Assembly (NCBI RefSeq): GCF_014193515.1
Contig: NZ_BLXX01000012.1
Span: forward strand, 1 to 64,000
Source of the DNA: Geomonas silvestris
GTDB taxonomy: Bacteria > Desulfobacterota > Desulfuromonadia > Geobacterales > Geobacteraceae
Reading direction: 5' to 3'
Length of the DNA stretch: 64,000 bases
Part shown: positions 1-64,000 of the stretch, in pieces
Position numbering within the stretch: position 1 is the stretch's first letter
Layout: each line of letters opens with the position of its first letter
Program-made: the position numbers and the translations under genes
The notes under the pieces: model-generated
The model's database searches: none
Told to the model about the DNA's origin: nothing
The model's input: only the letters and a program-made list of their open reading frames with translations

Positions 1-2105
1 GCCCTGAGGATCTCCAGAGCGTTTTGGAAGGAAGCGCGATCCGCAGCGAGGCTCGCCTCGGTAAGGTAGGTGCCGTGGCAGCCGGCACAGACCGGCAACG
101 CGCCGGAGGCGAAGGTGTGGCCGTTGGTGGCGTTTTTGTGGCAGGAGAGACAAGGCCCGCTCGCATCGCCGGACCCAAGCCGTGTATGGGTGGCCTCGGC
201 GCTGTAGCTGCGGCCCGGGAAGTGGTAGCCCCCCCTTGCGTAGCTGGTGCCGCCGACCGCCATGAGGTGCGGGCCGCTGAAGTTCAGGTTGCCGAAATCG
301 GCCTGGTTCGCAAGTCGGACCGCGATCCCCTGGCCGTTGTTGGTGCCGCTGTGGCAGCCAAGGCAGATGTTCGACTTGCCGATGTTCGGGTTCTGGTATC
401 CCGGATCGTCGGCATAGGGGCGCACCGGGGTGACCGAGCGCAAGGCCCCAGCGGCGATGTCGCTGTGGCAGCCGTTGCAGTTCAGCACCTCCTTGGTCTT
501 GTCGGCGGCGCTCCCCCAGGCTGCGGTCCACCTGGCGCTGGACCAGGCGACGAAGCCGGTCGTGGTGTGGCACTGCACGCAGCCGGATTTGGTCTTATAG
601 TCCTCCCCTTTCCAGGGGGGATCGGCGACTGCCGCGTGGGCCGAGCGCCCCCACTGCTGGCGCACCGAAAGGTTTGCGCTGCTGTCGGCATGGCAGTTCG
701 AGCAGTTGGAACGCGAGGTCACGTAGGAGGCCGGGTAGCCGGCGCTGGTCAGGTTGTTGTAGTGCGCCGACGTCGCCCCCGCCGCACTTCCTGCCGTACT
801 GTGCGGGTTATGGCAGGCGACGCAGGGATTGGCACCGATGGCGAACGGGTGATTGGTCACGTTGCCGCTGGCGTCGCGGTGGCAGCCGTTACAGACCGTG
901 TCCAGCACATCGGGATTGTGGACTCCCTGGGTGTGGCACGAGGAACAGGTCAGCGCATTGGCGCTATGTGGCGAGGCGGCAAAATCGCTCCCGATAGTCG
1001 CGCTGTGGCAGGTAAGGCAGAAATTGCCGCCGCCGCGGGTAGAGAGAAACGTCGATTCGCTGACTGTTCCGCTGGTCAGGAAGCCGGGATGCCCGCCGGC
1101 ATCGGCTCCCACATGGCACTTGCCACACATCACCAACTGAGCACGGTGGGTGGAGCTGGACCACTTTCCGAAGACGTTGCTGCCGCTTCCGATCCCGATC
1201 CCCTGGTGGCAGTTCTGGCACTGGCTGCGGGCCGCCGCAGCCGGATCGCTCGTGACGATGACGGTGGTGGTGGCAGCTGATCCACCTGTTACCGTCAACC
1301 GGAAGTTGTAGGTACCGACCAGCGTGGGAGTGAAACTGACGGTGGTTCCGGAGGTGTTGTCGGCGAGCACCTTGGTTCCTGGGAAGCCGGGTCCCGTGGT
1401 CTGGGTCCAGCTCCAGGAGGTGATCGCTCCTGTGCTGGCGGAGCCGTTGAGGGTCACCAGTGTCCCGGGAAGCACGGTTTGCGGGGCGCCGGTAACGGCC
1501 ACCGGCGGGCCGGCGAAGGTCCCGGAAAGTGCTACGTTCGAAGTAAAGGTGTAGGTAGTCGGAAAGGTCACGCTCACTGCCACGTTTGGCGGTGCCGGCA
1601 GCGAGGTGCTGACGGTCGCGCCGGCAGGCACGCCGCCGATGCTGACGACGTTCCAGCCGGAAATGGGTGTGAAGGTGAACTTGATGGCGGAGGAAGGTTT
1701 CTGGCCATAATAGATGTTGCTGAGGCTTGCCGGAGTCACGGAACCGCCGTACCCCGCACTTGCCGTAATACTTAACAGGTTGGCCACGAAAGTCGCGTAC
1801 ACCGTTTGCTGAGTCATGCCCTGCACATACGCGGTAACCGGGCTCGCAGGATAGCTCGTGCTCACGCCGTTCACCGTCAGGTCTCTGATGCTGTACCCGG
1901 TGTTGGCGGTCACGGTTACCGGCAAAGCCGCGTGCGTAGTGTAGGACTTGAAAAGCGACCCGGCTGTAGAGGTCTGGTTCAGCATGTTCCGTGAGTTGAC
2001 GGTTCCGCCGGCGCTCTTGGCCCAGGTGTTCAGAAACCATGATGCAGCACTTGCCGTCGTAGGAAAGATGATGAGCATCAGCAGGACAATGATTTTTTTC
2101 GTCAT
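1..2105 (-). CDS. Secreted multihaem c-type cytochrome with PKD-like domain (3' end beyond window)
   Basis: Open frame from ATG 2105 to the left edge with no stop, so at least 701 residues. The first 20 residues form a signal peptide ending TTASA. Residues about 110-275 are beta-rich, with a bacterial-repeat segment followed by a PKD-like domain (about 202-275, rich in Thr/Gly). From residue 296 to 677 I count 12 CxxCH haem-binding motifs: CQNCH, CGKCH, CLTCH, CSSCH, CNGCH, CVACH, CSNCH, CVQCH, CNGCH, CLGCH, CLSCH and CAGCH. More may follow outside the window. A GGAGGAG ribosome site at 2112-2118 supports the start. In Geobacteraceae such proteins carry electrons in the periplasm or on the cell surface towards metals or electrodes. 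The specific partner of this one is unknown, and I do not recognise a named Omc. Confidence 0.92.
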   Translation of the reverse strand, partial: MTKKIIVLLMLIIFPTTASAASWFLNTWAKSAGGTVNSRNMLNQTSTAGSLFKSYTTHAALPVTVTANTGYSIRDLTVNGVSTSYPASPVTAYVQGMTQQTVYATFVANLLSITASAGYGGSVTPASLSNIYYGQKPSSAIKFTFTPISGWNVVSIGGVPAGATVSTSLPAPPNVAVSVTFPTTYTFTSNVALSGTFAGPPVAVTGAPQTVLPGTLVTLNGSASTGAITSWSWTQTTGPGFPGTKVLADNTSGTTVSFTPTLVGTYNFRLTVTGGSAATTTVIVTSDPAAAARSQCQNCHQGIGIGSGSNVFGKWSSSTHRAQLVMCGKCHVGADAGGHPGFLTSGTVSESTFLSTRGGGNFCLTCHSATIGSDFAASPHSANALTCSSCHTQGVHNPDVLDTVCNGCHRDASGNVTNHPFAIGANPCVACHNPHSTAGSAAGATSAHYNNLTSAGYPASYVTSRSNCSNCHADSSANLSVRQQWGRSAHAAVADPPWKGEDYKTKSGCVQCHTTTGFVAWSSARWTAAWGSAADKTKEVLNCNGCHSDIAAGALRSVTPVRPYADDPGYQNPNIGKSNICLGCHSGTNNGQGIAVRLANQADFGNLNFSGPHLMAVGGTSYARGGYHFPGRSYSAEATHTRLGSGDASGPCLSCHKNATNGHTFASGALPVCAGCHGTYLTEASLAADRASFQNALEILR

Positions 2106-2106
2106 A

Positions 2107-2700
2107 TCAGCTCCTCCGCCCCGATAACCAAACCGCAGGTAACGTAACCGTTCTTGACCTCAAGGGGGCTCTACCCCAATCTAAGCGTTCTCCAGTCATT
2201 GGCACTCAACGCACGTCTGTTTGCCCCTCCGCCCTTTAGTGTGCGGCCCGCTTGCGCAGGTACCTTTTCAAGATTTAACCCAATTCGTTACAATTAAACT
2301 GATTTAAATTTTTTCACGCAAAGACATTGTGTTACCTGCATAGGGGGATGGGTGACAGAGCAAATGAAATCACGCAGTCGCCGCTATTACGCGGACAAAA
2401 ACGCGAATTGGCAGACAGTGTCTTCTCTGAACAAGGGACGGCACGGGTCAGGAATGCGCTGAGCTCTTATTAAATACTTTACATAAAATGAGCATCAGAC
2501 ACAGAACGAGGACAGCTCGGAACAGTCATGCGTGGATTTTTATAAAATTGACATATTTTCGTACAAGCAAATACAGTATCAACTGCCGTCAATTACGCAG
2601 GAAGTGCAAGGGGGGGGAGGCGCATCAGAAAATCAGGGAACCGGCAAGGTGAGGCCAGCTCACTGGAATGGGACGTGAAGGAGAGTTGCCGTAACAACGC
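2107..2700. other. Long AT-rich intergenic stretch
   Basis: About 590 bases lie between the cytochrome start and the cold-shock gene terminator. The part from about 2290 to 2600 is clearly more AT-rich than the surrounding genes. It should hold the cytochrome promoter on the minus strand. I looked for a GEMM-I riboswitch, common ahead of Geobacter cytochromes, and found only scattered matches to its core. No gene or RNA is supported. Confidence 0.5.
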
Positions 2701-2730
2701 AAAAAGCCCCGGATTGCTCCGGGGCTTTTT
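2701..2730 (-). terminator. Intrinsic terminator of the cold-shock gene
   Basis: Stem GCCCCGGA / TCCGGGGC with a four-base loop, flanked by A5 and T5, so it can act in both directions. It lies 22 bases past the stop codon of the cold-shock gene and ends its transcript. Confidence 0.9.
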
Positions 2731-2752
2731 GCGTATCTGCGGAAAATTTCGC

Positions 2753-2953
2753 TTAGACGGTTTTTACGTTGGCAGCCTGGAGGCCTTTCGGCCCTTTGAC
2801 TACGTCAAACGTTACTTTATCGCCTTCAACGAGAGATTTGAACCCGTCACCGAGGATGGCGGAGAAATGGCAGAAAACGTCCTCGCCACTTTCCTGCTCC
2901 AAAAAGCCAAATCCCTTGCTGTCGTTAAACCATTTTACGGTACCGTTTACCAT
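2753..2953 (-). CDS. Cold-shock protein, CspA family
   Basis: 66 residues, the usual length of a single CSD domain. RNP-1 is seen as KGFGFLE and RNP-2 as DVFCHFSAI, the aromatic strands that bind single-stranded RNA and DNA. The family melts RNA secondary structure and can act as a transcription antiterminator. The frame is open upstream of this start, but MVNGTVKWF is the conserved N-terminus and is preceded by GGAGAAAG, so ATG 2953 is chosen. The gene is monocistronic with its own terminator. The roughly 100-base upstream stretch may be a regulated 5' leader as in other csp genes, but this is inference. Confidence 0.93.
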
Positions 2954-3282
2954 GCTTTCTTTCTCCAATTGGTGCTGCTTGATATTATCCGAAAATTCAG
3001 ATTTCTCACCGTAACAGCTTAACTCTTGCAATGCAAGCTAATTACTGAATGTCCGATACTTTATTTTCGCGCTGCTGGTCATCCCCTCAGTAAATGATGC
3101 TGCGACCAGAGCTGCTCAAAGCAAATATACTCAATCTAGTCAGTGAGTTAGAGATATACTCAAGGATGAGCCTTTGCTCTGAATTCAGTAGGCTTGCTTT
3201 TAATTACAGGAAGGCGCATTCTGCGCAAGAAATTTCCCATGAGCCGGCGGATCATACCGGCGTACACACGAGGGGGCAAAGC

Positions 3283-3432
3283 ATGGCAAAGGTGAACTAT
3301 AAATTTCAGAAACGCCAGAAGGAACTGGATCGCATAAAGAAGAAAGAGGAGAAGCTGTTACGGAAGCAGGAAGGCAAGGAGCAGCCGGAGGCAGAAGCTG
3401 AGGAAACTGCTGACGGGGAGCAGGAACCCTGA
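3283..3432 (+). CDS. Small highly charged hypothetical protein
   Basis: 49 residues, MAKVNYKFQKRQKELDRIKKKEEKLL then a Glu/Ala-rich acidic tail. The first half is strongly basic and predicted helical or coiled-coil; the second half is acidic. ATG 3283 is chosen because AGGGGG lies seven bases upstream and because MAKVNYKFxKRxKE is the start seen in many small proteobacterial proteins of this type. Longer in-frame starts from 3094 lack a ribosome site. Function is unknown; its composition suggests nucleic-acid or ribosome contact, which is only a guess. Confidence 0.7.
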   Translation: MAKVNYKFQKRQKELDRIKKKEEKLLRKQEGKEQPEAEAEETADGEQEP

Positions 3433-3503
3433 CGCTGACGGGGCGAAGCCAGGGGGGACAGGACCTACCGGAGCCGGTCCCCGCAAGCGGTACCGCAATG
3501 AAG

Positions 3504-3842
3504 TTAGTTAAACAGGAAGCCCCTGAGGAAATCCATGATGAAGTTCACGCCGGCAAAGGCACCCAGGGCACCGAAGAAATTCAACACGACGGTAAGGGCG
3601 GTTTTGCGCACCTTCCAGGCGAGCGGCAATAGGATGAACGACATCAAGGCATAAAGAGCCAACGTCAACCCGATCGCACGCAGGTCCAGGTTGCTGGCAA
3701 CGCTCACCTTGTCCACCAGGGTGAGAAAGAGCGAAAGGCCGGCCGCATGCAGCAGCATCCCTTTGGCGCCGCAGCGGGTACCGGTGATGAAGGCAACGAC
3801 CCACACCGCCATCTTTACGAGCATGAGTAAGAATATCAACAT
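3504..3842 (-). CDS. Small integral membrane protein, unknown function
   Basis: 112 residues with about four hydrophobic segments: residues 1-20, 25-45, 53-73 and 80-103. No catalytic motif is visible. The start ATG 3842 follows TAGGAG at a good distance. It lies just downstream of the YjdM-like gene on the same strand with about 40 bases between, so the two may be co-transcribed. I do not recognise the family. Confidence 0.75.
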   Translation of the reverse strand: MLIFLLMLVKMAVWVVAFITGTRCGAKGMLLHAAGLSLFLTLVDKVSVASNLDLRAIGLTLALYALMSFILLPLAWKVRKTALTVVLNFFGALGAFAGVNFIMDFLRGFLFN

Positions 3843-3884
3843 GGCTGGACTCCTACCGCCTTGCGGGGCGCCTTGTCTGGCCTG

Positions 3885-4220
3885 CTAGGCCTTCTTCACG
3901 AATTCCGATTTGAGCTGCATCGCGCCGATGCCGTCGATCTTGCAGTCGATGTTGTGGTCGCCGTCGATGAGCCGGATGTTTCTCACCTTGGTCCCCACCT
4001 TAACAACCAGCGACGACCCTTTTATCTTCAGGTCCTTCACTACGGTTACCGCATCCCCCTCGTTTAAAAGCACGCCATAGGCATCGCGCACCACCAGGCC
4101 CGCCTCCTCGGCTTCGGCCACGGCGTTGATGGGCCATTCGTGGGCGCACTCCGGGCACACGTACATGCTGCCGTCTTCATAGGTGTATTCCGAGCTGCAG
4201 GTGGGGCATTTGGGCATCAT
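3885..4220 (-). CDS. yjdM: YjdM/PhnA-type zinc-ribbon protein
   Basis: 111 residues. The N-terminal zinc ribbon is visible as CPTC (x10 or more) CPEC, followed by the family's conserved C-terminal beta domain containing [14 protein letters not shown] and [10 protein letters not shown]. The family was historically named PhnA because it lies near the phn operon of E. coli, but it is not phosphonoacetate hydrolase and its real role is unclear. Two adjacent ATG codons (4220 and 4217) follow GGAGAG; the first is used, and the family consensus would fit the second equally well. Confidence 0.88.
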
Positions 4221-4251
4221 AGATTCTCTCCGTTTCGCCAGGTCGTAAAAG

Positions 4252-4283
4252 CAAAAAGCCACTTAACCCTGAGGCTAAGTGGC
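4252..4283 (-). terminator. Terminator downstream of tRNA-fMet
   Basis: On the minus strand GCC-TAAGTGGC pairs imperfectly as GCCACTTA / TAAGTGGC, followed by a T5 run. It begins 11 bases after the CCA end of the tRNA and probably ends that transcript. Confidence 0.8.
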
Positions 4284-4293
4284 GTTGGTGTTT

Positions 4294-4370
<77 letters not shown>

Positions 4371-4434
4371 ACATCAAGTGGTCTCCCTTATATACCGGAA
4401 GCGACTCTCCAGGTCAATCAAAAAGTTTCGCTGA

Positions 4435-5187
4435 CTATCCTTTTTTTGCAAAGAGACGCTGGCGCACGACTTCAAAGAGTAAAATGCCGCCCGCCACGGA
4501 AGCGTTGAGAGAGTTGACGCCCCCCTGCATCGGGATGGAAACGACTTCGTCGCACCCCTTGCGCACCAGGGGCCGGATGCCGCCGCCCTCCCCTCCTATG
4601 ACGAGCGCCACGGGACCGGTCAGGTTCTGCTGGTAGAGGTCGTGGCGCGCGGAACCGTCGGCCCCGTAGATCCAGAAGCCGGCTCCCTTCAAGTCCTCGA
4701 GAGCCTTGGCGATGTTCACCACCTGTGCCACGGCGATGGTCTCGCTGGCGCCGGCGGAGGCCTTCTCCGCCGCCGGGGTGACGCCGGCCGCGCGGTCCTT
4801 GGGGATCACCACGGCGTGTGCGCCGGCACAGGCGGCGCTGCGGATCAGGGCGCCCAGGTTGTGGGGATCCTGCACGCTGTCGAGCACCAGGATGAGTCCC
4901 TCGTTGTTCCCCTTGAGGGAGTCCAGCACGTCGTCGAAGTCGGCGTAGGGGAACGGCTCGGCCTTGACGGCGATACCCTGGTGGTGTTCCGTGCCGCACA
5001 GGCGGTTCAGGTCGCCCTTCTCGCGCTGGCGCACCGGCACCTTGCGCTCGGCGGCGAGTTTGAGGACCTTCTCGAGACGTTTGTCGGCGCTGGAGCCGGC
5101 AACGAACAGCTCGAAGATCTGTCGCGAGCCGCGCAGTGCTTCCATGACCGGGTTGAGACCGTAGATGATTTCTTCTTTCTGGTTCAT
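4435..5187 (-). CDS. rlmB: 23S rRNA 2'-O-ribose methyltransferase, RlmB/TrmH (SpoU) family
   Basis: 250 residues. The N-terminal substrate-binding domain starts IYGLNPVMEAL, typical of RlmB. The C-terminal SPOUT domain has the family motifs: VLDSVQDPHNLGALIRSA, then IGGEGGGIRPLV and SLNASVAGGILLFE that form the knotted SAM site. RlmB methylates G2251 of 23S rRNA in E. coli. The start ATG 5187 follows AGGA; the open frame runs further upstream but into a palindromic repeat. The exact methylated nucleotide cannot be read from sequence. Confidence 0.92.
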   Translation of the reverse strand: MNQKEEIIYGLNPVMEALRGSRQIFELFVAGSSADKRLEKVLKLAAERKVPVRQREKGDLNRLCGTEHHQGIAVKAEPFPYADFDDVLDSLKGNNEGLILVLDSVQDPHNLGALIRSAACAGAHAVVIPKDRAAGVTPAAEKASAGASETIAVAQVVNIAKALEDLKGAGFWIYGADGSARHDLYQQNLTGPVALVIGGEGGGIRPLVRKGCDEVVSIPMQGGVNSLNASVAGGILLFEVVRQRLFAKKG

Positions 5188-5209
5188 AAAAGTCCTAACG
5201 TCAAAAAAA

Positions 5210-5303
5210 GGCACGCGGATAGTACGGAAACAAGAGCACAGCTGCCGGATTACACCCTGCCGTACCTGCTGTTTTGCCTTGGTTTCCGTCACATCCGCGT
5301 GCC
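5210..5303. repeat. Palindromic intergenic repeat, family B, copy 1
   Basis: About 94 bases bounded by inverted ends: GCACGCGGAT...GGAAAC on the left and GTTTCC...ATCCGCGTGC on the right. It fills the gap between rlmB and pyrF. Related copies lie at 7940-8060 and 8080-8199. No transposase is linked. Confidence 0.8.
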
Positions 5304-5320
5304 GGTTTTGATTTTTGAGG

Positions 5321-6046
5321 TTACCCCGCGACGATCTCGTCGACGATGAGCTTGGCGGCTTCGACCGGGTTTTCGGCGTCGCCGATGGGGCGGCCGATCA
5401 CCAGGTAGTTGGCACCTGCCTTGACTGCGTCGGCGGGGGTCATGATGCGCTTCTGGTCGTTGGCGGCCGCAAAGCTCGGACGCACACCGGGAGTGACGAT
5501 GAGGAAGTCGTCACCGCACGCCTCGCGGATCAGACCGACTTCCTGCGGGGAGGCAACGACACCGTCTACGCCGGCCTGCTTGGCGAGTTTCGCCAGGCGG
5601 ACCACCATCTCGGGGACAGAGTGGTCGATGCCGATGGCGCGCAGGGTCTCCTCGTTGGAGGAGGTGAGCACGGTGATGGCCAAGACCTTGGGGCGCGGGG
5701 TGCAGCCGCCGCCGAACTGCTTGTCGAGCGCTTCCATGGTGGTGGACATCATCTCCAGGCCACCCAGGGCGTGCACGTCGACGAGTTGGACGCCGAGGTT
5801 CGCCGCCTCGAGAACCGCCTTCGACACCGTGTTCGGGATGTCGTGGTACTTGAGATCGAGGAAGACCTCGCCGCCGAACTTCTGGATCATGCGCACCGCA
5901 GCGGGACCGCAAGCGGTATAGAGCTGCTTGCCGATCTTGAACATGCCGACGTGCTCGGAAAGGGTCTCGGCCCAGAATTGGACGTCGGTGAATTCGCTCA
6001 CGTCCATGGCGAAAATGATCTTCTTGATGGCTTCTTCTCTGGTCAT
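5321..6046 (-). CDS. pyrF: Orotidine-5'-phosphate decarboxylase
   Basis: 241 residues, normal for the bacterial enzyme. It decarboxylates OMP to UMP, the last step of de novo pyrimidine synthesis. Visible are IFAMDV at the N-terminus, the catalytic FLDLKYHDIPNTV (Asp-Lys-Asp set), the VTPGVRP phosphate loop and the final YLVIGRPIG. ATG 6046 (MTREEAIKK) is chosen over an upstream in-frame codon because AAAGGAT precedes it. It lies on the same strand as proS upstream, separated by a repeat element. Confidence 0.95.
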   Translation of the reverse strand: MTREEAIKKIIFAMDVSEFTDVQFWAETLSEHVGMFKIGKQLYTACGPAAVRMIQKFGGEVFLDLKYHDIPNTVSKAVLEAANLGVQLVDVHALGGLEMMSTTMEALDKQFGGGCTPRPKVLAITVLTSSNEETLRAIGIDHSVPEMVVRLAKLAKQAGVDGVVASPQEVGLIREACGDDFLIVTPGVRPSFAAANDQKRIMTPADAVKAGANYLVIGRPIGDAENPVEAAKLIVDEIVAG

Positions 6047-6065
6047 CGTGGATCCTTTATTTTTT

Positions 6066-6169
6066 GCCACGGGGCACGGAGGGCACGGAGAAAATCTGAA
6101 AGCTTTTGGGGTTACCCCCTCTCGTCTTTCGGTGTTGCAGTTCTCCGTGTGCTCCGTGCCTCCGTGGCT
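6066..6169. repeat. Palindromic intergenic repeat, family A, copy 1
   Basis: Inverted ends GCCACGGGGCACGGAG and CTCCGTGCCTCCGTGGC enclose about 70 bases between proS and pyrF. Other copies lie at 25690-25803 and 59571-59696. Confidence 0.85.
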
Positions 6170-6179
6170 ATGTCAGTCT

Positions 6180-7901
6180 TTACACCGCGAGGGCAGCCTT
6201 CACGGTTGCCTTCACCTTCTCCAGCGCCTCGGCGACCGGGATGATCTCGACCTCGCCGGTCTTGCGGTCTTTCAACTCGACCTTGCCGTCGACCAGGTTC
6301 TTGGCGCCGACCACTATGCGCAGCGGGATGCCGATCAGGTCGGCGTCCTTGAACTTGAAGCCGGGACGCTCGTCGCGATCGTCGATCAGCACCTCGATCC
6401 CGGCCTGGAGCAGGTCCTGGTAGATCTTCTCGCCGGCCTCTTTCACCTCGTCTTCCTTCGCGGAGAGCACCGAGACGATGACCTGGAACGGTGCGATGGG
6501 GATCGGGAAGATGATGCCGTTCTCGTCGTGGTTCTGCTCGATGCAGGCGGCGACGGTACGGCCGATGCCGATGCCGTAGCACCCCATGAAGATGATCTGC
6601 TCTTTGCCGTCGGCGTCCAGGAAGCTTGCGTTCAGGGCCTTGGAGTACTTGGTACCCAGCTTGAAGACGTGGCCGACTTCGATGCCGCGCCAGATCTCCA
6701 GCTTCCCGCTTTCGCAGCGCGGGCAGGGATCGCCGGCGATGACGTTGCGGATGTCGACGAAGCCCTCGACCTTCACGTCGCGGTCCAGGTTCACGTTCTT
6801 CAGGTGGGCGTCCTTCTCGTTCGCGCCCACCACGAAGTTGTGCATCCCCTTAAGCGAGAGGTCTGCCACCACCTTCACCTTGCCCGGCAGGTTCACCGGA
6901 CCGGCGTAACCGGTGGGGGCGCCGGTCACCTTGAAGACCACCTCGTCGGTGGCCATCTCGAGTTCGGTGCAGCCCAGGTGGTTCTTCAGCTTGATCTCGT
7001 TTAAGTCGTAGTCGCCGCGCAAGAGCGCCACGACCGGCTCGCTGTCCGCCATAAGTATCAGGGTCTTCACCACCTGGGTAGCCGGGACGCTCAGGAAGTT
7101 GGCGATTTCTTCCACGCTCTTCTGGCCCGGGGTGACCACCTTCTCCATCGGGCGCGGGTCCGCGTGCTCGCCGGCTGCCGCCGGACGGGTCTGCGCCTTC
7201 TCCATGTTGGCCGCGTACTCGCAGGCCGAGCAGGAGACGATGGCGTCCTCGCCGGAGTCGGCAAGCACCATGAACTCGTGCGAGTAGTTGCCGCCGATGG
7301 TGCCGGTGTCGGCCTCGACGGCGCGGAACCTAAGGCCGCAGCGCTCGAAGATGCGGCGGTAGGCCTGGTACATCTTCTGGTAGGAGACGTCGGCCCCGGC
7401 CTCGTTCACGTCGAAGGAGTAGGCGTCCTTCATGATGAACTCGCGGCCGCGCATAAGTCCAAAGCGCGGGCGGATCTCGTCGCGGAACTTCCCCTGGATC
7501 TGGTAGAGGTTGATCGGCATCTGGCGGTAGCTGCGGATCTCCTTGCGGACCAGGTCGGTGATCACCTCTTCGTGGGTGGGGCCCATGCAGAACTCGGCGT
7601 CCTTGCGGTCCTTGAAGCGCAGGAGCTCCTTGCCGTAGAAATCCCAGCGGCCGGACTCTTTCCAGAGTTCCGCCGGCTGCACGGCAGGCATCAGCATCTC
7701 GATGGCGCCCGCCCTGTTCATCTCCTCCCGGACGATCTGCTCCACCTTGCGGATGGAGCGCAGCCCCAACGGCAGGTAGTTGTAGATGCCGGCGGCGAGC
7801 TTGCGGATCATGCCGGCGCGCAGCATGAGCTTGTGGGAGATGACCTCGGCGTCCGAGGGGGTCTCCTTGACGGTCGGGATAAAGTACTGGGAGTAGCGCA
7901 T
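6180..7901 (-). CDS. proS: Prolyl-tRNA synthetase (bacterial type with editing insert)
   Basis: 573 residues, the size of the bacterial type carrying the INS editing domain. Class II motifs are visible: motif 1 area [17 protein letters not shown], motif 2 [25 protein letters not shown], and motif 3 [13 protein letters not shown]. The region from about 225 to 400 is the INS domain that clears mis-charged Ala-tRNAPro. The anticodon-binding domain ends the protein ([21 protein letters not shown]). ATG 7901 starts [10 protein letters not shown], the conserved N-terminus, after GAGAGG. The open frame continues upstream only through a repeat element. Confidence 0.96.
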
Positions 7902-7939
7902 GGTGGTCCAACCTCTCGAAGTTAAATTCAAAAACGGAA

Positions 7940-8060
7940 ACGCGGATGACACGAAAACCGGGCCATAACAGCAGGTACGGCAATTCCTAGAGACTACTTC
8001 TTGGTTCAAGGCCGTATCCGGCTTCATTGCCTTGGTTTCCGTAGTATCCGTGTGCCTGGG
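7940..8060. repeat. Palindromic intergenic repeat, family B, copy 2
   Basis: Begins CGCGGATGACACGAAAACC and ends with GGTTTCCGTAGTATCCGTG, an inverted arrangement like the copies at 5210 and 8080. It lies just upstream of proS. Confidence 0.8.
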
Positions 8061-8079
8061 TTTTAAAGTCAGAAGCGGG

Positions 8080-8199
8080 GACGCGGATGACACGGAAACC
8101 AGAGCAAAACGGCAGGGTATGGCAATCCAGAAACTAGTTTTAGTCCTTACGCCCTATCCGGTTTCTTTGCCTTTGTTTCCGTAAAATCCGTGTGCCGGG
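8080..8199. repeat. Palindromic intergenic repeat, family B, copy 3
   Basis: Begins ACGCGGATGACACGGAAACC and ends TTTCCGTAAAATCCGTGTGC, immediately next to the ispG stop codon. It is tandem with copy 2, about 20 bases away, so the proS-ispG gap consists almost wholly of two elements. Confidence 0.8.
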
Positions 8200-8200
8200 T

Positions 8201-9262
8201 TTAGTTTTTTTCGGTAGCGGCCTTTTGCACTTCCTCGACCAGGGCGTCGGCGAGTTCGGCGGCCGGGACCTTGCGCACGATCTCGCCGTGCTTGAAGAGG
8301 AGCCCCTCGCCCTTGCCGCCGGCAATGCCGAAGTCGGCCTCGCGGGCCTCGCCCGGACCATTGACGGCACACCCCATGACGGCCACGGTGAACTTGGCGT
8401 CGAGGTCGGCCAGGCGCCGCTCGACTTCCTCGGCCACCGGGATGAGATCGATCTGGCAGCGACCGCAGGTGGGACAGGAGACGAAGTTGATCCCCCGGCT
8501 TCTCAACCCCAGCGCCTTCAGGATGTCGTAGGCGACCCGCACCTCGTCGACCGGATCGCCGGTCAGGGAGACGCGCATGGTGTCGCCGATCCCCTGGTGC
8601 AACAGGATGCCTAAGCCTACCGAGGACTTCACCGCACCGGTGAGCGTGGTGCCCGCCTCGGTGACGCCGATGTGCAGGGGGTAATCGATCGCCTCGGAAA
8701 GCAGGCGGTAGGCCTCGAGGGTGCGCACCACGTCGGAGACCTTGATGGATACCTTGATCTCCCGGTAGCCCAGGTCCTCGAGGATGCGCACGTGCCCAAG
8801 CGCCGACTCGACCATCGCCTCGGGGGTCGGGTGGCCGTATTTGACCAGGAGCTCCTTCTCGAGCGATCCGCCGTTCACGCCGATGCGGATCGGGATGCTC
8901 CGCTCGCTGGCCGCCTTGACGACCTCGGCCACCTTCCAGCGCTCTCCGATGTTGCCGGGGTTGAGCCTCAGGCCGTCGACGCCGGACTCGAGGGCCTTCA
9001 GCGCAAGCTTGTAGTCGAAGTGGATATCCGCGATGAGCGGCAGGGTGGTCTGAGCCTTGATGGCAGCCAGTGCGTCGGCGGCATCGGCATCGGGGACCGC
9101 GCAACGCACGATCTCGCAGCCGGCAACGGCCAGACGGTTGATCTGGTCGACGGTCGCAGCGACGTTGCGGGTATCGGTGGAACACATGGACTGGACGACG
9201 ACAGGAGCACCGCCGCCAATCAGCACGTTGCCTACTTTTATCTGCCTGGTTTGTTTTCTCAT
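8201..9262 (-). CDS. ispG: 4-hydroxy-3-methylbut-2-en-1-yl diphosphate synthase (flavodoxin/ferredoxin)
   Basis: 353 residues, the short bacterial form. It reduces ME-cPP to HMBPP in the MEP pathway for isoprenoids and needs a [4Fe-4S] cluster. The TIM-barrel half starts VQSMCSTDTRNVAAT. The cluster cysteines are in NFVSCPTCGRCQ and VMGCAVNGPGE in the C-terminal half. The start ATG 9262 has no strong ribosome site (upstream CTATGTCCCGCT), but the N-terminus aligns with family members, which begin near RKQTRQIKVGNV. Confidence 0.95.
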   Translation of the reverse strand: MRKQTRQIKVGNVLIGGGAPVVVQSMCSTDTRNVAATVDQINRLAVAGCEIVRCAVPDADAADALAAIKAQTTLPLIADIHFDYKLALKALESGVDGLRLNPGNIGERWKVAEVVKAASERSIPIRIGVNGGSLEKELLVKYGHPTPEAMVESALGHVRILEDLGYREIKVSIKVSDVVRTLEAYRLLSEAIDYPLHIGVTEAGTTLTGAVKSSVGLGILLHQGIGDTMRVSLTGDPVDEVRVAYDILKALGLRSRGINFVSCPTCGRCQIDLIPVAEEVERRLADLDAKFTVAVMGCAVNGPGEAREADFGIAGGKGEGLLFKHGEIVRKVPAAELADALVEEVQKAATEKN

Positions 9263-9390
9263 AGCGGGACATAGTAGCTAAAACGGTCCTGAAAAGCAAG
9301 AATGATCGCCCTCTTGGCCTGCCTGAGAGAAACCGTGCCACCGGCAATTCGTCTATTGACAGGAGTCGGGTTTCCATCTAAGTAAGAAGG

Positions 9391-11286
9391 ATGAAAAATA
9401 AAAGCACTTCCTCAAAAGTAGATCCTGCTCAGCGCCCCAAAAAGAGAAAAGACGCCGAGTTCAAACCGTTCTGGCAGTCGGACCAGTCCAAGCAATCCCC
9501 TTCAAAACCCCACACGGAGAAGGAGCGTCCCGCTGCGGCACGCGCTCCCGCCAAAGGCAAACCTGCCGCGCCCGCTTCGGACGCAGCCCCGGCAGCACGT
9601 CCGGCTGCACCCACCGAGAGGGACCCGAGGAAGGATGCGCCTCATCGCCCGGGGAGGCCCGGAACGAAGCCCGCTCGTCCGGAAGGAACGATAAGGTCAG
9701 CGGCCCCAGCTGCCGCCGGCAAGGAGAGGACCTTCAAGAAAACCGCGGCTCCGAATACCGCAGCACCCCAAGGTGAGGCAAGGGAGCAAGCGTCGAAAGT
9801 CCCGGCGAGAAGCTCGGCACCGGACCAGAAGCAAAGCCGCCCGAAGCGCAACGACAGCCCCAGCCATTTCATCGAACCGGCACCGCGCAGCCAGCACAAG
9901 GCTCACCATCCGCACGGGGCAGAGCACGGCAAGCTGCACTCGGGGAAGATCGTCGAGCTGTCCATCGCCTCGACCAGTAACGACGGCTTCGGCGTGGCGC
10001 AGTTCGAGGGGAGCCGCGTGCTGGTGGCCGGCGGGATTCCGGGCGAGCAGCTGCTGGTGAAGATCACCTACGTCGGGCGCCGGGAGTCCTTCGGCAACAT
10101 CATGAGGTGCATCAAGAGCTCTCCCGAGCGCGAGCTCGCTCCGGCCTGCCAGATGGGGAAGTGCTGCGACGGCTGCGGGTTGATGCAGCTCCGCTACCCC
10201 GCACAGCTCGCCTGGAAGAAGGACCTGGTGACCCGCGAAATGCGCGCCTACCCGTCGCTTGCCGAGGTGAAGATCCACGACACCATCGGCTCGCCCAAAC
10301 AGCTCAACTACCGCAACTCCGCGAAACTCGTGGTGGCCGGCAAGCACTCTGATCCGGTCATCGGCATCTACCGGCGCAACACCCACGACGTCCTGGAGAT
10401 CGCGGACTGCCCGCTGCACCACCCGCTGATCAACAAGGTAGTGAAGGCGGTGAAGGCCGGGATCAAGAAGGGGAAGGTCCCCATCTACAACCCCAAGAGC
10501 GAGATGGGACTCTTGCGCTACCTGGTGGTGCGCGTCGCCGAACCGAGCGACAAGGTGATGGTGGTGTTCGTCACCAGCGAACAGGGGTACAACGAGATGC
10601 ACCACCTGGCGAAGTTCGTCCAGCAGGCGGTCCCCGAGGTCACGGTGGTGGCTCAGAACATCAACAACTCCACCGGCAACGTCATCTTCGGCCAGAAGGA
10701 GCGCTTCATCACCAAGGCGCAGACGCTCTACGCCAAGCTGGGGAACAAGACCTTCTCGCTGTCGCCGCACTCGTTTTTCCAGGTTAACAGCGGCGCCGCA
10801 CAGATCATCTACGAGAAGGTGCGCGAGTTCGCGAAGCTTAGCGGCGAGGAGCGGGTGCTCGATGTCTACTGCGGCATCGGCGGTATCTCGCTGTTTTTGG
10901 CGGATAAGGCGCAGGAAGTGGTCGGGATCGAGTTCGTGGAGAGCGCCGTCGCCGACGCCACGCAGAATGCTAGCCTAAACGGCATCGACAACTGCGACTT
11001 CGAGGCGGGGGACGCGGCGAAGATCATCGAGGAGATCGGTCACGAGGGGGGCGCGCACCTCATCGTGCTGAACCCGCCGCGCAAAGGGTGCGACGAGAAG
11101 GTGCTCAAAAGCGTGGGCGGAATCAAGCCGCAGCGCATCATCTACGTCTCCTGCTCGCCGGAGACCCTGGCGCGCGATCTGGACATCCTCTCGCGAATGG
11201 GTTACCGGACGCTGGAGGTACAGCCGGTTGACATGTTCCCGCAGACGGTACATGTGGAGGACGTGGCGGTACTGGAAAGGATCTAG
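9391..11286 (+). CDS. RumA-type 23S rRNA (uracil-C5)-methyltransferase with long disordered N-terminus
   Basis: 631 residues against about 430-460 for the family. Residues 1-185 are low-complexity, rich in Lys, Pro, Ala and Arg, and look disordered. The conserved enzyme follows: a TRAM-like RNA-binding stretch (about 188-245), Fe-S cysteines in CQMGKCCDGC (about 253-262) and IADC, SAM motif VLDVYCGIGGISLFL, LNPPRKGCDE, and catalytic Cys588 in YVSCSPETLARDL. It transfers methyl to a uracil C5 in 23S rRNA; whether U747, U1939 or both cannot be told. AGAAGG abuts the ATG with almost no spacing, so translation may start elsewhere in the tail. The tail's codon use is similar to its neighbours. Confidence 0.88.
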   Translation: MKNKSTSSKVDPAQRPKKRKDAEFKPFWQSDQSKQSPSKPHTEKERPAAARAPAKGKPAAPASDAAPAARPAAPTERDPRKDAPHRPGRPGTKPARPEGTIRSAAPAAAGKERTFKKTAAPNTAAPQGEAREQASKVPARSSAPDQKQSRPKRNDSPSHFIEPAPRSQHKAHHPHGAEHGKLHSGKIVELSIASTSNDGFGVAQFEGSRVLVAGGIPGEQLLVKITYVGRRESFGNIMRCIKSSPERELAPACQMGKCCDGCGLMQLRYPAQLAWKKDLVTREMRAYPSLAEVKIHDTIGSPKQLNYRNSAKLVVAGKHSDPVIGIYRRNTHDVLEIADCPLHHPLINKVVKAVKAGIKKGKVPIYNPKSEMGLLRYLVVRVAEPSDKVMVVFVTSEQGYNEMHHLAKFVQQAVPEVTVVAQNINNSTGNVIFGQKERFITKAQTLYAKLGNKTFSLSPHSFFQVNSGAAQIIYEKVREFAKLSGEERVLDVYCGIGGISLFLADKAQEVVGIEFVESAVADATQNASLNGIDNCDFEAGDAAKIIEEIGHEGGAHLIVLNPPRKGCDEKVLKSVGGIKPQRIIYVSCSPETLARDLDILSRMGYRTLEVQPVDMFPQTVHVEDVAVLERI

Positions 11287-11305
11287 AAAGGGTTTTGAGG
11301 TTCCC

Positions 11306-12493
11306 ATGGACTCGGTCATCCACAAGCTCAAAACCCTCTTCCCCGAGCAACTGCACGATCACCTTTTCCTGGTAGGCGGCATGGTACGGGATGTCCTTTT
11401 GGGCATCCCAAGCCAGGACGTCGATCTTGCCGCCGCCGTTCCTACCGAAGCTCTCACCGCACTGGGCTTTCGCCTGGTGGAATCGAAAAGCACCCCCAAC
11501 ATCTACTTCCGCTACCTGCACGACCTGGGGAAGGTGGAGATCACCTGGCTCCCCTCGCTTGCCGCGCTCGACGAAGACCTTGTCAAACGCGATTTCTGCG
11601 CAAACGCCATGGCCATGACGCTGGACGGCCGGCTCTACGACCCGCTCAAGGGACGCCCGAACCTCGAGGGCCGGGTGCTGCGCACCTGCAGCGCGACGAG
11701 CCTCACGGACGACCCGATCCGCATCTTCCGCGCGCTGCGCTTCGAGTGCGAGGGGTGGCGCCTGGACGCCGCAGCCGAAGGGGCTGTTCTGGGCCGGGAC
11801 TGGGAGCCCGGACTGGAGCCGATCCCGATCGAGCGTTTCAGCCAGGAGATGCTGAAGGCACTGGCAAAGCCGGATCCCAGCCGCTTCTTCCGCCGCATGG
11901 TAGAGCTGAGGGTCGGCAGGATCCTTTTACCCGAGATCTTCGAGATGGCGAGCGTCCCGGCGGGACCGGTGGAACACCACCCGGAGGGGGATCTCTTCAC
12001 CCACTCCCTGCAGACCTTGGAGCGGATGGCTGCGCTGTCCGCCGATCCCGCGGCGCGCTTCTGCGCCCTTTTCCACGATCTGGGCAAACTCGCGACTGCG
12101 CCGGACCTCTACCCGAAGCACCACGGCCACGACCGCGCCGGCGCCGAACTCGCCCTCCCCTTCTGCCGGCGCTTAAGGCTTCCCGTCGTTCTGCAACGGG
12201 CGTTGCAGTCCGTGTGCAAACTGCACAATACCGCCAACCGCTGGCAGGAACTGCGGGACTCGACCAAGATCCAGCTTGCGCTCGATGCTATGAAGGGGGG
12301 GACTACGGAGATCCTGCCCCTGGTGGTGCGGGCGGATTTTGCTGAGGAACTTACCGGGTGGGAGCGGGTGCTGGAAGTGGCCGCGCTCAACTCGGCGCAG
12401 TTGGGGATCGATCCGAAGGAGTTTGCGGGTGAGCCGGAAAAGCTGCAGCAGGTGATCATGCAACGCAGGGTGGAGCGGCTGAGGCTGGGCTAA
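11306..12493 (+). CDS. CCA tRNA nucleotidyltransferase / poly(A) polymerase family protein with HD domain
   Basis: 395 residues. The nucleotidyltransferase head has the GGMVRDVLLG loop and the DVDLAAA metal-binding pair, then VKRDFCANAMAM and the RFECEGWRLD region typical of class II enzymes. The C-terminal part carries HD phosphohydrolase residues: HHPEGDLFTHSLQTLE and LFHDLGKLAT. The family repairs tRNA CCA ends or adds poly(A). In delta-proteobacteria several paralogues can split these jobs, so the exact role is open. GTTTTGAGG provides a ribosome site for ATG 11306. It follows the methyltransferase by 19 bases, likely one operon. Confidence 0.88.
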   Translation: MDSVIHKLKTLFPEQLHDHLFLVGGMVRDVLLGIPSQDVDLAAAVPTEALTALGFRLVESKSTPNIYFRYLHDLGKVEITWLPSLAALDEDLVKRDFCANAMAMTLDGRLYDPLKGRPNLEGRVLRTCSATSLTDDPIRIFRALRFECEGWRLDAAAEGAVLGRDWEPGLEPIPIERFSQEMLKALAKPDPSRFFRRMVELRVGRILLPEIFEMASVPAGPVEHHPEGDLFTHSLQTLERMAALSADPAARFCALFHDLGKLATAPDLYPKHHGHDRAGAELALPFCRRLRLPVVLQRALQSVCKLHNTANRWQELRDSTKIQLALDAMKGGTTEILPLVVRADFAEELTGWERVLEVAALNSAQLGIDPKEFAGEPEKLQQVIMQRRVERLRLG

Positions 12494-12526
12494 CTGTTAC
12501 AGGTTTGGCCGTGCGGTCGCAGAGAT

Positions 12527-12562
12527 GGCGCCCCCCTCACCCTGCCCCTCTCCCAAAGGGCG
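12527..12562. repeat. Short dispersed CCCTCTCCC-type repeat
   Basis: CCCTCACCCTGCCCCTCTCCCAAAGGGCGAGG resembles a short inverted sequence found dispersed in many proteobacterial intergenic regions. It lies between convergent genes. Confidence 0.4.
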
Positions 12563-12613
12563 AGGAGTTGAACCCAAAGTTCCCGTCCTCAGTCCCTAGC
12601 CCCCTGTTTCCCC

Positions 12614-13867
12614 CTAGCCCGGCAGCTTGTCCTTCCCCGCAGTATCCCCGCCGTTCCCGCCGTTTTTCCTCCGTTTCATCCCTATCTTGGGCACCGAGCT
12701 GTCGTAAATCATCTCGAACATATGTTCGATCTTGAAGAAGGTCGCCAGGACTTCGGGGTCGAAGTGGGCATGCGGGTTGATGCGGTTGTCTCCTACCCGG
12801 AACACCTCGAGCGCCTGTTCGTGGGTCATCGGCTTCTTGTAGCTCCGCCTGCTGCGCAGAGCGTCGTAGACGTCGGCCACCTTCACGATCCTCCCCGCCA
12901 CCGGTATCCGCTGCCCCTTGAGCCTCTTCGGATAACCTGTCCCGTCCCAGTTCTCGTGATGGGACCAGGCTATCTCGCGCGCCACCTTGAGCCGGGGGGA
13001 GTTCCCGAGGATCTCGGCTCCGTATGCCGGGTGCTGCCGCATGAGCTGGGCCTCGCGCGGGGAGAGCGGCCCCTGCTTGAGCAGGATCGCGTTGGGGATC
13101 TTGATCTTGCCGACGTCGTGCATCTGGGCCGAGATGGACATGTCCTCCACGAAGGCGGAGTTGAACCCCATGTTGGCGGCCAAGGCGCCGGCGTACCTGT
13201 TGACCCGCACGATGTGCCGGCCGGTATCCTCCTCGGCCGCCTCGCAGGCCCGCGCCAGCGCCTCGATGGTGTAGCCGAAGGCGGACTCGGTCTCGCGCAT
13301 CCGGTCCGAGACGGCAACCAGGGAACCGATCAGGACGGCAGCGGAGCGGAGCACGTCGGCGTCGTACTCGGTGGCGTTGCCGGGGTAGTTGAAGGCGACG
13401 ATGATGGCCGGCGCGTCGCCGCTGATGCGGCAGGTAACGAAGTTGAGGATGGGGCCTTCCATGGCACGCACCACCTCAGGATGGAAAAATCCCTGGAACT
13501 CCTCGACGGACCCGGAGATCTTGCCCCAGTTGACGGCAACCGCTTCGTGGGCCTTTTCGGAACTGGTGAGTGAGATGGCGTAACTGCTGCCGGGGTCGAC
13601 GGTGATCTGGTCGGAGCCTTCGATGAGCTGCCCGTGGCGCAGGTGGTAGACCCGGCCGCGGTAGCAGGCGCAGTCGGCGTACTCGGTGGCGAGGAAGATG
13701 CCGGAGGGCCCCCTTCTTCCGTTGCCGCCGAGAAGTTTCCCGAGCACCTCGTGGTAGAGTTCGTCGCTGGTGAAGACGCGCCGGGAAAAACCGCGCAGTG
13801 TCTCGTCGGTCAGCTGGATGAGATCGAGGGTCTGGCTGAGGGCCATGTTGCAACGTTCCAGGGGCAT
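12614..13867 (-). CDS. HD-GYP domain protein, probable cyclic-dinucleotide phosphodiesterase
   Basis: 417 residues. Residues 1-190 resemble a degenerate GAF-like sensory domain; I see no clear ligand motif. Residues about 195-370 form an HD-GYP domain: HIVRVNRYAGALA, MHDVGKIKIPNAILLK, MRQHPAYGAEIL and HHENWDGTGYP, then ADVYDALRSRRSYK. All metal-binding His/Asp residues and the GYP signature are present, so c-di-GMP (or cGAMP) hydrolysis is plausible. The C-terminal tail is Lys/Gly-rich. ATG 13867 follows GAGGA; ATG 13846 is an alternative. No neighbouring diguanylate cyclase is seen. The window also holds a cyclic-dinucleotide riboswitch at 54964-55059. Confidence 0.9.
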   Translation of the reverse strand: MPLERCNMALSQTLDLIQLTDETLRGFSRRVFTSDELYHEVLGKLLGGNGRRGPSGIFLATEYADCACYRGRVYHLRHGQLIEGSDQITVDPGSSYAISLTSSEKAHEAVAVNWGKISGSVEEFQGFFHPEVVRAMEGPILNFVTCRISGDAPAIIVAFNYPGNATEYDADVLRSAAVLIGSLVAVSDRMRETESAFGYTIEALARACEAAEEDTGRHIVRVNRYAGALAANMGFNSAFVEDMSISAQMHDVGKIKIPNAILLKQGPLSPREAQLMRQHPAYGAEILGNSPRLKVAREIAWSHHENWDGTGYPKRLKGQRIPVAGRIVKVADVYDALRSRRSYKKPMTHEQALEVFRVGDNRINPHAHFDPEVLATFFKIEHMFEMIYDSSVPKIGMKRRKNGGNGGDTAGKDKLPG

Positions 13868-13971
13868 GGAAGAGTTCCTCAGTGATACGTGGCAGTTAGG
13901 CTGAGAGTTACCCCTTTATAGCCGATTGGCGGGAAAAGTACAACACCCCCCTGCCCTGCCCCGTGAAACAA

Positions 13972-13999
13972 GAAAAGGCCCGGCAAACTACGCCGGGCC
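13972..13999 (-). terminator. Terminator of the kor operon
   Basis: Stem GGCCCGGC / GCCGGGCC with a short loop, followed on the minus strand by TTTTCTTG. It lies about 40 bases past the korC stop. Confidence 0.85.
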
Positions 14000-14037
14000 C
14001 TCTCTTAGCTGGTGCCATTTCCGGTACTGCCGAAAAA

Positions 14038-14586
14038 CTAGGCCTTTGCTGCCACGGCCTTGTCGTAACCCATGTTGAAGGCCTTCTTGTTCAGCTCCAG
14101 GAAGGCCTCCGGCACGCGGGCCAGAACCGCCTTCTCGGCGCTCTCCTTGGTAACCACGCCGGTCAGTGCCACCATGGCACCCAAGGCCACGATGTTCGCG
14201 ACGATCTCACGGCCAACTTCGTTCTTGGCGGTGTTGATGATCGGGAAGGCGACGGTCTTGAATTTCCCCGGGGGGACGTTTTTGACCAGGTCGGAGTCGA
14301 TCAGGAGTACCCCGCCCTCTTTCAGGTCATGGGAATACTTGTCGGCCGCTTCCTGGGTAAGCGCGAGGAGCGCGTCCACGACGGTCGCCTTCGGGTAGTC
14401 GATGAAGTCGTCGGAGACGATGACCTCGGACTTGGAAGCGCCACCGCGAGCCTCAGGGCCGTAGCTCTGGGACTGGACGGCCTGCTTCCCGTCGTAGATC
14501 GAGGCGGCCTCGGCCATGATCACCCCTGCAAGGATGAGCCCCTGCCCGCCAGCCCCGGAAAATCTGATTTCGTATCTTTGTGACAT
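14038..14586 (-). CDS. korC: 2-oxoacid:ferredoxin oxidoreductase, gamma subunit (KorC type)
   Basis: 182 residues, normal for the separate gamma subunit. It begins YEIRFSGAGGQGLILAG, the conserved glycine-rich start of the gamma domain, and has QSYGPEARGGASKSEVIVS. In the four-subunit enzyme it works with alpha, beta and delta to convert 2-oxoglutarate and CoA to succinyl-CoA, giving reduced ferredoxin. The 2-oxoglutarate assignment rests on operon content next to mdh and icd, as in Geobacter. ATG 14586 follows AAGGAGAG. It is the last gene of korDABC. Confidence 0.92.
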   Translation of the reverse strand: MSQRYEIRFSGAGGQGLILAGVIMAEAASIYDGKQAVQSQSYGPEARGGASKSEVIVSDDFIDYPKATVVDALLALTQEAADKYSHDLKEGGVLLIDSDLVKNVPPGKFKTVAFPIINTAKNEVGREIVANIVALGAMVALTGVVTKESAEKAVLARVPEAFLELNKKAFNMGYDKAVAAKA

Positions 14587-14606
14587 CTGATTCTCTCCTT
14601 TTACGC

Positions 14607-15419
14607 TTACTTCTGGGCGCGTGCGATGACTTTGGCGTACTCGCCGGTGTAGTGGGGACGCTCTTCCTTGTACAGAACACCGGTGATGACCTTGCCTTCC
14701 AGCTGCTCGGCGCTCATCTTCTCGGCGGCCTTGATGGGAACCGCGATCTCTTTCAGGCGGTTCATCATCTCGATGACGGACTTGAACTTGTTGCGGCGAC
14801 CGTAGGTGGTCGGGCAGTCGTCCAGGATCTCGACCACGGAGAAGCCCTTGTGCTGGATCGCCTCGACGATCAGCTTGTCGATCTGGGTCGCGTGGTAGGC
14901 GGTGCCGCGGGCCACGAAGGTGGCGCCGGCGCCGATGGCGAGCTTGGCGACGTCGAAGGCGGGGTCCGGGTTCCCGTAGGGGGTGGTGGACGCCTTGGCA
15001 CCGGTCGGGGTGCACGGGGAGAACTGGCCGCCGGTCATCCCGTAGATGTTGTTGTTCATGATGATGTAGGTCATGTCGATGTTGCGGCGGCAGGCGTGGA
15101 TGAAGTGGTTGCCGCCGATTGCGGTACCGTCGCCGTCGCCGCCCACCAGGATGACGTTCATTTCGGGCTTGGCCATCTTGACGCCGGTGGCGAAGGCGGC
15201 AGCGCGGCCGTGGGCGGTGTGCAGGGTGCAGAAGTCCATGTAGCCGGGCAGACGCGAGGCGCAGCCGATGCCGGAGACGATCGCGGTGTTGTTCTTGTCC
15301 AGGCCCAGGGTGTCGATGGCGCGGATCATACCCTTCATGACGATGCCGTGGCCGCAGCCCGGGCACCAGATATGCGGGAGCTTACCGGGACGGATGTACT
15401 TATCGTAATCAAAAGCCAT
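14607..15419 (-). CDS. korB: 2-oxoacid:ferredoxin oxidoreductase, beta subunit (KorB type)
   Basis: 270 residues. The thiamine diphosphate-binding subunit: LPHIWCPGCGHGIVMKG carries the CPGCGHG motif, GIGCASRLPGYMDF follows, and VGGDGDGTAIGGNH with NNNIYGMTGGQ is the ThDP/Mg site. It catalyses the decarboxylation step with KorA. The start ATG 15419 lies one base past the korA stop, so translation is probably coupled. The open frame extends upstream inside korA but lacks conservation there. Confidence 0.94.
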   Translation of the reverse strand: MAFDYDKYIRPGKLPHIWCPGCGHGIVMKGMIRAIDTLGLDKNNTAIVSGIGCASRLPGYMDFCTLHTAHGRAAAFATGVKMAKPEMNVILVGGDGDGTAIGGNHFIHACRRNIDMTYIIMNNNIYGMTGGQFSPCTPTGAKASTTPYGNPDPAFDVAKLAIGAGATFVARGTAYHATQIDKLIVEAIQHKGFSVVEILDDCPTTYGRRNKFKSVIEMMNRLKEIAVPIKAAEKMSAEQLEGKVITGVLYKEERPHYTGEYAKVIARAQK

Positions 15420-15420
15420 G

Positions 15421-16554
15421 TTACTTGACCTCCTTGATCTTTTCGAGGATCTGCCCCGGATTGATCGGCTCACCATCGACGCGGAAGATACCGACCACCT
15501 CGGTCTTGCCTTCGGCGCAGCGCTTCACTTCGCCGGTGCACATGCCCAGGTTCATCTCCGGGGTGATGATGCGCTTCACCTTGCCGGCCAAGGCCGCGAT
15601 CTGCTTGTCGGGGAAGGGCCAGAAGGTCTTGATGCGGAACAGGCCGGCCTTGATCCCCTGCTTGCGGGCTTCGTTGACGGCGAAGCGGGCGGAGCGGGAG
15701 GTGGAGCCGAAGGCGACGATGGCGACGTCGGCATCGGCCAGCTCGTACTCTTCGAAGGTGACGATGTCGTCGAGGTTGGCGTCGACCTTGCGGATCTGGC
15801 GCTCCTCTTCGGCCTGCACCCAGGCTGCCTTGGTGGTCGGGAAGCCGTCCTGGCCCTTGTTCAGGCCGGTCACGTGGAAGCGGTACTCGGTGCCGAAGGC
15901 GGCCAGCGGGGGGACGTCGCCGAAGCTGGTGTCGTAGGGCTTGTATTCGGCCGGGGAGACGCTCGGCGCGGTGCGGTTCACGACTTCCAGCTCGCCCGGC
16001 TCGGGGAACACGATGCGCTCGCGCATGTGCGCCACGATCTCGTCGGGCATCACCATGACCGGCATGCGGTATTTCTCGGCCAGGTTGAAGGCGCGTACGG
16101 TCTCTTCGAAGAGCTCCTGCACGGAGGCCGGGGTGAGGCAGATGGCGGCGTGGTCACCGTGGGTGCCCCATTTGGCGCACATCACGTCGGACTGCGACGG
16201 GCCGGTCGGCATGCCGGTGGACGGGCCGCCGCGCATCACGTTGACGATGACGCAGGGGGTCTCGGCGATGCAGGCGTAACCGATCAGCTCCTGCTTTAAG
16301 GAAAGGCCGGGGCCGGAGGTCGCGGTCAGTACCTTGGCACCGGTCAGCGACGCGCCGATAACGGACGCCATGGCGCCGATCTCGTCTTCCATCTGGATAA
16401 ATTTTCCGCCTATTTTCGGCAGCTCGTTGGACATCACCTCGGCTACCTCGGTAGACGGGGTGATGGGATAACCGCCGAAGAAGGTGCAGCCGGCGTACAG
16501 TGCACCTTGCGCGGCAGCTTCGTTCCCCTGAAGGAATGCAACTTTTTTAGCCAC
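15421..16554 (-). CDS. korA: 2-oxoacid:ferredoxin oxidoreductase, alpha subunit (KorA type)
   Basis: 377 residues. Conserved parts are GNEAAAQGALYAGCTFFGGYPITPSTE, EDEIGAMASVIGASLTGAKVLTATSGPG and the GGPSTGMPT loop. With KorB it forms the catalytic core. The start codon is GTG 16554, supported by TTTAGGAGG upstream. It lies 21 bases past korD and one base before korB. The substrate is taken as 2-oxoglutarate from genome context with mdh and icd; other 2-oxoacids cannot be excluded. Confidence 0.93.
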   Translation of the reverse strand: MAKKVAFLQGNEAAAQGALYAGCTFFGGYPITPSTEVAEVMSNELPKIGGKFIQMEDEIGAMASVIGASLTGAKVLTATSGPGLSLKQELIGYACIAETPCVIVNVMRGGPSTGMPTGPSQSDVMCAKWGTHGDHAAICLTPASVQELFEETVRAFNLAEKYRMPVMVMPDEIVAHMRERIVFPEPGELEVVNRTAPSVSPAEYKPYDTSFGDVPPLAAFGTEYRFHVTGLNKGQDGFPTTKAAWVQAEEERQIRKVDANLDDIVTFEEYELADADVAIVAFGSTSRSARFAVNEARKQGIKAGLFRIKTFWPFPDKQIAALAGKVKRIITPEMNLGMCTGEVKRCAEGKTEVVGIFRVDGEPINPGQILEKIKEVK

Positions 16555-16575
16555 TTTCGTACCTCCTAAAGATGA

Positions 16576-16770
16576 TTAAGCAGAAACTTTGATCGCGAAG
16601 TCAGGGCAGCGAAGTTCGCACTGCATGCACTTGATGCACGCCTCCAGGTTCTTGACGCTGGCGACAAACCCTTTCATTTCCAGAACCTTGGTCGGGCAGA
16701 ACTCCACACAGATATGGCACCCTTTGCAGTACTTCTCGATGATCTCGATTGTAGGCAGTTTTTTCTCCAT
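16576..16770 (-). CDS. korD: 2-oxoacid:ferredoxin oxidoreductase, ferredoxin-like delta subunit (KorD type)
   Basis: 64 residues with two [4Fe-4S] motifs: CKGCHICVEFCP and CIKCMQCELRCP. It carries electrons from the ThDP site of KorAB towards free ferredoxin. It is the first gene of korDABC, all on the minus strand with gaps of 1-21 bases. The promoter region directly upstream (16821-16850) has an operator-like inverted sequence. ATG 16770 follows AAAGGAGC. Confidence 0.94.
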   Translation of the reverse strand: MEKKLPTIEIIEKYCKGCHICVEFCPTKVLEMKGFVASVKNLEACIKCMQCELRCPDFAIKVSA

Positions 16771-16820
16771 CCACGTAGCTCCTTTGGCGTAAATGCCCTT
16801 TCAGGCTGGCAAATGCTGTG

Positions 16821-16850
16821 TTTGTAGCACATCCTGTATACAAAATGCAA
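16821..16850 (-). promoter_or_regulatory. kor operon promoter with TGTATAC operator-like site
   Basis: Reading the minus strand, TTGCAT (16845-16850) and CTACAA (16822-16827) are 17 bases apart and fit -35 and -10 boxes about 50 bases from korD. The spacer contains TTTGTATACAGGA, and the whole block TTTGTA...TACAAA is an imperfect inverted repeat. The same core occurs as a perfect palindrome over the icd -10 box. This suggests a shared repressor. Confidence 0.55.
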
Positions 16851-16893
16851 GTAAATGTGACTTAACGTACGACTTTTCCTGCCTTTTTCTCGT

Positions 16894-16926
16894 AAAAAAA
16901 GGGTAAGGAGGTGGCCTCCTTACCCC
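16894..16926 (-). terminator. Terminator of mdh
   Basis: GGTAAGGAGG / CCTCCTTACC stem with a three-base loop, followed on the minus strand by T7. It lies 22 bases past the mdh stop. Confidence 0.92.
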
Positions 16927-16947
16927 CGGTACAACTGAGTCAAACCG

Positions 16948-17916
<969 letters not shown>

Positions 17917-17989
17917 TTAAGAAATGGTTTTTGTCTTCCAGTGCATAAAAAAGCGTGAACTTTCGGGTCTGACCGGGTTATGCAGTAAA

Positions 17990-18017
17990 CCCCGCAGGAA
18001 CCTTGGCTCCTGCGGGG
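17990..18017 (-). terminator. Hairpin after icd, likely terminator
   Basis: CCCCGCAGGA / TCCTGCGGGG stem with an eight-base loop eight bases past the icd stop. The following TTTACT is a weak U-tract, so it may end transcription only partly and let mdh be read through. Confidence 0.7.
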
Positions 18018-18025
18018 ATCGAGTA

Positions 18026-20837
<2,812 letters not shown>

Positions 20838-21554
20838 TCAGTGCAGCGGCTTCTCCTGGGCGAAGCGGCGCGCCTCGTAGATGTCGTCGCGGCCCAGGTT
20901 GCGCGGAATGCGCAGCACCTGCCCCGGCCAGATGTGGCGCGGGTCGCTGATCTGGTCCCGGTTGGCGCGGTACAGCAGCGGCCAGAGGTTCCGGTCGCCG
21001 TAGACTTCGGCCTGCGCCGCGATGAGCGGCAGCGATTCGCCGCGGCGCACCGTGTAGCTGGAAACCAGGACCCGCTCGCGCACCGACTTTGCCTTGCGGC
21101 GTTCCGCCTCGGCGGCCTCCTTGCGGGCGAGCGCCTCGGCCTCCGCCTTGGCCTCCGCCTCGGCACGTGCCTTGGCCAGCCGCTCTTCCTCTTCCCTGGC
21201 CCGCTTGAGCAGTTCAGCCTTCTTCTGCTCGTCGGCGCGGCGCTGTTCCGCCTCGCGGCGCGCCAGCTCACCTCCCACCTCGCGCTCAAGGAGGATCCCC
21301 TTTTGGATCGCCAGGAGGAAGAAGCGGTCCGCCTCGCGGTACTCCTCGTCAAGAAGCAGCGCCTCGCCGCGATCGAAGGCCTCAGAGGTGCTCTTCATCT
21401 CGGCGGGGTAAAGCCCGGCCGCCCCTTCCCGCTTGATGCGGTCCAGGACGGCCAGGGCCTCGCTGTGGTAACGCGGCGGCTGGGTGGCGCAGGCGCACAG
21501 GGATGCCAGCAAAGCCAGCAGTATGAGGTAGCACCAGGCCCTCACAAGGCGCAT
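20838..21554 (-). CDS. LysM-domain lipoprotein with long charged helix
   Basis: 238 residues. A lipoprotein signal ends in LLASLCAC (lipobox LCAC). Residues about 75-160 are a continuous Ala/Glu/Lys/Arg-rich helix, likely coiled-coil. The C-terminus (about 165-225) is a LysM fold, SYTVRRGESLPLIAAQAEVYGDRNLWPLLYRANRD, which binds peptidoglycan. It is probably anchored in a membrane with the LysM end in the cell wall. It starts three bases after aspS and is likely translated from the same transcript; no strong ribosome site is seen. Confidence 0.85.
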   Translation of the reverse strand: MRLVRAWCYLILLALLASLCACATQPPRYHSEALAVLDRIKREGAAGLYPAEMKSTSEAFDRGEALLLDEEYREADRFFLLAIQKGILLEREVGGELARREAEQRRADEQKKAELLKRAREEEERLAKARAEAEAKAEAEALARKEAAEAERRKAKSVRERVLVSSYTVRRGESLPLIAAQAEVYGDRNLWPLLYRANRDQISDPRHIWPGQVLRIPRNLGRDDIYEARRFAQEKPLH

Positions 21555-21557
21555 CCG

Positions 21558-23339
21558 CTACTTCTGTGCCAGACGGATGCCGAGCTCGCGCAGCTGCAGG
21601 GTATCGACCGACGAGGGTGCCTCGGACATGAGGCAAGCGCCCTTCTGGGTCTTCGGGAAGGCGATGACGTCGCGGATCGAATCGGAACCGGTCAAAAGCA
21701 TCATGAGGCGGTCCATGCCGAAGGCGATGCCGCCGTGCGGCGGGGTGCCGTACTCCAGGGCGTCCAGGAGGAAGCCGAACTTGGAGCGGGCGCTCTCCTC
21801 GGAAAGGCCGAGCATCTTGAACATGAGCGACTGCACCTCTTCCTGGTGGATCCTGATGGAACCGCCGCCGATCTCGTTGCCGTTCAAGACCAGGTCGTAG
21901 GCCTTGGCGCGGCAGCGGCCCGGATCGCTCTCCACGTACGGGAGGTCCTCATCCATGGGGGCGGTGAAGGGGTGGTGCACGGCGCACCAGCGGTTGCTCT
22001 CCTCATCCCACTCAAGCAGCGGGAAGTCGGTGATCCAGACGAAGCGGTACTCATCGCGGTTGTAGAGTTCCATCTTGGCGCCCAGGAGGTTCCTGAGCTT
22101 GCCGAGCGCGTCGTTGACCACCTTCGGCTTGTCGGCCACGAAGAGGAGCAGGTCCCCTTCCTCGGCGCCGAAGGCCTTGTCCATGGTGGCGATCTCTTCC
22201 GGGGTGAAGAACTTGGCGATCGGGGACTGCCAGCCGTCCGCGGTGACCTTCACGTAGGCCAGGCCCTTCGCGCCGTAGATCTTGGTGAACTCGGTGAAGT
22301 CGTCGATGTCCTTGCGGGAGAAGGAGCCGCCGCCCTTCACGTTCATCCCCTTCACGATGCCGCCGGAGGCCGCCACATCGGCGAAGACCTTGAAGCCGGA
22401 GTTCTTCACGATGTCGGTGAGCTTCACCAGCTCGAGGCCGAAGCGCAGGTCCGGGTTGTCCACCCCGAAGCGGTCCATCGCCTCCTGGTAGGTCATGCGC
22501 TGGATCGGGAGCTGCACCTTGGCCCCCTTCGCCTCGGAGAAGATCTTGGCCATGAGCCCTTCCATGATCGTGATGATGTCTTCGCGATCGATGAAGGACA
22601 TCTCGCAGTCGATCTGGGTGAACTCGGGCTGGCGGTCGGCGCGCAGGTCCTCGTCGCGGAAGCAGCGCACGATCTGGAAGTAGCGGTCGAAGCCGGAGAC
22701 CATGAGGATCTGCTTGAAGATCTGCGGGGACTGGGGAAGCGCGTAGAACTCACCCTTGGAGATGCGCGAGGGGACCAGGAAGTCGCGGGCGCCTTCCGGG
22801 GTCGATTTGGTCAGGAACGGGGTCTCCAGCTCCAGGAAGCCGTGCTCGGTCAGGTAGGAGCGGGTGAGCTGGGCCACTTTGGAGCGCAGGATCAGGTTGT
22901 GCTGCAGGGTTCCGGTCCTCAGATCGAGGTAGCGGTACTTGAGGCGGATATTCTCGTTCACCTCGACGAAACCGTCCAGGGTGAAGGGGAGCGCCTTGGA
23001 GGGGTTCAAAAGCTTGCACTCGCTGACCAGGATCTCCACCTCACCGGTTTTCATCTTGGGGTTCACGGTACCTTCGGGGCGGGCGGCCACGATTCCCTTG
23101 ATGGCGAGCACGAACTCGCTGCGGGCGGACTCCGCCTTGGCGTGGGCCTCGGGGGAGCGCTCCGGGTCGAAGACGATCTGGGCGACGCCGTCCCTGTCAC
23201 GCAGGTCGACGAAGATGAGACCACCGTGGTCGCGCCGTTTGGAGACCCAGCCCATGAGGACGACTTCCTGCCCGATGTGACTGCTTCTCAGTTCGCCACA
23301 ATAACTGGTGCGCTTCCAATCTCCCAGAAAATCTATCAT
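21558..23339 (-). CDS. aspS: Aspartyl-tRNA synthetase
   Basis: 593 residues, the bacterial type. The N-terminal OB fold binds the anticodon ([25 protein letters not shown]). The class II catalytic core has [29 protein letters not shown], motif 2 [23 protein letters not shown], and motif 3 [15 protein letters not shown]. The bacterial GAD insertion lies at about 300-410. Whether it is discriminating (Asp only) or also charges tRNAAsn cannot be told here. ATG 23339 follows AGGAGGG. Confidence 0.95.
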
Positions 23340-23449
23340 TACAAAACCCTCCTTGGTTTATCTGCAGGAAATCGGGTAACTATACCCAAAAAGCCCCCCG
23401 GCATCAACCAAAACCTGCGCGGCGGTGATCTGGATGCGGCTTGAGTCAA

Positions 23450-23487
23450 AGAGAAAGGCCCGACAGTGTGGCGCCGGGCCTTTCTCT
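23450..23487 (-). terminator. Strong bidirectional hairpin terminator
   Basis: AGAGAAAGGCCCG / CGGGCCTTTCTCT, 13-base stem. It lies between the GntR regulator's stop and the aspS start on the minus strand, ending the lactate-locus transcript. Confidence 0.85.
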
Positions 23488-23603
23488 TTGTACGAAAGTA
23501 GCTGCTAAAGCTCGTGGACTGACTAGTGACAGCTCCCCGAGAGCACCGGGGGGTGAGCCGAACCTGAAGACGGATCGAGCAGTCCCCCCAGCAAGGCGCT
23601 GGT

Positions 23604-24329
23604 TCAGGGCTCGCCGCCGCGCATCGAGACGTAGGCGCTGCAGCGTTTTTGGGCGAAGGTCAGGTGCTCCATCATCGCCATGCGGGCGCCGTCCGGGTTA
23701 CGCACCAGGATCATCTCGTAGATGCGCCGGTGGTGCTCGTAGAGCAGGCGCTGGTCCTCTTCGGTGAGGTAGACCGCACGCCAGACGTCGCGCTGGAACT
23801 CCTGCATGGCGTCGAAGATGCTCTGCATCATGTGGGACCAGACTACGTTGTGGGTGGCCCGGGCGATCACCATGTGGAAGTGGGCGTCCAGGTCCTCGGA
23901 TTGCTTGAGCCCCTCGAGGTTGGCCGCCATCCCCGCCACGATGGCCTCCAGGCGCCGGATATCCTCGGGGAGTGCGCGGCTCGCGGCGTACCAGGCGGTC
24001 CAGGATTCCATCCCCTGGCGCACCTCGATGACGTCGAGGGCCCGGTCGCCGTCGATGCGGATCAGCTTGGAGAGCGGCATCCCGGCGGGGCTCTCCACCA
24101 GGGAGCGCACCACCGTCCCACCTCCCTGGTAGCTCTCGACGAGGCCCGAGGAGGCCAGGGTGTTGATCGCCTCGCGCACCGAGGGGCGGGAGACCCCGAA
24201 CATCTCGGCGAGCTCCCGCTCGGGGGGGAGCTTCTCGCCGGGATTGAACTCGCCGGCGAGGATCGAGGTGCGGATCTGCTCGGCGATCTGGGTGGAAACC
24301 TTCTTAGGTTTTATCGGTTTGAATATCAT
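23604..24329 (-). CDS. FCD-type GntR family transcriptional regulator, LldR/PdhR-like
   Basis: 241 residues. The N-terminal winged helix reads STQIAEQIRTSILAGEFNPGEKLPPERELAEMFGVSRPSVREAINTL. The C-terminal all-helical FCD domain has the metal-binding positions (DLDAHFHMVIARATHN, EHHRRIYEMI). FCD regulators sense small acids. It lies at the end of the lactate gene run, and a TGGT-N3-ACCA box of the PdhR/LldR type occurs between lctP and lutC, so it probably controls lactate use. ATG 24329 is chosen because family members begin like MIFKPIKPKK; GTG 24338 is an alternative, and neither has a strong ribosome site. Confidence 0.88.
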   Translation of the reverse strand: MIFKPIKPKKVSTQIAEQIRTSILAGEFNPGEKLPPERELAEMFGVSRPSVREAINTLASSGLVESYQGGGTVVRSLVESPAGMPLSKLIRIDGDRALDVIEVRQGMESWTAWYAASRALPEDIRRLEAIVAGMAANLEGLKQSEDLDAHFHMVIARATHNVVWSHMMQSIFDAMQEFQRDVWRAVYLTEEDQRLLYEHHRRIYEMILVRNPDGARMAMMEHLTFAQKRCSAYVSMRGGEP

Positions 24330-24432
24330 AAGCGCCACGGATACTACATTAGCGGGAGCAAAGCAACGCTTTTCTGCTCCCCGTATACGTTATCCAGAAC
24401 AGCCTCCGGCGCCGTGACTGCACCGGTTTCCC

Positions 24433-25674
24433 CTACCCGTTCATACTCATCTGCAGCAGTTCGGTGAGGTGGATCACCTTCACCTGGGGGAGCTGTTCGG
24501 CCATCGCCTTTTTAAGCTGCAACAGGCACCCCGGGTTGCTGGTGACCAGGTAGTCGGCGCCGGTCTTCTCGACGTTGGCGAGCTTGCGCGCCAGCACCCG
24601 GTCCGACATCTCGGGTTTCTCGATGTTGTAGGTGCCGGCCGAGCCGCAGCAGGCGTCGGCCTCGGGGAGCTCCCTGAAGTCGATGCCGGGAACCAGGTTG
24701 ATGAGCGCGCGCGGCTGGCTGCGGATCCCCTGGCAGTGGGCGATGTGGCAGGGGTCGTGGTAGGTCACCTTGAGGTTGAGCGGCTTCAGCTTCTCCTTGA
24801 GGGCGCCGGCCTCATTGGCCAGGATCTCGGAGATGTCGCGCACCTTGGAGCTGAAGGCGGTCGCTTTTGCCTCGCCGTCCAGGTGATGGCCGTACTTCTT
24901 GAGTTCCGCGCCGCAGCCGCCGCAGTCCGTCACGATGAAGTCGTAGGCATCCCCCTCGAAGAGGTCGGTGTTGAAGCGGGCGGCCTGCTTCACCCCCTCG
25001 AAGTCGTGCCCCAGCATGTTGGGGGCGCCGCAGCACTTCTGGTCCTTTGGGGTCACCACCTTGTAGCCCAGGGAGGAGAGGAGTTCGACGGTGGCGATGC
25101 TCGCCTCGGAGAAGATGAGGCTCATGACGCACCCGAGGAAGAACCCGACGGTCCCCTTCTCGGTCCCCTGGGCCGGGGTCACCTCGTCGATGGTCTTGCG
25201 CAGCGGCGCGCCGGGGAGCTTGGGCAACAGCCCCTCCATGCGCCCGAGGGCTGCCGGGAACATCTTCAAAAGCCCAAGGGAGCGCACCAGCTTCTGCAGT
25301 CCGGAGAGCTGGTAGAGCCTTAAGGGCGCGGTGGCGGCCTCCAGGCGGTCCGGGTGCGGCACCAGCTGGCGCAGGATGGCGTTTTCGATGATGGAGAGCC
25401 CCTGCCCCGCCTTCTTCTCGCAACGAAACTCCGCCACCAGCTCGCCGGCGTTCACCCCGCAGGGGCAGGCCGAGGCGCAGGCCTGGCAGTCCAGGCAGAG
25501 CGAGACGTACTCGAGGAACTGGTCGGTGTCGACGAGTTCCCCCTCCTGGAACTTGCGCACCAGGGCCACACGGCCGCGCGGCGAGGCGGTTTCCAGGAAG
25601 GTCTCCTTGTAGGTCGGGCAATGCGGCAGGCACATGCCGCAGCGCATGCAGTTGATCAGTTTTACGTAGTCCAT
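24433..25674 (-). CDS. glcF: (S)-2-hydroxyacid/D-lactate oxidase iron-sulfur subunit, GlcF type
   Basis: 413 residues. Two [4Fe-4S] ferredoxin motifs at the N-terminus: CMRCGMCLPHCPTY and CLDCQACASACPCG. Two CCG domains follow, CCGAPNMLG and DCGGCGAELKKYG in the first, then CCGSAGTYNI in the second, which bind a further non-cubane-type cluster or heterodisulfide-like centre. It passes electrons from the FAD subunit (GlcD) to the chain. ATG 25674 follows GAGG at six bases; an upstream in-frame GTG has no such site. Gap to glcD is filled by a family A repeat. Confidence 0.9.
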   Translation of the reverse strand: MDYVKLINCMRCGMCLPHCPTYKETFLETASPRGRVALVRKFQEGELVDTDQFLEYVSLCLDCQACASACPCGVNAGELVAEFRCEKKAGQGLSIIENAILRQLVPHPDRLEAATAPLRLYQLSGLQKLVRSLGLLKMFPAALGRMEGLLPKLPGAPLRKTIDEVTPAQGTEKGTVGFFLGCVMSLIFSEASIATVELLSSLGYKVVTPKDQKCCGAPNMLGHDFEGVKQAARFNTDLFEGDAYDFIVTDCGGCGAELKKYGHHLDGEAKATAFSSKVRDISEILANEAGALKEKLKPLNLKVTYHDPCHIAHCQGIRSQPRALINLVPGIDFRELPEADACCGSAGTYNIEKPEMSDRVLARKLANVEKTGADYLVTSNPGCLLQLKKAMAEQLPQVKVIHLTELLQMSMNG

Positions 25675-25689
25675 GAAAAACCTCGATTT

Positions 25690-25803
25690 GGCCACGGAGG
25701 CACGGAGATCACGGAGTAACCCCTGAAGGTAAGACCTTAGGCCTTTGCCTTTCCCGCAGGTTTAAGCCGTTGCCTTTCTCCGTGTACTCGGTGTCTCCGT
25801 GGC
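25690..25803. repeat. Palindromic intergenic repeat, family A, copy 2
   Basis: Left end GGCCACGGAGGCACGGAG and right end CTCCGTGTACTCGGTGTCTC are inverted, enclosing about 75 bases between glcD and glcF. It is transcribed within this operon. Confidence 0.85.
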
Positions 25804-25816
25804 AAAAATTGCCTGG

Positions 25817-27190
25817 TTAGAAGATCTTCCCCGGGTTCAGGATGCCGTTGGGGTCGAAGGCCCCCTTGATGCCGCGCATCACCTTGATGCCGGACTCGCC
25901 CACCAGCTTGGGGAGGTACTTCTTCTTGGCCACCCCCACCCCGTGCTCGCCGGTGATGGTGCCACCCATGGCGATGGTGGCGTCGAAGATCTCGCCGAAC
26001 GCCGCGTGGGCGCGCTTGATCTCGTCCTGGTCGCGCTCGTCGGTGAGGCAGGTCGGGTGCAGGTTGCCGTCGCCGGCGTGGCCGAAGGTGCCGATGGTCA
26101 GGTTGTACTTCTTGGCGGTCTCCTGGATCAGCTTCACCATGGGGGCGATGCAGCTCCTCGGCACGGTGGCGTCCTCGAGGATGGTGGTCGGCTTCACCCG
26201 GGCCAGCGCGGAAAGCGCCACGCGGCGGGCAGTGGCAAGCTTCAGGGCCTCGTCGGCGCTCGCGGCGGTCTGGAAGTAGGAGCAGTGGTGACGTTCACAG
26301 ATCTGGCGGATCCCTTCGGCATCCTCCTCGACCTGTGCGGGATGACCGTCCACCTCGATAAGCAGCACGGCGTCCACGTCGAGGGGGAGCCCCACGTGGG
26401 CGTAGTCCTCGACGCACTTGATGGTGACCCGGTCCAGGAACTCGAGGGTCGCCGGGATGATGCGCGCCGCGATGATGTGCGACACGGTGAGCGCGGCCTG
26501 CTCGAGCTGCGGGAAGTGCACCAGCATGGTCTTCTTGGTCTTCGGCTTGGGGATCAGCTTCACGGTGATCTCCCCGAAGACCCCCAGGGTCCCTTCGCTT
26601 GAGACCAGGAGCTGGTTCAGGTTGTACCCCGCCACATCCTTCACCACCTTCCCGCCGGTCTTCAGGATCTCGCCGTTGGCAAGCACCGTCTTAAGCCCCA
26701 TCACGTAGTCGTCGGTGACCCCGTACTTGAGCCCCCTAAGCCCCCCCGAGTTCTCGGCGACGTTCCCCCCCATGGTGGAGATGTTCATCGAACCGGGATC
26801 GGGCGGGTAGAAGAGCCCCTTGGCCTCCACCTCGCGGTGCAGCGTGCTGGTGACCACCCCGGTCTCCACCGTCGCGGTCAGGTTCTCCTCGTCGATCTCC
26901 AGGATCCGGTTCATGCGGCTGGTCTGCAGGATGACGCCGGCATCGAAGGAGATGGAGCCGCCGGAGAGGTTGGTGCCTGAGCCGCGCGGGGTGACCCTGA
27001 CGCCGGCATCGTGCGCGAGCGCCATGATGCGCGAGATCTCTTCCAGGTTCCCGGGAAGCACCACCACTCCGGGCTTGCTCTCGAGTTCGGGGGTTGAATC
27101 GTAGCCGTAGCAGGCGAGCGACTCCTTATCGGTCAAGGTATAGCTTTCGCCAACGATGTCGGTGAGCGCCTTGATGAAGGTCTTTTCCAT
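25817..27190 (-). CDS. glcD: FAD-linked 2-hydroxyacid (glycolate / D-lactate) dehydrogenase, GlcD type
   Basis: 457 residues. The PCMH FAD-binding fold is clear: VVVLPGNLEEISRIMALAHDAGVRVTPRGSGTNLSGGSI, then DPGSMNISTMGGNVAENSGGLRGLKYGVT. The C-terminal FAD-oxidase domain ends GTFGHAGDGNLHPT and GGTITGEHGVG with the conserved His and Glu. With GlcF it oxidises D-lactate or glycolate to the 2-oxoacid. Neighbouring lctP and lut genes favour lactate. ATG 27190 follows AAGGAAA. Confidence 0.92.
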   Translation of the reverse strand: MEKTFIKALTDIVGESYTLTDKESLACYGYDSTPELESKPGVVVLPGNLEEISRIMALAHDAGVRVTPRGSGTNLSGGSISFDAGVILQTSRMNRILEIDEENLTATVETGVVTSTLHREVEAKGLFYPPDPGSMNISTMGGNVAENSGGLRGLKYGVTDDYVMGLKTVLANGEILKTGGKVVKDVAGYNLNQLLVSSEGTLGVFGEITVKLIPKPKTKKTMLVHFPQLEQAALTVSHIIAARIIPATLEFLDRVTIKCVEDYAHVGLPLDVDAVLLIEVDGHPAQVEEDAEGIRQICERHHCSYFQTAASADEALKLATARRVALSALARVKPTTILEDATVPRSCIAPMVKLIQETAKKYNLTIGTFGHAGDGNLHPTCLTDERDQDEIKRAHAAFGEIFDATIAMGGTITGEHGVGVAKKKYLPKLVGESGIKVMRGIKGAFDPNGILNPGKIF

Positions 27191-27309
27191 GTCGGTTTCC
27201 TTTTTATGCTGCAGTCGTTAGTAACCAGCACAAGACAACGTTCGGTTTTGTACACCAGTTCCGGGGCCGCAGCCAGTGCAGCGGTCACCAAACCGGAGCA
27301 TGCCGTCTC

Positions 27310-27999
27310 TCAGGGGAGGAGCAACGGCAGGTAGTACGGCGCGACGAGCGCGGTGAAAACGGCCGCGAGCGCCATGGCGACTCCACCCATGGCCCCGGCA
27401 GTCTCCCCTTCGAGGAGGGCAACCGCGGTCCCCTGCCCATGCGAGACGGTACCCAGGGCGAGACCGCGCGCCACCGGGTCCTTGACCCGCAGCGCGGTGA
27501 GGAGCGCTGGCCCCAGGATGGAGCCGATCATCCCGGTGGCAACCACGAAGGCCGCGGTAAGCGGCGGCTCGCCGCCGGAGAGCCGCGCGATCTCGACCGC
27601 GATGGGGACCGTTACCGACTTGGGGCCCAGTGAGATCAGGATGCCGCGTGCAAATCCCGCCACCCACCCGGCCCAGAGTACCGCCGCGATGGTGGCGAGC
27701 GAACCGGAGAGGACCCCGGCCAGGACCGGAAGCGCCTGACTTTTCAGCACCTGGCGGTTGTTGTAGAGCGGCAGCGCCAGGGCGACGGTCGCCGGCCCGA
27801 GGAGAAAGGTCATCGCCTCCTTGGCCGGCTGGTAATCGGCGAGCGTAGCGCCGGTCGCCTTGAGCGCGGCGATGATGACGAGGGTGCTCAAAAAGACCGG
27901 GTTCAAAAGCGGCTGGCGAAAGCGCATGAAGAGCGCCCGGGTGGCCAGGTAGCTCGCCAGGGTAGCGGCAACGCAGACGGCGAAGATCACGAGCTTCAT
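27310..27999 (-). CDS. lrgB: LrgB/CidB family membrane protein
   Basis: 229 residues with about six hydrophobic segments and the family core LGPATVALALPLYNNR, SLGPKSVTVPIAVEI and GTVSHGQGTAVAL. LrgB pairs with the holin-like LrgA. In other bacteria the LrgAB pair exports or imports pyruvate and is tied to overflow metabolism. Here it lies in a lactate operon, which suggests 2-oxoacid transport. It overlaps lrgA by four bases (ATGA). Ribosome site GGGAGG precedes ATG 27999. Confidence 0.93.
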   Translation of the reverse strand: MKLVIFAVCVAATLASYLATRALFMRFRQPLLNPVFLSTLVIIAALKATGATLADYQPAKEAMTFLLGPATVALALPLYNNRQVLKSQALPVLAGVLSGSLATIAAVLWAGWVAGFARGILISLGPKSVTVPIAVEIARLSGGEPPLTAAFVVATGMIGSILGPALLTALRVKDPVARGLALGTVSHGQGTAVALLEGETAGAMGGVAMALAAVFTALVAPYYLPLLLP

Positions 28000-28361
28000 C
28001 GCGGCGACCTCCCGTTTAAGGCCTGCACTGCAAGACCGGTCACCAGGACGCCGACCGCGGCGGCCACCACCAGGATGGCCAGGAGCGCCACGCCGCTTTG
28101 GCGCACCAGGGGACCGAAGGCCATAAGGCCAACCGAGATCGGGATGAAGAAGAAGGCGAAGTGCTTGAGGAGGAAGCCGCCGGCCACCTCGATGTGGGCC
28201 GGCTTCACGATGCCGGTGACGAGCAGGAGAAACATGAGGAGCATCCCCGCGACGTTCCCCGGCAAGGCCACGTGCAGCGCCTGGACCAGGAAGGTCCCCA
28301 GCCTGAATACGAGCCAAAGCAGAGCGCTTTGCCAGACTATGGCGAACAGGGTCTTGAGCAT
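27996..28361 (-). CDS. lrgA: LrgA/CidA holin-like membrane protein
   Basis: 121 residues, four predicted membrane helices. The conserved stretch ALPGNVAGMLLMFLLLVTGIV and LLKHFAFFFIPISVGLM identify the CidA/LrgA family. It is the partner of LrgB, with the two genes overlapping by four bases. Together they probably form a pyruvate or lactate-related channel; cell-lysis control is the older view. The start is ATG 28361. Confidence 0.93.
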   Translation of the reverse strand: MLKTLFAIVWQSALLWLVFRLGTFLVQALHVALPGNVAGMLLMFLLLVTGIVKPAHIEVAGGFLLKHFAFFFIPISVGLMAFGPLVRQSGVALLAILVVAAAVGVLVTGLAVQALNGRSPR

Positions 28362-28396
28362 GTCGTGTCCTGGCGCGGCGGGCGCGGGAGTTTACG

Positions 28397-28430
28397 GAAA
28401 AAGCCTCCCCGGCGGCGTCACCGGGGAGGC
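28397..28430 (-). terminator. Terminator of lctP
   Basis: GCCTCCCCGG / CCGGGGAGGC with an eight-base loop followed on the minus strand by TTTTTCCG. It separates lctP from lrgA, so lrgAB-glcDF probably need their own promoter or read-through. Confidence 0.88.
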
Positions 28431-28453
28431 GGAGCGTACTTGGACGACGGACC

Positions 28454-30403
28454 TTAGGGTACCATCCACGGGAAGACGTAGGCCTGGAGGGCGACGATGA
28501 TCCCCATGAGCGTGGTCAGGAAGAGCGCGTGCTTCAGGGTGAAGCGGAACAGGTTCCCCTCCTCGCCTACCAGGCCGGTAGCAGCACAGGCGACGGCGAT
28601 GGACTGCGGCGAGAGCATCTTGCCCATGACGCCACCGGAGGTGTTGGCGGCGCCGGTCAAAAGCGGGTTGAGACCCAACTGCTCGGCGGTTACCTTCTGC
28701 AGACCGCCGAAGAGCACGTTCGACGAGGTGTCGGAGCCGGTCAGGAAGACGCCGAGCATCCCGAGGAAGGGAGACAGGAACGGGAAGAGCGCGCCGGTCT
28801 TGGTGAAGGCCAGCCCCATGGAGGTGGTCATCCCCGAGGCGTTCATCACGAAGGCGAGGCCGACCACCGAGGCGACCGTGATCGCCGGGAAGCGCATGTC
28901 GTAGAGGGTCTTGCCGAGTACCTGGAAGAAGGCTCCGACCCCCACGCCGCAGATAAGGGCCGAGATAATGGCGGCGATCAGGATTGCGGTACCGGCGGCG
29001 GACATGAAGTTGAAGGTGAACTTGGCGGCAACCCTGGCCGGGATCTGCCCGCCGACTGCCTTGTCGAGCGCCTTGAAACGGGTCTTTTCCACCGCGTTGG
29101 AGGAGACCAGTTCCTTCTCCAGCTTCTGCAGCTCCTTGTTCTTCTTGTCGATCGAATCGAAGGCGGCCATGCGCTCCACGGTCAGGACCGATGCGCCGGC
29201 CGGCAGGGCCTGCTCGACGGCCTGGAACTTGTCCTCAAGGACCACCAGGTCGTTGAGTCCCGTGGCGAGCGCTGCCTGCTTGGGATCGGCGGCGGAGAGT
29301 TGCCCGGCCTGTTTGAGGATCTCGGCCTTCGCTGCGGCTATCTTCTTGATGCCATCCTCGGGCTTTGAGACGCTCTTCGCAATGGCGTTGTCGAGGCCGG
29401 AGATCGGGATCACCACCTTGCTCTTGTCGAGTGCGGTCTTAAGCGAGGGGATGCCCCAGATGAGCACCATGATGGTGAGCACCAGGTAGGGGGCCCAGGC
29501 GCGGAACACCTTGCCGCCCGAGTAGTTGTGGGTCTCTTTCCCCTTGGCCTCCGGCTCGTGGTCGAAGGTCCAGATGGTGGCCGGCTGCCAGAACTTGAGC
29601 AGGATGACCAGGGCGGCCAGGGTCAAAAGCGACGCGGTGACGTCCGGAAGGTAGGGGCCGATGTAGCTCGCGGTGCCCCACTGTGCGAAGGCGAAGGTGA
29701 CGCCGCAGACGATGATGGCCGGCAGCACCTCGAGGGTCTTCTTCAAACCGACCATGATGAAGATGACGTAGAACGGGATGATGACGGAAACGAAGGGGAG
29801 CTGGCGCCCCACCATGGTGGAGAGCTTCATGAGCCCCGCATCGTCGTACCCCATGACGCCGGCGAGCGCCACGACCGGAATCCCGATGGCGCCGAAAGCG
29901 ACCGGGGCGGTGTTGGCGATGAGGCAGATGGCCGCGGCGTAGAAGGGGCGGAAGCCGAGGCCGACCAGGGTTGCGCCCGCGATGGCGACCGGGGTGCCGA
30001 AGCCCGCGGCCCCCTCGATGAAGGCGCCGAAGCAGAAGGCGATCAGGAGTGCCTGCAGGCGCCGGTCGCTGGTGAGACCCGCAAGCGAAGCCCTGATGAT
30101 CTCGAACTGCCCACCCTTAACCGTGATGTTGTAGAGGAGGATCGTGGTGACGACGATGTAGAAGACCGGGAAGAGACCGAAGGCGGCACCGTGCAGCGTG
30201 GCCAGGCCGGCCAGCTTCACCGGCATCTGCCAGACGAACACGGCGATGGCGATGGCGGAGGCGACTGCGAGAGGGCCCGCCTTGTGCGCCTTCATCTTGA
30301 AGACGGCAAGGCAGACAAAGATGACAACCAGAGGGATGGCGGCGATGAGCGCCGAGATCCCAAGACTTCCCGCTACCGGGGTGTAGCTCTGAATCCATGG
30401 CAT
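28454..30403 (-). CDS. lctP: Lactate permease (LctP/LldP family) with a coiled-coil insertion
   Basis: 649 residues against about 550 for LldP of E. coli. Many membrane helices; family signatures are GAFIEGAAGFGTPVAI and GVFLTGSDTSSNVLFGG. It imports L-lactate with protons. Between about residues 335 and 458 a charged, soluble stretch (with KKNKELQKLEKELVSSN) replaces a short loop of the E. coli protein and is probably coiled-coil. It is divergent from lutC with a PdhR/LldR-type box between. AAAGGAGAG precedes ATG 30403. Confidence 0.93.
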   Translation of the reverse strand: MPWIQSYTPVAGSLGISALIAAIPLVVIFVCLAVFKMKAHKAGPLAVASAIAIAVFVWQMPVKLAGLATLHGAAFGLFPVFYIVVTTILLYNITVKGGQFEIIRASLAGLTSDRRLQALLIAFCFGAFIEGAAGFGTPVAIAGATLVGLGFRPFYAAAICLIANTAPVAFGAIGIPVVALAGVMGYDDAGLMKLSTMVGRQLPFVSVIIPFYVIFIMVGLKKTLEVLPAIIVCGVTFAFAQWGTASYIGPYLPDVTASLLTLAALVILLKFWQPATIWTFDHEPEAKGKETHNYSGGKVFRAWAPYLVLTIMVLIWGIPSLKTALDKSKVVIPISGLDNAIAKSVSKPEDGIKKIAAAKAEILKQAGQLSAADPKQAALATGLNDLVVLEDKFQAVEQALPAGASVLTVERMAAFDSIDKKNKELQKLEKELVSSNAVEKTRFKALDKAVGGQIPARVAAKFTFNFMSAAGTAILIAAIISALICGVGVGAFFQVLGKTLYDMRFPAITVASVVGLAFVMNASGMTTSMGLAFTKTGALFPFLSPFLGMLGVFLTGSDTSSNVLFGGLQKVTAEQLGLNPLLTGAANTSGGVMGKMLSPQSIAVACAATGLVGEEGNLFRFTLKHALFLTTLMGIIVALQAYVFPWMVP

Positions 30404-30812
30404 GACAGTTCTCTCCTTTGTTCGTAATGCTGTTTATATAATGGCGGTTGGGGCAGCGTGCGCGTCATTGCTATCTACGACGGAAAACCCCGTGCTGCGG
30501 CGGTTTTCCGGGTATCTCCGATGCCTCCGCGCCGCCTGAGCCAGCAGGAGAGCCATTCAATCAAACCAGGTTATGCGGGACTGGTAAGACCAATTGCCAT
30601 AATTTTAAAACACTGTCAAGATTTTTCGTCAACAAACCGAAAACGGCTTTACTTGTGGGACATTATCCCTTAGGATGCAGTTGTCATTTGGTCATATCAC
30701 TTCCGATACCTCGGGGCGCTTCCTGCCTCGAGGACCCTGAAAACCTGCAGTACCGCCAATCTCTAAAACGGTTTTTCCGGCAGACCAAACCAAGAACAGG
30801 AGGCGTCAGATC
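30404..30812. other. Divergent control region of lctP and lutC
   Basis: About 400 bases without a gene. It contains a hairpin ACGGAAAACC / GGTTTTCCG (about 30479-30509) and the operator box at 30582-30592. A TATATAATG (about 30435) may be part of the lctP promoter. The lutC promoter was not identified with confidence. Confidence 0.5.
30582..30592. promoter_or_regulatory. PdhR/LldR-type operator TGGT-AAG-ACCA
   Basis: The palindrome TGGTAAGACCA matches the established FCD-GntR core TGGT-N3-ACCA. It lies 179 bases from lctP and 220 from lutC. An overlapping inverted pair ACCAG...CTGGT starts at about 30565. The likely ligand of this control is lactate through the regulator at 23604-24329. Confidence 0.65.
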
Positions 30813-31367
30813 ATGTTCGAAGCTTTCAAGACCCGTGCTGAGGGGGTCGGTGCCGAGGTGCACCGGGTGGCGACCCGCGAGGAGGCGCTGCTTTTTGTCC
30901 GGTGGTTCCTGGAAACGGAACGGATAAACGAGTCCCCCGGCAGTGGTGCGCTCTGGGCGAAGTCGGCGTTGCTCGACGGGGTTCCGGAGTCGGAGATCCC
31001 CCGTCACCCGGGCCTCAGTCACGACGTAAGCCGCGATCGTGCCGCCCAGGCGAAGCTGGGGATCAGCGAGGCGCAGTGGGGGGTGGCGGATACCGGTTCC
31101 TTGGTGCTGGACCAGGGTGCACCCGAGCAGCGCCTGGTTTCCTCATTGCCCACCATCCACCTCGCCCTGCTCCCCACCGGCAACATCCTTGCCGGCAAGG
31201 CCCAGGTGTTCGAGAAGATGAACCCCGCCACCAGCAAGTACATCGCCTTCATCACCGGCCCCAGCCGCACCGCCGACATCGAGCGGGTGCTGACCATCGG
31301 GGTGCACGGCCCGGAGCGACTGGTGATCGTCTGCATCGACGATGTAGAGGGGGGACCCTATGAATAA
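30813..31367 (+). CDS. lutC: LutC/YkgG family (LUD domain) lactate utilisation protein
   Basis: 184 residues. LUD-domain features: ISEAQWGVADTGSLVLDQGAPEQRLVSSLPTIHLALLPTGNIL and FITGPSRTADIERVLTIGVHGPERL. LutC works with LutA and LutB in L-lactate oxidation in B. subtilis; its exact part is not known. It overlaps the next gene by eight bases, so the two are translated together. An AGGAG site (30798-30802) precedes ATG 30813. Confidence 0.93.
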   Translation: MFEAFKTRAEGVGAEVHRVATREEALLFVRWFLETERINESPGSGALWAKSALLDGVPESEIPRHPGLSHDVSRDRAAQAKLGISEAQWGVADTGSLVLDQGAPEQRLVSSLPTIHLALLPTGNILAGKAQVFEKMNPATSKYIAFITGPSRTADIERVLTIGVHGPERLVIVCIDDVEGGPYE

Positions 31368-33495
31368 AGAGTTCAAGGCGAAGATAGACCGGGCCGTCAA
31401 CAACGCCAACCTGACCGGGGCGCTGGGGAAGTTCTCCGAGGCGTACAAGGTGAACCGGGCCAAGGCCTACGAGGGGATCGACTTCGAGGAACTGCGCGAC
31501 CGGGTGGCGGGGATCAAGTCGGAGGCCGCCGCCGACCTCGACGCGCTCGCGGCCGAGTTCCAGAGAAACGCCGAGGCGCTGGGCGCCAAGGTGTTCCGGA
31601 CCAGCGACCCGCACCAGGTGAAGGAGTACATCCTGAAGGTCGCCCAGGAAGCGGGCGTCAAGACGGTGGTGAAGTCGAAGTCCATGGCCACCGAGGAGAT
31701 CCACCTAAACCCCTATCTGGTGAAAAACGGCATCTCGGTCGCCGAGACCGACCTAGGCGAATGGATCATCCAGCTCGCCGGCCAGACCCCGTCGCACATG
31801 GTGATGCCCGCCATCCACCTGACCAAGGAGGAGGTGGCGGAACTCTTCTCCAAGGAGGTCGAGGAGCGGCTCGCGGCCGACATCCCGCGCCTGGTCAAGG
31901 TGGCGCGCAACGAACTGCGCCCCAAGTTCCTGGCCGCCGACATGGGGATCTCGGGGGGTAATATCGCCGTCGCCGAGACCGGCAGCATCGTGCTGGTCAC
32001 CAACGAGGGGAACGCCCGGCTGGTGACCACCCTCCCCCGCATCCACGTCGCGGTGATCGGGGTGGAGAAGCTCATCAAGGAATTCGCCGGCGTGGCCCCG
32101 ATCCTGGAGGCCCTCCCCAGAAGCGCCACGGCTCAGCTTTTAACGAGCTACGTCTCGATCATCTCCGGGCCGACCGAGAACGAGGACGGCTCCCCCAAGG
32201 AGCTGCACATCGTCCTCATGGACAACCGGCGCTCCGAGATGGCCAAGGATCCCAAGTTCAAGCAGGCCCTGCAGTGCATCCGCTGCGGCTCCTGCCTGAA
32301 CGTCTGCCCGATCTTCCGGCTGGTGGGGGGGCATGTCTTCGGCGACATCTACACCGGCGGCATCGGCACCATCCTCACCGCCTGGTTCGACGAACTGAAG
32401 AAATCCGAAGACATCCAGGGGCTGTGCATCCAGTGCGGCAACTGCACCCAGGTCTGCCCGGGCAAGATCGACATCCCCGAGCTGATCCTGGAGATCCGGC
32501 GCCGGCTTGTGCTGGAGCAGGGGCAGCCCTTCATGCAGAAGGCGATCTTCTCCGTGGTGAACAACCGCCGCATGTTCCACGGCATGCTGCGCGCGGCCTC
32601 GTTGGCCGGCAAGCCCTTCACCTCGGGCAAGTTCATCCGGCACCTCCCGATGTTCCTCGCCGAGCTCACCGACGGGCGCAGCCTGCCCGCCATCGCCGAC
32701 AAGCCGTTTAGGGACCAGTTCCGGGATATCAAGCAGCCGGTCTGTGCCGAAAAGGCGGTCTTCTACGCTGGCTGCCTGATGGACTTCGCCTATCCCGAGA
32801 TGGGGGTGGCCCTGGTCAAGCTGCTCAACAAGGCGGGGATCGAGGTGCTCTTCCCGGAGGAGCAGACCTGCTGCGGCGCCCCGGCGCTCTACAACGGGGC
32901 CTACGAGGTCGCCGCCCAAAACGCCGCGGACAACATCACCGCACTGCTCGCCGCCAACGCAAGGTACGTCGTCTCCGCCTGCCCCACCTGCACCGTGGCA
33001 CTGGCGCACGATTTTTCGAAGACCCTGGAGAGCGTGGGGAAAACCGAGTGGCTCCCGAAGGCGAAGGAGCTGGCGGCCAAGACGGTGGACCTCTCCACCC
33101 TGGTGAAGCGGCTGGTTGATGAGGGGCGGTTGAGCTTCAAGGAAGGGGAACAGCTGGGGGCGGTGACCTACCACGACTCCTGCCACCTGAAGCGTACCCT
33201 GAAGGTGTTCGAGGAGCCGCGCGAGCTGCTTGAGAAGGCAGGCTACCAGGTGACCGAGATGTTTGAGTGCGACATGTGCTGCGGCATGGGGGGATCCTAC
33301 TCCATCAAACTCCCCGAGATCTCGGCGCCGATTCTGCAGCGGAAGCTTGCGAACATCAAAGAGACCGGGGCGCGGGTGGTGGCGATGGACTGCCCGGGGT
33401 GCGTCATGCAGATCAGGGGCGGCATGGACCAGGACGGCGCCCAGGTCCGGGTACAGCACTCGGTCGAACTCCTGGTGGACCGGATCAAGGAGTAG
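31360..33495 (+). CDS. LutB-LutA fusion: iron-sulfur L-lactate oxidation protein
   Basis: 711 residues. Residues 1-300 are a LUD domain as in LutB (GISGGNIAVAETGSIVLVTNEGNARLVTTLPRIHV), followed by two [4Fe-4S] motifs (CIRCGSCLNVCPIF about 307-320 and CIQCGNCTQVCPG about 357-369). Residues about 465-705 are a LutA-like CCG-domain protein: CCGAPALYNGAY, SACPTCTV, CCGMGGSYSIKLP and DCPGCVMQIRGG. So LutB and LutA, separate in Bacillus, are one chain. It oxidises lactate to pyruvate with electrons leaving through Fe-S centres. GAGGGGGG precedes ATG 31360. A terminator follows at 33552. Confidence 0.93.
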   Translation: MNKEFKAKIDRAVNNANLTGALGKFSEAYKVNRAKAYEGIDFEELRDRVAGIKSEAAADLDALAAEFQRNAEALGAKVFRTSDPHQVKEYILKVAQEAGVKTVVKSKSMATEEIHLNPYLVKNGISVAETDLGEWIIQLAGQTPSHMVMPAIHLTKEEVAELFSKEVEERLAADIPRLVKVARNELRPKFLAADMGISGGNIAVAETGSIVLVTNEGNARLVTTLPRIHVAVIGVEKLIKEFAGVAPILEALPRSATAQLLTSYVSIISGPTENEDGSPKELHIVLMDNRRSEMAKDPKFKQALQCIRCGSCLNVCPIFRLVGGHVFGDIYTGGIGTILTAWFDELKKSEDIQGLCIQCGNCTQVCPGKIDIPELILEIRRRLVLEQGQPFMQKAIFSVVNNRRMFHGMLRAASLAGKPFTSGKFIRHLPMFLAELTDGRSLPAIADKPFRDQFRDIKQPVCAEKAVFYAGCLMDFAYPEMGVALVKLLNKAGIEVLFPEEQTCCGAPALYNGAYEVAAQNAADNITALLAANARYVVSACPTCTVALAHDFSKTLESVGKTEWLPKAKELAAKTVDLSTLVKRLVDEGRLSFKEGEQLGAVTYHDSCHLKRTLKVFEEPRELLEKAGYQVTEMFECDMCCGMGGSYSIKLPEISAPILQRKLANIKETGARVVAMDCPGCVMQIRGGMDQDGAQVRVQHSVELLVDRIKE

Positions 33496-33551
33496 CCGGT
33501 TCAAGTTGACGGCTCCGCGTTCAGCGCCCCTGACAACCTGACCAGAAACAT

Positions 33552-33580
33552 GAAAAGCCGCTCGAATGAGCGGCTTTTTC
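33552..33580 (+). terminator. Terminator of the lut operon
   Basis: GAAAAGCCGCTC / GAGCGGCTTTTTC with a four-base loop, ideal for an intrinsic terminator, 56 bases past the fusion gene. Confidence 0.93.
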
Positions 33581-33630
33581 ATTGCAGTCGCGGCGCTTCC
33601 GGATTCTTTTCCGCGACTCCTTGGGCTCCG

Positions 33631-33683
33631 GTAGGAGGGCACCCGGGTGCCGGTGTGCTCACGGCTGCGTTGCCGCTCCTACC
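33631..33683. repeat. GGTAGGAG...CTCCTACC inverted repeat
   Basis: GGTAGGAGGGC and GCCGCTCCTACC form an imperfect inverted repeat around a GC-rich middle. It resembles the GTAGGAGCGGC-type REP sequences common in gamma-proteobacteria. Only one copy is seen in the window. Confidence 0.5.
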
Positions 33684-33704
33684 TGGTGGATCCCTACGTG
33701 ATCC

Positions 33705-33917
33705 CTAGTTGTGGTGTACCTCTTTCGGTGCGGCGACCAGGGCTTTGAGTGCCCCGACTACCAGCAGGGCCGCCGGAACTGCCTGCCCTACCAGGATGAC
33801 TGCCCCGAATCCGAGGAAGGCCCACATGAGGAGTCCGGGTTCGTTTGCTGCGCCGTTGGCCGCGAAGGCCGGGGTCGTTGCCAGTGCTGCGATGATGGTG
33901 GTGATAGCGGTTCTCAT
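33705..33917 (-). CDS. Small exported membrane protein, tandem paralogue 1 of 3
   Basis: 70 residues. A signal-peptide-like start MRTAITTIIAALATTPAFAA is followed by a hydrophobic segment LLMWAFLGFGAVILVGQAVPA and a short charged C-terminus ending PKEVHHN. It differs from its two neighbours mainly in the last 20 residues. CGAGGAGG precedes ATG 33917. Function is unknown. The three copies repeat with a period of exactly 311 bases, each with its own ribosome site. Confidence 0.8.
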   Translation of the reverse strand: MRTAITTIIAALATTPAFAANGAANEPGLLMWAFLGFGAVILVGQAVPAALLVVGALKALVAAPKEVHHN

Positions 33918-34015
33918 GACGTCCTCCTCGTTATCCTTCGTTCCCCTTGGTGGCTCTGGGTTCATCCTGTTCGTGCCGCGTCTTCCGGCCGGTTGCGCAC
34001 CGCCTATCGCGAGCG

Positions 34016-34228
34016 CTAGTTCTCTTTAGCTTCCTTGGTTGCGTGTACCAGCCCTTTGACCATCCCGATCAGGAGCATTACTGCCGGAACTGCCTGCCCT
34101 ACCAGGATGACTGCCCCGAATCCGAGGAAGGCCCACATGAGGAGTCCGGGTTCGTTTGCTGCGCCGTTGGCCGCGAAGGCCGGGGTCGTTGCCAGTGCTG
34201 CGATGATGGTGGTGATAGCGGTTCTCAT
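34016..34228 (-). CDS. Small exported membrane protein, tandem paralogue 2 of 3
   Basis: 70 residues. Residues 1-49 are the same as paralogue 1; the C-terminal part VMLLIGMVKGLVHATKEAKEN is different and shared almost fully with paralogue 3. Signal peptide plus one transmembrane segment. The upstream 60 bases including ribosome site GAGGAGG are near-identical to those of paralogue 1, showing recent duplication. Confidence 0.8.
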   Translation of the reverse strand: MRTAITTIIAALATTPAFAANGAANEPGLLMWAFLGFGAVILVGQAVPAVMLLIGMVKGLVHATKEAKEN

Positions 34229-34326
34229 GACGTCCTCCTCGTTATCCTTCGTTCCCCTTGGTGGCTCTGGGTTCATCCCGTTCGGGCCGTGTCTTCCGGC
34301 CGGTTGCGCGCCGCCTGAAGCGATCG

Positions 34327-34539
34327 CTAGTTCTCCTTGGCTTCCTTGGTTGCGACCAGCCCCTTCACCATCCCGATCAGGAGCATTACCGCCGGAACTG
34401 CCTGCCCTACCAGGATAACTGCCCCGAATCCGAGGAAGGCCCACATGAGGAGTCCGGGTTCTTCTGCTGCGCCGTTAGCTGCGAGTGCGGGGGCCGCCGT
34501 TGCCAGTGTTGCGATGATGGTGTTGATAGCGGTTCTCAT
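34327..34539 (-). CDS. Small exported membrane protein, tandem paralogue 3 of 3
   Basis: 70 residues, MRTAINTIIATLATAAPALAANGAAEEPGLLMWAFLGFG then a shared C-terminus. It is the most diverged of the three in its first 30 residues but keeps the rest. It is the first in transcription order on the minus strand, and may be the founder of the array. AGGAGGATGTC lies before ATG 34539. Confidence 0.8.
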   Translation of the reverse strand: MRTAINTIIATLATAAPALAANGAAEEPGLLMWAFLGFGAVILVGQAVPAVMLLIGMVKGLVATKEAKEN

Positions 34540-34869
34540 GACATCCTCCTTTTTCGGCTTTTTTCTTCCCTCTTGCCCATCTATTAGCAGCGAGCATGCC
34601 AAGTGCAGAAGAAAAGCGTCACAAGTCTCTATCACACTTAAATCGCTATGTTTTTATTTTTCACAAAGCTGCAGGCCGGAAGACGTTTTTCCCGCTGTCA
34701 GTATCAGCGCATCATACACCTGGAGCAGCGCGACCGGCCCCGTGCGGAGCACCACGACCCTAAGCCATCGTAATTATTTGGATACATGCGAAAATAGTAG
34801 CTGTATAGCTAGGGTATACGCTTGGGCGTCGGATGTTTTTTTGTGGAAAACGGTGGAGGGGGAACGCAG
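34540..34869. other. Intergenic stretch upstream of the small-peptide array
   Basis: About 330 bases. It should hold the promoter of the tandem genes on the minus strand. The AT-rich stretch near 34620-34670 is a candidate location. No gene or RNA is supported. Confidence 0.4.
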
Positions 34870-35496
34870 TCAGAGCGGCAGCAGGCCGAACAGGGTGAGC
34901 CCTTCGCGGGCCAGCAGGAGGGCAAAAATGAGGAGCAGCAGCGCAAGGGAGCGCATGAGGTAGTGGTACACCTGTCCGGCCAGGAAGCGGCGCGACTTGC
35001 CGACCATGACCGCGAGCACCATCTTGGCTCCGACCAGACAGCCGAAGAAGCCAAGGACAAAGGCAACGGCGGCCCAGGGGCGGCCGGCGTTCACCCCCTT
35101 GAGGATGGTCGGGGCCCCGACGCTGAACCAGAAGAGGTAGGGGTGCGGGCTCAACACGTTGACCAGCATGCCGCGCCCCAGAGACTGCGGCGCCTCCCCT
35201 CCCAGGCTGGGCTCCTTAAGCCCGCAGCGGAAGGTCTCCAGCGCCATGAGCAGCAGGTAAACGGCGCCGAGCAGTGAGACGACGCCAAGCAGGTTCTGGT
35301 AGCCGGCCAACTGTTTCACCAGCAGCGTGGCGACGATGATGAGCGGCAGGTCGGTGACCAGCGGCGCCAGTGCGACCTTGCACCCTTCTTTGATGCCGTG
35401 CTGCAGGGTCTGGGTCAGGACCAAGGCAAAGAGTGGGCCGGGCGAAAAACCAGCCGAGAGGCCAAGCAGGGCACCTGCGCTGAGAAAGGTGATCAC
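34870..35496 (-). CDS. LysE/RhtB family amino-acid exporter
   Basis: About 208 residues with six predicted membrane helices. The family motif GFSPGPLFALVLTQTLQHGIKEG is present near the N-terminus. Conserved middle NVLSPHPYLFWFSVGAP also fits. Members export amino acids or small metabolites; the substrate here is unknown. The start is uncertain: GTG 35496 (VITFLSAG) is preferred, with TTG 35529 as a longer alternative, and both lack a good ribosome site. Confidence 0.85.
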   Translation of the reverse strand: MITFLSAGALLGLSAGFSPGPLFALVLTQTLQHGIKEGCKVALAPLVTDLPLIIVATLLVKQLAGYQNLLGVVSLLGAVYLLLMALETFRCGLKEPSLGGEAPQSLGRGMLVNVLSPHPYLFWFSVGAPTILKGVNAGRPWAAVAFVLGFFGCLVGAKMVLAVMVGKSRRFLAGQVYHYLMRSLALLLLIFALLLAREGLTLFGLLPL

Positions 35497-35658
35497 TACG
35501 GTACCATCCGGGGGGGGATTGCCGCACAAGGAGGCGAACCGCGATACTACGGAGAACGTGAGGGAATTGCAACAAGAATACGGGGAGCCGCGGGCGACTT
35601 CCCCTGCCCTCTCCCGGTGGGCCGGGAGAAGGCAGGTCGTGTCTTGAGCGGCAAAGGG

Positions 35659-36249
35659 TCACTTGGCCTTGATCATCTCCACCTCGATCATGATGTGCAC
35701 CTCATCGCCGACGGCAACTCCTCCGGTCTCGAGCATCTTGTTCCAGACCAGGCCGAAGTCCTTGCGGTCGATCTTCGCGGTAGCCGAGGCGCCGCGGCGG
35801 AGGTTACCCCAGGGGTCCTTTGATTCAGCCGACAGCCCTTCCACGTCGAGGACGACCGGTCGCGTGACGCCGTGCAGAGTCAGGTTCCCGCTCACCTTCA
35901 GCCCGCTGCCGTTTTTGGCGACCTTGGTGGAGACGAAGGTCATGGTGGGATATTTCGCCACGTCGAGGAAATCGGGGCTGCGCAGATGGTTGTCGCGCTT
36001 GGCGACGCCGGTGTCGATGGACGCGGTGTCGATGCTCACGCTAACCGTCGACTTGGTGAGGTCCTGGTCGTCGATAACGACGCTACCCTGGACCTTTCCG
36101 AAGCTCCCCTTGACGTTGGAGACCATGAGGTGACGTACCTTGAAGCCGGTGTTGGAGTGCTCGGGGTCGATGTTGTAGGTGGCTGCAGTGGCCAGGACCG
36201 GCAACGCTAGAAGAGCGAGGGCGGCCAACATGCTGATGATTCTGCTCAT
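35659..36249 (-). CDS. YceI-family periplasmic lipid/isoprenoid-binding protein
   Basis: 196 residues. Signal peptide (MSRIISMLAALALLALPVLATAA) then a lipocalin-like beta-barrel with the family hallmarks YNIDPEHSNTGFKVRHLMVSNVKGSF, the SVSIDTASIDTG strand, and VTRPVVLDVE. YceI proteins bind polyprenyl or other long-chain amphiphiles; the ligand here is not known. CAAGGAGGATGTC precedes ATG 36249. A hairpin CTCCCGG/CCGGGAG lies past the stop at about 35605-35630. Confidence 0.92.
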   Translation of the reverse strand: MSRIISMLAALALLALPVLATAATYNIDPEHSNTGFKVRHLMVSNVKGSFGKVQGSVVIDDQDLTKSTVSVSIDTASIDTGVAKRDNHLRSPDFLDVAKYPTMTFVSTKVAKNGSGLKVSGNLTLHGVTRPVVLDVEGLSAESKDPWGNLRRGASATAKIDRKDFGLVWNKMLETGGVAVGDEVHIMIEVEMIKAK

Positions 36250-36518
36250 GACATCCTCCTTGTTCCCGAATGAAAGCGTTCGGAGCGCGTCACGACGCGC
36301 GGCACATGGTTACAAATCAGATTGTGGGGCTGGTCCCCCGGTGCATCGGCAGGGGTCGCTCCGGGCACAGCCATGGCTTGAGCCACTAAACAGTACCATA
36401 TTGATCCTCTTTGTCCAGTTGACAATACCACAGTCAGGTCGCAGGCCGGCGGGAACGGCAGCCAGAGGCCGGCTGATCCTCCGCGCTGCAGCGCTCGCAT
36501 GCGTCCCCGCGCTCCCAC

Positions 36519-36544
36519 AAAAAAGGCGCCCCGAAAGGCGCCCT
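36519..36544 (-). terminator. Terminator of the zinc alcohol dehydrogenase gene
   Basis: AGGCGCC / GGCGCCT stem with a six-base loop followed on the minus strand by T6. It lies 24 bases past the stop. Confidence 0.9.
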
Positions 36545-36568
36545 GACCCTATTCATAATGTGTGGTTC

Positions 36569-37774
36569 CTAGCCGTTGGGCTTCAGGATAACCTTGGTAT
36601 ACTCGGCACCCTCGCCAGCCCCGCGCTGGACGAACTTCTCGTACGCCTCCGGACCATGCTCGAGTCTCAGGCGGTGACTGACCAACTTGCCCGGGTGGAT
36701 CCGGTCCTGGATGATGGCGTCCCTAAGCAGCGCGTTGTAGCGTTTCACCGGAGCCTGGCCGGTTCCGACCTTGATCCCCTTGGCCCAAAGCGCGCCGAGC
36801 GGGATATTGAAGACACCCTGCCGGGCGTTCTGATCCATCCCCCCGGGATCTTCCGAGAAGTAGACACCGATGAGCCCGATCGAGCCGGTGGCATCGACGA
36901 TCTGCACCAGGTCCTCGATGACCTGGATCGATTTCTCACTGTTGGGGTCGTTCCGGTTCAGGGCCTGGTACCCGACCGCATCGATCCCGCAGAGGACACC
37001 TGCCATCTTCTCCTCCCCGGGCCGGAAGGATTCCTGGATGGCGAGATTTTCCTTGCGGGCGTTCAGGATGAACTGGACCGGGTCGACCTTCGAGAAGTCC
37101 ACCGGGATCGCCTCGAGTTCCGCGACCTTGTTGAGCCGCACCTCGGAGCGGTCCACCACATAGACCTCGGCAGCGTCGAGCAGAAACGCGGAGAGCGTCG
37201 CCATGTAGCCGACCGGGCCCGCCCCGAAGATGGCCACCGAGGCACCGGGGCAGACATCTGCCATGATGCAGGAGTGATACCCGGTGGGGAGCACGTCGGA
37301 GAGCATGATGAAATCATCCTCCCAGCGGTCTCCGGGGGTGCCGGGCAGCTTCAGGGCGTTGAAATCGGCAAAGGGGACCCGAACCAGCTCCGCCTGTCCT
37401 CCACGATAGGGCCCGAGGTCGGCGTAGCCATAACCGCCCCCCGGAAGTTTCGGGTTGGTGCTAAGGCAGGCGTTGACAAAGCCGCGGCAGCAGTTGAAGC
37501 AGGTCCCGCAGGAGACGTTGAACGGAAGCGAAACCCGGTCCCCCTCTTTGAGCAACTGGACCCCATTACCCACCTTCTCCACCACCCCCATGATCTCGTG
37601 CCCGAAGATCATGCCGGGTTGGGCCGAGGTCCTTCCCTGGTACATATGCAAGTCACTGCCACAGATGGCGGCGGAACTGACCCGGACGACGATGTCGTTG
37701 TCCTGCTCGATCACCGGATCAGGAACCTCGCGCACCTCCATGCGCCCAACATCGGCAAAAACCAAAGCTTTCAT
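36569..37774 (-). CDS. Zinc-dependent alcohol dehydrogenase, glutathione-independent formaldehyde dehydrogenase type
   Basis: 401 residues, matching the long MDR form. Zinc ligands are visible: CGSDLHMYQGRTSAQPGMIFGHEIMG (catalytic Cys and His/Glu) and the structural-zinc set CGTCFNCCRGFVNACL. The NAD fold is VAIFGAGPVGYMATLSAF with an acidic VVDRSEVR. The long insertion around 115-150 fits the FdhA-like group, which oxidises formaldehyde or other aldehydes/alcohols without glutathione. The real substrate cannot be set. An AAGGGTAAGGGAGG site precedes ATG 37774. Confidence 0.9.
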   Translation of the reverse strand: MKALVFADVGRMEVREVPDPVIEQDNDIVVRVSSAAICGSDLHMYQGRTSAQPGMIFGHEIMGVVEKVGNGVQLLKEGDRVSLPFNVSCGTCFNCCRGFVNACLSTNPKLPGGGYGYADLGPYRGGQAELVRVPFADFNALKLPGTPGDRWEDDFIMLSDVLPTGYHSCIMADVCPGASVAIFGAGPVGYMATLSAFLLDAAEVYVVDRSEVRLNKVAELEAIPVDFSKVDPVQFILNARKENLAIQESFRPGEEKMAGVLCGIDAVGYQALNRNDPNSEKSIQVIEDLVQIVDATGSIGLIGVYFSEDPGGMDQNARQGVFNIPLGALWAKGIKVGTGQAPVKRYNALLRDAIIQDRIHPGKLVSHRLRLEHGPEAYEKFVQRGAGEGAEYTKVILKPNG

Positions 37775-37844
37775 GCTTCCTCCCTTACCCTTTTACGGGC
37801 GGCAGAATCCACGCCACAACGTTGAACGCGGCGCGTACCCGCCA

Positions 37845-38351
37845 TTACCACCTGTTGCTGTTGGAACCGGTGCCGGTGGGCTGGTTCTGGTCCGATCCCA
37901 TCGATCCGGTCCGTCCCGAACCTAACGAGCCGCCGCTGCCGGAGCCGCTCGACCCGCCACTGCTCTGGTTCTGGTTGTAGTCGCTGCCCCCTTTGTACTG
38001 CTGCTGGTTTTGCTGCGACCCGCTACCGCTGTCCCAGCTGCTGCCGCGATTCTGATCGGTGCTGGTCGAACCACCGCTGCCGGAGCCGGTACTGGTACCT
38101 GAGTGGGAACCTTTCTTTTTATGCTTGTACTGGGTATCGGTTTTATCGCTGGAGCCGGGAGAGGTACTCCCCCCGGTGCCGGAGCCGGAGCCGCTGTTTT
38201 GGATCGACTCTGAAGAACCTTGATACCCGAAACCTCCTGCCCCGGTATCCATTCCGGAATCCGCACGGGCGGCAGGGTAACCTCCTGCCGCCAATACAGC
38301 AAACGCCGAAATTGCCACCGTCTTAAATATAATATTTCTGATGGAGCACAT
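37845..38351 (-). CDS. Gly/Ser-rich secreted protein, low complexity
   Basis: 168 residues. A signal peptide ends near AARADS (about residue 31). The rest is dominated by Gly, Ser, Thr, Gln and Asn with repeated SGSGSG-type runs and a basic patch KHKKKG. No fold is expected; it may be a surface or matrix component. ATG 38351 is chosen from AAGGAG upstream; a longer start at 38399 lacks one. The neighbouring alcohol dehydrogenase is unrelated. Confidence 0.75.
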   Translation of the reverse strand: MCSIRNIIFKTVAISAFAVLAAGGYPAARADSGMDTGAGGFGYQGSSESIQNSGSGSGTGGSTSPGSSDKTDTQYKHKKKGSHSGTSTGSGSGGSTSTDQNRGSSWDSGSGSQQNQQQYKGGSDYNQNQSSGGSSGSGSGGSLGSGRTGSMGSDQNQPTGTGSNSNRW

Positions 38352-38681
38352 TGTTGGTATCTCCTTTCCATACTTTGTTTTGATAGCACCCAAGAACAAT
38401 TGTAGTGAACAAGGGCCATCAGTAGCAAGAGCAAATAGGTAGAAATTAAGCTAATGATAATAGTAGCAATGGGTATATACATTAGCGCTTTCACCTACTA
38501 CAATTGAAACAGAGGTGTCAACGCCTTATTATCTGCACAAATGTTGGAACAGCATATTAAGTACTTTCGGAGCGGCCGGGCCGGACATAACTCCAAGAGG
38601 TCGCTGTTTCTTGACAAGGAAAGGGGCTTTGCTAGAAGGTGTTAACCTGCGAGGACACATTACCAATACGGGGAGGCTGCC
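38352..38681. other. Intergenic stretch with a distant inverted repeat
   Basis: About 330 bases. CAATTGTAGT (38397-38406) and ACTACAATTG (38497-38506) are a perfect 10-base inverted pair 90 bases apart. No gene is seen. It contains the promoters of the divergent genes at both sides. Confidence 0.5.
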
Positions 38682-39167
38682 ATGAATCTCTTTGACTACG
38701 CGATAAAGACGGAACTGCAGGGAAAGGCGTGCTACGAAAATCTGGCAGCACAGACCCAGGTGGTGGGACTCAGTAACATCTTCCTGGGGCTTGCCGCGGA
38801 GGAAGACCGGCACATCGAGGCGTTTAGGAAGTTAAAGGCGGGGAAGAGCTACCAGCTCGCGGAGTCCGGGCTCTTGGAGCAGGCCAAGGGGGTGTTTGCG
38901 GAGCTGCAGGCGAACCGGGACAAACTGGCGGAGCTGCGCGAGGACCTGGACGGCTATCGCTTTGCCATGAAGGTGGAGGCGGAGAGTGTCCGGCACTGTG
39001 AGGAGATGGCCACGGGGGAGGCAAATCCGGAAATCGTCCGGCTTTACCAGCGCATCATCGAGGAGGAAAAGCGGCACTTCAACATCATGGAGAACGTGTT
39101 CGAATTCGTGCTGCGGCCCCGCTACACCCTCGAGTGGCGGGAATTCAGCAATCTGCACGAGATGTAG
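38682..39167 (+). CDS. Ferritin-like (rubrerythrin-type) diiron protein
   Basis: 161 residues, all helical. Diiron ligand pattern: Glu in TELQGKACYENLA, EEDRHIEAF, the Glu of KVEAESVRHCEEMA and EEEKRHFNIMENVFEFVL. Unlike rubrerythrin there is no rubredoxin domain. Such proteins reduce peroxide or handle iron in anaerobes. ATG 38682 is preceded by GGGGAGGCTGCC. The hairpin GGGCTC/GAGCCC at about 39190-39210 may terminate it, but it lacks a T-run. Confidence 0.85.
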   Translation: MNLFDYAIKTELQGKACYENLAAQTQVVGLSNIFLGLAAEEDRHIEAFRKLKAGKSYQLAESGLLEQAKGVFAELQANRDKLAELREDLDGYRFAMKVEAESVRHCEEMATGEANPEIVRLYQRIIEEEKRHFNIMENVFEFVLRPRYTLEWREFSNLHEM

Positions 39168-39231
39168 TCAAGGCGTGACAGACCGAGGGCTCTCCAAATC
39201 GGGAGCCCTGGTAAGTTTGCCTCGAGCCCCT

Positions 39232-39429
39232 TCAACTCTGGCTTGACCTGCGCTCCATACCCTGGTACGAGGAGCCGGGACGTGCCTTGCGAATCGGGTC
39301 CACGCCTATCTGTACCCACCCCGAGCTGCGCCTGAATTTGGCTATTGCTCCTGAGGCGATCAAGGTCTCCAGCATGAAATCCTTCACGAAATCGTACCTA
39401 TCATCCGTGTAGTTGACCTGTATCAGCAT
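39232..39429 (-). CDS. Small conserved hypothetical protein
   Basis: 65 residues, MLIQVNYTDDRYDFVKDFMLETLIASG then FRRSSGWVQIGVDPIRK. The hydrophilic, compact sequence looks like a folded domain; the RSSGWVxIGVDPIR stretch resembles small proteins I have seen in Geobacter genomes, but with no function. GGAGGGGG lies three bases upstream of ATG 39429. It is not part of an obvious operon. Confidence 0.75.
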   Translation of the reverse strand: MLIQVNYTDDRYDFVKDFMLETLIASGAIAKFRRSSGWVQIGVDPIRKARPGSSYQGMERRSSQS

Positions 39430-39634
39430 TTGACCCCCTCCATAATTACAAGCTTCTCACCTTGCAAGCATTTTCAGTACCAGAACTGCAACTGCATGAC
39501 TTTTCGGAGATGATGCCCTGCAGATCAAGGAAAGGCAGGACAAAAGTGATAAGAATCCTGACACTTTAGATGTCCTAGTGTAAAGATCTCCGGCAGTGGC
39601 TACCTTGGTGCAGCACGTCGGAATCAGCCCACGC

Positions 39635-39663
39635 ATGAAGGGCCGCCAGAGGCGGCCCTTCAT
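39635..39663 (-). terminator. Perfect palindromic hairpin downstream of speA
   Basis: ATGAAGGGCCGCC / GGCGGCCCTTCAT, 13-base stem with a three-base loop, 36 bases after the speA stop. Only the plus strand has a T-run, so it may act in either direction; most simply it ends speA. Confidence 0.6.
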
Positions 39664-39698
39664 GTTTTCTACCCGTCGAAACGCAGAGTTGGCGCAGG

Positions 39699-41606
<1,908 letters not shown>

Positions 41607-41655
41607 AGTTCAGTTCACCAGTGTTCAGATGTGAGATAACCGCTCGTTGTTACGG

Positions 41656-42810
41656 CTAGGAGAGTCGGTTCTTGAAGTCCTCGTAGCCGAAGCTGCGCAC
41701 GACCTTCAATTCGCCGGTCTCGGGTTCATAGGTACAGATATGCGGCAACTGGATGCCGTTGAAGGTGGTGGTCTTCACCATGGTGTAGTGCGACATGTCC
41801 AGAAAGCAGAGTCTGTCGCCCACCTGAAGCGGCTTTTCAAAGGACCAGTCGCCGATCACGTCGCCGGCCAGGCAGGAAGGCCCGCCCAGGCGGTAGCTGT
41901 GCGGCTTCTCGCCCGCGTCGAAGCCCCCCACGATTTCCGGACGGTAGGGCATCTCCAGGATGTCCGGCATGTGGCAGGTCGCCGAGACGTCCAGGATGGC
42001 GAGATCCATCTGGTTGTGGGTGAGATCGAGCACCTCGGAGACCAGCACGCCGGTGCCGATGGCGATCGCCTCGCCGGGCTCCAGGTAGACCTCCAGGTTG
42101 TACTTCTCGCGGTAGTACTTCACGAGCTCCACCAGGGCGTCGATGTCGTACCCCTCGCGGGTGATGTGGTGCCCGCCTCCCAGGTTCAGCCACTTCATCC
42201 GGGGCAGAAACTCCCCGAACTTCTCCTCGAAGACGCGCGAGGTGCGCTCCAGGGGATCGAAGAGCTGCTCGCAGAGGGTGTGGAAGTGGAGCCCCTCCAC
42301 CCCTTCAAGGCTCTTCCCCTCGAACTCGTCGCGCCTGATTCCCAGGCGCGACTTGGGGGCCGCCGGATCGTAGATCTCGGTGTGACCTTCGGAGTGCTCC
42401 GGGTTTACTCTCAAGCCGATGGAGACGCGGCCGGCTTCCTTCTCCCACAGGGGACGGAAGCGTTCCAGCTGGTTAAAGGAGTTGAAGACCAGGTGGTTCG
42501 AGGTCGTAAGGAGTTCGGCGATGTCGCTCTCTTTGAAGGCCGCCGAGAAGCTGTGCACCTCGCCGCCGAACTCCTCGCGCCCCAGGCGCGCCTCCCAGGG
42601 CGAGCTGGCGCAGATCCCCTTCAGGGTCTTAGCGATGAGCGGGAAGACGCTCCACATGGAAAACGCCTTCAGCGCCAAAAGGATCTTGGCGCCGCTTCTT
42701 TGCTGCACCTGGTCCAGGATGGCCAGGTTGTGGCGCAGCCGCCCCAGGTCGACCACGAAGGCCGGCGAGGGAGCGAGCTGCGTCATCTCTTCGACATGCC
42801 AGCGGGTCAC
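41656..42810 (-). CDS. nspC: Carboxynorspermidine / carboxyspermidine decarboxylase
   Basis: 384 residues, PLP-dependent alanine-racemase-fold decarboxylase. ILLALKAFSMWSVFP carries the PLP Lys; LHFHTLCEQ, LNLGGGHHITREGYD and YLEPGEAIAIGTGVL are the PLP loops, and DVSATCHMPDILEMPYRP is the C-terminal catalytic Cys region. It decarboxylates carboxyspermidine to spermidine. The start GTG 42810 overlaps the upstream stop by four bases (GTGA) and has GGAGC before it; ATG 42786 is an alternative. Confidence 0.93.
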   Translation of the reverse strand: MTRWHVEEMTQLAPSPAFVVDLGRLRHNLAILDQVQQRSGAKILLALKAFSMWSVFPLIAKTLKGICASSPWEARLGREEFGGEVHSFSAAFKESDIAELLTTSNHLVFNSFNQLERFRPLWEKEAGRVSIGLRVNPEHSEGHTEIYDPAAPKSRLGIRRDEFEGKSLEGVEGLHFHTLCEQLFDPLERTSRVFEEKFGEFLPRMKWLNLGGGHHITREGYDIDALVELVKYYREKYNLEVYLEPGEAIAIGTGVLVSEVLDLTHNQMDLAILDVSATCHMPDILEMPYRPEIVGGFDAGEKPHSYRLGGPSCLAGDVIGDWSFEKPLQVGDRLCFLDMSHYTMVKTTTFNGIQLPHICTYEPETGELKVVRSFGYEDFKNRLS

Positions 42811-44009
42811 GTAAGCTCCAGCCAGTCGCCGCCGTCGACGACCTCAAACGGGAGCCCCATGGTGGAGAGGGTCTCCAAAAACGGCTCCGGATCGAACTGC
42901 TCCATGTTCCAGACACCCGGCTTGTGCCACTTGCCGGAGAGCATCATGACGGCACCGACCACGGCGGGCACGCCGGTGGTGTAGCTGATCGCCTGGGACT
43001 TCACTTCTTTATAGCAGGCCTCGTGGTCGCAGATGTTGTAGATGTAGACCTGCTTCTTCTTGCCGTCCTTAAGCCCCTTGGCGACCACGCCGATGCAGGT
43101 GCGCCCCTTGGTGAGCGGCCCGAGGCTCCCCGGATCCGGCAGCACGGCTTTAAGGAACTGCAGCGGCACGATCTTCTGGCCGTTGTACTCCACCTCGTCG
43201 ATGCGGGTCATGCCGACGTTCTGCAGGACCTCGAGGTGTTTCAAGTAGTTGTCCGAGAAGGTCATCCAGAACTGGGCCTTCTTGATGGTCGGGATGTGCT
43301 TCACGAGGCTCTCCATCTCCTCGTGGTACATCCGGTAGATGTTCATCGGGCCGATCCCTTCCGGGAAGTCGAAGCTCCGCTTGGTGCCCAAGGGCGCGGT
43401 CTCCACCCACTGACCGTTCTCCCAGTGACGGCAGGGGGCGGTCACCTCGCGGATGTTGATCTCCGGGTTGAAGTTGGTGGCGAAGGGCTGGCCGTGGTTG
43501 CCGGCGTTGGCGTCGATGATGTCGATCTCCTGCACCTCGTCCAGGTACTTCTTGGCGGCGAGGGCAGTGAAGACGTTGGTGACGCCGGGATCGAAGCCGC
43601 TCCCCAGAAGCGCCATGAGGCCCGCCTCCTTGAAGCGCTCCTCATAGGCCCACTGCCAGCTGTACTCGAACTTGGCGGTATCGAGCGGCTCGTAGTTTGC
43701 GGTGTCCAGATAGTCCACGCCGGTCGCCAGGCAGGCGTCCATGATGGTGAGGTCCTGGTAGGGGAGCGCCACGTTGATGACCAGCTGGGGCTTTTCGGCC
43801 TTGATCAGCGCGATCAGCTCGGGGACGTTATCGGCATCGACCTTGGCGGTCTTGACCGGGAAATCGGGGATCTGTTCCGCGATGGCGCGGCACTTGGCTT
43901 CGGTGCGCGAGGCAAGCGTAATCTCGGTGATCACACCCTTGGCCATGGCACACTTGTGGGTCACTACTCCGCCGACGCCGCCGGCCCCGATGATCAATAC
44001 TTTGCTCAT
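42807..44009 (-). CDS. lys1: Carboxynorspermidine dehydrogenase (saccharopine-dehydrogenase-like)
   Basis: 400 residues. Rossmann start VLIIGAGGVGGVVTHKCAM with the NADP-type loop LASRTEAKC, and VINVALPYQDL, GSGFDPGVTNVF and IDANAGNHGQPF. The family condenses putrescine (or diaminopropane) with aspartate semialdehyde; neighbouring nspC makes this reading firm and lysine synthesis unlikely. ATG 44009 follows AGGAGAG at a good distance; the open frame extends upstream without support. It is second in the operon after the HTH-cupin regulator. Confidence 0.92.
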   Translation of the reverse strand: MSKVLIIGAGGVGGVVTHKCAMAKGVITEITLASRTEAKCRAIAEQIPDFPVKTAKVDADNVPELIALIKAEKPQLVINVALPYQDLTIMDACLATGVDYLDTANYEPLDTAKFEYSWQWAYEERFKEAGLMALLGSGFDPGVTNVFTALAAKKYLDEVQEIDIIDANAGNHGQPFATNFNPEINIREVTAPCRHWENGQWVETAPLGTKRSFDFPEGIGPMNIYRMYHEEMESLVKHIPTIKKAQFWMTFSDNYLKHLEVLQNVGMTRIDEVEYNGQKIVPLQFLKAVLPDPGSLGPLTKGRTCIGVVAKGLKDGKKKQVYIYNICDHEACYKEVKSQAISYTTGVPAVVGAVMMLSGKWHKPGVWNMEQFDPEPFLETLSTMGLPFEVVDGGDWLELT

Positions 44010-44029
44010 TCCCTTAACTCTCCTGTTGA

Positions 44030-44575
44030 CTAGTAGTAAAACGTGGGCGGCGTCACGACCCAGAGGATCTGCGCCGCACCCTTGCCGATGTTCTTCACGG
44101 TATGCGGGCGGTCCGAGGTGAAGTAGAAGCACTCCCCCTTCTCAACCGCGTACAGCTTGTCGTCCAGCCGCAACTGCACCTTACCCGAGATCACGTAGCC
44201 GAACTCCTCGCCCTCGTGGATGGGCTGCTCGTCCATCTCGCCGCCGGACTCCAGGGTCACCAGTACCGGATCCATGTCGCGGTTCTGGGCACCGGGAACC
44301 AGGAGCTCCACCTTGACCGAATCGCCGTCGTCGGTCGCCTGTACCCGGGCCTCTTTTCCGAACACGAACTCCTGGTCCGGCTCCTCGCTGAAGAACTCCT
44401 GCATGCTGATGCCGAAGACGTCGATGATGTCCTTGAGCGTCGCAATGGAGGGGGACGTGGCGTCGTTTTCCAGCTGGGAGATGAAGCCCTTGGTAAGGTC
44501 GGCGCGACTTGCCAACTCCTCCTGAGTGAGCGAGTTGGCCATCCTGAGCCGTTTCAGCCTCTCACCGATTTTCAA
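44030..44575 (-). CDS. XRE-cupin transcriptional regulator (PuuR-like) of the polyamine operon
   Basis: 181 residues. The N-terminal helix-turn-helix: KIGERLKRLRMANSLTQEELASRADLTKGFISQLEND. The C-terminal cupin: EEFGYVISGKVQLRLDDKLYAVEKGECFYFTSDRPHTVKN. This layout is shared with PuuR and many autoregulated regulators sensing small amines or sugars. It heads the nspC/speA operon, so polyamine control is likely. The start TTG 44575 is preferred: GGGGGT lies six bases upstream and the protein then begins LKIGERLKRLR. Two related 17-base sites lie directly upstream. Confidence 0.88.
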   Translation of the reverse strand: MKIGERLKRLRMANSLTQEELASRADLTKGFISQLENDATSPSIATLKDIIDVFGISMQEFFSEEPDQEFVFGKEARVQATDDGDSVKVELLVPGAQNRDMDPVLVTLESGGEMDEQPIHEGEEFGYVISGKVQLRLDDKLYAVEKGECFYFTSDRPHTVKNIGKGAAQILWVVTPPTFYY

Positions 44576-44587
44576 ACAGACCCCCGA

Positions 44588-44604
44588 GTTTAGTAACAGT
44601 AAAC
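44588..44604. promoter_or_regulatory. Operator-like inverted repeat 1 of the XRE-cupin gene
   Basis: GTTTAGTAACAGTAAAC, with perfect 5-base inverted ends GTTTA / TAAAC. It lies 13 bases from the start codon of the regulator. It differs from site 2 at three positions only. Confidence 0.65.
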
Positions 44605-44653
44605 AAGTTGTATTTTCGCAATCTAGCATTTCCCCCAATTTTGTCAACGAAAA

Positions 44654-44670
44654 GTTTAGTAATGGTATAC
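44654..44670. promoter_or_regulatory. Operator-like inverted repeat 2 of the XRE-cupin gene
   Basis: GTTTAGTAATGGTATAC, 66 bases (about six helical turns) from site 1. This spacing suits cooperative or looped binding of a dimer pair for autoregulation. Confidence 0.6.
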
Positions 44671-44768
44671 TTTCTGTTTATTCTTAATTCGGATTCATCT
44701 TTCCGCCTATGACTTTGTATTGCATTTCAAGATGTTGAGCAGGTACCATACGAGAGAATGCAGGAAGC

Positions 44769-44847
44769 GATGCTGTAAACAGCATCCGACCTGCGGGGCT
44801 CGAAACCGTGTTTCGAGTGGATCCGACAGCACGCGTGAGGTGCTGTT
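44769..44847. repeat. Three consecutive hairpins upstream of the HicB-like gene
   Basis: GATGCTG-TAAA-CAGCATC (44769-44786), CTCGAAAC-CGT-GTTTCGAG (44799-44817) and ACAGCAC-N7-GTGCTGT (44826-44846) are perfect stems of 7, 8 and 7 bases in a row. They would be in the 5' leader. The ATCCGAC sequence occurs twice between them. Confidence 0.75.
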
Positions 44848-44863
44848 GCAAGAGGAACCTGTG

Positions 44864-45067
44864 ATGCGAGAGGTACTCTTTTTAGTAAAACACGCACCCG
44901 GGGGGTTCCAGGCCATCAGCCTGCAGGAATCCATCGTCACCCAGGGCGAAACACTCGACGAACTCGAAGCGAACATCCGCGATGCCCTGCGCAGCCATTT
45001 CAAGCCGGGCAAGGGCCCGGAGAGCATCCGGTTCCACTTCGTAGACGATACATTTCTGGCGCTGTAA
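44864..45067 (+). CDS. Solo HicB-like antitoxin family protein
   Basis: 67 residues. REVLFLVKHAPGGFQAISLQESIVTQGETLDELEANIRDAL resembles HicB-like antitoxins, the short partial RNase-H-fold group often mis-named 2-oxoisovalerate dehydrogenase beta. The usual partner HicA would be about 60-80 residues just next to it; none with an intact frame is seen within 300 bases on either side, so it is an orphan. AGAGGA precedes ATG 44864. The gene is enclosed by hairpins on both sides. Confidence 0.75.
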   Translation: MREVLFLVKHAPGGFQAISLQESIVTQGETLDELEANIRDALRSHFKPGKGPESIRFHFVDDTFLAL

Positions 45068-45386
45068 AAGAAGGTGTACCTAGATACACCGACACCCGAC
45101 TCAGTACGCGTGGTGTTTTATCAGGCACCACAACGGTCGCACGACCCGTGAGTCTGCTGATATCTCGAGGAGGGAAACTGACTGGAGATATCAAGCAGAC
45201 GGTTGCCGCCTCATGCTGGATCCACTCCCCACTCCCACCTTTATACCCGTCGACTCTATCCACCTGCTGAAGGGCTGGCCTGCTTGACAACGCCGCGCTT
45301 CGGGCAGATTAGTGTTTGCGGCGTTGAGCCTGCTGCTCTTTTGTGATACAAGATGGAGATCGCAACTATAAGGAAGGAACTGGGAC
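45068..45386. other. Hairpin-rich spacer between the HicB-like gene and folD
   Basis: In 255 bases I find at least four convincing stems: GGTGTA/TACACC (45073-45090), GTGGTG/CACCAC (45110-45131), GTCTGCT-GATATCTC / GAGATATC-A-AGCAGAC (45152-45200, 15 paired bases with one bulged A) and CAACGCCGC/GCGGCGTTG (45288-45326). A short GGTC/GACC stem lies at 45135-45146. No gene is seen. The folD promoter must be at the right side. Confidence 0.65.
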
Positions 45387-46259
45387 ATGAAACTTCTGGA
45401 CGGAAAGAAATGCGCGGAGTACCTGGTGGCGGACATCGCCCAACAGGTGAAGCGCTACATCGACGCGGGGCACAGAAAGCCGCACATGACCATCATCCTG
45501 GTGGGCGAGCACGCCCCCAGCGAGTCGTACGTTAAGTCGAAGGTCACCTCCTGCGCGCTCTCCGGCTTTGAAAGCAACCTGATCCGGCTTCCTGCCAGCA
45601 TCAGCGAGAAGGAACTCCTGGCGCTGATCGAGGAGATCAACCTGGACCGCTCCACCGACGGCCTCATCGTCCAGCTGCCGCTCCCCAAACACATAAATCC
45701 CCAGCTGGTGATCAACGCGATCGACCCGGAGAAGGACATCGACGGTTTCCACCCGACCAACTTCGGCCGGATGGCGCTCGGGCAGAAGGCCTTCCGCCCC
45801 GCCACCGCCTACGGAATCTGCAAGCTTTTGCAGTACTACCAGGTGCAGGTGGCCGGCAGGCACTGCGTGGTGATCGGCCGCTCCAACATCGTGGGCAAAC
45901 CGATCTCCATCATGCTCTCCAACGACTTCGACATCGGCAACGCGACCGTCACCTTGACCCACATCGAGACCCCGCGCGAGCTTCTGCTCGACGAGACCCG
46001 GCGCGCCGACATCGTCATCGTCGCCGTGGGGATCCCCGGCTTCGTCACCCCGGACATGGTGAAGGACGGGGTAACCCTCATCGACGTCGGCATCAACCGG
46101 TTGGAGAGCGGCAAGCTCGTGGGCGACGTCGAGTTCGACGCGGTGGCCCCCAAGTGCGAGTGGATCACCCCGGTCCCCGGCGGCGTCGGGCGCATGACCG
46201 TGGCGGCGCTGATGATCAACACCCTGCACGCCTACCAGAACAACTTCAACCTGGCCTGA
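45387..46259 (+). CDS. folD: Bifunctional methylenetetrahydrofolate dehydrogenase/cyclohydrolase
   Basis: 290 residues. Catalytic Lys lies in [10 protein letters not shown], folate contact [13 protein letters not shown], and [16 protein letters not shown]. The nucleotide-binding loop is [18 protein letters not shown]-terminal [15 protein letters not shown] fits the PGGVGPMT signature with Arg for Pro. It interconverts methylene- and formyl-THF in one-carbon metabolism. AAGGAAGGA lies upstream at a somewhat long distance. An ideal terminator follows at 46299. Confidence 0.95.
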
Positions 46260-46298
46260 TCCCGCCCCTGGGCAAAGGGTGAGGCAACGCAGAGATAA

Positions 46299-46335
46299 AG
46301 AGGAGGCGCCGGCTCGACCGGCGCCTCCTCTTTTT
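46299..46335 (+). terminator. Terminator of folD
   Basis: AGAGGAGGCGCCGG / CCGGCGCCTCCTCT, 14-base stem with five-base loop and a T-run. It overlaps the 3' end of the convergent HTH gene by two bases. Confidence 0.95.
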
Positions 46336-47149
46336 ATTTCGCGAGCACCAGGTGCCCGTCGTGGTCCAGGTCCAGCCGGTTCCGGTTCAGATAGTCGCGC
46401 ACCTGGTCCGGCAGTTGTGCCTTCAGGTCGTCGGGGCGCCGCACCTCGAGGTGCACCAGCTGCTCCCCCTTGAGGCAGTCATGCAGGCGCTCGTCGATGT
46501 CGGCCAGGTCCCCCAGGAGTTCCAGGGAAACCCCGGTGCTCTGCCGCGGCAGGCGGTACAGCTCGCCGACCTGGGGCTTGGGATCCAGCCTGAGCTCGCC
46601 GGGGAGTTCCGGAGCGTCCAGGCTCCCGGCAGGGTCGAGCAAGAGCAGCAGGTAGTGCTGCTCGCTGATCCCGCCTTCCGCCCCACCCTGCTCCGGCACC
46701 AGCCCAAGCAGGCGCGCGGCGCCTAAAGGGAGCACCAGTATAAGCCTGTGCCCCCCTCCGGAGAGCACGGCCACCTCGCCCAACGCACAGGAGAGCAGCG
46801 AGGTCGGCAGCAGCGCAAGTTCCTCGACGAACTCGGGAAGCAGGGCCTGGAGATCTGCGACGATGCGGTTGCCGGTTTCCGGGGCCGGCCGCTTCCAGGG
46901 GGACCAGGGCCGGAAGATCTCCTGCAGCACGAGCTCCGCGGAATGCCTCCCGGTCAGCAGGGGGTGGGGAATGCGGAGCGCACCGGCATAGGCCTCGACG
47001 GTGTGCCTTCTCGGCAGCGCTGCCGCGCACGATTCGTGGCGAGCGATCACCGCCTGGTCCAGGCGCTGCCCTGACAGCACTGCCAATTCGCTCTGCGAAA
47101 CGCCCCGCAGGGTCCTCAAGAGACGGATTCTCTTTCCAAAGTCCAGCAT
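46334..47149 (-). CDS. HTH-domain protein of unknown function (XRE-like)
   Basis: 271 residues. FGKRIRLLRTLRGVSQSELAVLSGQRLDQAVIARHESCAAALPRRHTVEAYAGALRI is a divergent XRE-type helix-turn-helix; residues 70-271 are acidic and Leu-rich with no recognised domain. It might be a repressor for its own region. ATG 47149 is plausible but the upstream sequence has only a weak ribosome site (GGAAAG area). It is convergent to folD. Confidence 0.7.
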   Translation of the reverse strand: MLDFGKRIRLLRTLRGVSQSELAVLSGQRLDQAVIARHESCAAALPRRHTVEAYAGALRIPHPLLTGRHSAELVLQEIFRPWSPWKRPAPETGNRIVADLQALLPEFVEELALLPTSLLSCALGEVAVLSGGGHRLILVLPLGAARLLGLVPEQGGAEGGISEQHYLLLLLDPAGSLDAPELPGELRLDPKPQVGELYRLPRQSTGVSLELLGDLADIDERLHDCLKGEQLVHLEVRRPDDLKAQLPDQVRDYLNRNRLDLDHDGHLVLAK

Positions 47150-47513
47150 CTAGACACCTTCCCCCACATCTTTCCACGACATCAAACCCTCTTCGGTGCA
47201 ACTCCTGACAAATTAAGTAGGGTTTTTAGTTCCCTCAGGCAACGGGGACTGGTAGCTCAGGATTGCCCTGCGGGGCGACCGCGGCCTGTCCCCGATCGGC
47301 CCTGAGCCGGCACGATTATCGCCGGGAGATGTTAGCCTGTTTAAATATGCGGAACTTAATTCAAAAGGTATTGCTTTGCAATATTGCATTTGCTAGGTTA
47401 TCGGGGCTTAACCAAAAGGTAAGGCGGCCAGGAAGCTGACCCAAGCCTTATCCCCGGTTTTTTTCGTCTCGGTACTGGTAATTTACTGTAATGGATGGCT
47501 ACTGGAGGGTGAG
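47150..47513 (+). ncRNA. Structured leader with attenuator-like switch
   Basis: A 360-base stretch upstream of the PstS-like gene. CTCAGG-N4-GGGGAC ... GTCCCC-N7-CCTGAG (47234-47306) forms a long compound stem, followed by CCGGC/GCCGG (47307-47325). Near the 3' end, GGTAAGGC (47418-47425) can pair either with upstream GGCTTAACC (AAAA loop, antiterminator) or with downstream GCCTTATCC, which is followed by CCGG and a run of seven T (47458-47464), giving a terminator. Competing stems before a gene are the classic form of a riboswitch or attenuator. The class is not one I recognise. Confidence 0.65.
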
Positions 47514-48362
47514 GTGGCGTTGCCGATGCGTACCAGGATGTCCAAGTATGGCACAGTACTATGGCTGTTTTCCCTGTTCCCCGCCTCCCTCGCCTCGGCG
47601 CAGGAAGTGGTCAAGGTCGGCGGAACCGGCGCGAGCCTGGGCGCCATGAAAGTGATGGCTGCCAGCTTCGAGAAAAGGCACCCCGAGATCCGCATCCAGG
47701 TTTTTCCGAGTCTCGGCAGCAGCGGTGCGCTTTCGGCCCTCTCCCAGGGGGCGCTCGACATCGCGCTGGCGGCCCGTCCTCCAAGTCCCGAGGAGCGCCA
47801 AGGCGGCATCGTCGCCCAAGAGTATGCCCGCACCCCCTTCGCATTCATCGCCCACCGCGGTGTCAGCCGCGACGGCATCACGGCTGCGGAGCTTGAGGAT
47901 ATCTACCTCGGCAAGCAGGAGCGGTGGCCGGACGGCAAGCCGATTCGCCTGGTGCTCAGGCCGGAGACCGACATCGTCTCCCGGCAGATAGCCTCCCTTT
48001 CCCCCGCCCTCGAGCGCGCCCTGCGCAGCGCACGGCTGAACCGGGCACCGGTGATCGCGGTGACCGACCAGGACAGCGCGGACGCAGTCGCCACCATTCC
48101 CGGTGCACTCGGCACGGCGACCCTCACCCAGGTCCTCACCGAGAAACAGCCGGTGAAGCTGCTCAAGTTCGCCGGATCTTCCCCCACCCTCGACAGCCTA
48201 AGCGCCGGCCGCTATCCGCTGTTCACCGCCCTGTACCTGGCCACGCCCCCCACACCGCGCGCCTCGGTACGGCTGTTCCAGGAATTCATCTTCTCGGCAG
48301 CAGGGCGCCGCATCCTCTCCGGCAACGGAAACCTGCTCCCGCGCGCCCCCCATGATAAATAA
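47514..48362 (+). CDS. PstS-like periplasmic substrate-binding protein
   Basis: 282 residues. A signal peptide ends at LASAQE; then VVKVGGTGASLGAMKVMAASFEKRHPEIRIQVFPSLGSSGALSALSQGALDIALAARP, the typical phosphate-binding-like start. No ABC transporter permease is adjacent. The stop lies 11 bases inside the histidine kinase start, so both are co-translated; it likely feeds a ligand signal to the kinase. GTG 47514 has GGAGGG upstream; ATG 47526 is a possible alternative. Confidence 0.85.
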   Translation: MALPMRTRMSKYGTVLWLFSLFPASLASAQEVVKVGGTGASLGAMKVMAASFEKRHPEIRIQVFPSLGSSGALSALSQGALDIALAARPPSPEERQGGIVAQEYARTPFAFIAHRGVSRDGITAAELEDIYLGKQERWPDGKPIRLVLRPETDIVSRQIASLSPALERALRSARLNRAPVIAVTDQDSADAVATIPGALGTATLTQVLTEKQPVKLLKFAGSSPTLDSLSAGRYPLFTALYLATPPTPRASVRLFQEFIFSAAGRRILSGNGNLLPRAPHDK

Positions 48363-50850
48363 GATCAACCACAACCTGGAAAAGGCGCAGCTCACCTACC
48401 TCTGGATAGGCCTCACGGTATCCATCCTGGTGGCCGTGATCCTCCCCGGCGGCTACTTCGCCATCTCCTACACCCACATGCGCGCGGAGCTGGAGACCGA
48501 GGCCGAGATCAACGCCACCATCATCACCGGCGTGGTGAACGCGAACCCGGAACTGTGGCGCTTCGAGCAGACCCGCCTGCACGAGCTCCTGTCGCGGCGC
48601 CCCCACTTCGGCCATGCCGAGACCCGCAGGATTCTCGATGGGCGGCGCCGGGTGGTCGCGGAGAGCATGAACCAGCTCCCCCCTCCGGTCCTGACCCGCT
48701 CCTGCGAACTCTACGAGGGGAGGACGCCGATCGGGCGGGTCGAGATCAGCCGTTCCCTGTTTCCGGCACTGGTGGCTACTGCACTGGTGGCCCTGGCGGG
48801 GCTTTCGGTCGGCGCGCTCCTCTTCTTCCTGCTCTGGGAGCTCGCCTTCCGGCGGGTGGTGCTGGCCGAGCGCCAGCGTCGGGAGTTTCTCGAAAAGGTG
48901 CTGGAGAACGGCCCGCACGCGGTGCTGGTACTGGAACCCGACGGCAGTATCGCCGCAGGCAACGCCCACAGTTCCTCCTTAAGCGGCTGGTCCCGCGAGG
49001 AACTCATCGGGCGCCCGTTCATCTGGTTTTTCCAGGGGCGCGATGCCCGGCGGGTACGTCGGCAGCTCAAGGAGCTGACCGGGGCGGCGCTGGCGGTCGC
49101 GAACTTCGAGGCGAAGCTCACCACGCGCGGCGGCAGCTCCCTCTACGTGAACTGCTCCATCACCCCGTTTGTCGCGGAGGGGCAGGTCCTCAACCTGCTG
49201 GTTTCCATCGAAGACGTGACGAGCCAGGTGAACGCCCAGGAGGAGCTGCGCCTGTTCGCCGAGGACCTCACCCAGCAGATCATCGAGCGCAAGGCGATGG
49301 AGGAGGCCCTGCGCCAGAGCGAGGCGCGCTTTCGGAACCTTTTGCAGGAGGTGGCCTCCGTGGCGGTGCGCGGCTACGCCGCCGACGGTACCACCCAGTA
49401 CTGGAACCGGGCCGCCGAGGAGCTCTACGGCTACCCGGCAGCGGAGGCCCTCGGCAGGAGCATCTTCGACCTGGTCCCGGAGGAGCGCATCAGGGAGACC
49501 GAGGCGGCACTGCACCGGATCCGGGAGCTGGGCGAGCCGCTGCCCACCGGAGAACTTACCTTGGTGCGCAATGACGGCAGCCCGGTCTCGGTATTCTCCA
49601 GCCAGGTGAGTGTCCGGCTCCCCGGCAGGCCCCTGGAGATCTTCTTCATCGACATCGACCTGAGCGAGCGCAGGAAAAACGAGGAAGAGAAGGCGAGGCT
49701 CGAGGCGCGCCTCAGGCAGGGGCAGAAGATGGAGTTCATCGGGCGGCTGGCGGGAGGGGTTGCGCACGACTTCAACAACATGCTCACCGTGATCCAGGGC
49801 TTCGCCAACATGGCCCTGGTGCAGCTGGAGCCCGGCGACCCCTTCCATACCAACTTCCAGGAGATCTTCAACGCAGCCAGGCGCTCGGCCGACTTGACCC
49901 GGCAGCTGCTCGCCTTCGCCCGCAAGCAGGCCATCGAGCCGAGGATCCTCGACCTCAACACCACCGTGGCCGGGATGATCAACATGCTCAAGCGCCTGAT
50001 CGGGGAGGGAATCCAGCTCGACTGGCATCCGGAGGCGGGACTCTGGCCGGTGAAGGTAGACCCCTCCCAGGTGGACCAGATCCTGGCCAACCTGTGCGTC
50101 AACGCCCGCGACGCCATGGAGTCGACCGGCACCATCACGGTCACGACCGGCAACCGTTCGCTTACCACCGACTACTTTTCCGGGCTTTCCTGGTGCACCC
50201 CGGGGGACTACGTCCGCCTCGCAGTCAGCGACGACGGCCACGGTATGGACCCCGCGCTGCTCCCCCACATCTTCGAGCCGTTTTTCACCACCAAAGGGGT
50301 GGGAAAAGGGACCGGCCTGGGGCTTGCCACGGTGTACGGCATCGTCAAGCAGAACAACGGCTTCATAAACGTCGAGAGCAGCCCCAACTGCGGCACCACC
50401 TTCGAGATCTTCATCCCGCGCTACACCGGCGGCCTAGCCGTGGCCGGCCACTCCGAATCAGCCTCCCCTCCCCGCTGCGGGACCGAGACCATCCTGGTTG
50501 TGGAGGACGAGCCGACCATCCTGGAGATGACCCGCCAGATGTTGGTAAGCCTCGACTACCAGGTGCTGCCGGCGGAGTCGCCGCGCCAGGCGCTCGCATT
50601 GGCGCGGGAGCGCAAAGGGGAGTTCCATTTGCTCCTCACCGACGTGGTGATGCCCGAGATGAACGGCAAGGAGCTCGCGCAGCAGCTCTGCGCCCTCTCT
50701 CCGGGGCTCAGGCACCTGTTCATGTCGGGGTACGCGACGAGCGTCGTCGAGGCGCACGGCGTCCTGGAGCCGGGGATCCGCTTCCTGCAGAAACCGTTCT
50801 CGTTGAGTGAGCTTGCGAGCAAGGTGCGCGAGGTGCTCGATGCAGGGTGA
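48352..50850 (+). CDS. PAS-containing hybrid sensor histidine kinase with receiver domain
   Basis: 832 residues. Two membrane helices (about 17-37 and 140-165) enclose a small periplasmic domain. Then PAS 1 (about 185-295), PAS 2 (about 325-435), the HisKA helix with phospho-acceptor His about 474 in GGVAHDFNNMLTVIQGF, and HATPase with NARDAME, DDGHGMD and GKGTGLGLATVYGIVKQ. A C-terminal receiver has VEDEP and phospho-Asp about 764 in LLTDVVMPEMNG with KPFSL. It is paired with the overlapping PstS-like protein. No output regulator is next to it. Confidence 0.93.
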   Translation: MINKINHNLEKAQLTYLWIGLTVSILVAVILPGGYFAISYTHMRAELETEAEINATIITGVVNANPELWRFEQTRLHELLSRRPHFGHAETRRILDGRRRVVAESMNQLPPPVLTRSCELYEGRTPIGRVEISRSLFPALVATALVALAGLSVGALLFFLLWELAFRRVVLAERQRREFLEKVLENGPHAVLVLEPDGSIAAGNAHSSSLSGWSREELIGRPFIWFFQGRDARRVRRQLKELTGAALAVANFEAKLTTRGGSSLYVNCSITPFVAEGQVLNLLVSIEDVTSQVNAQEELRLFAEDLTQQIIERKAMEEALRQSEARFRNLLQEVASVAVRGYAADGTTQYWNRAAEELYGYPAAEALGRSIFDLVPEERIRETEAALHRIRELGEPLPTGELTLVRNDGSPVSVFSSQVSVRLPGRPLEIFFIDIDLSERRKNEEEKARLEARLRQGQKMEFIGRLAGGVAHDFNNMLTVIQGFANMALVQLEPGDPFHTNFQEIFNAARRSADLTRQLLAFARKQAIEPRILDLNTTVAGMINMLKRLIGEGIQLDWHPEAGLWPVKVDPSQVDQILANLCVNARDAMESTGTITVTTGNRSLTTDYFSGLSWCTPGDYVRLAVSDDGHGMDPALLPHIFEPFFTTKGVGKGTGLGLATVYGIVKQNNGFINVESSPNCGTTFEIFIPRYTGGLAVAGHSESASPPRCGTETILVVEDEPTILEMTRQMLVSLDYQVLPAESPRQALALARERKGEFHLLLTDVVMPEMNGKELAQQLCALSPGLRHLFMSGYATSVVEAHGVLEPGIRFLQKPFSLSELASKVREVLDAG

Positions 50851-51032
50851 CGCGGGCGGGTTAGGACGCCGGGAAGCGCGCGGGTAACCAAGGCGAGATC
50901 GACCGCCGGAAGCGGCCCAGAAGGCGGGGTTAACGCACGAAGGATCGCCGCACCGGGCCGGGCGACGCAGAGCCATTTCCCGGTGGCGACAGCCGGGCGG
51001 CTGGGTGCACCGGCGCGAAGCGGCCGGGGAAA

Positions 51033-52253
51033 TCAGCCGAGGTACAGCTGGACGGCGGCGTGGCGGTTCGCGCCTTGGAGCAGGCGCCGGCTGGGGAGCC
51101 GCATCCGGCCGAGGATCATCTGGTAGTAGACCCCCGCGTCGTTGGTCTCGCCGATCAGGCTCGCCCCGATGACCCTCCCCTGCTCGTCCAGGAAGGCCTT
51201 CCGGAAACGCCCGGAGAACCGGCTTCCCCAGGAAACCGTCTGTGGCGCGTCGTCCTGGCAGTAGCCGAGGACCGCCAGCTCCAGCCCGAAGACCTCGGTG
51301 GTGTTGTTTTTGAGGCTCCCGCGGTAGGCGCAGGAGCTTCCCAGCATGTTGAGCGCCGCGTGCTCCCCCTGCTCTACCGCCGTGATCCAGTTCCCCTGCA
51401 CGGTCGGCTCCCCGGTCACCAGGTCCTTCCCCTGGGCCACGTCCCCCGCGGCATAGACGTCCGGGTGCGCGGTGCGGCAGTAGTCGTCGATGAGTACGCC
51501 GTCCGCGCAGGGAAGCCCCGCCCCCCGGGCCAGATCCGTGTTCGGGCGCACCCCCTTCCCCACCACCAAGAGGTCGCTTGGGATCGTGGTCCCCGAGGCA
51601 AGCCGCAGTTCCAGGCGCTCCCCCTCGTCAAGCGAGACAACGTCGTCGCGCTTGTGCAGCTGGACACCCGCCCCTGCGAAATGCTCCTCGAGGAGCAGAG
51701 CGGATTCCGCATCCAGGAGGCGGCTGAAGACCCGGTCGCTCCCCACCACCAGGTGGCGCTCCACCCCGGGGGGGAGGTGCGAGAGGACCGGCACGCTCAC
51801 CAGCCCCGCTCCCAGTGCGGTGACGCAGCGCGCCGAGGCGATGAGGGCGCGCAGGCGTTCGGCGTCCGAGAGGTGGCGCAAGGTGCAGACGCGTGCGCTC
51901 GCACCGGCCAAGGGGCGCGCTTCGCCGCCGGTTGCGATCAACAGTTTTCCGAAGCCGATCACCCGGCCGTCGTCCAGGCGGACCTGGTGCCGCTCCGGGT
52001 CGAGGGAGACCGCCGTGGCGCCCAGGAGCGGGGTCACCCCGAACTCTGGGTAGAACCCCTCCTCGACGAGGTACAGGTTCTCCCTGGAGGTCTTCCCACC
52101 CACGTAGTAGGGGGTCAGCACCCGCGAGTAGGCGGGGCGCGGTTCCCGGTCGATGAGGGCCAGGGAAACCAGGCGGTCCAGGCGCCTCAGGGTGCGGATC
52201 GCCTGCAGGCCGGCGGCCGAGTTGCCGATGATGACGATGTCGAAGTGCTGCAT
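51033..52253 (-). CDS. NAD(P)H:acceptor FAD oxidoreductase of the AOR cluster (AorC-like)
   Basis: 406 residues. FAD-binding DIVIIGNSAAGLQAIRTLRR, the second GxGxxG-like ALGAGLVSVPVL, and VYAAGDVAQGKD near the FAD end. This is the pyridine-nucleotide-disulfide family without redox disulfide (nitrite-reductase/NirB type N-half). In AorABC of Aromatoleum the AOR complex is linked to NAD by such a subunit. Located 121 bases downstream of the AOR gene on the same strand. ATG 52253 follows CAGGAG. Confidence 0.9.
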   Translation of the reverse strand: MQHFDIVIIGNSAAGLQAIRTLRRLDRLVSLALIDREPRPAYSRVLTPYYVGGKTSRENLYLVEEGFYPEFGVTPLLGATAVSLDPERHQVRLDDGRVIGFGKLLIATGGEARPLAGASARVCTLRHLSDAERLRALIASARCVTALGAGLVSVPVLSHLPPGVERHLVVGSDRVFSRLLDAESALLLEEHFAGAGVQLHKRDDVVSLDEGERLELRLASGTTIPSDLLVVGKGVRPNTDLARGAGLPCADGVLIDDYCRTAHPDVYAAGDVAQGKDLVTGEPTVQGNWITAVEQGEHAALNMLGSSCAYRGSLKNNTTEVFGLELAVLGYCQDDAPQTVSWGSRFSGRFRKAFLDEQGRVIGASLIGETNDAGVYYQMILGRMRLPSRRLLQGANRHAAVQLYLG

Positions 52254-52374
52254 GCTGGCTCCTGAAACAAAACGGCTCGCGCCTTGGAAACGAGAGGCGG
52301 GGCTTTGGAATCGGCGGCGCGAACTGCGCGGCGCGGCGCGCTCCAAAGCCCCTCTCCTGTGGGCCTGCCGGGCC

Positions 52375-54183
52375 CTAGGTGGCTACCCCCAGCGACCTCA
52401 GTTTCTGCTCGGTCGGGATCCCCTTCTCATCCCAGCCGCGCTCGCTGTAGTACTGCGGCAAGAGTTCCCCGAGGTGGGCGACCGACCCCTTCATGGGGCC
52501 GTCCGGCAGCGGCTCCTCCAGAAGCCGTTTGGGGAGGGTGTCCTGAGCCGGATCGATCCCCGCTTTCAGGTTGTAGACCCGCTCCAGGTTCCAGACCCGC
52601 TCGCCGACCTCCAGGAGCTCCGCTTCGCTGGCGGCCTTTCCGGTCGCCGCGCTGAAGAGCTTGCCGACCTGCGGGACGCCGATGCCGAAGGTGGTGAAGA
52701 GGCAGACCCCGGCGGAATCGACCAGGGCGGTGGCGTCCTGGAACACCTTGGCCCAGGCGGCCTTCCCCTCGAGGGCCTGCGGGTCGAGCTTCTCCGGGAC
52801 CCCCAGGATCTCCGGGGAGACCAGGTAACCGCGCACGTGGCAGGCGCCGCGGTTCGAGGTGGCATACTCGAGCCCCATCCCCTGGATGCCGCGCCCGTCG
52901 TAGGCCGGGAACTCCAGTTTCTTGACGCTCATGGAGTACTCGGGCGCTCCATAGCTTTCGGCGAGCCGGTAGGAGCCCCGCGCTATCTTCTTGCCGAATC
53001 CCTCCCCCTTCCCCGCCAGCTCGATGAGGCGCACCATCGCCTCGCCGTCGCCGAACCTGAGCGGCATTCCGGCCTCGGCCTCGCTGATCAACCCGCGCTG
53101 GAAGAGTTCCATGGCGCAGGCGACCGTGGAGCCGGCCGTGATGGTGTCCATGCCGTACTCGTTGCACAGGTAGTTGGCCTCGGTGATGGCCGCCAGATCC
53201 GACACCCCGCAGGCTGCCCCCAGCGCCCAGAGCGACTCGTATTCCGGCCCCTCGCCGCTCCCCGACCAGCGCGGGTCCGAGAGCTGGGTGACCCGGCCGC
53301 AGCCGATGATGCACCCCATGCAGCTCTTGTTGCGCTTCAGGTAGGTCTGGGCCAGCCGCTCACCGGAGATCTCCTCGGCCTGTGCGAAGGTCCCGGACTG
53401 GGAGTTGCGGGTGGGGAGCGCACCGCTTTGGTTGATCACGTTGACGAGGACCGCGGTCCCCAGGGCGGGGAGCCCCTGGCTGGTCACCGGGTGGCTGCGC
53501 AGCAAGCGGTAGCACTCGCGGGCCGCCTCGCGGAACCCGGCCGGGTCGGCCACGCCGACCCCTCCGGTGCCGCGCACCGCGATCGCCTTCAGGTTCTTGC
53601 TCCCCATCACCATGCCGACGCCGCTACGCCCGGCGGCGCGGTGCTTGTCGTTCACGATGCAGGCGTAGTGCACCTGGTTTTCGCCGGCCGGCCCGATGAG
53701 CGCCACCTTGGCGTCGCCGTGGAACTCCTTGCGGATCAGGTCCTCCGCCTCGCTCGTCGACTTGCCCCACAGGTGCGCGGCACCGGCGAGTTCCACCTTC
53801 TCGTTGTAGATCCTCAGGTACATAGGCTTCGGGGCCTTCCCCTCGACGATGATGAGGTCGAACCCGGCGTACTTGAGCTCGCTCGGGAAGTAGCCGCCGG
53901 AGTTCGAGCAGGCGATCGTGCCGGTGAGCGGCGACTTGGTGACCACCATGTAGCGCCCGTTGGCCGCGCCGTAGGTGCCGGTGAGCGGGCCGGTGGCGAA
54001 GATCAGCTTGTTCTGCGGACTCAAGGGGTCGACCTGCGGGTCGGTCTCTTCGCTGAGGTACTTGGTTGCCAGGCCGCGCCCCCCCACGTAGTCGCGGGCC
54101 CAGTCGTAGTTGAGCTCCTCGACCACGCAGGTCTGTTCGCTCAGGTTCACGCGCAGGATCTTTCCGTTCCATCCGTAGCCCAT
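52375..54183 (-). CDS. aor: Aldehyde:ferredoxin oxidoreductase (tungsten-dependent)
   Basis: 602 residues, typical of the AOR family. NSGGYFPSELKYAGFDLIIVEG and GAYxx-type patterns plus the cluster-binding CMGCIIGC (about 288-295) and Cys in DSAGVCLF (about 493), consistent with a [4Fe-4S] cluster next to a bis-pyranopterin tungsten site. It oxidises aldehydes to acids, or reduces acids when ferredoxin is strongly reduced. It starts one base past the ferredoxin gene. Preceded by TGAGGTGTGATATGG with GGAGGTG site. Confidence 0.95.
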   Translation of the reverse strand: MGYGWNGKILRVNLSEQTCVVEELNYDWARDYVGGRGLATKYLSEETDPQVDPLSPQNKLIFATGPLTGTYGAANGRYMVVTKSPLTGTIACSNSGGYFPSELKYAGFDLIIVEGKAPKPMYLRIYNEKVELAGAAHLWGKSTSEAEDLIRKEFHGDAKVALIGPAGENQVHYACIVNDKHRAAGRSGVGMVMGSKNLKAIAVRGTGGVGVADPAGFREAARECYRLLRSHPVTSQGLPALGTAVLVNVINQSGALPTRNSQSGTFAQAEEISGERLAQTYLKRNKSCMGCIIGCGRVTQLSDPRWSGSGEGPEYESLWALGAACGVSDLAAITEANYLCNEYGMDTITAGSTVACAMELFQRGLISEAEAGMPLRFGDGEAMVRLIELAGKGEGFGKKIARGSYRLAESYGAPEYSMSVKKLEFPAYDGRGIQGMGLEYATSNRGACHVRGYLVSPEILGVPEKLDPQALEGKAAWAKVFQDATALVDSAGVCLFTTFGIGVPQVGKLFSAATGKAASEAELLEVGERVWNLERVYNLKAGIDPAQDTLPKRLLEEPLPDGPMKGSVAHLGELLPQYYSERGWDEKGIPTEQKLRSLGVAT

Positions 54184-54184
54184 A

Positions 54185-54664
54185 TCACACCTCCCCCTGG
54201 CCGGCCTTCATGGTTTGCACGAACTTGAGCACCTTTTCCCGTTGCGGCGTGTCCTCCTCGGAGAACTTGAGGCAGCCGGTCGGGCAGAAGGCGACGCACT
54301 CCGGGAAGTCGTCCCCGCACAGGTTGCACTTGTCGGCTTTACCCTTCAAGGGGGCGTACTTGATCATCCCGAAGGGACAGGCCGACACGCAGGTGCGGCA
54401 ACCGACGCACTTAAGCTCGTCCACGGAGACCGTACCGGTCCGGGTATGCTTGGAGATGGCCCCCTTGGGGCACGCCTTCAGGCACCAGGGATCGTCGCAC
54501 TGCATGCAGGTCACCGTGATGAACTGTGCCTCCTCCAGGAAGACTTCGTTAACGATCCGGGACCTGCTGGGCGCGAACTCGCCGGTGTTCTTGAACGAAC
54601 AGGAGAGCTCGCAGGACTTGCAGCCGACACACTTGGACGGCTCGATGCGGATGAGCTTTTGCAT
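54185..54664 (-). CDS. Ferredoxin-like electron-transfer subunit of the AOR complex (AorA-like)
   Basis: 159 residues with sixteen or more Cys in four [4Fe-4S] motifs: CVGCKSCELSC, CMQCDDPWCLKACP, CVGCRTCVSACPFG and CNLCGDDFPECVAFC. It is the multi-cluster electron-transfer subunit of the HycB/DmsB type. In Aromatoleum AorABC the same order is found: polyferredoxin, AOR, FAD subunit. AAGGAGG precedes ATG 54664. A promoter lies 70 bases upstream. Confidence 0.93.
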   Translation of the reverse strand: MQKLIRIEPSKCVGCKSCELSCSFKNTGEFAPSRSRIVNEVFLEEAQFITVTCMQCDDPWCLKACPKGAISKHTRTGTVSVDELKCVGCRTCVSACPFGMIKYAPLKGKADKCNLCGDDFPECVAFCPTGCLKFSEEDTPQREKVLKFVQTMKAGQGEV

Positions 54665-54731
54665 GTAGACCTCCTTGGCAACGTGGACATGACACAGCGG
54701 TAAAGCGGACACTGCCGCAAAACATTGGCAA

Positions 54732-54759
54732 AGTATAATTCCCGCCAACTACATGGCAA
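54732..54759 (-). promoter_or_regulatory. Proximal promoter of the AOR cluster
   Basis: On the minus strand TTGCCA (54754-54759) and TATACT (54732-54737) are 16 bases apart. Transcription would start near 54725, giving a 60-base leader to the ferredoxin gene. It lies downstream of the riboswitch terminator, so the operon could be expressed without the switch. Confidence 0.6.
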
Positions 54760-54916
54760 GTTTCCACCAGGGGGAAAAAGTCTGAGGGGAGTGTGAGAGA
54801 AAGACAAGAGAGAGCGTGCCGCTGGAAGAGAAGTGGCAGGGCCTGACACAACGCGCCGAGGGTGCGTCCTGAAAACGCCCTCTTCCAGCCCCCGCTGCCG
54901 CATCGCTGGCATAGAC

Positions 54917-54949
54917 GAGAAAAGGCCGCCCATGGAATCATGGGCGGCC
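54917..54949 (-). terminator. Terminator following the GEMM-I riboswitch
   Basis: GGCCGCCCATG / CATGGGCGGCC, 11-base stem with four-base loop, then TTTTCTCG. It starts 15 bases after the aptamer's closing stem and so forms its expression platform. Confidence 0.88.
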
Positions 54950-54963
54950 ATTCAGGAGATGTT

Positions 54964-55059
54964 GCCTGTTTCTTCGGGAGCTCGGCTACCTGAACATTTC
55001 GGGTCCGTCAGCTTTGTGCCCCTGGAATTTCTTCCAAGTTTACCGTTTCGGAAACAGGC
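54964..55059 (-). ncRNA. GEMM-I cyclic-dinucleotide riboswitch
   Basis: 96 bases on the minus strand. P1 is a perfect 9-base stem GCCTGTTTC / GAAACAGGC. Core motifs follow in the known order: ACGGTAAAC, stem-loop TGGAA-GAAA-TTCCA with the GAAA tetraloop, then GGGGCACAAAGC, then GACGGACCC-hairpin and finally GGTAGCCGAGCTCCCG. These match the GEMM-I aptamer (for example ACAGGGCAAACC, GAAA loop, GGGACGCAAAGCC and GGUAGC...). A sigma-70-type promoter starts it and a terminator follows. The Galpha-contact position appears to be G, favouring c-di-GMP over cGAMP, but that rests on a manual alignment. Confidence 0.88.
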
Positions 55060-55066
55060 TAAATAC

Positions 55067-55095
55067 AATATATGCCTTTCCAGAAAAGATGTCAA
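55067..55095 (-). promoter_or_regulatory. Promoter of the GEMM-I riboswitch
   Basis: TTGACA (55090-55095) and TATATT (55067-55072) with a 17-base spacer on the minus strand, essentially consensus. The predicted start, about 55060, is the first base of the riboswitch P1 stem. Confidence 0.85.
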
Positions 55096-55181
55096 AAAAT
55101 GTCGGGACGACACGGGGCGTGCGGCAGGGCCCTCAGGCCGGTACTTCCGGACACCGCAGCTCTCAGCCATGCGGCCGGCCT

Positions 55182-55209
55182 TTGAAACTCTTTCAGAACA
55201 AAGTATATT
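55182..55209 (+). promoter_or_regulatory. Promoter of the hypothetical gene at 55305
   Basis: TTGAAA (55182-55187) and TATATT (55204-55209) with a 16-base spacer. Start about 55216, giving a roughly 90-base leader. Confidence 0.55.
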
Positions 55210-55304
55210 TTAGGTAGCCCGCCCCCGACAGCCGCGGAAGGCGGATTGCGGCCCCTTTAGCTGCCAGCCTCGTCTGGCACGTTCACTGAAAGCAGGTGAT
55301 TCTT

Positions 55305-55799
55305 ATGCAGCTTGCGCTTTATTTAGAACATGGTGAGAAATTTGCCCGGGCAGCGTCCAAGCTTCCGACCCAGATCCCGATCAACGTGGACTCGCTGCTG
55401 CTCGACTGTTTCATCGAGGTGTTGCCGGTCGCCGCGCTGCACAACGGCGGACCGGATCATCTGCCGGGTATAGAATTCCCCTACCCCGAGATCCGGGTGG
55501 TCTTCAAACTCAAGGAGCATCCCCTGGTGGCTGCCGTCTACGGCATCGATTTCTTCGTGGTCGATGCCATGGTGAGCCTGGTGAGCTGGGCCCAGGGGCA
55601 TACCCACGTGGAGGTCAACCACCGCCCGGCACAACTGGAGCGGGCGATCGCCAGCAAGGAAAATGGGCTCCTGGAACTGGTCGGCTCTAGCCACAAGACC
55701 CTTATCGAGCGGCTCTCCCAGGCCTTCCTCGAGCTCAGGAGCGACTACCTCAAGGCCCTCGACGAAGAGGGGTGCCTTCCCGTACCCCGCCATCCCTGA
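55305..55799 (+). CDS. Hypothetical protein
   Basis: 164 residues, acidic, soluble, with alternating beta and helical stretches; no signal peptide, membrane segment or metal motif is seen. I do not recognise a family. ATG 55305 begins MQLALYLEHGEKF with AGGTGA upstream; GTG 55296 is an alternative without support. It is divergent from the AOR riboswitch. Confidence 0.75.
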   Translation: MQLALYLEHGEKFARAASKLPTQIPINVDSLLLDCFIEVLPVAALHNGGPDHLPGIEFPYPEIRVVFKLKEHPLVAAVYGIDFFVVDAMVSLVSWAQGHTHVEVNHRPAQLERAIASKENGLLELVGSSHKTLIERLSQAFLELRSDYLKALDEEGCLPVPRHP

Positions 55800-56114
55800 T
55801 CGCCCCCGCCATCCCCGGTGCCGGCACCTTTTCGGCCGGCACCGGGACCACGCAGGAAACCCTCATTATGTTCCAACCACCGCTTTTCCCGCAGCAGCAG
55901 GCACACCTCAACACCTGAGGATTTCCTGCCTGCGCTGCAACCGTTCATTCCGACAGTCCCTTTGCAGCACCCCGTCGAGCCGTCTCAGGGGTGCTGCGGC
56001 TGAATGCCCTTCTGCGCGACAGCAGGGATCTCATCGCAACGTGAACCCCTTGACAGCAGAAAATTGATGATTACATTTCGCTCAGAAGTCAGCTCTCGAA
56101 AGGAGGTAATCCAC
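55800..56114. other. Intergenic stretch upstream of the Hsp20 genes
   Basis: About 315 bases. CCCGGTGCCGGC / GCCGGCACCGGG (55816-55849) is a long stem without T-run, perhaps a terminator for the previous gene. CTTGACA (56049-56055) is a possible -35 box of the Hsp20 promoter; a heat-shock sigma-32 box is not clear. No gene is supported. Confidence 0.45.
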
Positions 56115-56561
56115 ATGGCAAGCTGGGGATTTTTCAACGAATTGGACAATCTGAGAAGGGAGATGGACGAGGCTTTTCGGGGCGTCGGCATGGTGAGGCC
56201 ATTGGCCACCACCTTCCTGTCGCCGAGTTCGGGGCGGCGCTTCCCGCTGGTCAACATAAGCGAAGACGAGGGGGAGATCTGCCTCGATGCCCTGGTCCCG
56301 GGGGTAGATCCCAAGGAGCTGCAGCTCTCCTTGCTGCGCGAGACCATCAGCATCGCGGGGGCGCGCAAGTCTCCGGTTGACGCGAAAGGGGTGGTACATC
56401 GCAGCGAGCTTGGTTCCGGCCGGTTCAGCCGTACCATCGACCTCCCCACCGAGATCGACCCGGACCGCACCACGGCAGAGTACCGCGACGGCGTGCTGAG
56501 GATCACCATGCACAAGGCAGAGCACGTGATGCCGCGCAGAATCGACGTAAAAGTGGCCTAA
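56115..56561 (+). CDS. Small heat-shock protein, Hsp20/alpha-crystallin family (1)
   Basis: 148 residues. The alpha-crystallin domain spans about 40-135: LVNISEDEGEICLDALVPGVDPKELQLSLLRETISIAGARK, then RTIDLPTEIDPDRTTAEYRDGVLRITMHKAE. It has the conserved GVLRI strand and an N-terminus beginning ASWGFFNELDNLRREMDEAF. It holds unfolding proteins for refolding. AAAGGAGG lies upstream of ATG 56115. It is 40 bases before the second Hsp20. Confidence 0.92.
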   Translation: MASWGFFNELDNLRREMDEAFRGVGMVRPLATTFLSPSSGRRFPLVNISEDEGEICLDALVPGVDPKELQLSLLRETISIAGARKSPVDAKGVVHRSELGSGRFSRTIDLPTEIDPDRTTAEYRDGVLRITMHKAEHVMPRRIDVKVA

Positions 56562-56601
56562 GACACTGGACCGACTACTCAGAAGACAGGAGGAAACCAT
56601 C

Positions 56602-56994
56602 ATGGCAGCCAACAGCCTGACTCACGATATCACCCAGAGCAACAAGGAGGAAACCCGGGCACCGGAGCGCTTCCTGCGTCCGGCGGTAAGCATCGTCGAG
56701 GACGAAAGCGGGCTTTTACTCACCGCCGACCTCCCCGGCGCCAACAAGGACGGACTCGACATCAACGTCGACAAGGGGATTCTGACCATCAAGGCCGAGG
56801 TTTCCCGGCAGCAGCCGGGCCGCCCCATCTACAGCGAGTTTGAATGGGCACCCTACTTCCGCCAGTTCCAGATGCCCGACGTCATCGACCAGAGCAAGGT
56901 GCGGGCGGAATTGAACAACGGCGTACTCACCCTGCACCTCCCCAAGGCGGAAGCAGCGAAGCCGCGCAAGATCGAAGTGCAGGTAGTCAGCTAA
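56602..56994 (+). CDS. Small heat-shock protein, Hsp20/alpha-crystallin family (2)
   Basis: 130 residues, a second Hsp20. The domain reads RPAVSIVEDESGLLLTADLPGANKDGLDINVDKGILTIKAE and NNGVLTLHLPKAE. It differs enough from (1) to be an old duplicate. AGGAGGAAACCATC precedes ATG 56602. Such pairs often form mixed oligomers. Same operon as (1). Confidence 0.92.
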   Translation: MAANSLTHDITQSNKEETRAPERFLRPAVSIVEDESGLLLTADLPGANKDGLDINVDKGILTIKAEVSRQQPGRPIYSEFEWAPYFRQFQMPDVIDQSKVRAELNNGVLTLHLPKAEAAKPRKIEVQVVS

Positions 56995-57084
56995 CCCCTT
57001 CCGCACCAGCTATCCCTTCGTGCCCCTGCCGGTCCCGGAACCGGCGGGGCACCAGGGAGCCCGCTGGCAATCCCTGCCCCCCCG

Positions 57085-57534
57085 TTACCGGGGGGGAACC
57101 ACCGCATCGAAGCTCTGCATCCTCTCCTCTCCCTTGTCGTCACCGCCGTCCGAGCCCTGGTACTTATAGGTGAAACGCAGGGTGCTCCCCGGCGCAACCT
57201 GCACCGGCAGCTTCGCACTGAACGAGGCGATCTCCCCCTGCCTCAGCTCGTGCGGCAGGTAGCTTACCGTACGGGCCTCAGTCTTTCCGCCAGAGCCAAG
57301 TGCGGCAACCCAGACCTCCGCATCCTCCATGTACTGGTAGCGCAGGCTCCTCAGCATGCCGTCCACCAGCGTCTGCGATCCAAGGTCGCTGACCCGGTAG
57401 GCCAGTTCCACGTCAAACTGCCGGTAGTGCAGCGGGTACTGCTCCATCTTGTAGCGCCCCCCCGCCTCGCGGCTGGTGGCGCACCCGGCCAGCAGCGCAA
57501 CTACCAGCACCAGAACTCTCGCCATCCACCCCAT
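57085..57534 (-). CDS. Lipoprotein of unknown function
   Basis: 149 residues. A lipobox LLAGC follows a short hydrophobic signal. The mature part is beta-rich (YPLHYRQFDVELAYRVSD, YLPHELRQGEIASFSAKLPVQVAPGSTLRFTYKYQG), perhaps an immunoglobulin-like fold. ATG 57534 after AAGGAGG is preferred; ATG 57525 also fits. It is convergent to the Hsp20 pair. Confidence 0.8.
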   Translation of the reverse strand: MGWMARVLVLVVALLAGCATSREAGGRYKMEQYPLHYRQFDVELAYRVSDLGSQTLVDGMLRSLRYQYMEDAEVWVAALGSGGKTEARTVSYLPHELRQGEIASFSAKLPVQVAPGSTLRFTYKYQGSDGGDDKGEERMQSFDAVVPPR

Positions 57535-57808
57535 ACTCGACCTCCTTGCCGGTTTGCGTTGTCCATGCCTCATTGTACGCTGCGAGGGTTGCCGGTGACA
57601 AACCCCTCCGGTTCCCGCGGGTCTTTCCAAACCGGCCTTTTGTCTTGTGAGCCCAGCCGGGCCGGGCGTACAATCTAGTAGGCACGGAATTTACAGTTAT
57701 ATCGAGCGTTCTTTTGGCTTAGAGCTGTCTCAGAATCGTGCAGAAGGATGGGTTAGAAGCAGAGGAGACAAACTACTAGGATAATGCCATAAGTTGAAAC
57801 TCACGACA

Positions 57809-58642
57809 ATGAGACTAGAGTACGGATTGCACGCCCATATGCAGATAACCGACCTCGAGATCCTGCGCCGAAGGGGCTTTTTGCAGCTGACCGCTGACGA
57901 TGACGCGCTGTTGAACCGGTGCAGGGAATTCATCGGGGCGGAGCTCGACCAGATTGTCACTGACTACCTTGCCGCCCAGGCGGGTTTCGAGGAAATGGCG
58001 GCCTTTTTGAGGGACGAGGGGGTACTCCGGCGCCTGCGCAGCGCCGAGCGCCGCTACGTGCTCGGACTTTTCTGCGGCCATACCGGGCACAGCTATGTTA
58101 CCGACCGGCTCCGCATCGGCCTGGTGCATCGGCGTGTCGGGATCGCACCCCAACTCTACCTGGCGGCGGTGAAGACCCTGAAAGACATCATCAACCGTGT
58201 TTTCGAGCGCCACATAGCCGACCACGAGCGGCTGCACCGTACCGCCCTCGCCCTGGAAAAGCTGATCTATTTCGACATCACCCTGGTTTTCGACAGCTAC
58301 CTGCGCAGTCTGCTGAGTGAAATCGACCAGGCACGCAGCAGCGCGGAGAGCTACGCGCTGAGCCTCGAACTGCAGGTGGCCGAACGGACCGAGCAACTGG
58401 AGGAGAAGGTGGTCCAACTGGAAAGGGCGCTGGCCGCGGTGAAACGTCTGGAGGGGGTGATCCCCATCTGCGGAGTCTGCAAGAAGATCAGAAACGACAA
58501 GGAGAGCTGGCAGCAGCTGGAACAGTACATCTCGGAGCATTCCCAGGCGCTTTTCAGCCACGGGCTCTGTCCGGAGTGTTACCAAAGGCAGATGCGGGCC
58601 TTGGAGGGGCTGCCCGGGGATGAGGAGGATAAGACGAGCTGA
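57809..58642 (+). CDS. Protoglobin-domain sensor with C-terminal Cys-rich domain
   Basis: 277 residues from ATG 57809. Residues about 10-165 are a globin-coupled-sensor/protoglobin fold, with the likely proximal haem His about 107 in LVHRRVGIAPQLYLAAVK. A coiled-coil (about 170-215) links to a small C-terminal domain with CGVC (221-224) and CPEC (254-257), the four-Cys CxxCKxIR...HGxCPEC module often found at the end of PAS sensors. It may sense O2, CO or NO. The start is uncertain: TTG 57794 and ATG 57839 are also possible. Confidence 0.82.
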   Translation: MRLEYGLHAHMQITDLEILRRRGFLQLTADDDALLNRCREFIGAELDQIVTDYLAAQAGFEEMAAFLRDEGVLRRLRSAERRYVLGLFCGHTGHSYVTDRLRIGLVHRRVGIAPQLYLAAVKTLKDIINRVFERHIADHERLHRTALALEKLIYFDITLVFDSYLRSLLSEIDQARSSAESYALSLELQVAERTEQLEEKVVQLERALAAVKRLEGVIPICGVCKKIRNDKESWQQLEQYISEHSQALFSHGLCPECYQRQMRALEGLPGDEEDKTS

Positions 58643-58661
58643 GGCAGTGGCTGCCTACGTC

Positions 58662-59555
58662 TCAGGGGTAGAGCCGCAGTTTCCTGTCCGGGTTTGCGTT
58701 CCCCTCGGCGGCTGGCGACCAGGGAAAATCGGAGAGGTGCTCGGCGAGATCCTCCTTCCGGTACCGGTTCACCCGGTTGGCGAGCAGCACAACGGAGATC
58801 GCCACCGGGAGGGTGAAGATGAAGACGCCGGTGAGCCCCATCAGTTTCTCCCCGATGTAGAAGGTCACCGAGAGGTTGAAGACGATCACGCAGAGATAGA
58901 GAAAGGGAGCGTAGCAGGAGCGGTAGGGAGCCTTCGCCACCCCCGCGGGTTTTTTCGGTTCCTTGGCGAAGCGGTCGATGAGCTGGAGGGCTGCAACCAA
59001 AAGGGCGCTCACCAACCACCATCCCAGGTAGTTGGAAAGCGGCACCCCGAAATGCGTGCCGACTTCGCGGTAGCCGTAGATCTGCCCCAGGAACCAGCGC
59101 CTCCCCTGCAGTGCAACCGGGTCGGTGACGATGTCCAGGAAGACCTGGAACAGCGACCCCAAGAGGAGCACGGAGAAGGAGCGCCTGAGCGCATGGGTTT
59201 CCAGGGAGACCAGGTCGCGGCGGATCCGTTTCAGTGGGGCGACGACGAGGAGTGCGGTCCCGTAGCTGCAGTAGGTGAGAAACACGTAGGAGAGCGAGTC
59301 GAAAAACGGGACCCCGGCGATCCAGAGCTCGTCGTGGCGGGTGGTGTCGATGTAGTAGTACCAGCCGTAGGGGAAGCCGTTGTTGATCGAGGAGACCTCG
59401 GAGGCGAACGCGATCAGGTAGCCTACCACCGTGAACCAGATGGTCTTGCGCCAGCCAAGGTGCAAAACCGCCGCCACCAGGTAGCTCGCGAAAAAGGCGA
59501 AGACGTAGGGGCGCATGGTGACGGTGCCGACGGCTATGTGAAGGAAATCAGTCAT
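58662..59555 (-). CDS. Carotenoid-biosynthesis-type membrane protein (CruF-like family)
   Basis: 297 residues with about seven membrane helices. Features resemble the carotenoid-synthesis family (DUF422): ASEVSSINNGFPYGWYYY, GVPFFDSLSYVFLTY and LDIVTDPVALQGRRWFLGQIYGY. In other bacteria members hydrate carotenoid ends. In Geobacter no carotenoid is typical, so it might act on another isoprenoid or lipid. ATG 59555 follows AAAGG. No carotenoid genes are beside it. Confidence 0.75.
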   Translation of the reverse strand: MTDFLHIAVGTVTMRPYVFAFFASYLVAAVLHLGWRKTIWFTVVGYLIAFASEVSSINNGFPYGWYYYIDTTRHDELWIAGVPFFDSLSYVFLTYCSYGTALLVVAPLKRIRRDLVSLETHALRRSFSVLLLGSLFQVFLDIVTDPVALQGRRWFLGQIYGYREVGTHFGVPLSNYLGWWLVSALLVAALQLIDRFAKEPKKPAGVAKAPYRSCYAPFLYLCVIVFNLSVTFYIGEKLMGLTGVFIFTLPVAISVVLLANRVNRYRKEDLAEHLSDFPWSPAAEGNANPDRKLRLYP

Positions 59556-59570
59556 AACAACCTTTAAAAA

Positions 59571-59696
59571 ATTTAGCCACGGAGACACGGAGATCACGGA
59601 GAAGTGCCAAAGCCCAAGGAGGGGAAAACCGGCTTTAGGCCGTCCCCCCGAAAGGTTTGCTTTTTCTCCGTGTGCTTCGTGTCTCCGTGGCTAAAT
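59571..59696. repeat. Palindromic intergenic repeat, family A, copy 3
   Basis: Ends are the longest inverted pair in the family: ATTTAGCCACGGAG and CTCCGTGGCTAAAT, 14 bases. The middle has a second inverted pair. It lies between the MlaD-like and CruF-like genes. Confidence 0.88.
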
Positions 59697-59701
59697 TGCC
59701 T

Positions 59702-60772
59702 TTAGAAGAGCGTACCGATGATGGAGCCCAAGACCGAGATCGGGCCGGTGTCGCCCAACCCTTCCATGGCGCGTTCCGCCTTTTTCAGGGTGGCCGTGGT
59801 GTCGCGGTACAGGTTGTCCTCGTTGATCAGCTTGCCGATGGTCCCCTGCCCGGAGTTCACCTTGTGGGCGATCTCGCCGATATCCTTGGAGGCGTCGTTC
59901 AACCGGTTGTACATGGTGTCGTCGTTCACCAGCTTGCCGATGGTCCCCTCGCCGCGGTTTATCTTGGCGGTGATCTCGTTCACGTTCTTCATCCCGGCGT
60001 TGAGGTCCTTCACCCCGGACTTAAGGTCGGCAACCACGGCGGTGGCGTCCTTGTAGAAGGCGTCGTCGTTCACCAGTTTGCCGATGGTCCCCTCGCCTCT
60101 CTGGATCTTCGCCGTCACCGCGTTCAGGTTCGCCATGGTGGCGCTGGTGTCGCTGTAAAGCTTCTTGTCGTTGAGAAGCAGCGCAAGCGAACCGTCGCCG
60201 CGGTCGAACTTCTCCGTGATGCTGTTCAGGTTTGCCACGGCACCCTTGATGTTCCCGCGGTTCTCGTCCAGCATGGCGGAGATCTTCTTGAGCACGTCGT
60301 CCTGGTTCTTGTTCAGGCTGGCGATGAAGGCCTTGGCGTCCTTGGTGAGGTCGCTTACGTTGTCGACGATGATGTCGATGTTGGCGACATCCTTGCCGGC
60401 CACCGTCGCACCTGCCGGCAAGAGCGGCGCGCTCGGGGTGCCAAAGGAGAGCCCCAAGAACTGGCCACCCAGCAGGTTGGTGAGCCTGAGCCCCGCCACC
60501 GTGTCGGTGTGGACCTGGGTCCCCGGCTTCACCTCGAAATCGATCTGGATCTTGTCGGAAAGTATCGAGATCTTGGTGATGCGACCGACGTCGACGCCGG
60601 CCAGGCGCACCGGGTCGCCGACCTTGAGACCGGTGATGCTGGTCAGGTAGGTCTTGTACGGCACGTTCTTCTCGAAGGGGTTCCACTTCTCCCCCACCTC
60701 GAGCAGTATGCCGAGAACGATCAGGCCAATCAAAAAGAACATGCCGACTTTTTTCTCTACCGAGAGAGCCAT
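59702..60772 (-). CDS. mlaD: MlaD/MCE-family lipid transport protein with repeat modules
   Basis: 356 residues. One N-terminal membrane anchor (VGMFFLIGLIVLGILLEVG) and an MCE domain: YKTYLTSITGLKVGDPVRLAGVDVGRITKI and GLRLTNLLGGQFLGLSFG. After it come about five similar modules of about 38 residues containing RGEGTIGKLVNDD. MlaD sits in the inner membrane and passes lipids to or from the outer membrane with MlaE. It lies directly after mlaE. ATG 60772 follows GGAGG. Confidence 0.9.
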   Translation of the reverse strand: MALSVEKKVGMFFLIGLIVLGILLEVGEKWNPFEKNVPYKTYLTSITGLKVGDPVRLAGVDVGRITKISILSDKIQIDFEVKPGTQVHTDTVAGLRLTNLLGGQFLGLSFGTPSAPLLPAGATVAGKDVANIDIIVDNVSDLTKDAKAFIASLNKNQDDVLKKISAMLDENRGNIKGAVANLNSITEKFDRGDGSLALLLNDKKLYSDTSATMANLNAVTAKIQRGEGTIGKLVNDDAFYKDATAVVADLKSGVKDLNAGMKNVNEITAKINRGEGTIGKLVNDDTMYNRLNDASKDIGEIAHKVNSGQGTIGKLINEDNLYRDTTATLKKAERAMEGLGDTGPISVLGSIIGTLF

Positions 60773-60835
60773 GGGCAGTAACCTCCGGATAATACACGCG
60801 GCACGCACGTGCCTAACTACAAGAAGCGGTGCGGA

Positions 60836-61612
60836 CTACATGAGAAGCCTGGTCAGGATGTAGTCCGCGACCAGGATCAACATGAAGGAGAGCACCACGG
60901 AACGGGTGGTGGATTCGCCGATCCCCCGGGCGCCGCCCGAGGTGCTGAAGCCGACGTAACAGGCCACCAGCGCGACCAGGGAGCCGAACACGACCGCCTT
61001 GGTAAGACCGATACCGATCTCCTTGATCTTGAGGGCGGCGGTCAGGCTGTCGTAATAGGTGGAGTACGAGACGAAGATCTGCGGGTGCAGGTTGCTGATC
61101 AGCGCCCCGCCGATGATCCCGATGCAGTCCGAGTAGATGACCAGGGCCGGCACGCAGATCAGGCAGCCGATGAAGCGCGGCATGGCGAGGTAGCGCACCG
61201 GGTCGATGTCGAGCGTGCGCAACGCGTCGATCTCCTCGTACACCGTCATGACGCCGAGTTCCGCGGTCATGGCCGAGCCCACGCGGCCGGCCACCAGGAA
61301 GCTGGTCATGACCGGCCCGAGCTCGCGCACCATGGAGTGCCCGACGATGGCGCCGATGATGTTCTGGCCGCCGTACTTGTTGAGCTCAACGCCGGTCTGC
61401 AGGGCGAGCACCATCCCCACGAAGAAGGACATCACCGAGGCGACCGGCAGGGTGTCGGCGCCGATGATGGCCATCTGGGTCAGGATGCTCGGCACATTGC
61501 GGTGCGCCTCCCTGAAATAGTAGAAGATCCTCCCCTGCAGGATGACCATTTCGCCCAGCACCTGGTTGAAGTAGAGGATCCTCTTGCCGATGCGTCCTAC
61601 GAAATCCGTCAC
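60836..61612 (-). CDS. mlaE: MlaE-family lipid ABC transporter permease
   Basis: 258 residues with about five to six membrane helices. The family core VASVMSFFVGMVLALQTGVELNKYGGQNIIGAIVGHSMVRELGPVMTSFLVAGRVGSAMTAELGVM is intact. The start GTG 61612 overlaps the stop of the upstream gene by four bases (GTGA) with GGGGGG close by; ATG 61624 is an alternative. The ATPase (MlaF) normally between mlaE and mlaD is missing; only 63 bases separate the two. Confidence 0.9.
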   Translation of the reverse strand: MTDFVGRIGKRILYFNQVLGEMVILQGRIFYYFREAHRNVPSILTQMAIIGADTLPVASVMSFFVGMVLALQTGVELNKYGGQNIIGAIVGHSMVRELGPVMTSFLVAGRVGSAMTAELGVMTVYEEIDALRTLDIDPVRYLAMPRFIGCLICVPALVIYSDCIGIIGGALISNLHPQIFVSYSTYYDSLTAALKIKEIGIGLTKAVVFGSLVALVACYVGFSTSGGARGIGESTTRSVVLSFMLILVADYILTRLLM

Positions 61613-63192
61613 GTCCCCCCCCATTTCAGGCCGAAGGGGAGCCAGAAGAGGCTGAGCTCATGCTCGTCGCCCTTGTGCTTCAGGCTCACCAATCCCTTCA
61701 AGAGTTTCAGGTCCCGCGCCTGCGTCGTGCGGCGGTAGGAAACCAGCGGGAACAGCTCGTAGGCCAGTTCCGGTCCGCGCCGCTCCTCCCAGAACAGGTT
61801 CCAGAGGATCGAGGTGGCTGAGTTGCCGCTTTCGTCCCAGCGCCGCTGGTAGAGCCGCCACAGGGGGGCCCAGTTCTCCTCGATCCCCTCTTTGTCCAGG
61901 ACCGATTCCACCGGTGCCGGGAACGAGAAGGCGGAGACACCCTCGGGGCTCTTGGTGTAGAGAAACAAGGGCCACATCGCGGTACGCCGCCGGGTGCTGC
62001 CGTCCTTGGGCCACATCTCGCGGTTGTCCCGGTACAGGAAGTAGAGCACCCGGTCCTGGTCCTGGTTGAAGATGTTGGAGTGCATCTGCTCGCGTTTGAG
62101 CAGAGGCCACAGGTACCAGGTCTTCTCGTATTCCGGGCGCACGTCGTGCGCGTAGAGAGGCAAGAAGGTGTTGGCGTTGCGTTTCTCTCCGCGCACCGTA
62201 GTGATGAAGGGCCAGAAGTAGTCGACCTCCTGGTACTTCTTTTCCCGGTCGTCAGTGTACCCGAAGAAGGGCCACAGGTAGCTGCGCGAGGTCTTCTTGG
62301 GCGAATCGGTCCGGGAGTAGAGCGGGAACAGGGTCGCCTTGTCCGTCGGGTTCTCCGTGTTCATACCGGTCGTTTCGCTGGTGTAAAACGGCCAGAGCAC
62401 GAAGCGCTTGCGGTACACACCGTCCTTGTGCGACTGCCCGTAGAGCGGAAACACCTCGAAGCCCGTCTCGTTCTCGCCGCTCGTCGTGGAGAAGAACGGG
62501 TAGAGGTAGTGCTTGGTCGTGGTGCCGCGGTTCACCGTGGAGCCGTAGAGCGGGAACATGACCATGTGGTACTCGTCGCGCCAGAACCGGTCGTAGATGT
62601 CGCCGTAAAACGGGATGAACGCCCGGTACTTGCCGCGTTTGGGGGACTCCCCGGAAACGTAGAACGGCAGGAAGGTCGTGGTGCCGTTTTTCTTTTCCCC
62701 CTCCTCCTTGCGGAAGTTGGAGACCTGGAACAGCCGCATCACCTCATAGGTATCGGAGTCGGGCGTATTCTCGTGAAATGCTGCGGGGTACAGGAAGTAG
62801 GTGGCGTGCGCGCTCCCCTTGCTGCGGTCCTTGCGATAAAAGAGCGGCCGGAACGCGGTGTCGCGGTCCTCCCCCTTGTTCTGGAACTTGAAGATCGGGC
62901 CGAGCAGCGACAGGTTGCTGAAGCCATCCGCCGGACTGGTCCGGTAATCCACCAGCGGCCAAAAAGTGAAGATGGTCCCTTCTTCTTTCTGGGCCGTCTG
63001 AGCGGGTTGAACTCCCTGCGCCGTCTGCGCAGGCTGCTCGGGCACCGGTTGTGCCGGTTGTGCCGGTTGTGCCGGTTGCGCCGGTTGCGCCGGTTGCGCC
63101 GGTTGCGCCGGTTGCGCCGGTGCAGCCTGGACCGGTTGGCTCAGGGCACAGAGGGTGAGCAGACCGGCTATGTGTGTCGTAATACGGGGCAT
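61609..63192 (-). CDS. Exported protein with repeated FPLY/WPFF motifs and Gln-Pro-Ala linker
   Basis: 527 residues. A signal peptide ends AAPAQP; then a tract of QPA repeats and a Gln/Ala-rich linker to about 70. The rest has at least 14 copies of an aromatic-Pro motif (FRPLFYR, FLPFYV, FIPFYG, MFPLYG, LYPFFS, VFPLYG, LWPFYT, LFPLYS, LWPFFG, FWPFIT, FLPLYA, LWPLLK, MWPLFL) about every 20-28 residues, as in a beta-repeat fold. It is coupled to mlaE by a GTGA overlap, so it may take part in lipid transport to the envelope. ATG 63192 is used. Confidence 0.85.
   Translation of the reverse strand: MPRITTHIAGLLTLCALSQPVQAAPAQPAQPAQPAQPAQPAQPAQPAQPVPEQPAQTAQGVQPAQTAQKEEGTIFTFWPLVDYRTSPADGFSNLSLLGPIFKFQNKGEDRDTAFRPLFYRKDRSKGSAHATYFLYPAAFHENTPDSDTYEVMRLFQVSNFRKEEGEKKNGTTTFLPFYVSGESPKRGKYRAFIPFYGDIYDRFWRDEYHMVMFPLYGSTVNRGTTTKHYLYPFFSTTSGENETGFEVFPLYGQSHKDGVYRKRFVLWPFYTSETTGMNTENPTDKATLFPLYSRTDSPKKTSRSYLWPFFGYTDDREKKYQEVDYFWPFITTVRGEKRNANTFLPLYAHDVRPEYEKTWYLWPLLKREQMHSNIFNQDQDRVLYFLYRDNREMWPKDGSTRRRTAMWPLFLYTKSPEGVSAFSFPAPVESVLDKEGIEENWAPLWRLYQRRWDESGNSATSILWNLFWEERRGPELAYELFPLVSYRRTTQARDLKLLKGLVSLKHKGDEHELSLFWLPFGLKWGGT
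63045..63122. repeat. 9-base tandem repeat within the exported-protein gene
   Basis: About eight copies of a GCCGGTTGY unit, encoding Gln-Pro-Ala steps. Copy number may change by slippage in steps of three residues without frame loss. Confidence 0.85.
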
Positions 63193-63353
63193 GACTCTCG
63201 CTGGTGCAGTTTAGTTGCGAAATAACTTGCGATACTAACTGCAGGTATTAGGGGTAGTCAATCAAATAATGCCATCTATCGGTATTCGCTAACCCCTTAA
63301 TGACAGTTGTCAGGCGAAGGGGGGGCGGCACAAGAAGGAACTCTCTTACTCGG

Positions 63354-63391
63354 AGAAAAAGAAAAGGCAGGGGACCACTCGGCCCCCTGCC
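63354..63391 (-). terminator. Terminator of leuD
   Basis: GGCAGGGG / CCCCTGCC with a short loop, followed on the minus strand by TTTTCTTTTTC. It lies about 80 bases past the leuD stop. Confidence 0.9.
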
Positions 63392-63470
63392 CCGTTACAG
63401 CGTGCAGATCGAGACTCTTCCCCGTCCTGGCCGGGGTCTCGAACTGCCCAAGCGGCAAGACCGCCCTTGA

Positions 63471-63998
63471 CTAGTACTTGGTATCTGCGTAGTCAACCCA
63501 GCCGCCGGCCAGCACCAGCGCCTTGTCAAACGGCGAGATCTCGAAGGAGACACTCTCTTGGCGACCGCCCCCCTTGATGGTGAGGATCTGTCCCTCCACG
63601 TCGAGGGCGATCGAGGCATCGGCTGCGTCGGCGAAGCTGAACAGCCTGTCGATCTGACCGGCCGGGAGCTCGATGGCGGCCATGCCGCAGTTGAACATGT
63701 TCTGGCGGAAGATCCTGGCGAACGATTCGGCGATGACGGCGGTGATGCCGTTTACCTCGAAGACCCAGGGCGCGTGCTCGCGGGAGGAGCCGCATCCGAA
63801 GTTGGCGCGGGTGACCACCACCCCTGCGGAGCGGGTCTTTTCGGCCTTGGGATCGAAGCCCGGGAGTTTGAGGTCCTCCAGCAGGTAGGGCTTCAGGTCC
63901 TCCTTGGTGATCTCGGTGAGGTATTTCGCCGGGATGATCTCGTCGGTGTTTATGTCGCTGCGGTCCAGAAAGAGGGCCGGGCCACCAAAAGTCTTCAT
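63471..63998 (-). CDS. leuD: 3-isopropylmalate dehydratase, small subunit (LeuD type)
   Basis: 175 residues, a short (LeuD2-like) form. DRSDINTDEIIPAKYL is the swivelling-domain start; ANFGCGSSREHAPWVF and SFARIFRQNMFNCGM form the catalytic loop region. With LeuC it isomerises 2-isopropylmalate to 3-isopropylmalate for leucine. LeuC should be further right, outside the window. The homoaconitase/aconitase-like small subunit is related and cannot be fully excluded. ATG 63998 is the start. Confidence 0.88.
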   Translation of the reverse strand: MKTFGGPALFLDRSDINTDEIIPAKYLTEITKEDLKPYLLEDLKLPGFDPKAEKTRSAGVVVTRANFGCGSSREHAPWVFEVNGITAVIAESFARIFRQNMFNCGMAAIELPAGQIDRLFSFADAADASIALDVEGQILTIKGGGRQESVSFEISPFDKALVLAGGWVDYADTKY

Positions 63999-64000
63999 AT

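Follow-up and report, generated by a model that had tools for sequence, protein, structure and literature searches.

The window analysed here, the whole stretch of 64 kb, corresponds to positions 1–64,000 of the forward strand of Geomonas silvestris contig NZ_BLXX01000012.1. On its minus strand, a covariance search (cmscan, Rfam) places a c-di-GMP-I (GEMM-I, RF01051) aptamer at 54973–55054 with 47.2 bits against a gathering threshold of 35 (E 4.1e-6), in agreement with the GEMM-I assignment of the original prediction. The parts named in that prediction were also recovered. A consensus scan found the promoter TTGACA-17-TATATT (55095–55067, 11 of 12 positions), P1 is a perfect helix of 9 bp between GCCTGTTTC (55059–55051) and GAAACAGGC (54972–54964), and an 11-bp terminator stem (54949–54924) is followed by TTTTCTC. 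The proposed RNA length of 96 bases holds for the stretch from P1 to P1 (55060–54965) but not for the transcript, which is predicted to reach ∼140 nt with the terminator. The first downstream gene on the same strand is indeed the ferredoxin of an aldehyde ferredoxin oxidoreductase (AOR) operon (54185–54664, then AOR). The features of the locus are as follows.

55067–55095, minus strand: sigma70-type promoter TTGACA-17-TATATT of the RNA (consensus scan, 11/12)
54917–55060, minus strand: predicted whole transcript of a free-standing GEMM-I RNA, ∼140 nt, with putative ends
55051–55059, minus strand: 5' strand of P1, GCCTGTTTC (sequence)
54973–55054, minus strand: c-di-GMP-I (GEMM-I) aptamer (RF01051, 47.2 bits)
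55021–55038, minus strand: P2 hairpin with GAAA tetraloop (alignment, covariation)
54979–55013, minus strand: P3 with a variable distal hairpin (alignment, covariation)
54964–54972, minus strand: 3' strand of P1, GAAACAGGC (sequence, alignment)
54917–54949, minus strand: self-contained intrinsic terminator, 11-bp stem and T-run (scan; independent of the aptamer in folds)
54732–54759, minus strand: promoter-like site TTGCCA-16-TATACT of the ferredoxin–AOR operon, 3' of the RNA's terminator (10/12)
54810–55177, no strand: stretch of 368 bases containing the RNA, opposite 86 bases without BLASTN match in sister genome L089 (BLASTN)
54185–54664, minus strand: 4Fe-4S ferredoxin gene, a neighbour judged to lie outside the RNA's function
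52375–54183, minus strand: aldehyde ferredoxin oxidoreductase gene (AFOR_N, AFOR_C), a neighbour

Between 54400 and 55500, four promoter-like sites were found against a shuffle mean of 0.3; terminator-like sites numbered three against a shuffle mean of 1.0. The whole RNA folds at -58.8 kcal/mol (z -4.59), and none of 200 shuffles folded as well. A divergent promoter-like site, TTGAAA-16-TATATT, lies at 55182–55209 on the plus strand, in front of the gene on that strand which stands upstream of the RNA, and the sister genome retains this segment.

The RNA resembles the known c-di-GMP-I riboswitch in its fold, its conserved core, the G at the selectivity position and the GAAA tetraloop of P2. 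It differs in that no expression platform built from aptamer strands is predicted, in that the transcript is free-standing, and in that no constant gene follows. The selectivity position, which we take to be G20 in Vc2 numbering, is A in 22 and G in five of the 27 RF01051 matches of this genome (G000; loci L001–L027); the G-type RNAs are L001, L002, L004, L005 and the window copy, L011. It was located by the Rfam alignment together with the description of J1/2 in the accessible text of PMC6274999. That text and excerpts of PMC7288161 describe the role of G20, and the latter report that c-di-GMP-I RNA becomes able to accept cGAMP on a G20A change. An A at this position typifies the cGAMP-binding subclass, GEMM-Ib, from which the window copy is set apart by its G. 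Of the 22 copies in the free-standing family described below, 21 carry G, and all 19 alignment rows have the conserved J1/3 C. Because its selectivity base is G, the window RNA is predicted to prefer c-di-GMP, and cGAMP was rejected as its ligand. The site was matched by RF01051 only and is no member of RF03167 (c-di-GMP-I-GGC), whose representative in G000 is L001. At the selectivity position, L003 of G000 has A in an otherwise Ia-like context, and the one A-type family copy, L071 (5052–5152), may bind cGAMP because of that base. The GEMM-Ib/cGAMP riboswitches of Geobacter (e.g. the pilM ON-switch, in excerpts of PMC9262584 and PMC6456294) belong to the same aptamer superfamily; they combine a selectivity A with a terminator made from aptamer strands, whereas the window RNA combines G with a separate terminator.

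The ferredoxin gene lies on the RNA's strand about 255 nt downstream, and an aptamer followed by a terminator is the usual outline of a riboswitch; in Cd1-type OFF-switches the two can coexist (excerpts of PMC9262584). These points speak for an ordinary cis riboswitch, in which c-di-GMP would control the terminator at 54917–54949 and hence read-through into ferredoxin–AOR. The comparison of AOR loci speaks against it. Seven of eight AOR orthologs of the genus (L031–L037; proteins 93, 77 and 76% identical) were scanned, a second AOR copy in G020 being left out, and none of the seven has a GEMM RNA directed at AOR within ∼1 kb upstream; the two GEMM matches nearby (L034, L036) are both A-type and point away from the operon. 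The nearest genome, a sister with a 93% identical AOR (L031/L089), lacks the RNA. Its flanks align with the window at 89.3% over 2519 bases and 88.3% over 649, and at 54810–55177 its 86 unmatched bases stand against 368 in the window. The promoter-like site TTGCCA-16-TATACT, between the RNA's terminator and the ferredoxin gene, keeps both hexamers in the sister genome; in the six more distant orthologs the leaders differ, by eye, in the region of this site. The separate promoter-like site 3' of the terminator, the sister operon without the RNA and the lack of AOR-directed GEMM RNAs in the orthologs contradict the AOR control put forward in the original prediction, which was rejected on these grounds and on the structure considered below. 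With relatives of the RNA standing beside other or convergent genes as well, a cis riboswitch at this locus is improbable. Elsewhere in the genome, a paralogous AOR gene has a Moco/tungsten riboswitch just upstream (RF01055, 63.1 bits, L030:1342–1458), an expected control for an AOR-type enzyme.

The folding of the transcripts bears on the same question. In full-length folds, pairs between the aptamer and downstream sequence amount to 0.8–1.0 in all 22 family copies and correspond to the last P1 pair. Ordinary Geobacterales GEMM-I relatives, a set of 16 R1 matches (see below) from beneath the score gap that leans towards the same P1, form 8–22 such pairs in 14 cases, the two others being low at the lengths chosen (L119, 0.9; L125, 0.4). 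An exact CTGTTT, which is complementary to the 3' strand of P1 and would compete with it, follows within 70 nt in 13 of these 16 relatives (14 with near forms) as opposed to none of the 22 family copies. Among the other GEMM-I RNAs of G000, 24 of 26 could be folded to a T-run, with 14.3–29.0 aptamer-downstream pairs in 20 and 1.6–7.0 in L001, L004, L014 and L021, in a series that ended some transcripts early. Among its 19 family rows, L072, L076, L082 and L099 stopped at an early T-run short of the terminator; the full-length folds give the figure at the proper length for L072, L076, L082 and L137. Because these four RNAs, L119 and L125 are low, the measure does not separate every case.

Length-by-length folds, which are thermodynamic and take in neither ligand nor kinetics, give a similar picture for most of the family. 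The window copy and 16 others (17 of 22) never exceed 1.0 aptamer-downstream pair before the 3' arm of the terminator is reached, so that competition of aptamer strands with a terminator or antiterminator, as expected of a cis riboswitch, is predicted for none of them. L074, L082, L088, L135 and L137 show transient pairing of 2.4–8.5 pairs, and at some lengths their P1 weakens or disappears, with minima of 0.0–4.8 pairs. In the window copy P1 keeps 8.9 of its 9 pairs throughout the transcript lengths that were folded, and aptamer-downstream pairing never goes past the last P1 pair; the ligand-controlled transcription switch that had been proposed is therefore not borne out. An antiterminator spotted by eye between the 5' arm of the terminator and the 3' strand of the aptamer (GGUAGCC/GGCCGCC, UUCAGG/CCUGAA) proved unpopulated in the window copy and was discarded. 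Because the Cd1 OFF-switch likewise has a terminator that coexists with its aptamer, the argument against a switch rests on the missing antiterminator.

Relatives of the RNA occur well away from the AOR operon. BLASTN of 54900–55110 against 58 relatives found the RNA in other genera, where the operon does not accompany it; the matches have 72–98% identity over 61–146 query bases (G006, G038, G067, G036, G009, G008, G030, G029 and G003), and within the genus G027 gave a match. A covariance model, R1, was built from 19 copies, the window copy included, that had been collected through BLASTN searches with the window RNA as query and through patterns including the P1 motif. It scores 111.5 bits on the window copy (54965–55060), itself one of the 19 sequences, and finds 21 places with at least 83 bits in 15 of 141 genomes of the order, the next match having 64 bits. 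No place at this level beyond those 21 was found in 277 genomes of the class, and three in 395 genomes of the phylum are all among those already found. Within the genus, 2 of 19 genomes have an R1 match of at least 83 bits. A pattern scan of genome contigs returned 16 stretches, 11 of them with the RNA. Carriers include Geomesophilobacter sediminis, Pelotalea chapellei, Geotalea toluenoxydans, Geotalea sp. SG265, Geomobilimonas luticola and Geobacter sp. AOG1.

The family examined here comprises 22 copies, namely the 21 R1 matches of at least 83 bits (window copy included) and L086 (56.1 bits), which was included for its identical arrangement of promoter and terminator; below 57 bits, a minority of the R1 matches were inspected individually for this count. 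L137 and L099 are the same RNA. Carriage on mobile elements was rejected, as the 3' pattern had no match in viral contigs and a 102-base query of the RNA had none in plasmids and phages.

The window RNA and its 21 Geobacterales relatives have a compact design in common, consisting of a sigma70-like promoter, a GEMM-I aptamer and a terminator. All 22 copies have a promoter (at least 9 of 12 positions, spacer 16–17 nt) that ends 7–8 nt before P1. Random 60-mers from the window reach at least 9 of 12 anywhere in 11 of 2000 cases, and other GEMM-I leaders of G000 do so in 4 of 26, within 60 nt of the Rfam aptamer start and at 21–30 nt from it. Every copy has a hairpin (-16 to -28 kcal/mol) followed by a T-run that begins 33–48 nt past P1, and the predicted transcripts are 137–186 nt long. 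Judged by sequence, each of the 22 copies thus has its own promoter and intrinsic terminator, as a small RNA gene would.

The genes around the copies, called with a home-made codon-usage gene caller, are far less constant. At eight of 20 callable loci (L071, L072, L077, L079, L080, L134, L136 and L138) the closest gene downstream runs opposite to the RNA, and at the other 12 it runs in the same direction; after merging of orthologous sites, the opposite orientation is found at 5 of 14. The count leaves out L078, which has no downstream call, and L070b, whose nearest call is a same-strand repeat-like ORF. For the other GEMM-I RNAs of G000 the opposite-strand count is 0 of 22 callable loci (Fisher p 0.001; 0.005 with orthologous sites merged), these control loci having been called with 1.5-kb flanks and looser thresholds than the family loci. 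The control count leaves out L009, L012 and L013 (no call) and L005, the sole call of which is an opposite-strand ORF of 53 aa that is cut by the locus edge and lies 1339 nt away.

Convergent genes with Pfam support encode GH15 (L079, 24 nt), DNA polymerase X (L138, 39 nt), a DUF1349/Big_7 protein (L071, 144 nt) and an O-methyltransferase (L080, 672 nt). A further one, of an epimerase family, lies 628 nt from L072, past a 90-aa call, and the convergent proteins of L077 and L134 are alike and have no Pfam match. A DNA polymerase X gene flanks copies in two genera, L072 and L138, in opposite relations, one divergent and the other (L138) convergent, suggesting either a move of the RNA or a rearrangement of the region. 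Same-strand neighbours are also varied and include phosphoribosyltransferase, FAD-linked oxidase, MsrA, OtsB, nucleotidyltransferase, methyltransferase and FtrD-like proteins, with a DUF1440 match below the cut-off as the only one for L073. With different same-strand genes at the copies and the RNA absent from 7 of 7 AOR orthologs, the RNA does not appear as the 5' leader of a conserved regulated gene. Cis action is possible at L073, L074, L075, L086 and L088, where a same-strand gene begins at 15–57 nt. Cis control is also possible at three Geotalea copies (L082, L088 and L137), which precede otsB (trehalose-phosphatase) at 51–161 nt. After otsB, these Geotalea copies have a convergent gene for a GGDEF protein (Pfam support in L082).

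Convergent genes within 24–144 nt in L071, L077, L079 and L138, and an overlapping one in L134, would suit a ligand-controlled antisense RNA that acts by regulated read-through into its convergent neighbour. Such loci are, however, a minority to which the window does not belong, and no switch is predicted in any of these five copies; this role is very improbable.

The structure itself appears to be under selection. In the 19-row alignment 96.6% of cells pair. Both partners have changed in ten pairs (4.5 in shuffles), and 33 cells show such double changes (8.0 in shuffles); further pair types show no excess in this alignment (18 against 18.4). Each of the 19 rows forms all eight pairs of the modelled P1. 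The letters of P1 are frozen, seven of eight pairs being invariant and none changed on both sides, while P2 and P3 covary, with both-side changes in six of seven P2 pairs. Frozen letters might point to a ligand-modulated trans-acting RNA, in which the P1 strands or the A-rich linker would base-pair with an mRNA or be bound by a protein, their availability being set by c-di-GMP. The invariance is nevertheless partly built in, because the copies were found with the P1 motif, and ordinary GEMM-I relatives share the CUGUUUC P1 (L122 and L127 being left out of this comparison), where P1 also serves the terminator. P1 is, moreover, very stable. For the 14-nt complement of the 5' end, the RNA genes account for every perfect match in eight genomes, and other sites with a single mismatch number 14, compared with nine for a reversed control pattern; a trans target recognised by long 5'-end complementarity was rejected on the lack of such perfect matches. 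A trans-acting role ranks second among the readings considered, yet is unlikely.

The ordinary Geobacterales GEMM-I RNAs with the CUGUUUC P1 (L083–L085, L119–L133) have a P1 motif nearly identical to that of the family and are likely its ancestors. The family would thus descend from an ordinary switch whose competing terminator was replaced by an independent one. The same resemblance, the scattered sites and the small share of genus genomes with a high-scoring copy are consistent with a neutral insertion or with the relic of a former switch that has lost its original platform. Against this stand the retention of promoter, aptamer core and terminator in every copy over several genera, the compensatory changes in the structure and the negative searches of viral contigs, plasmids and phages, which leave neutrality or decay distinctly improbable.

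Taken together, the aptamer family, the promoter and terminator layout, the lack of a predicted aptamer-strand platform, the lack of a conserved downstream gene and the absence from the sister genome, all read from sequence, suggest that the window RNA is a free-standing small RNA gene with a c-di-GMP-binding product acting off the locus (probability roughly 0.7); its transcription, ligand binding, ligand identity and function are what we infer from them. Action off the locus is the most likely reading because promoter, aptamer and terminator are constant and the neighbour is not. RNA polymerase would start at the sigma70-type promoter immediately before P1 and make a GEMM-I aptamer closed by a strong P1. 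The terminator would then form with or without bound ligand and stop transcription, and the ∼140-nt product would bind c-di-GMP and act elsewhere in the cell.

As to how such an RNA might act, a c-di-GMP sink or buffer is the first choice, since the conserved content of the RNA is a ligand pocket; this is the likeliest mechanism but a tentative one, and the evidence so far is neutral between a sink and other off-locus roles. The wider proposal, that a Geobacterales family of constitutively made, free c-di-GMP aptamer RNAs buffers c-di-GMP and thereby lowers or smooths its free level, is somewhat more doubtful. Such buffering might, for example, prevent cross-activation of the cell's numerous cGAMP-type riboswitches by c-di-GMP.

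Riboswitch aptamers are generally regarded as mRNA elements. SreA of Listeria is a riboswitch-derived trans-acting RNA, a terminated riboswitch leader; the window RNA shares with it the idea of an aptamer RNA acting off its gene, but is an RNA gene without a constant mRNA. The GEMM-I RNAs discussed in the accessible text of PMC8835794, PMC9262584, PMC6456294, PMC7288161, PMC6274999 and PMC11109978 are gene leaders. By titles and abstract openings, no report of a free-standing GEMM-I RNA was found among the matches listed; the founding cGAMP-riboswitch papers of 2015 lie outside this scope, and an earlier mention is possible.

If the proposed reading is true, it can be misleading to take Rfam 'cis-reg' matches as a sign that the following gene is controlled; in the present case, doing so would wrongly link c-di-GMP with a tungsten aldehyde oxidoreductase. 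In Geobacter, c-di-GMP and cGAMP signalling are tied to electron transfer (excerpts of PMC6456294). A conserved family of whole small RNA genes made up of little besides an aptamer might provide an RNA sink for a nucleotide second messenger, and cells would also use second-messenger aptamers away from the locus that encodes them, as sinks, sensors or ligand-gated small RNAs.
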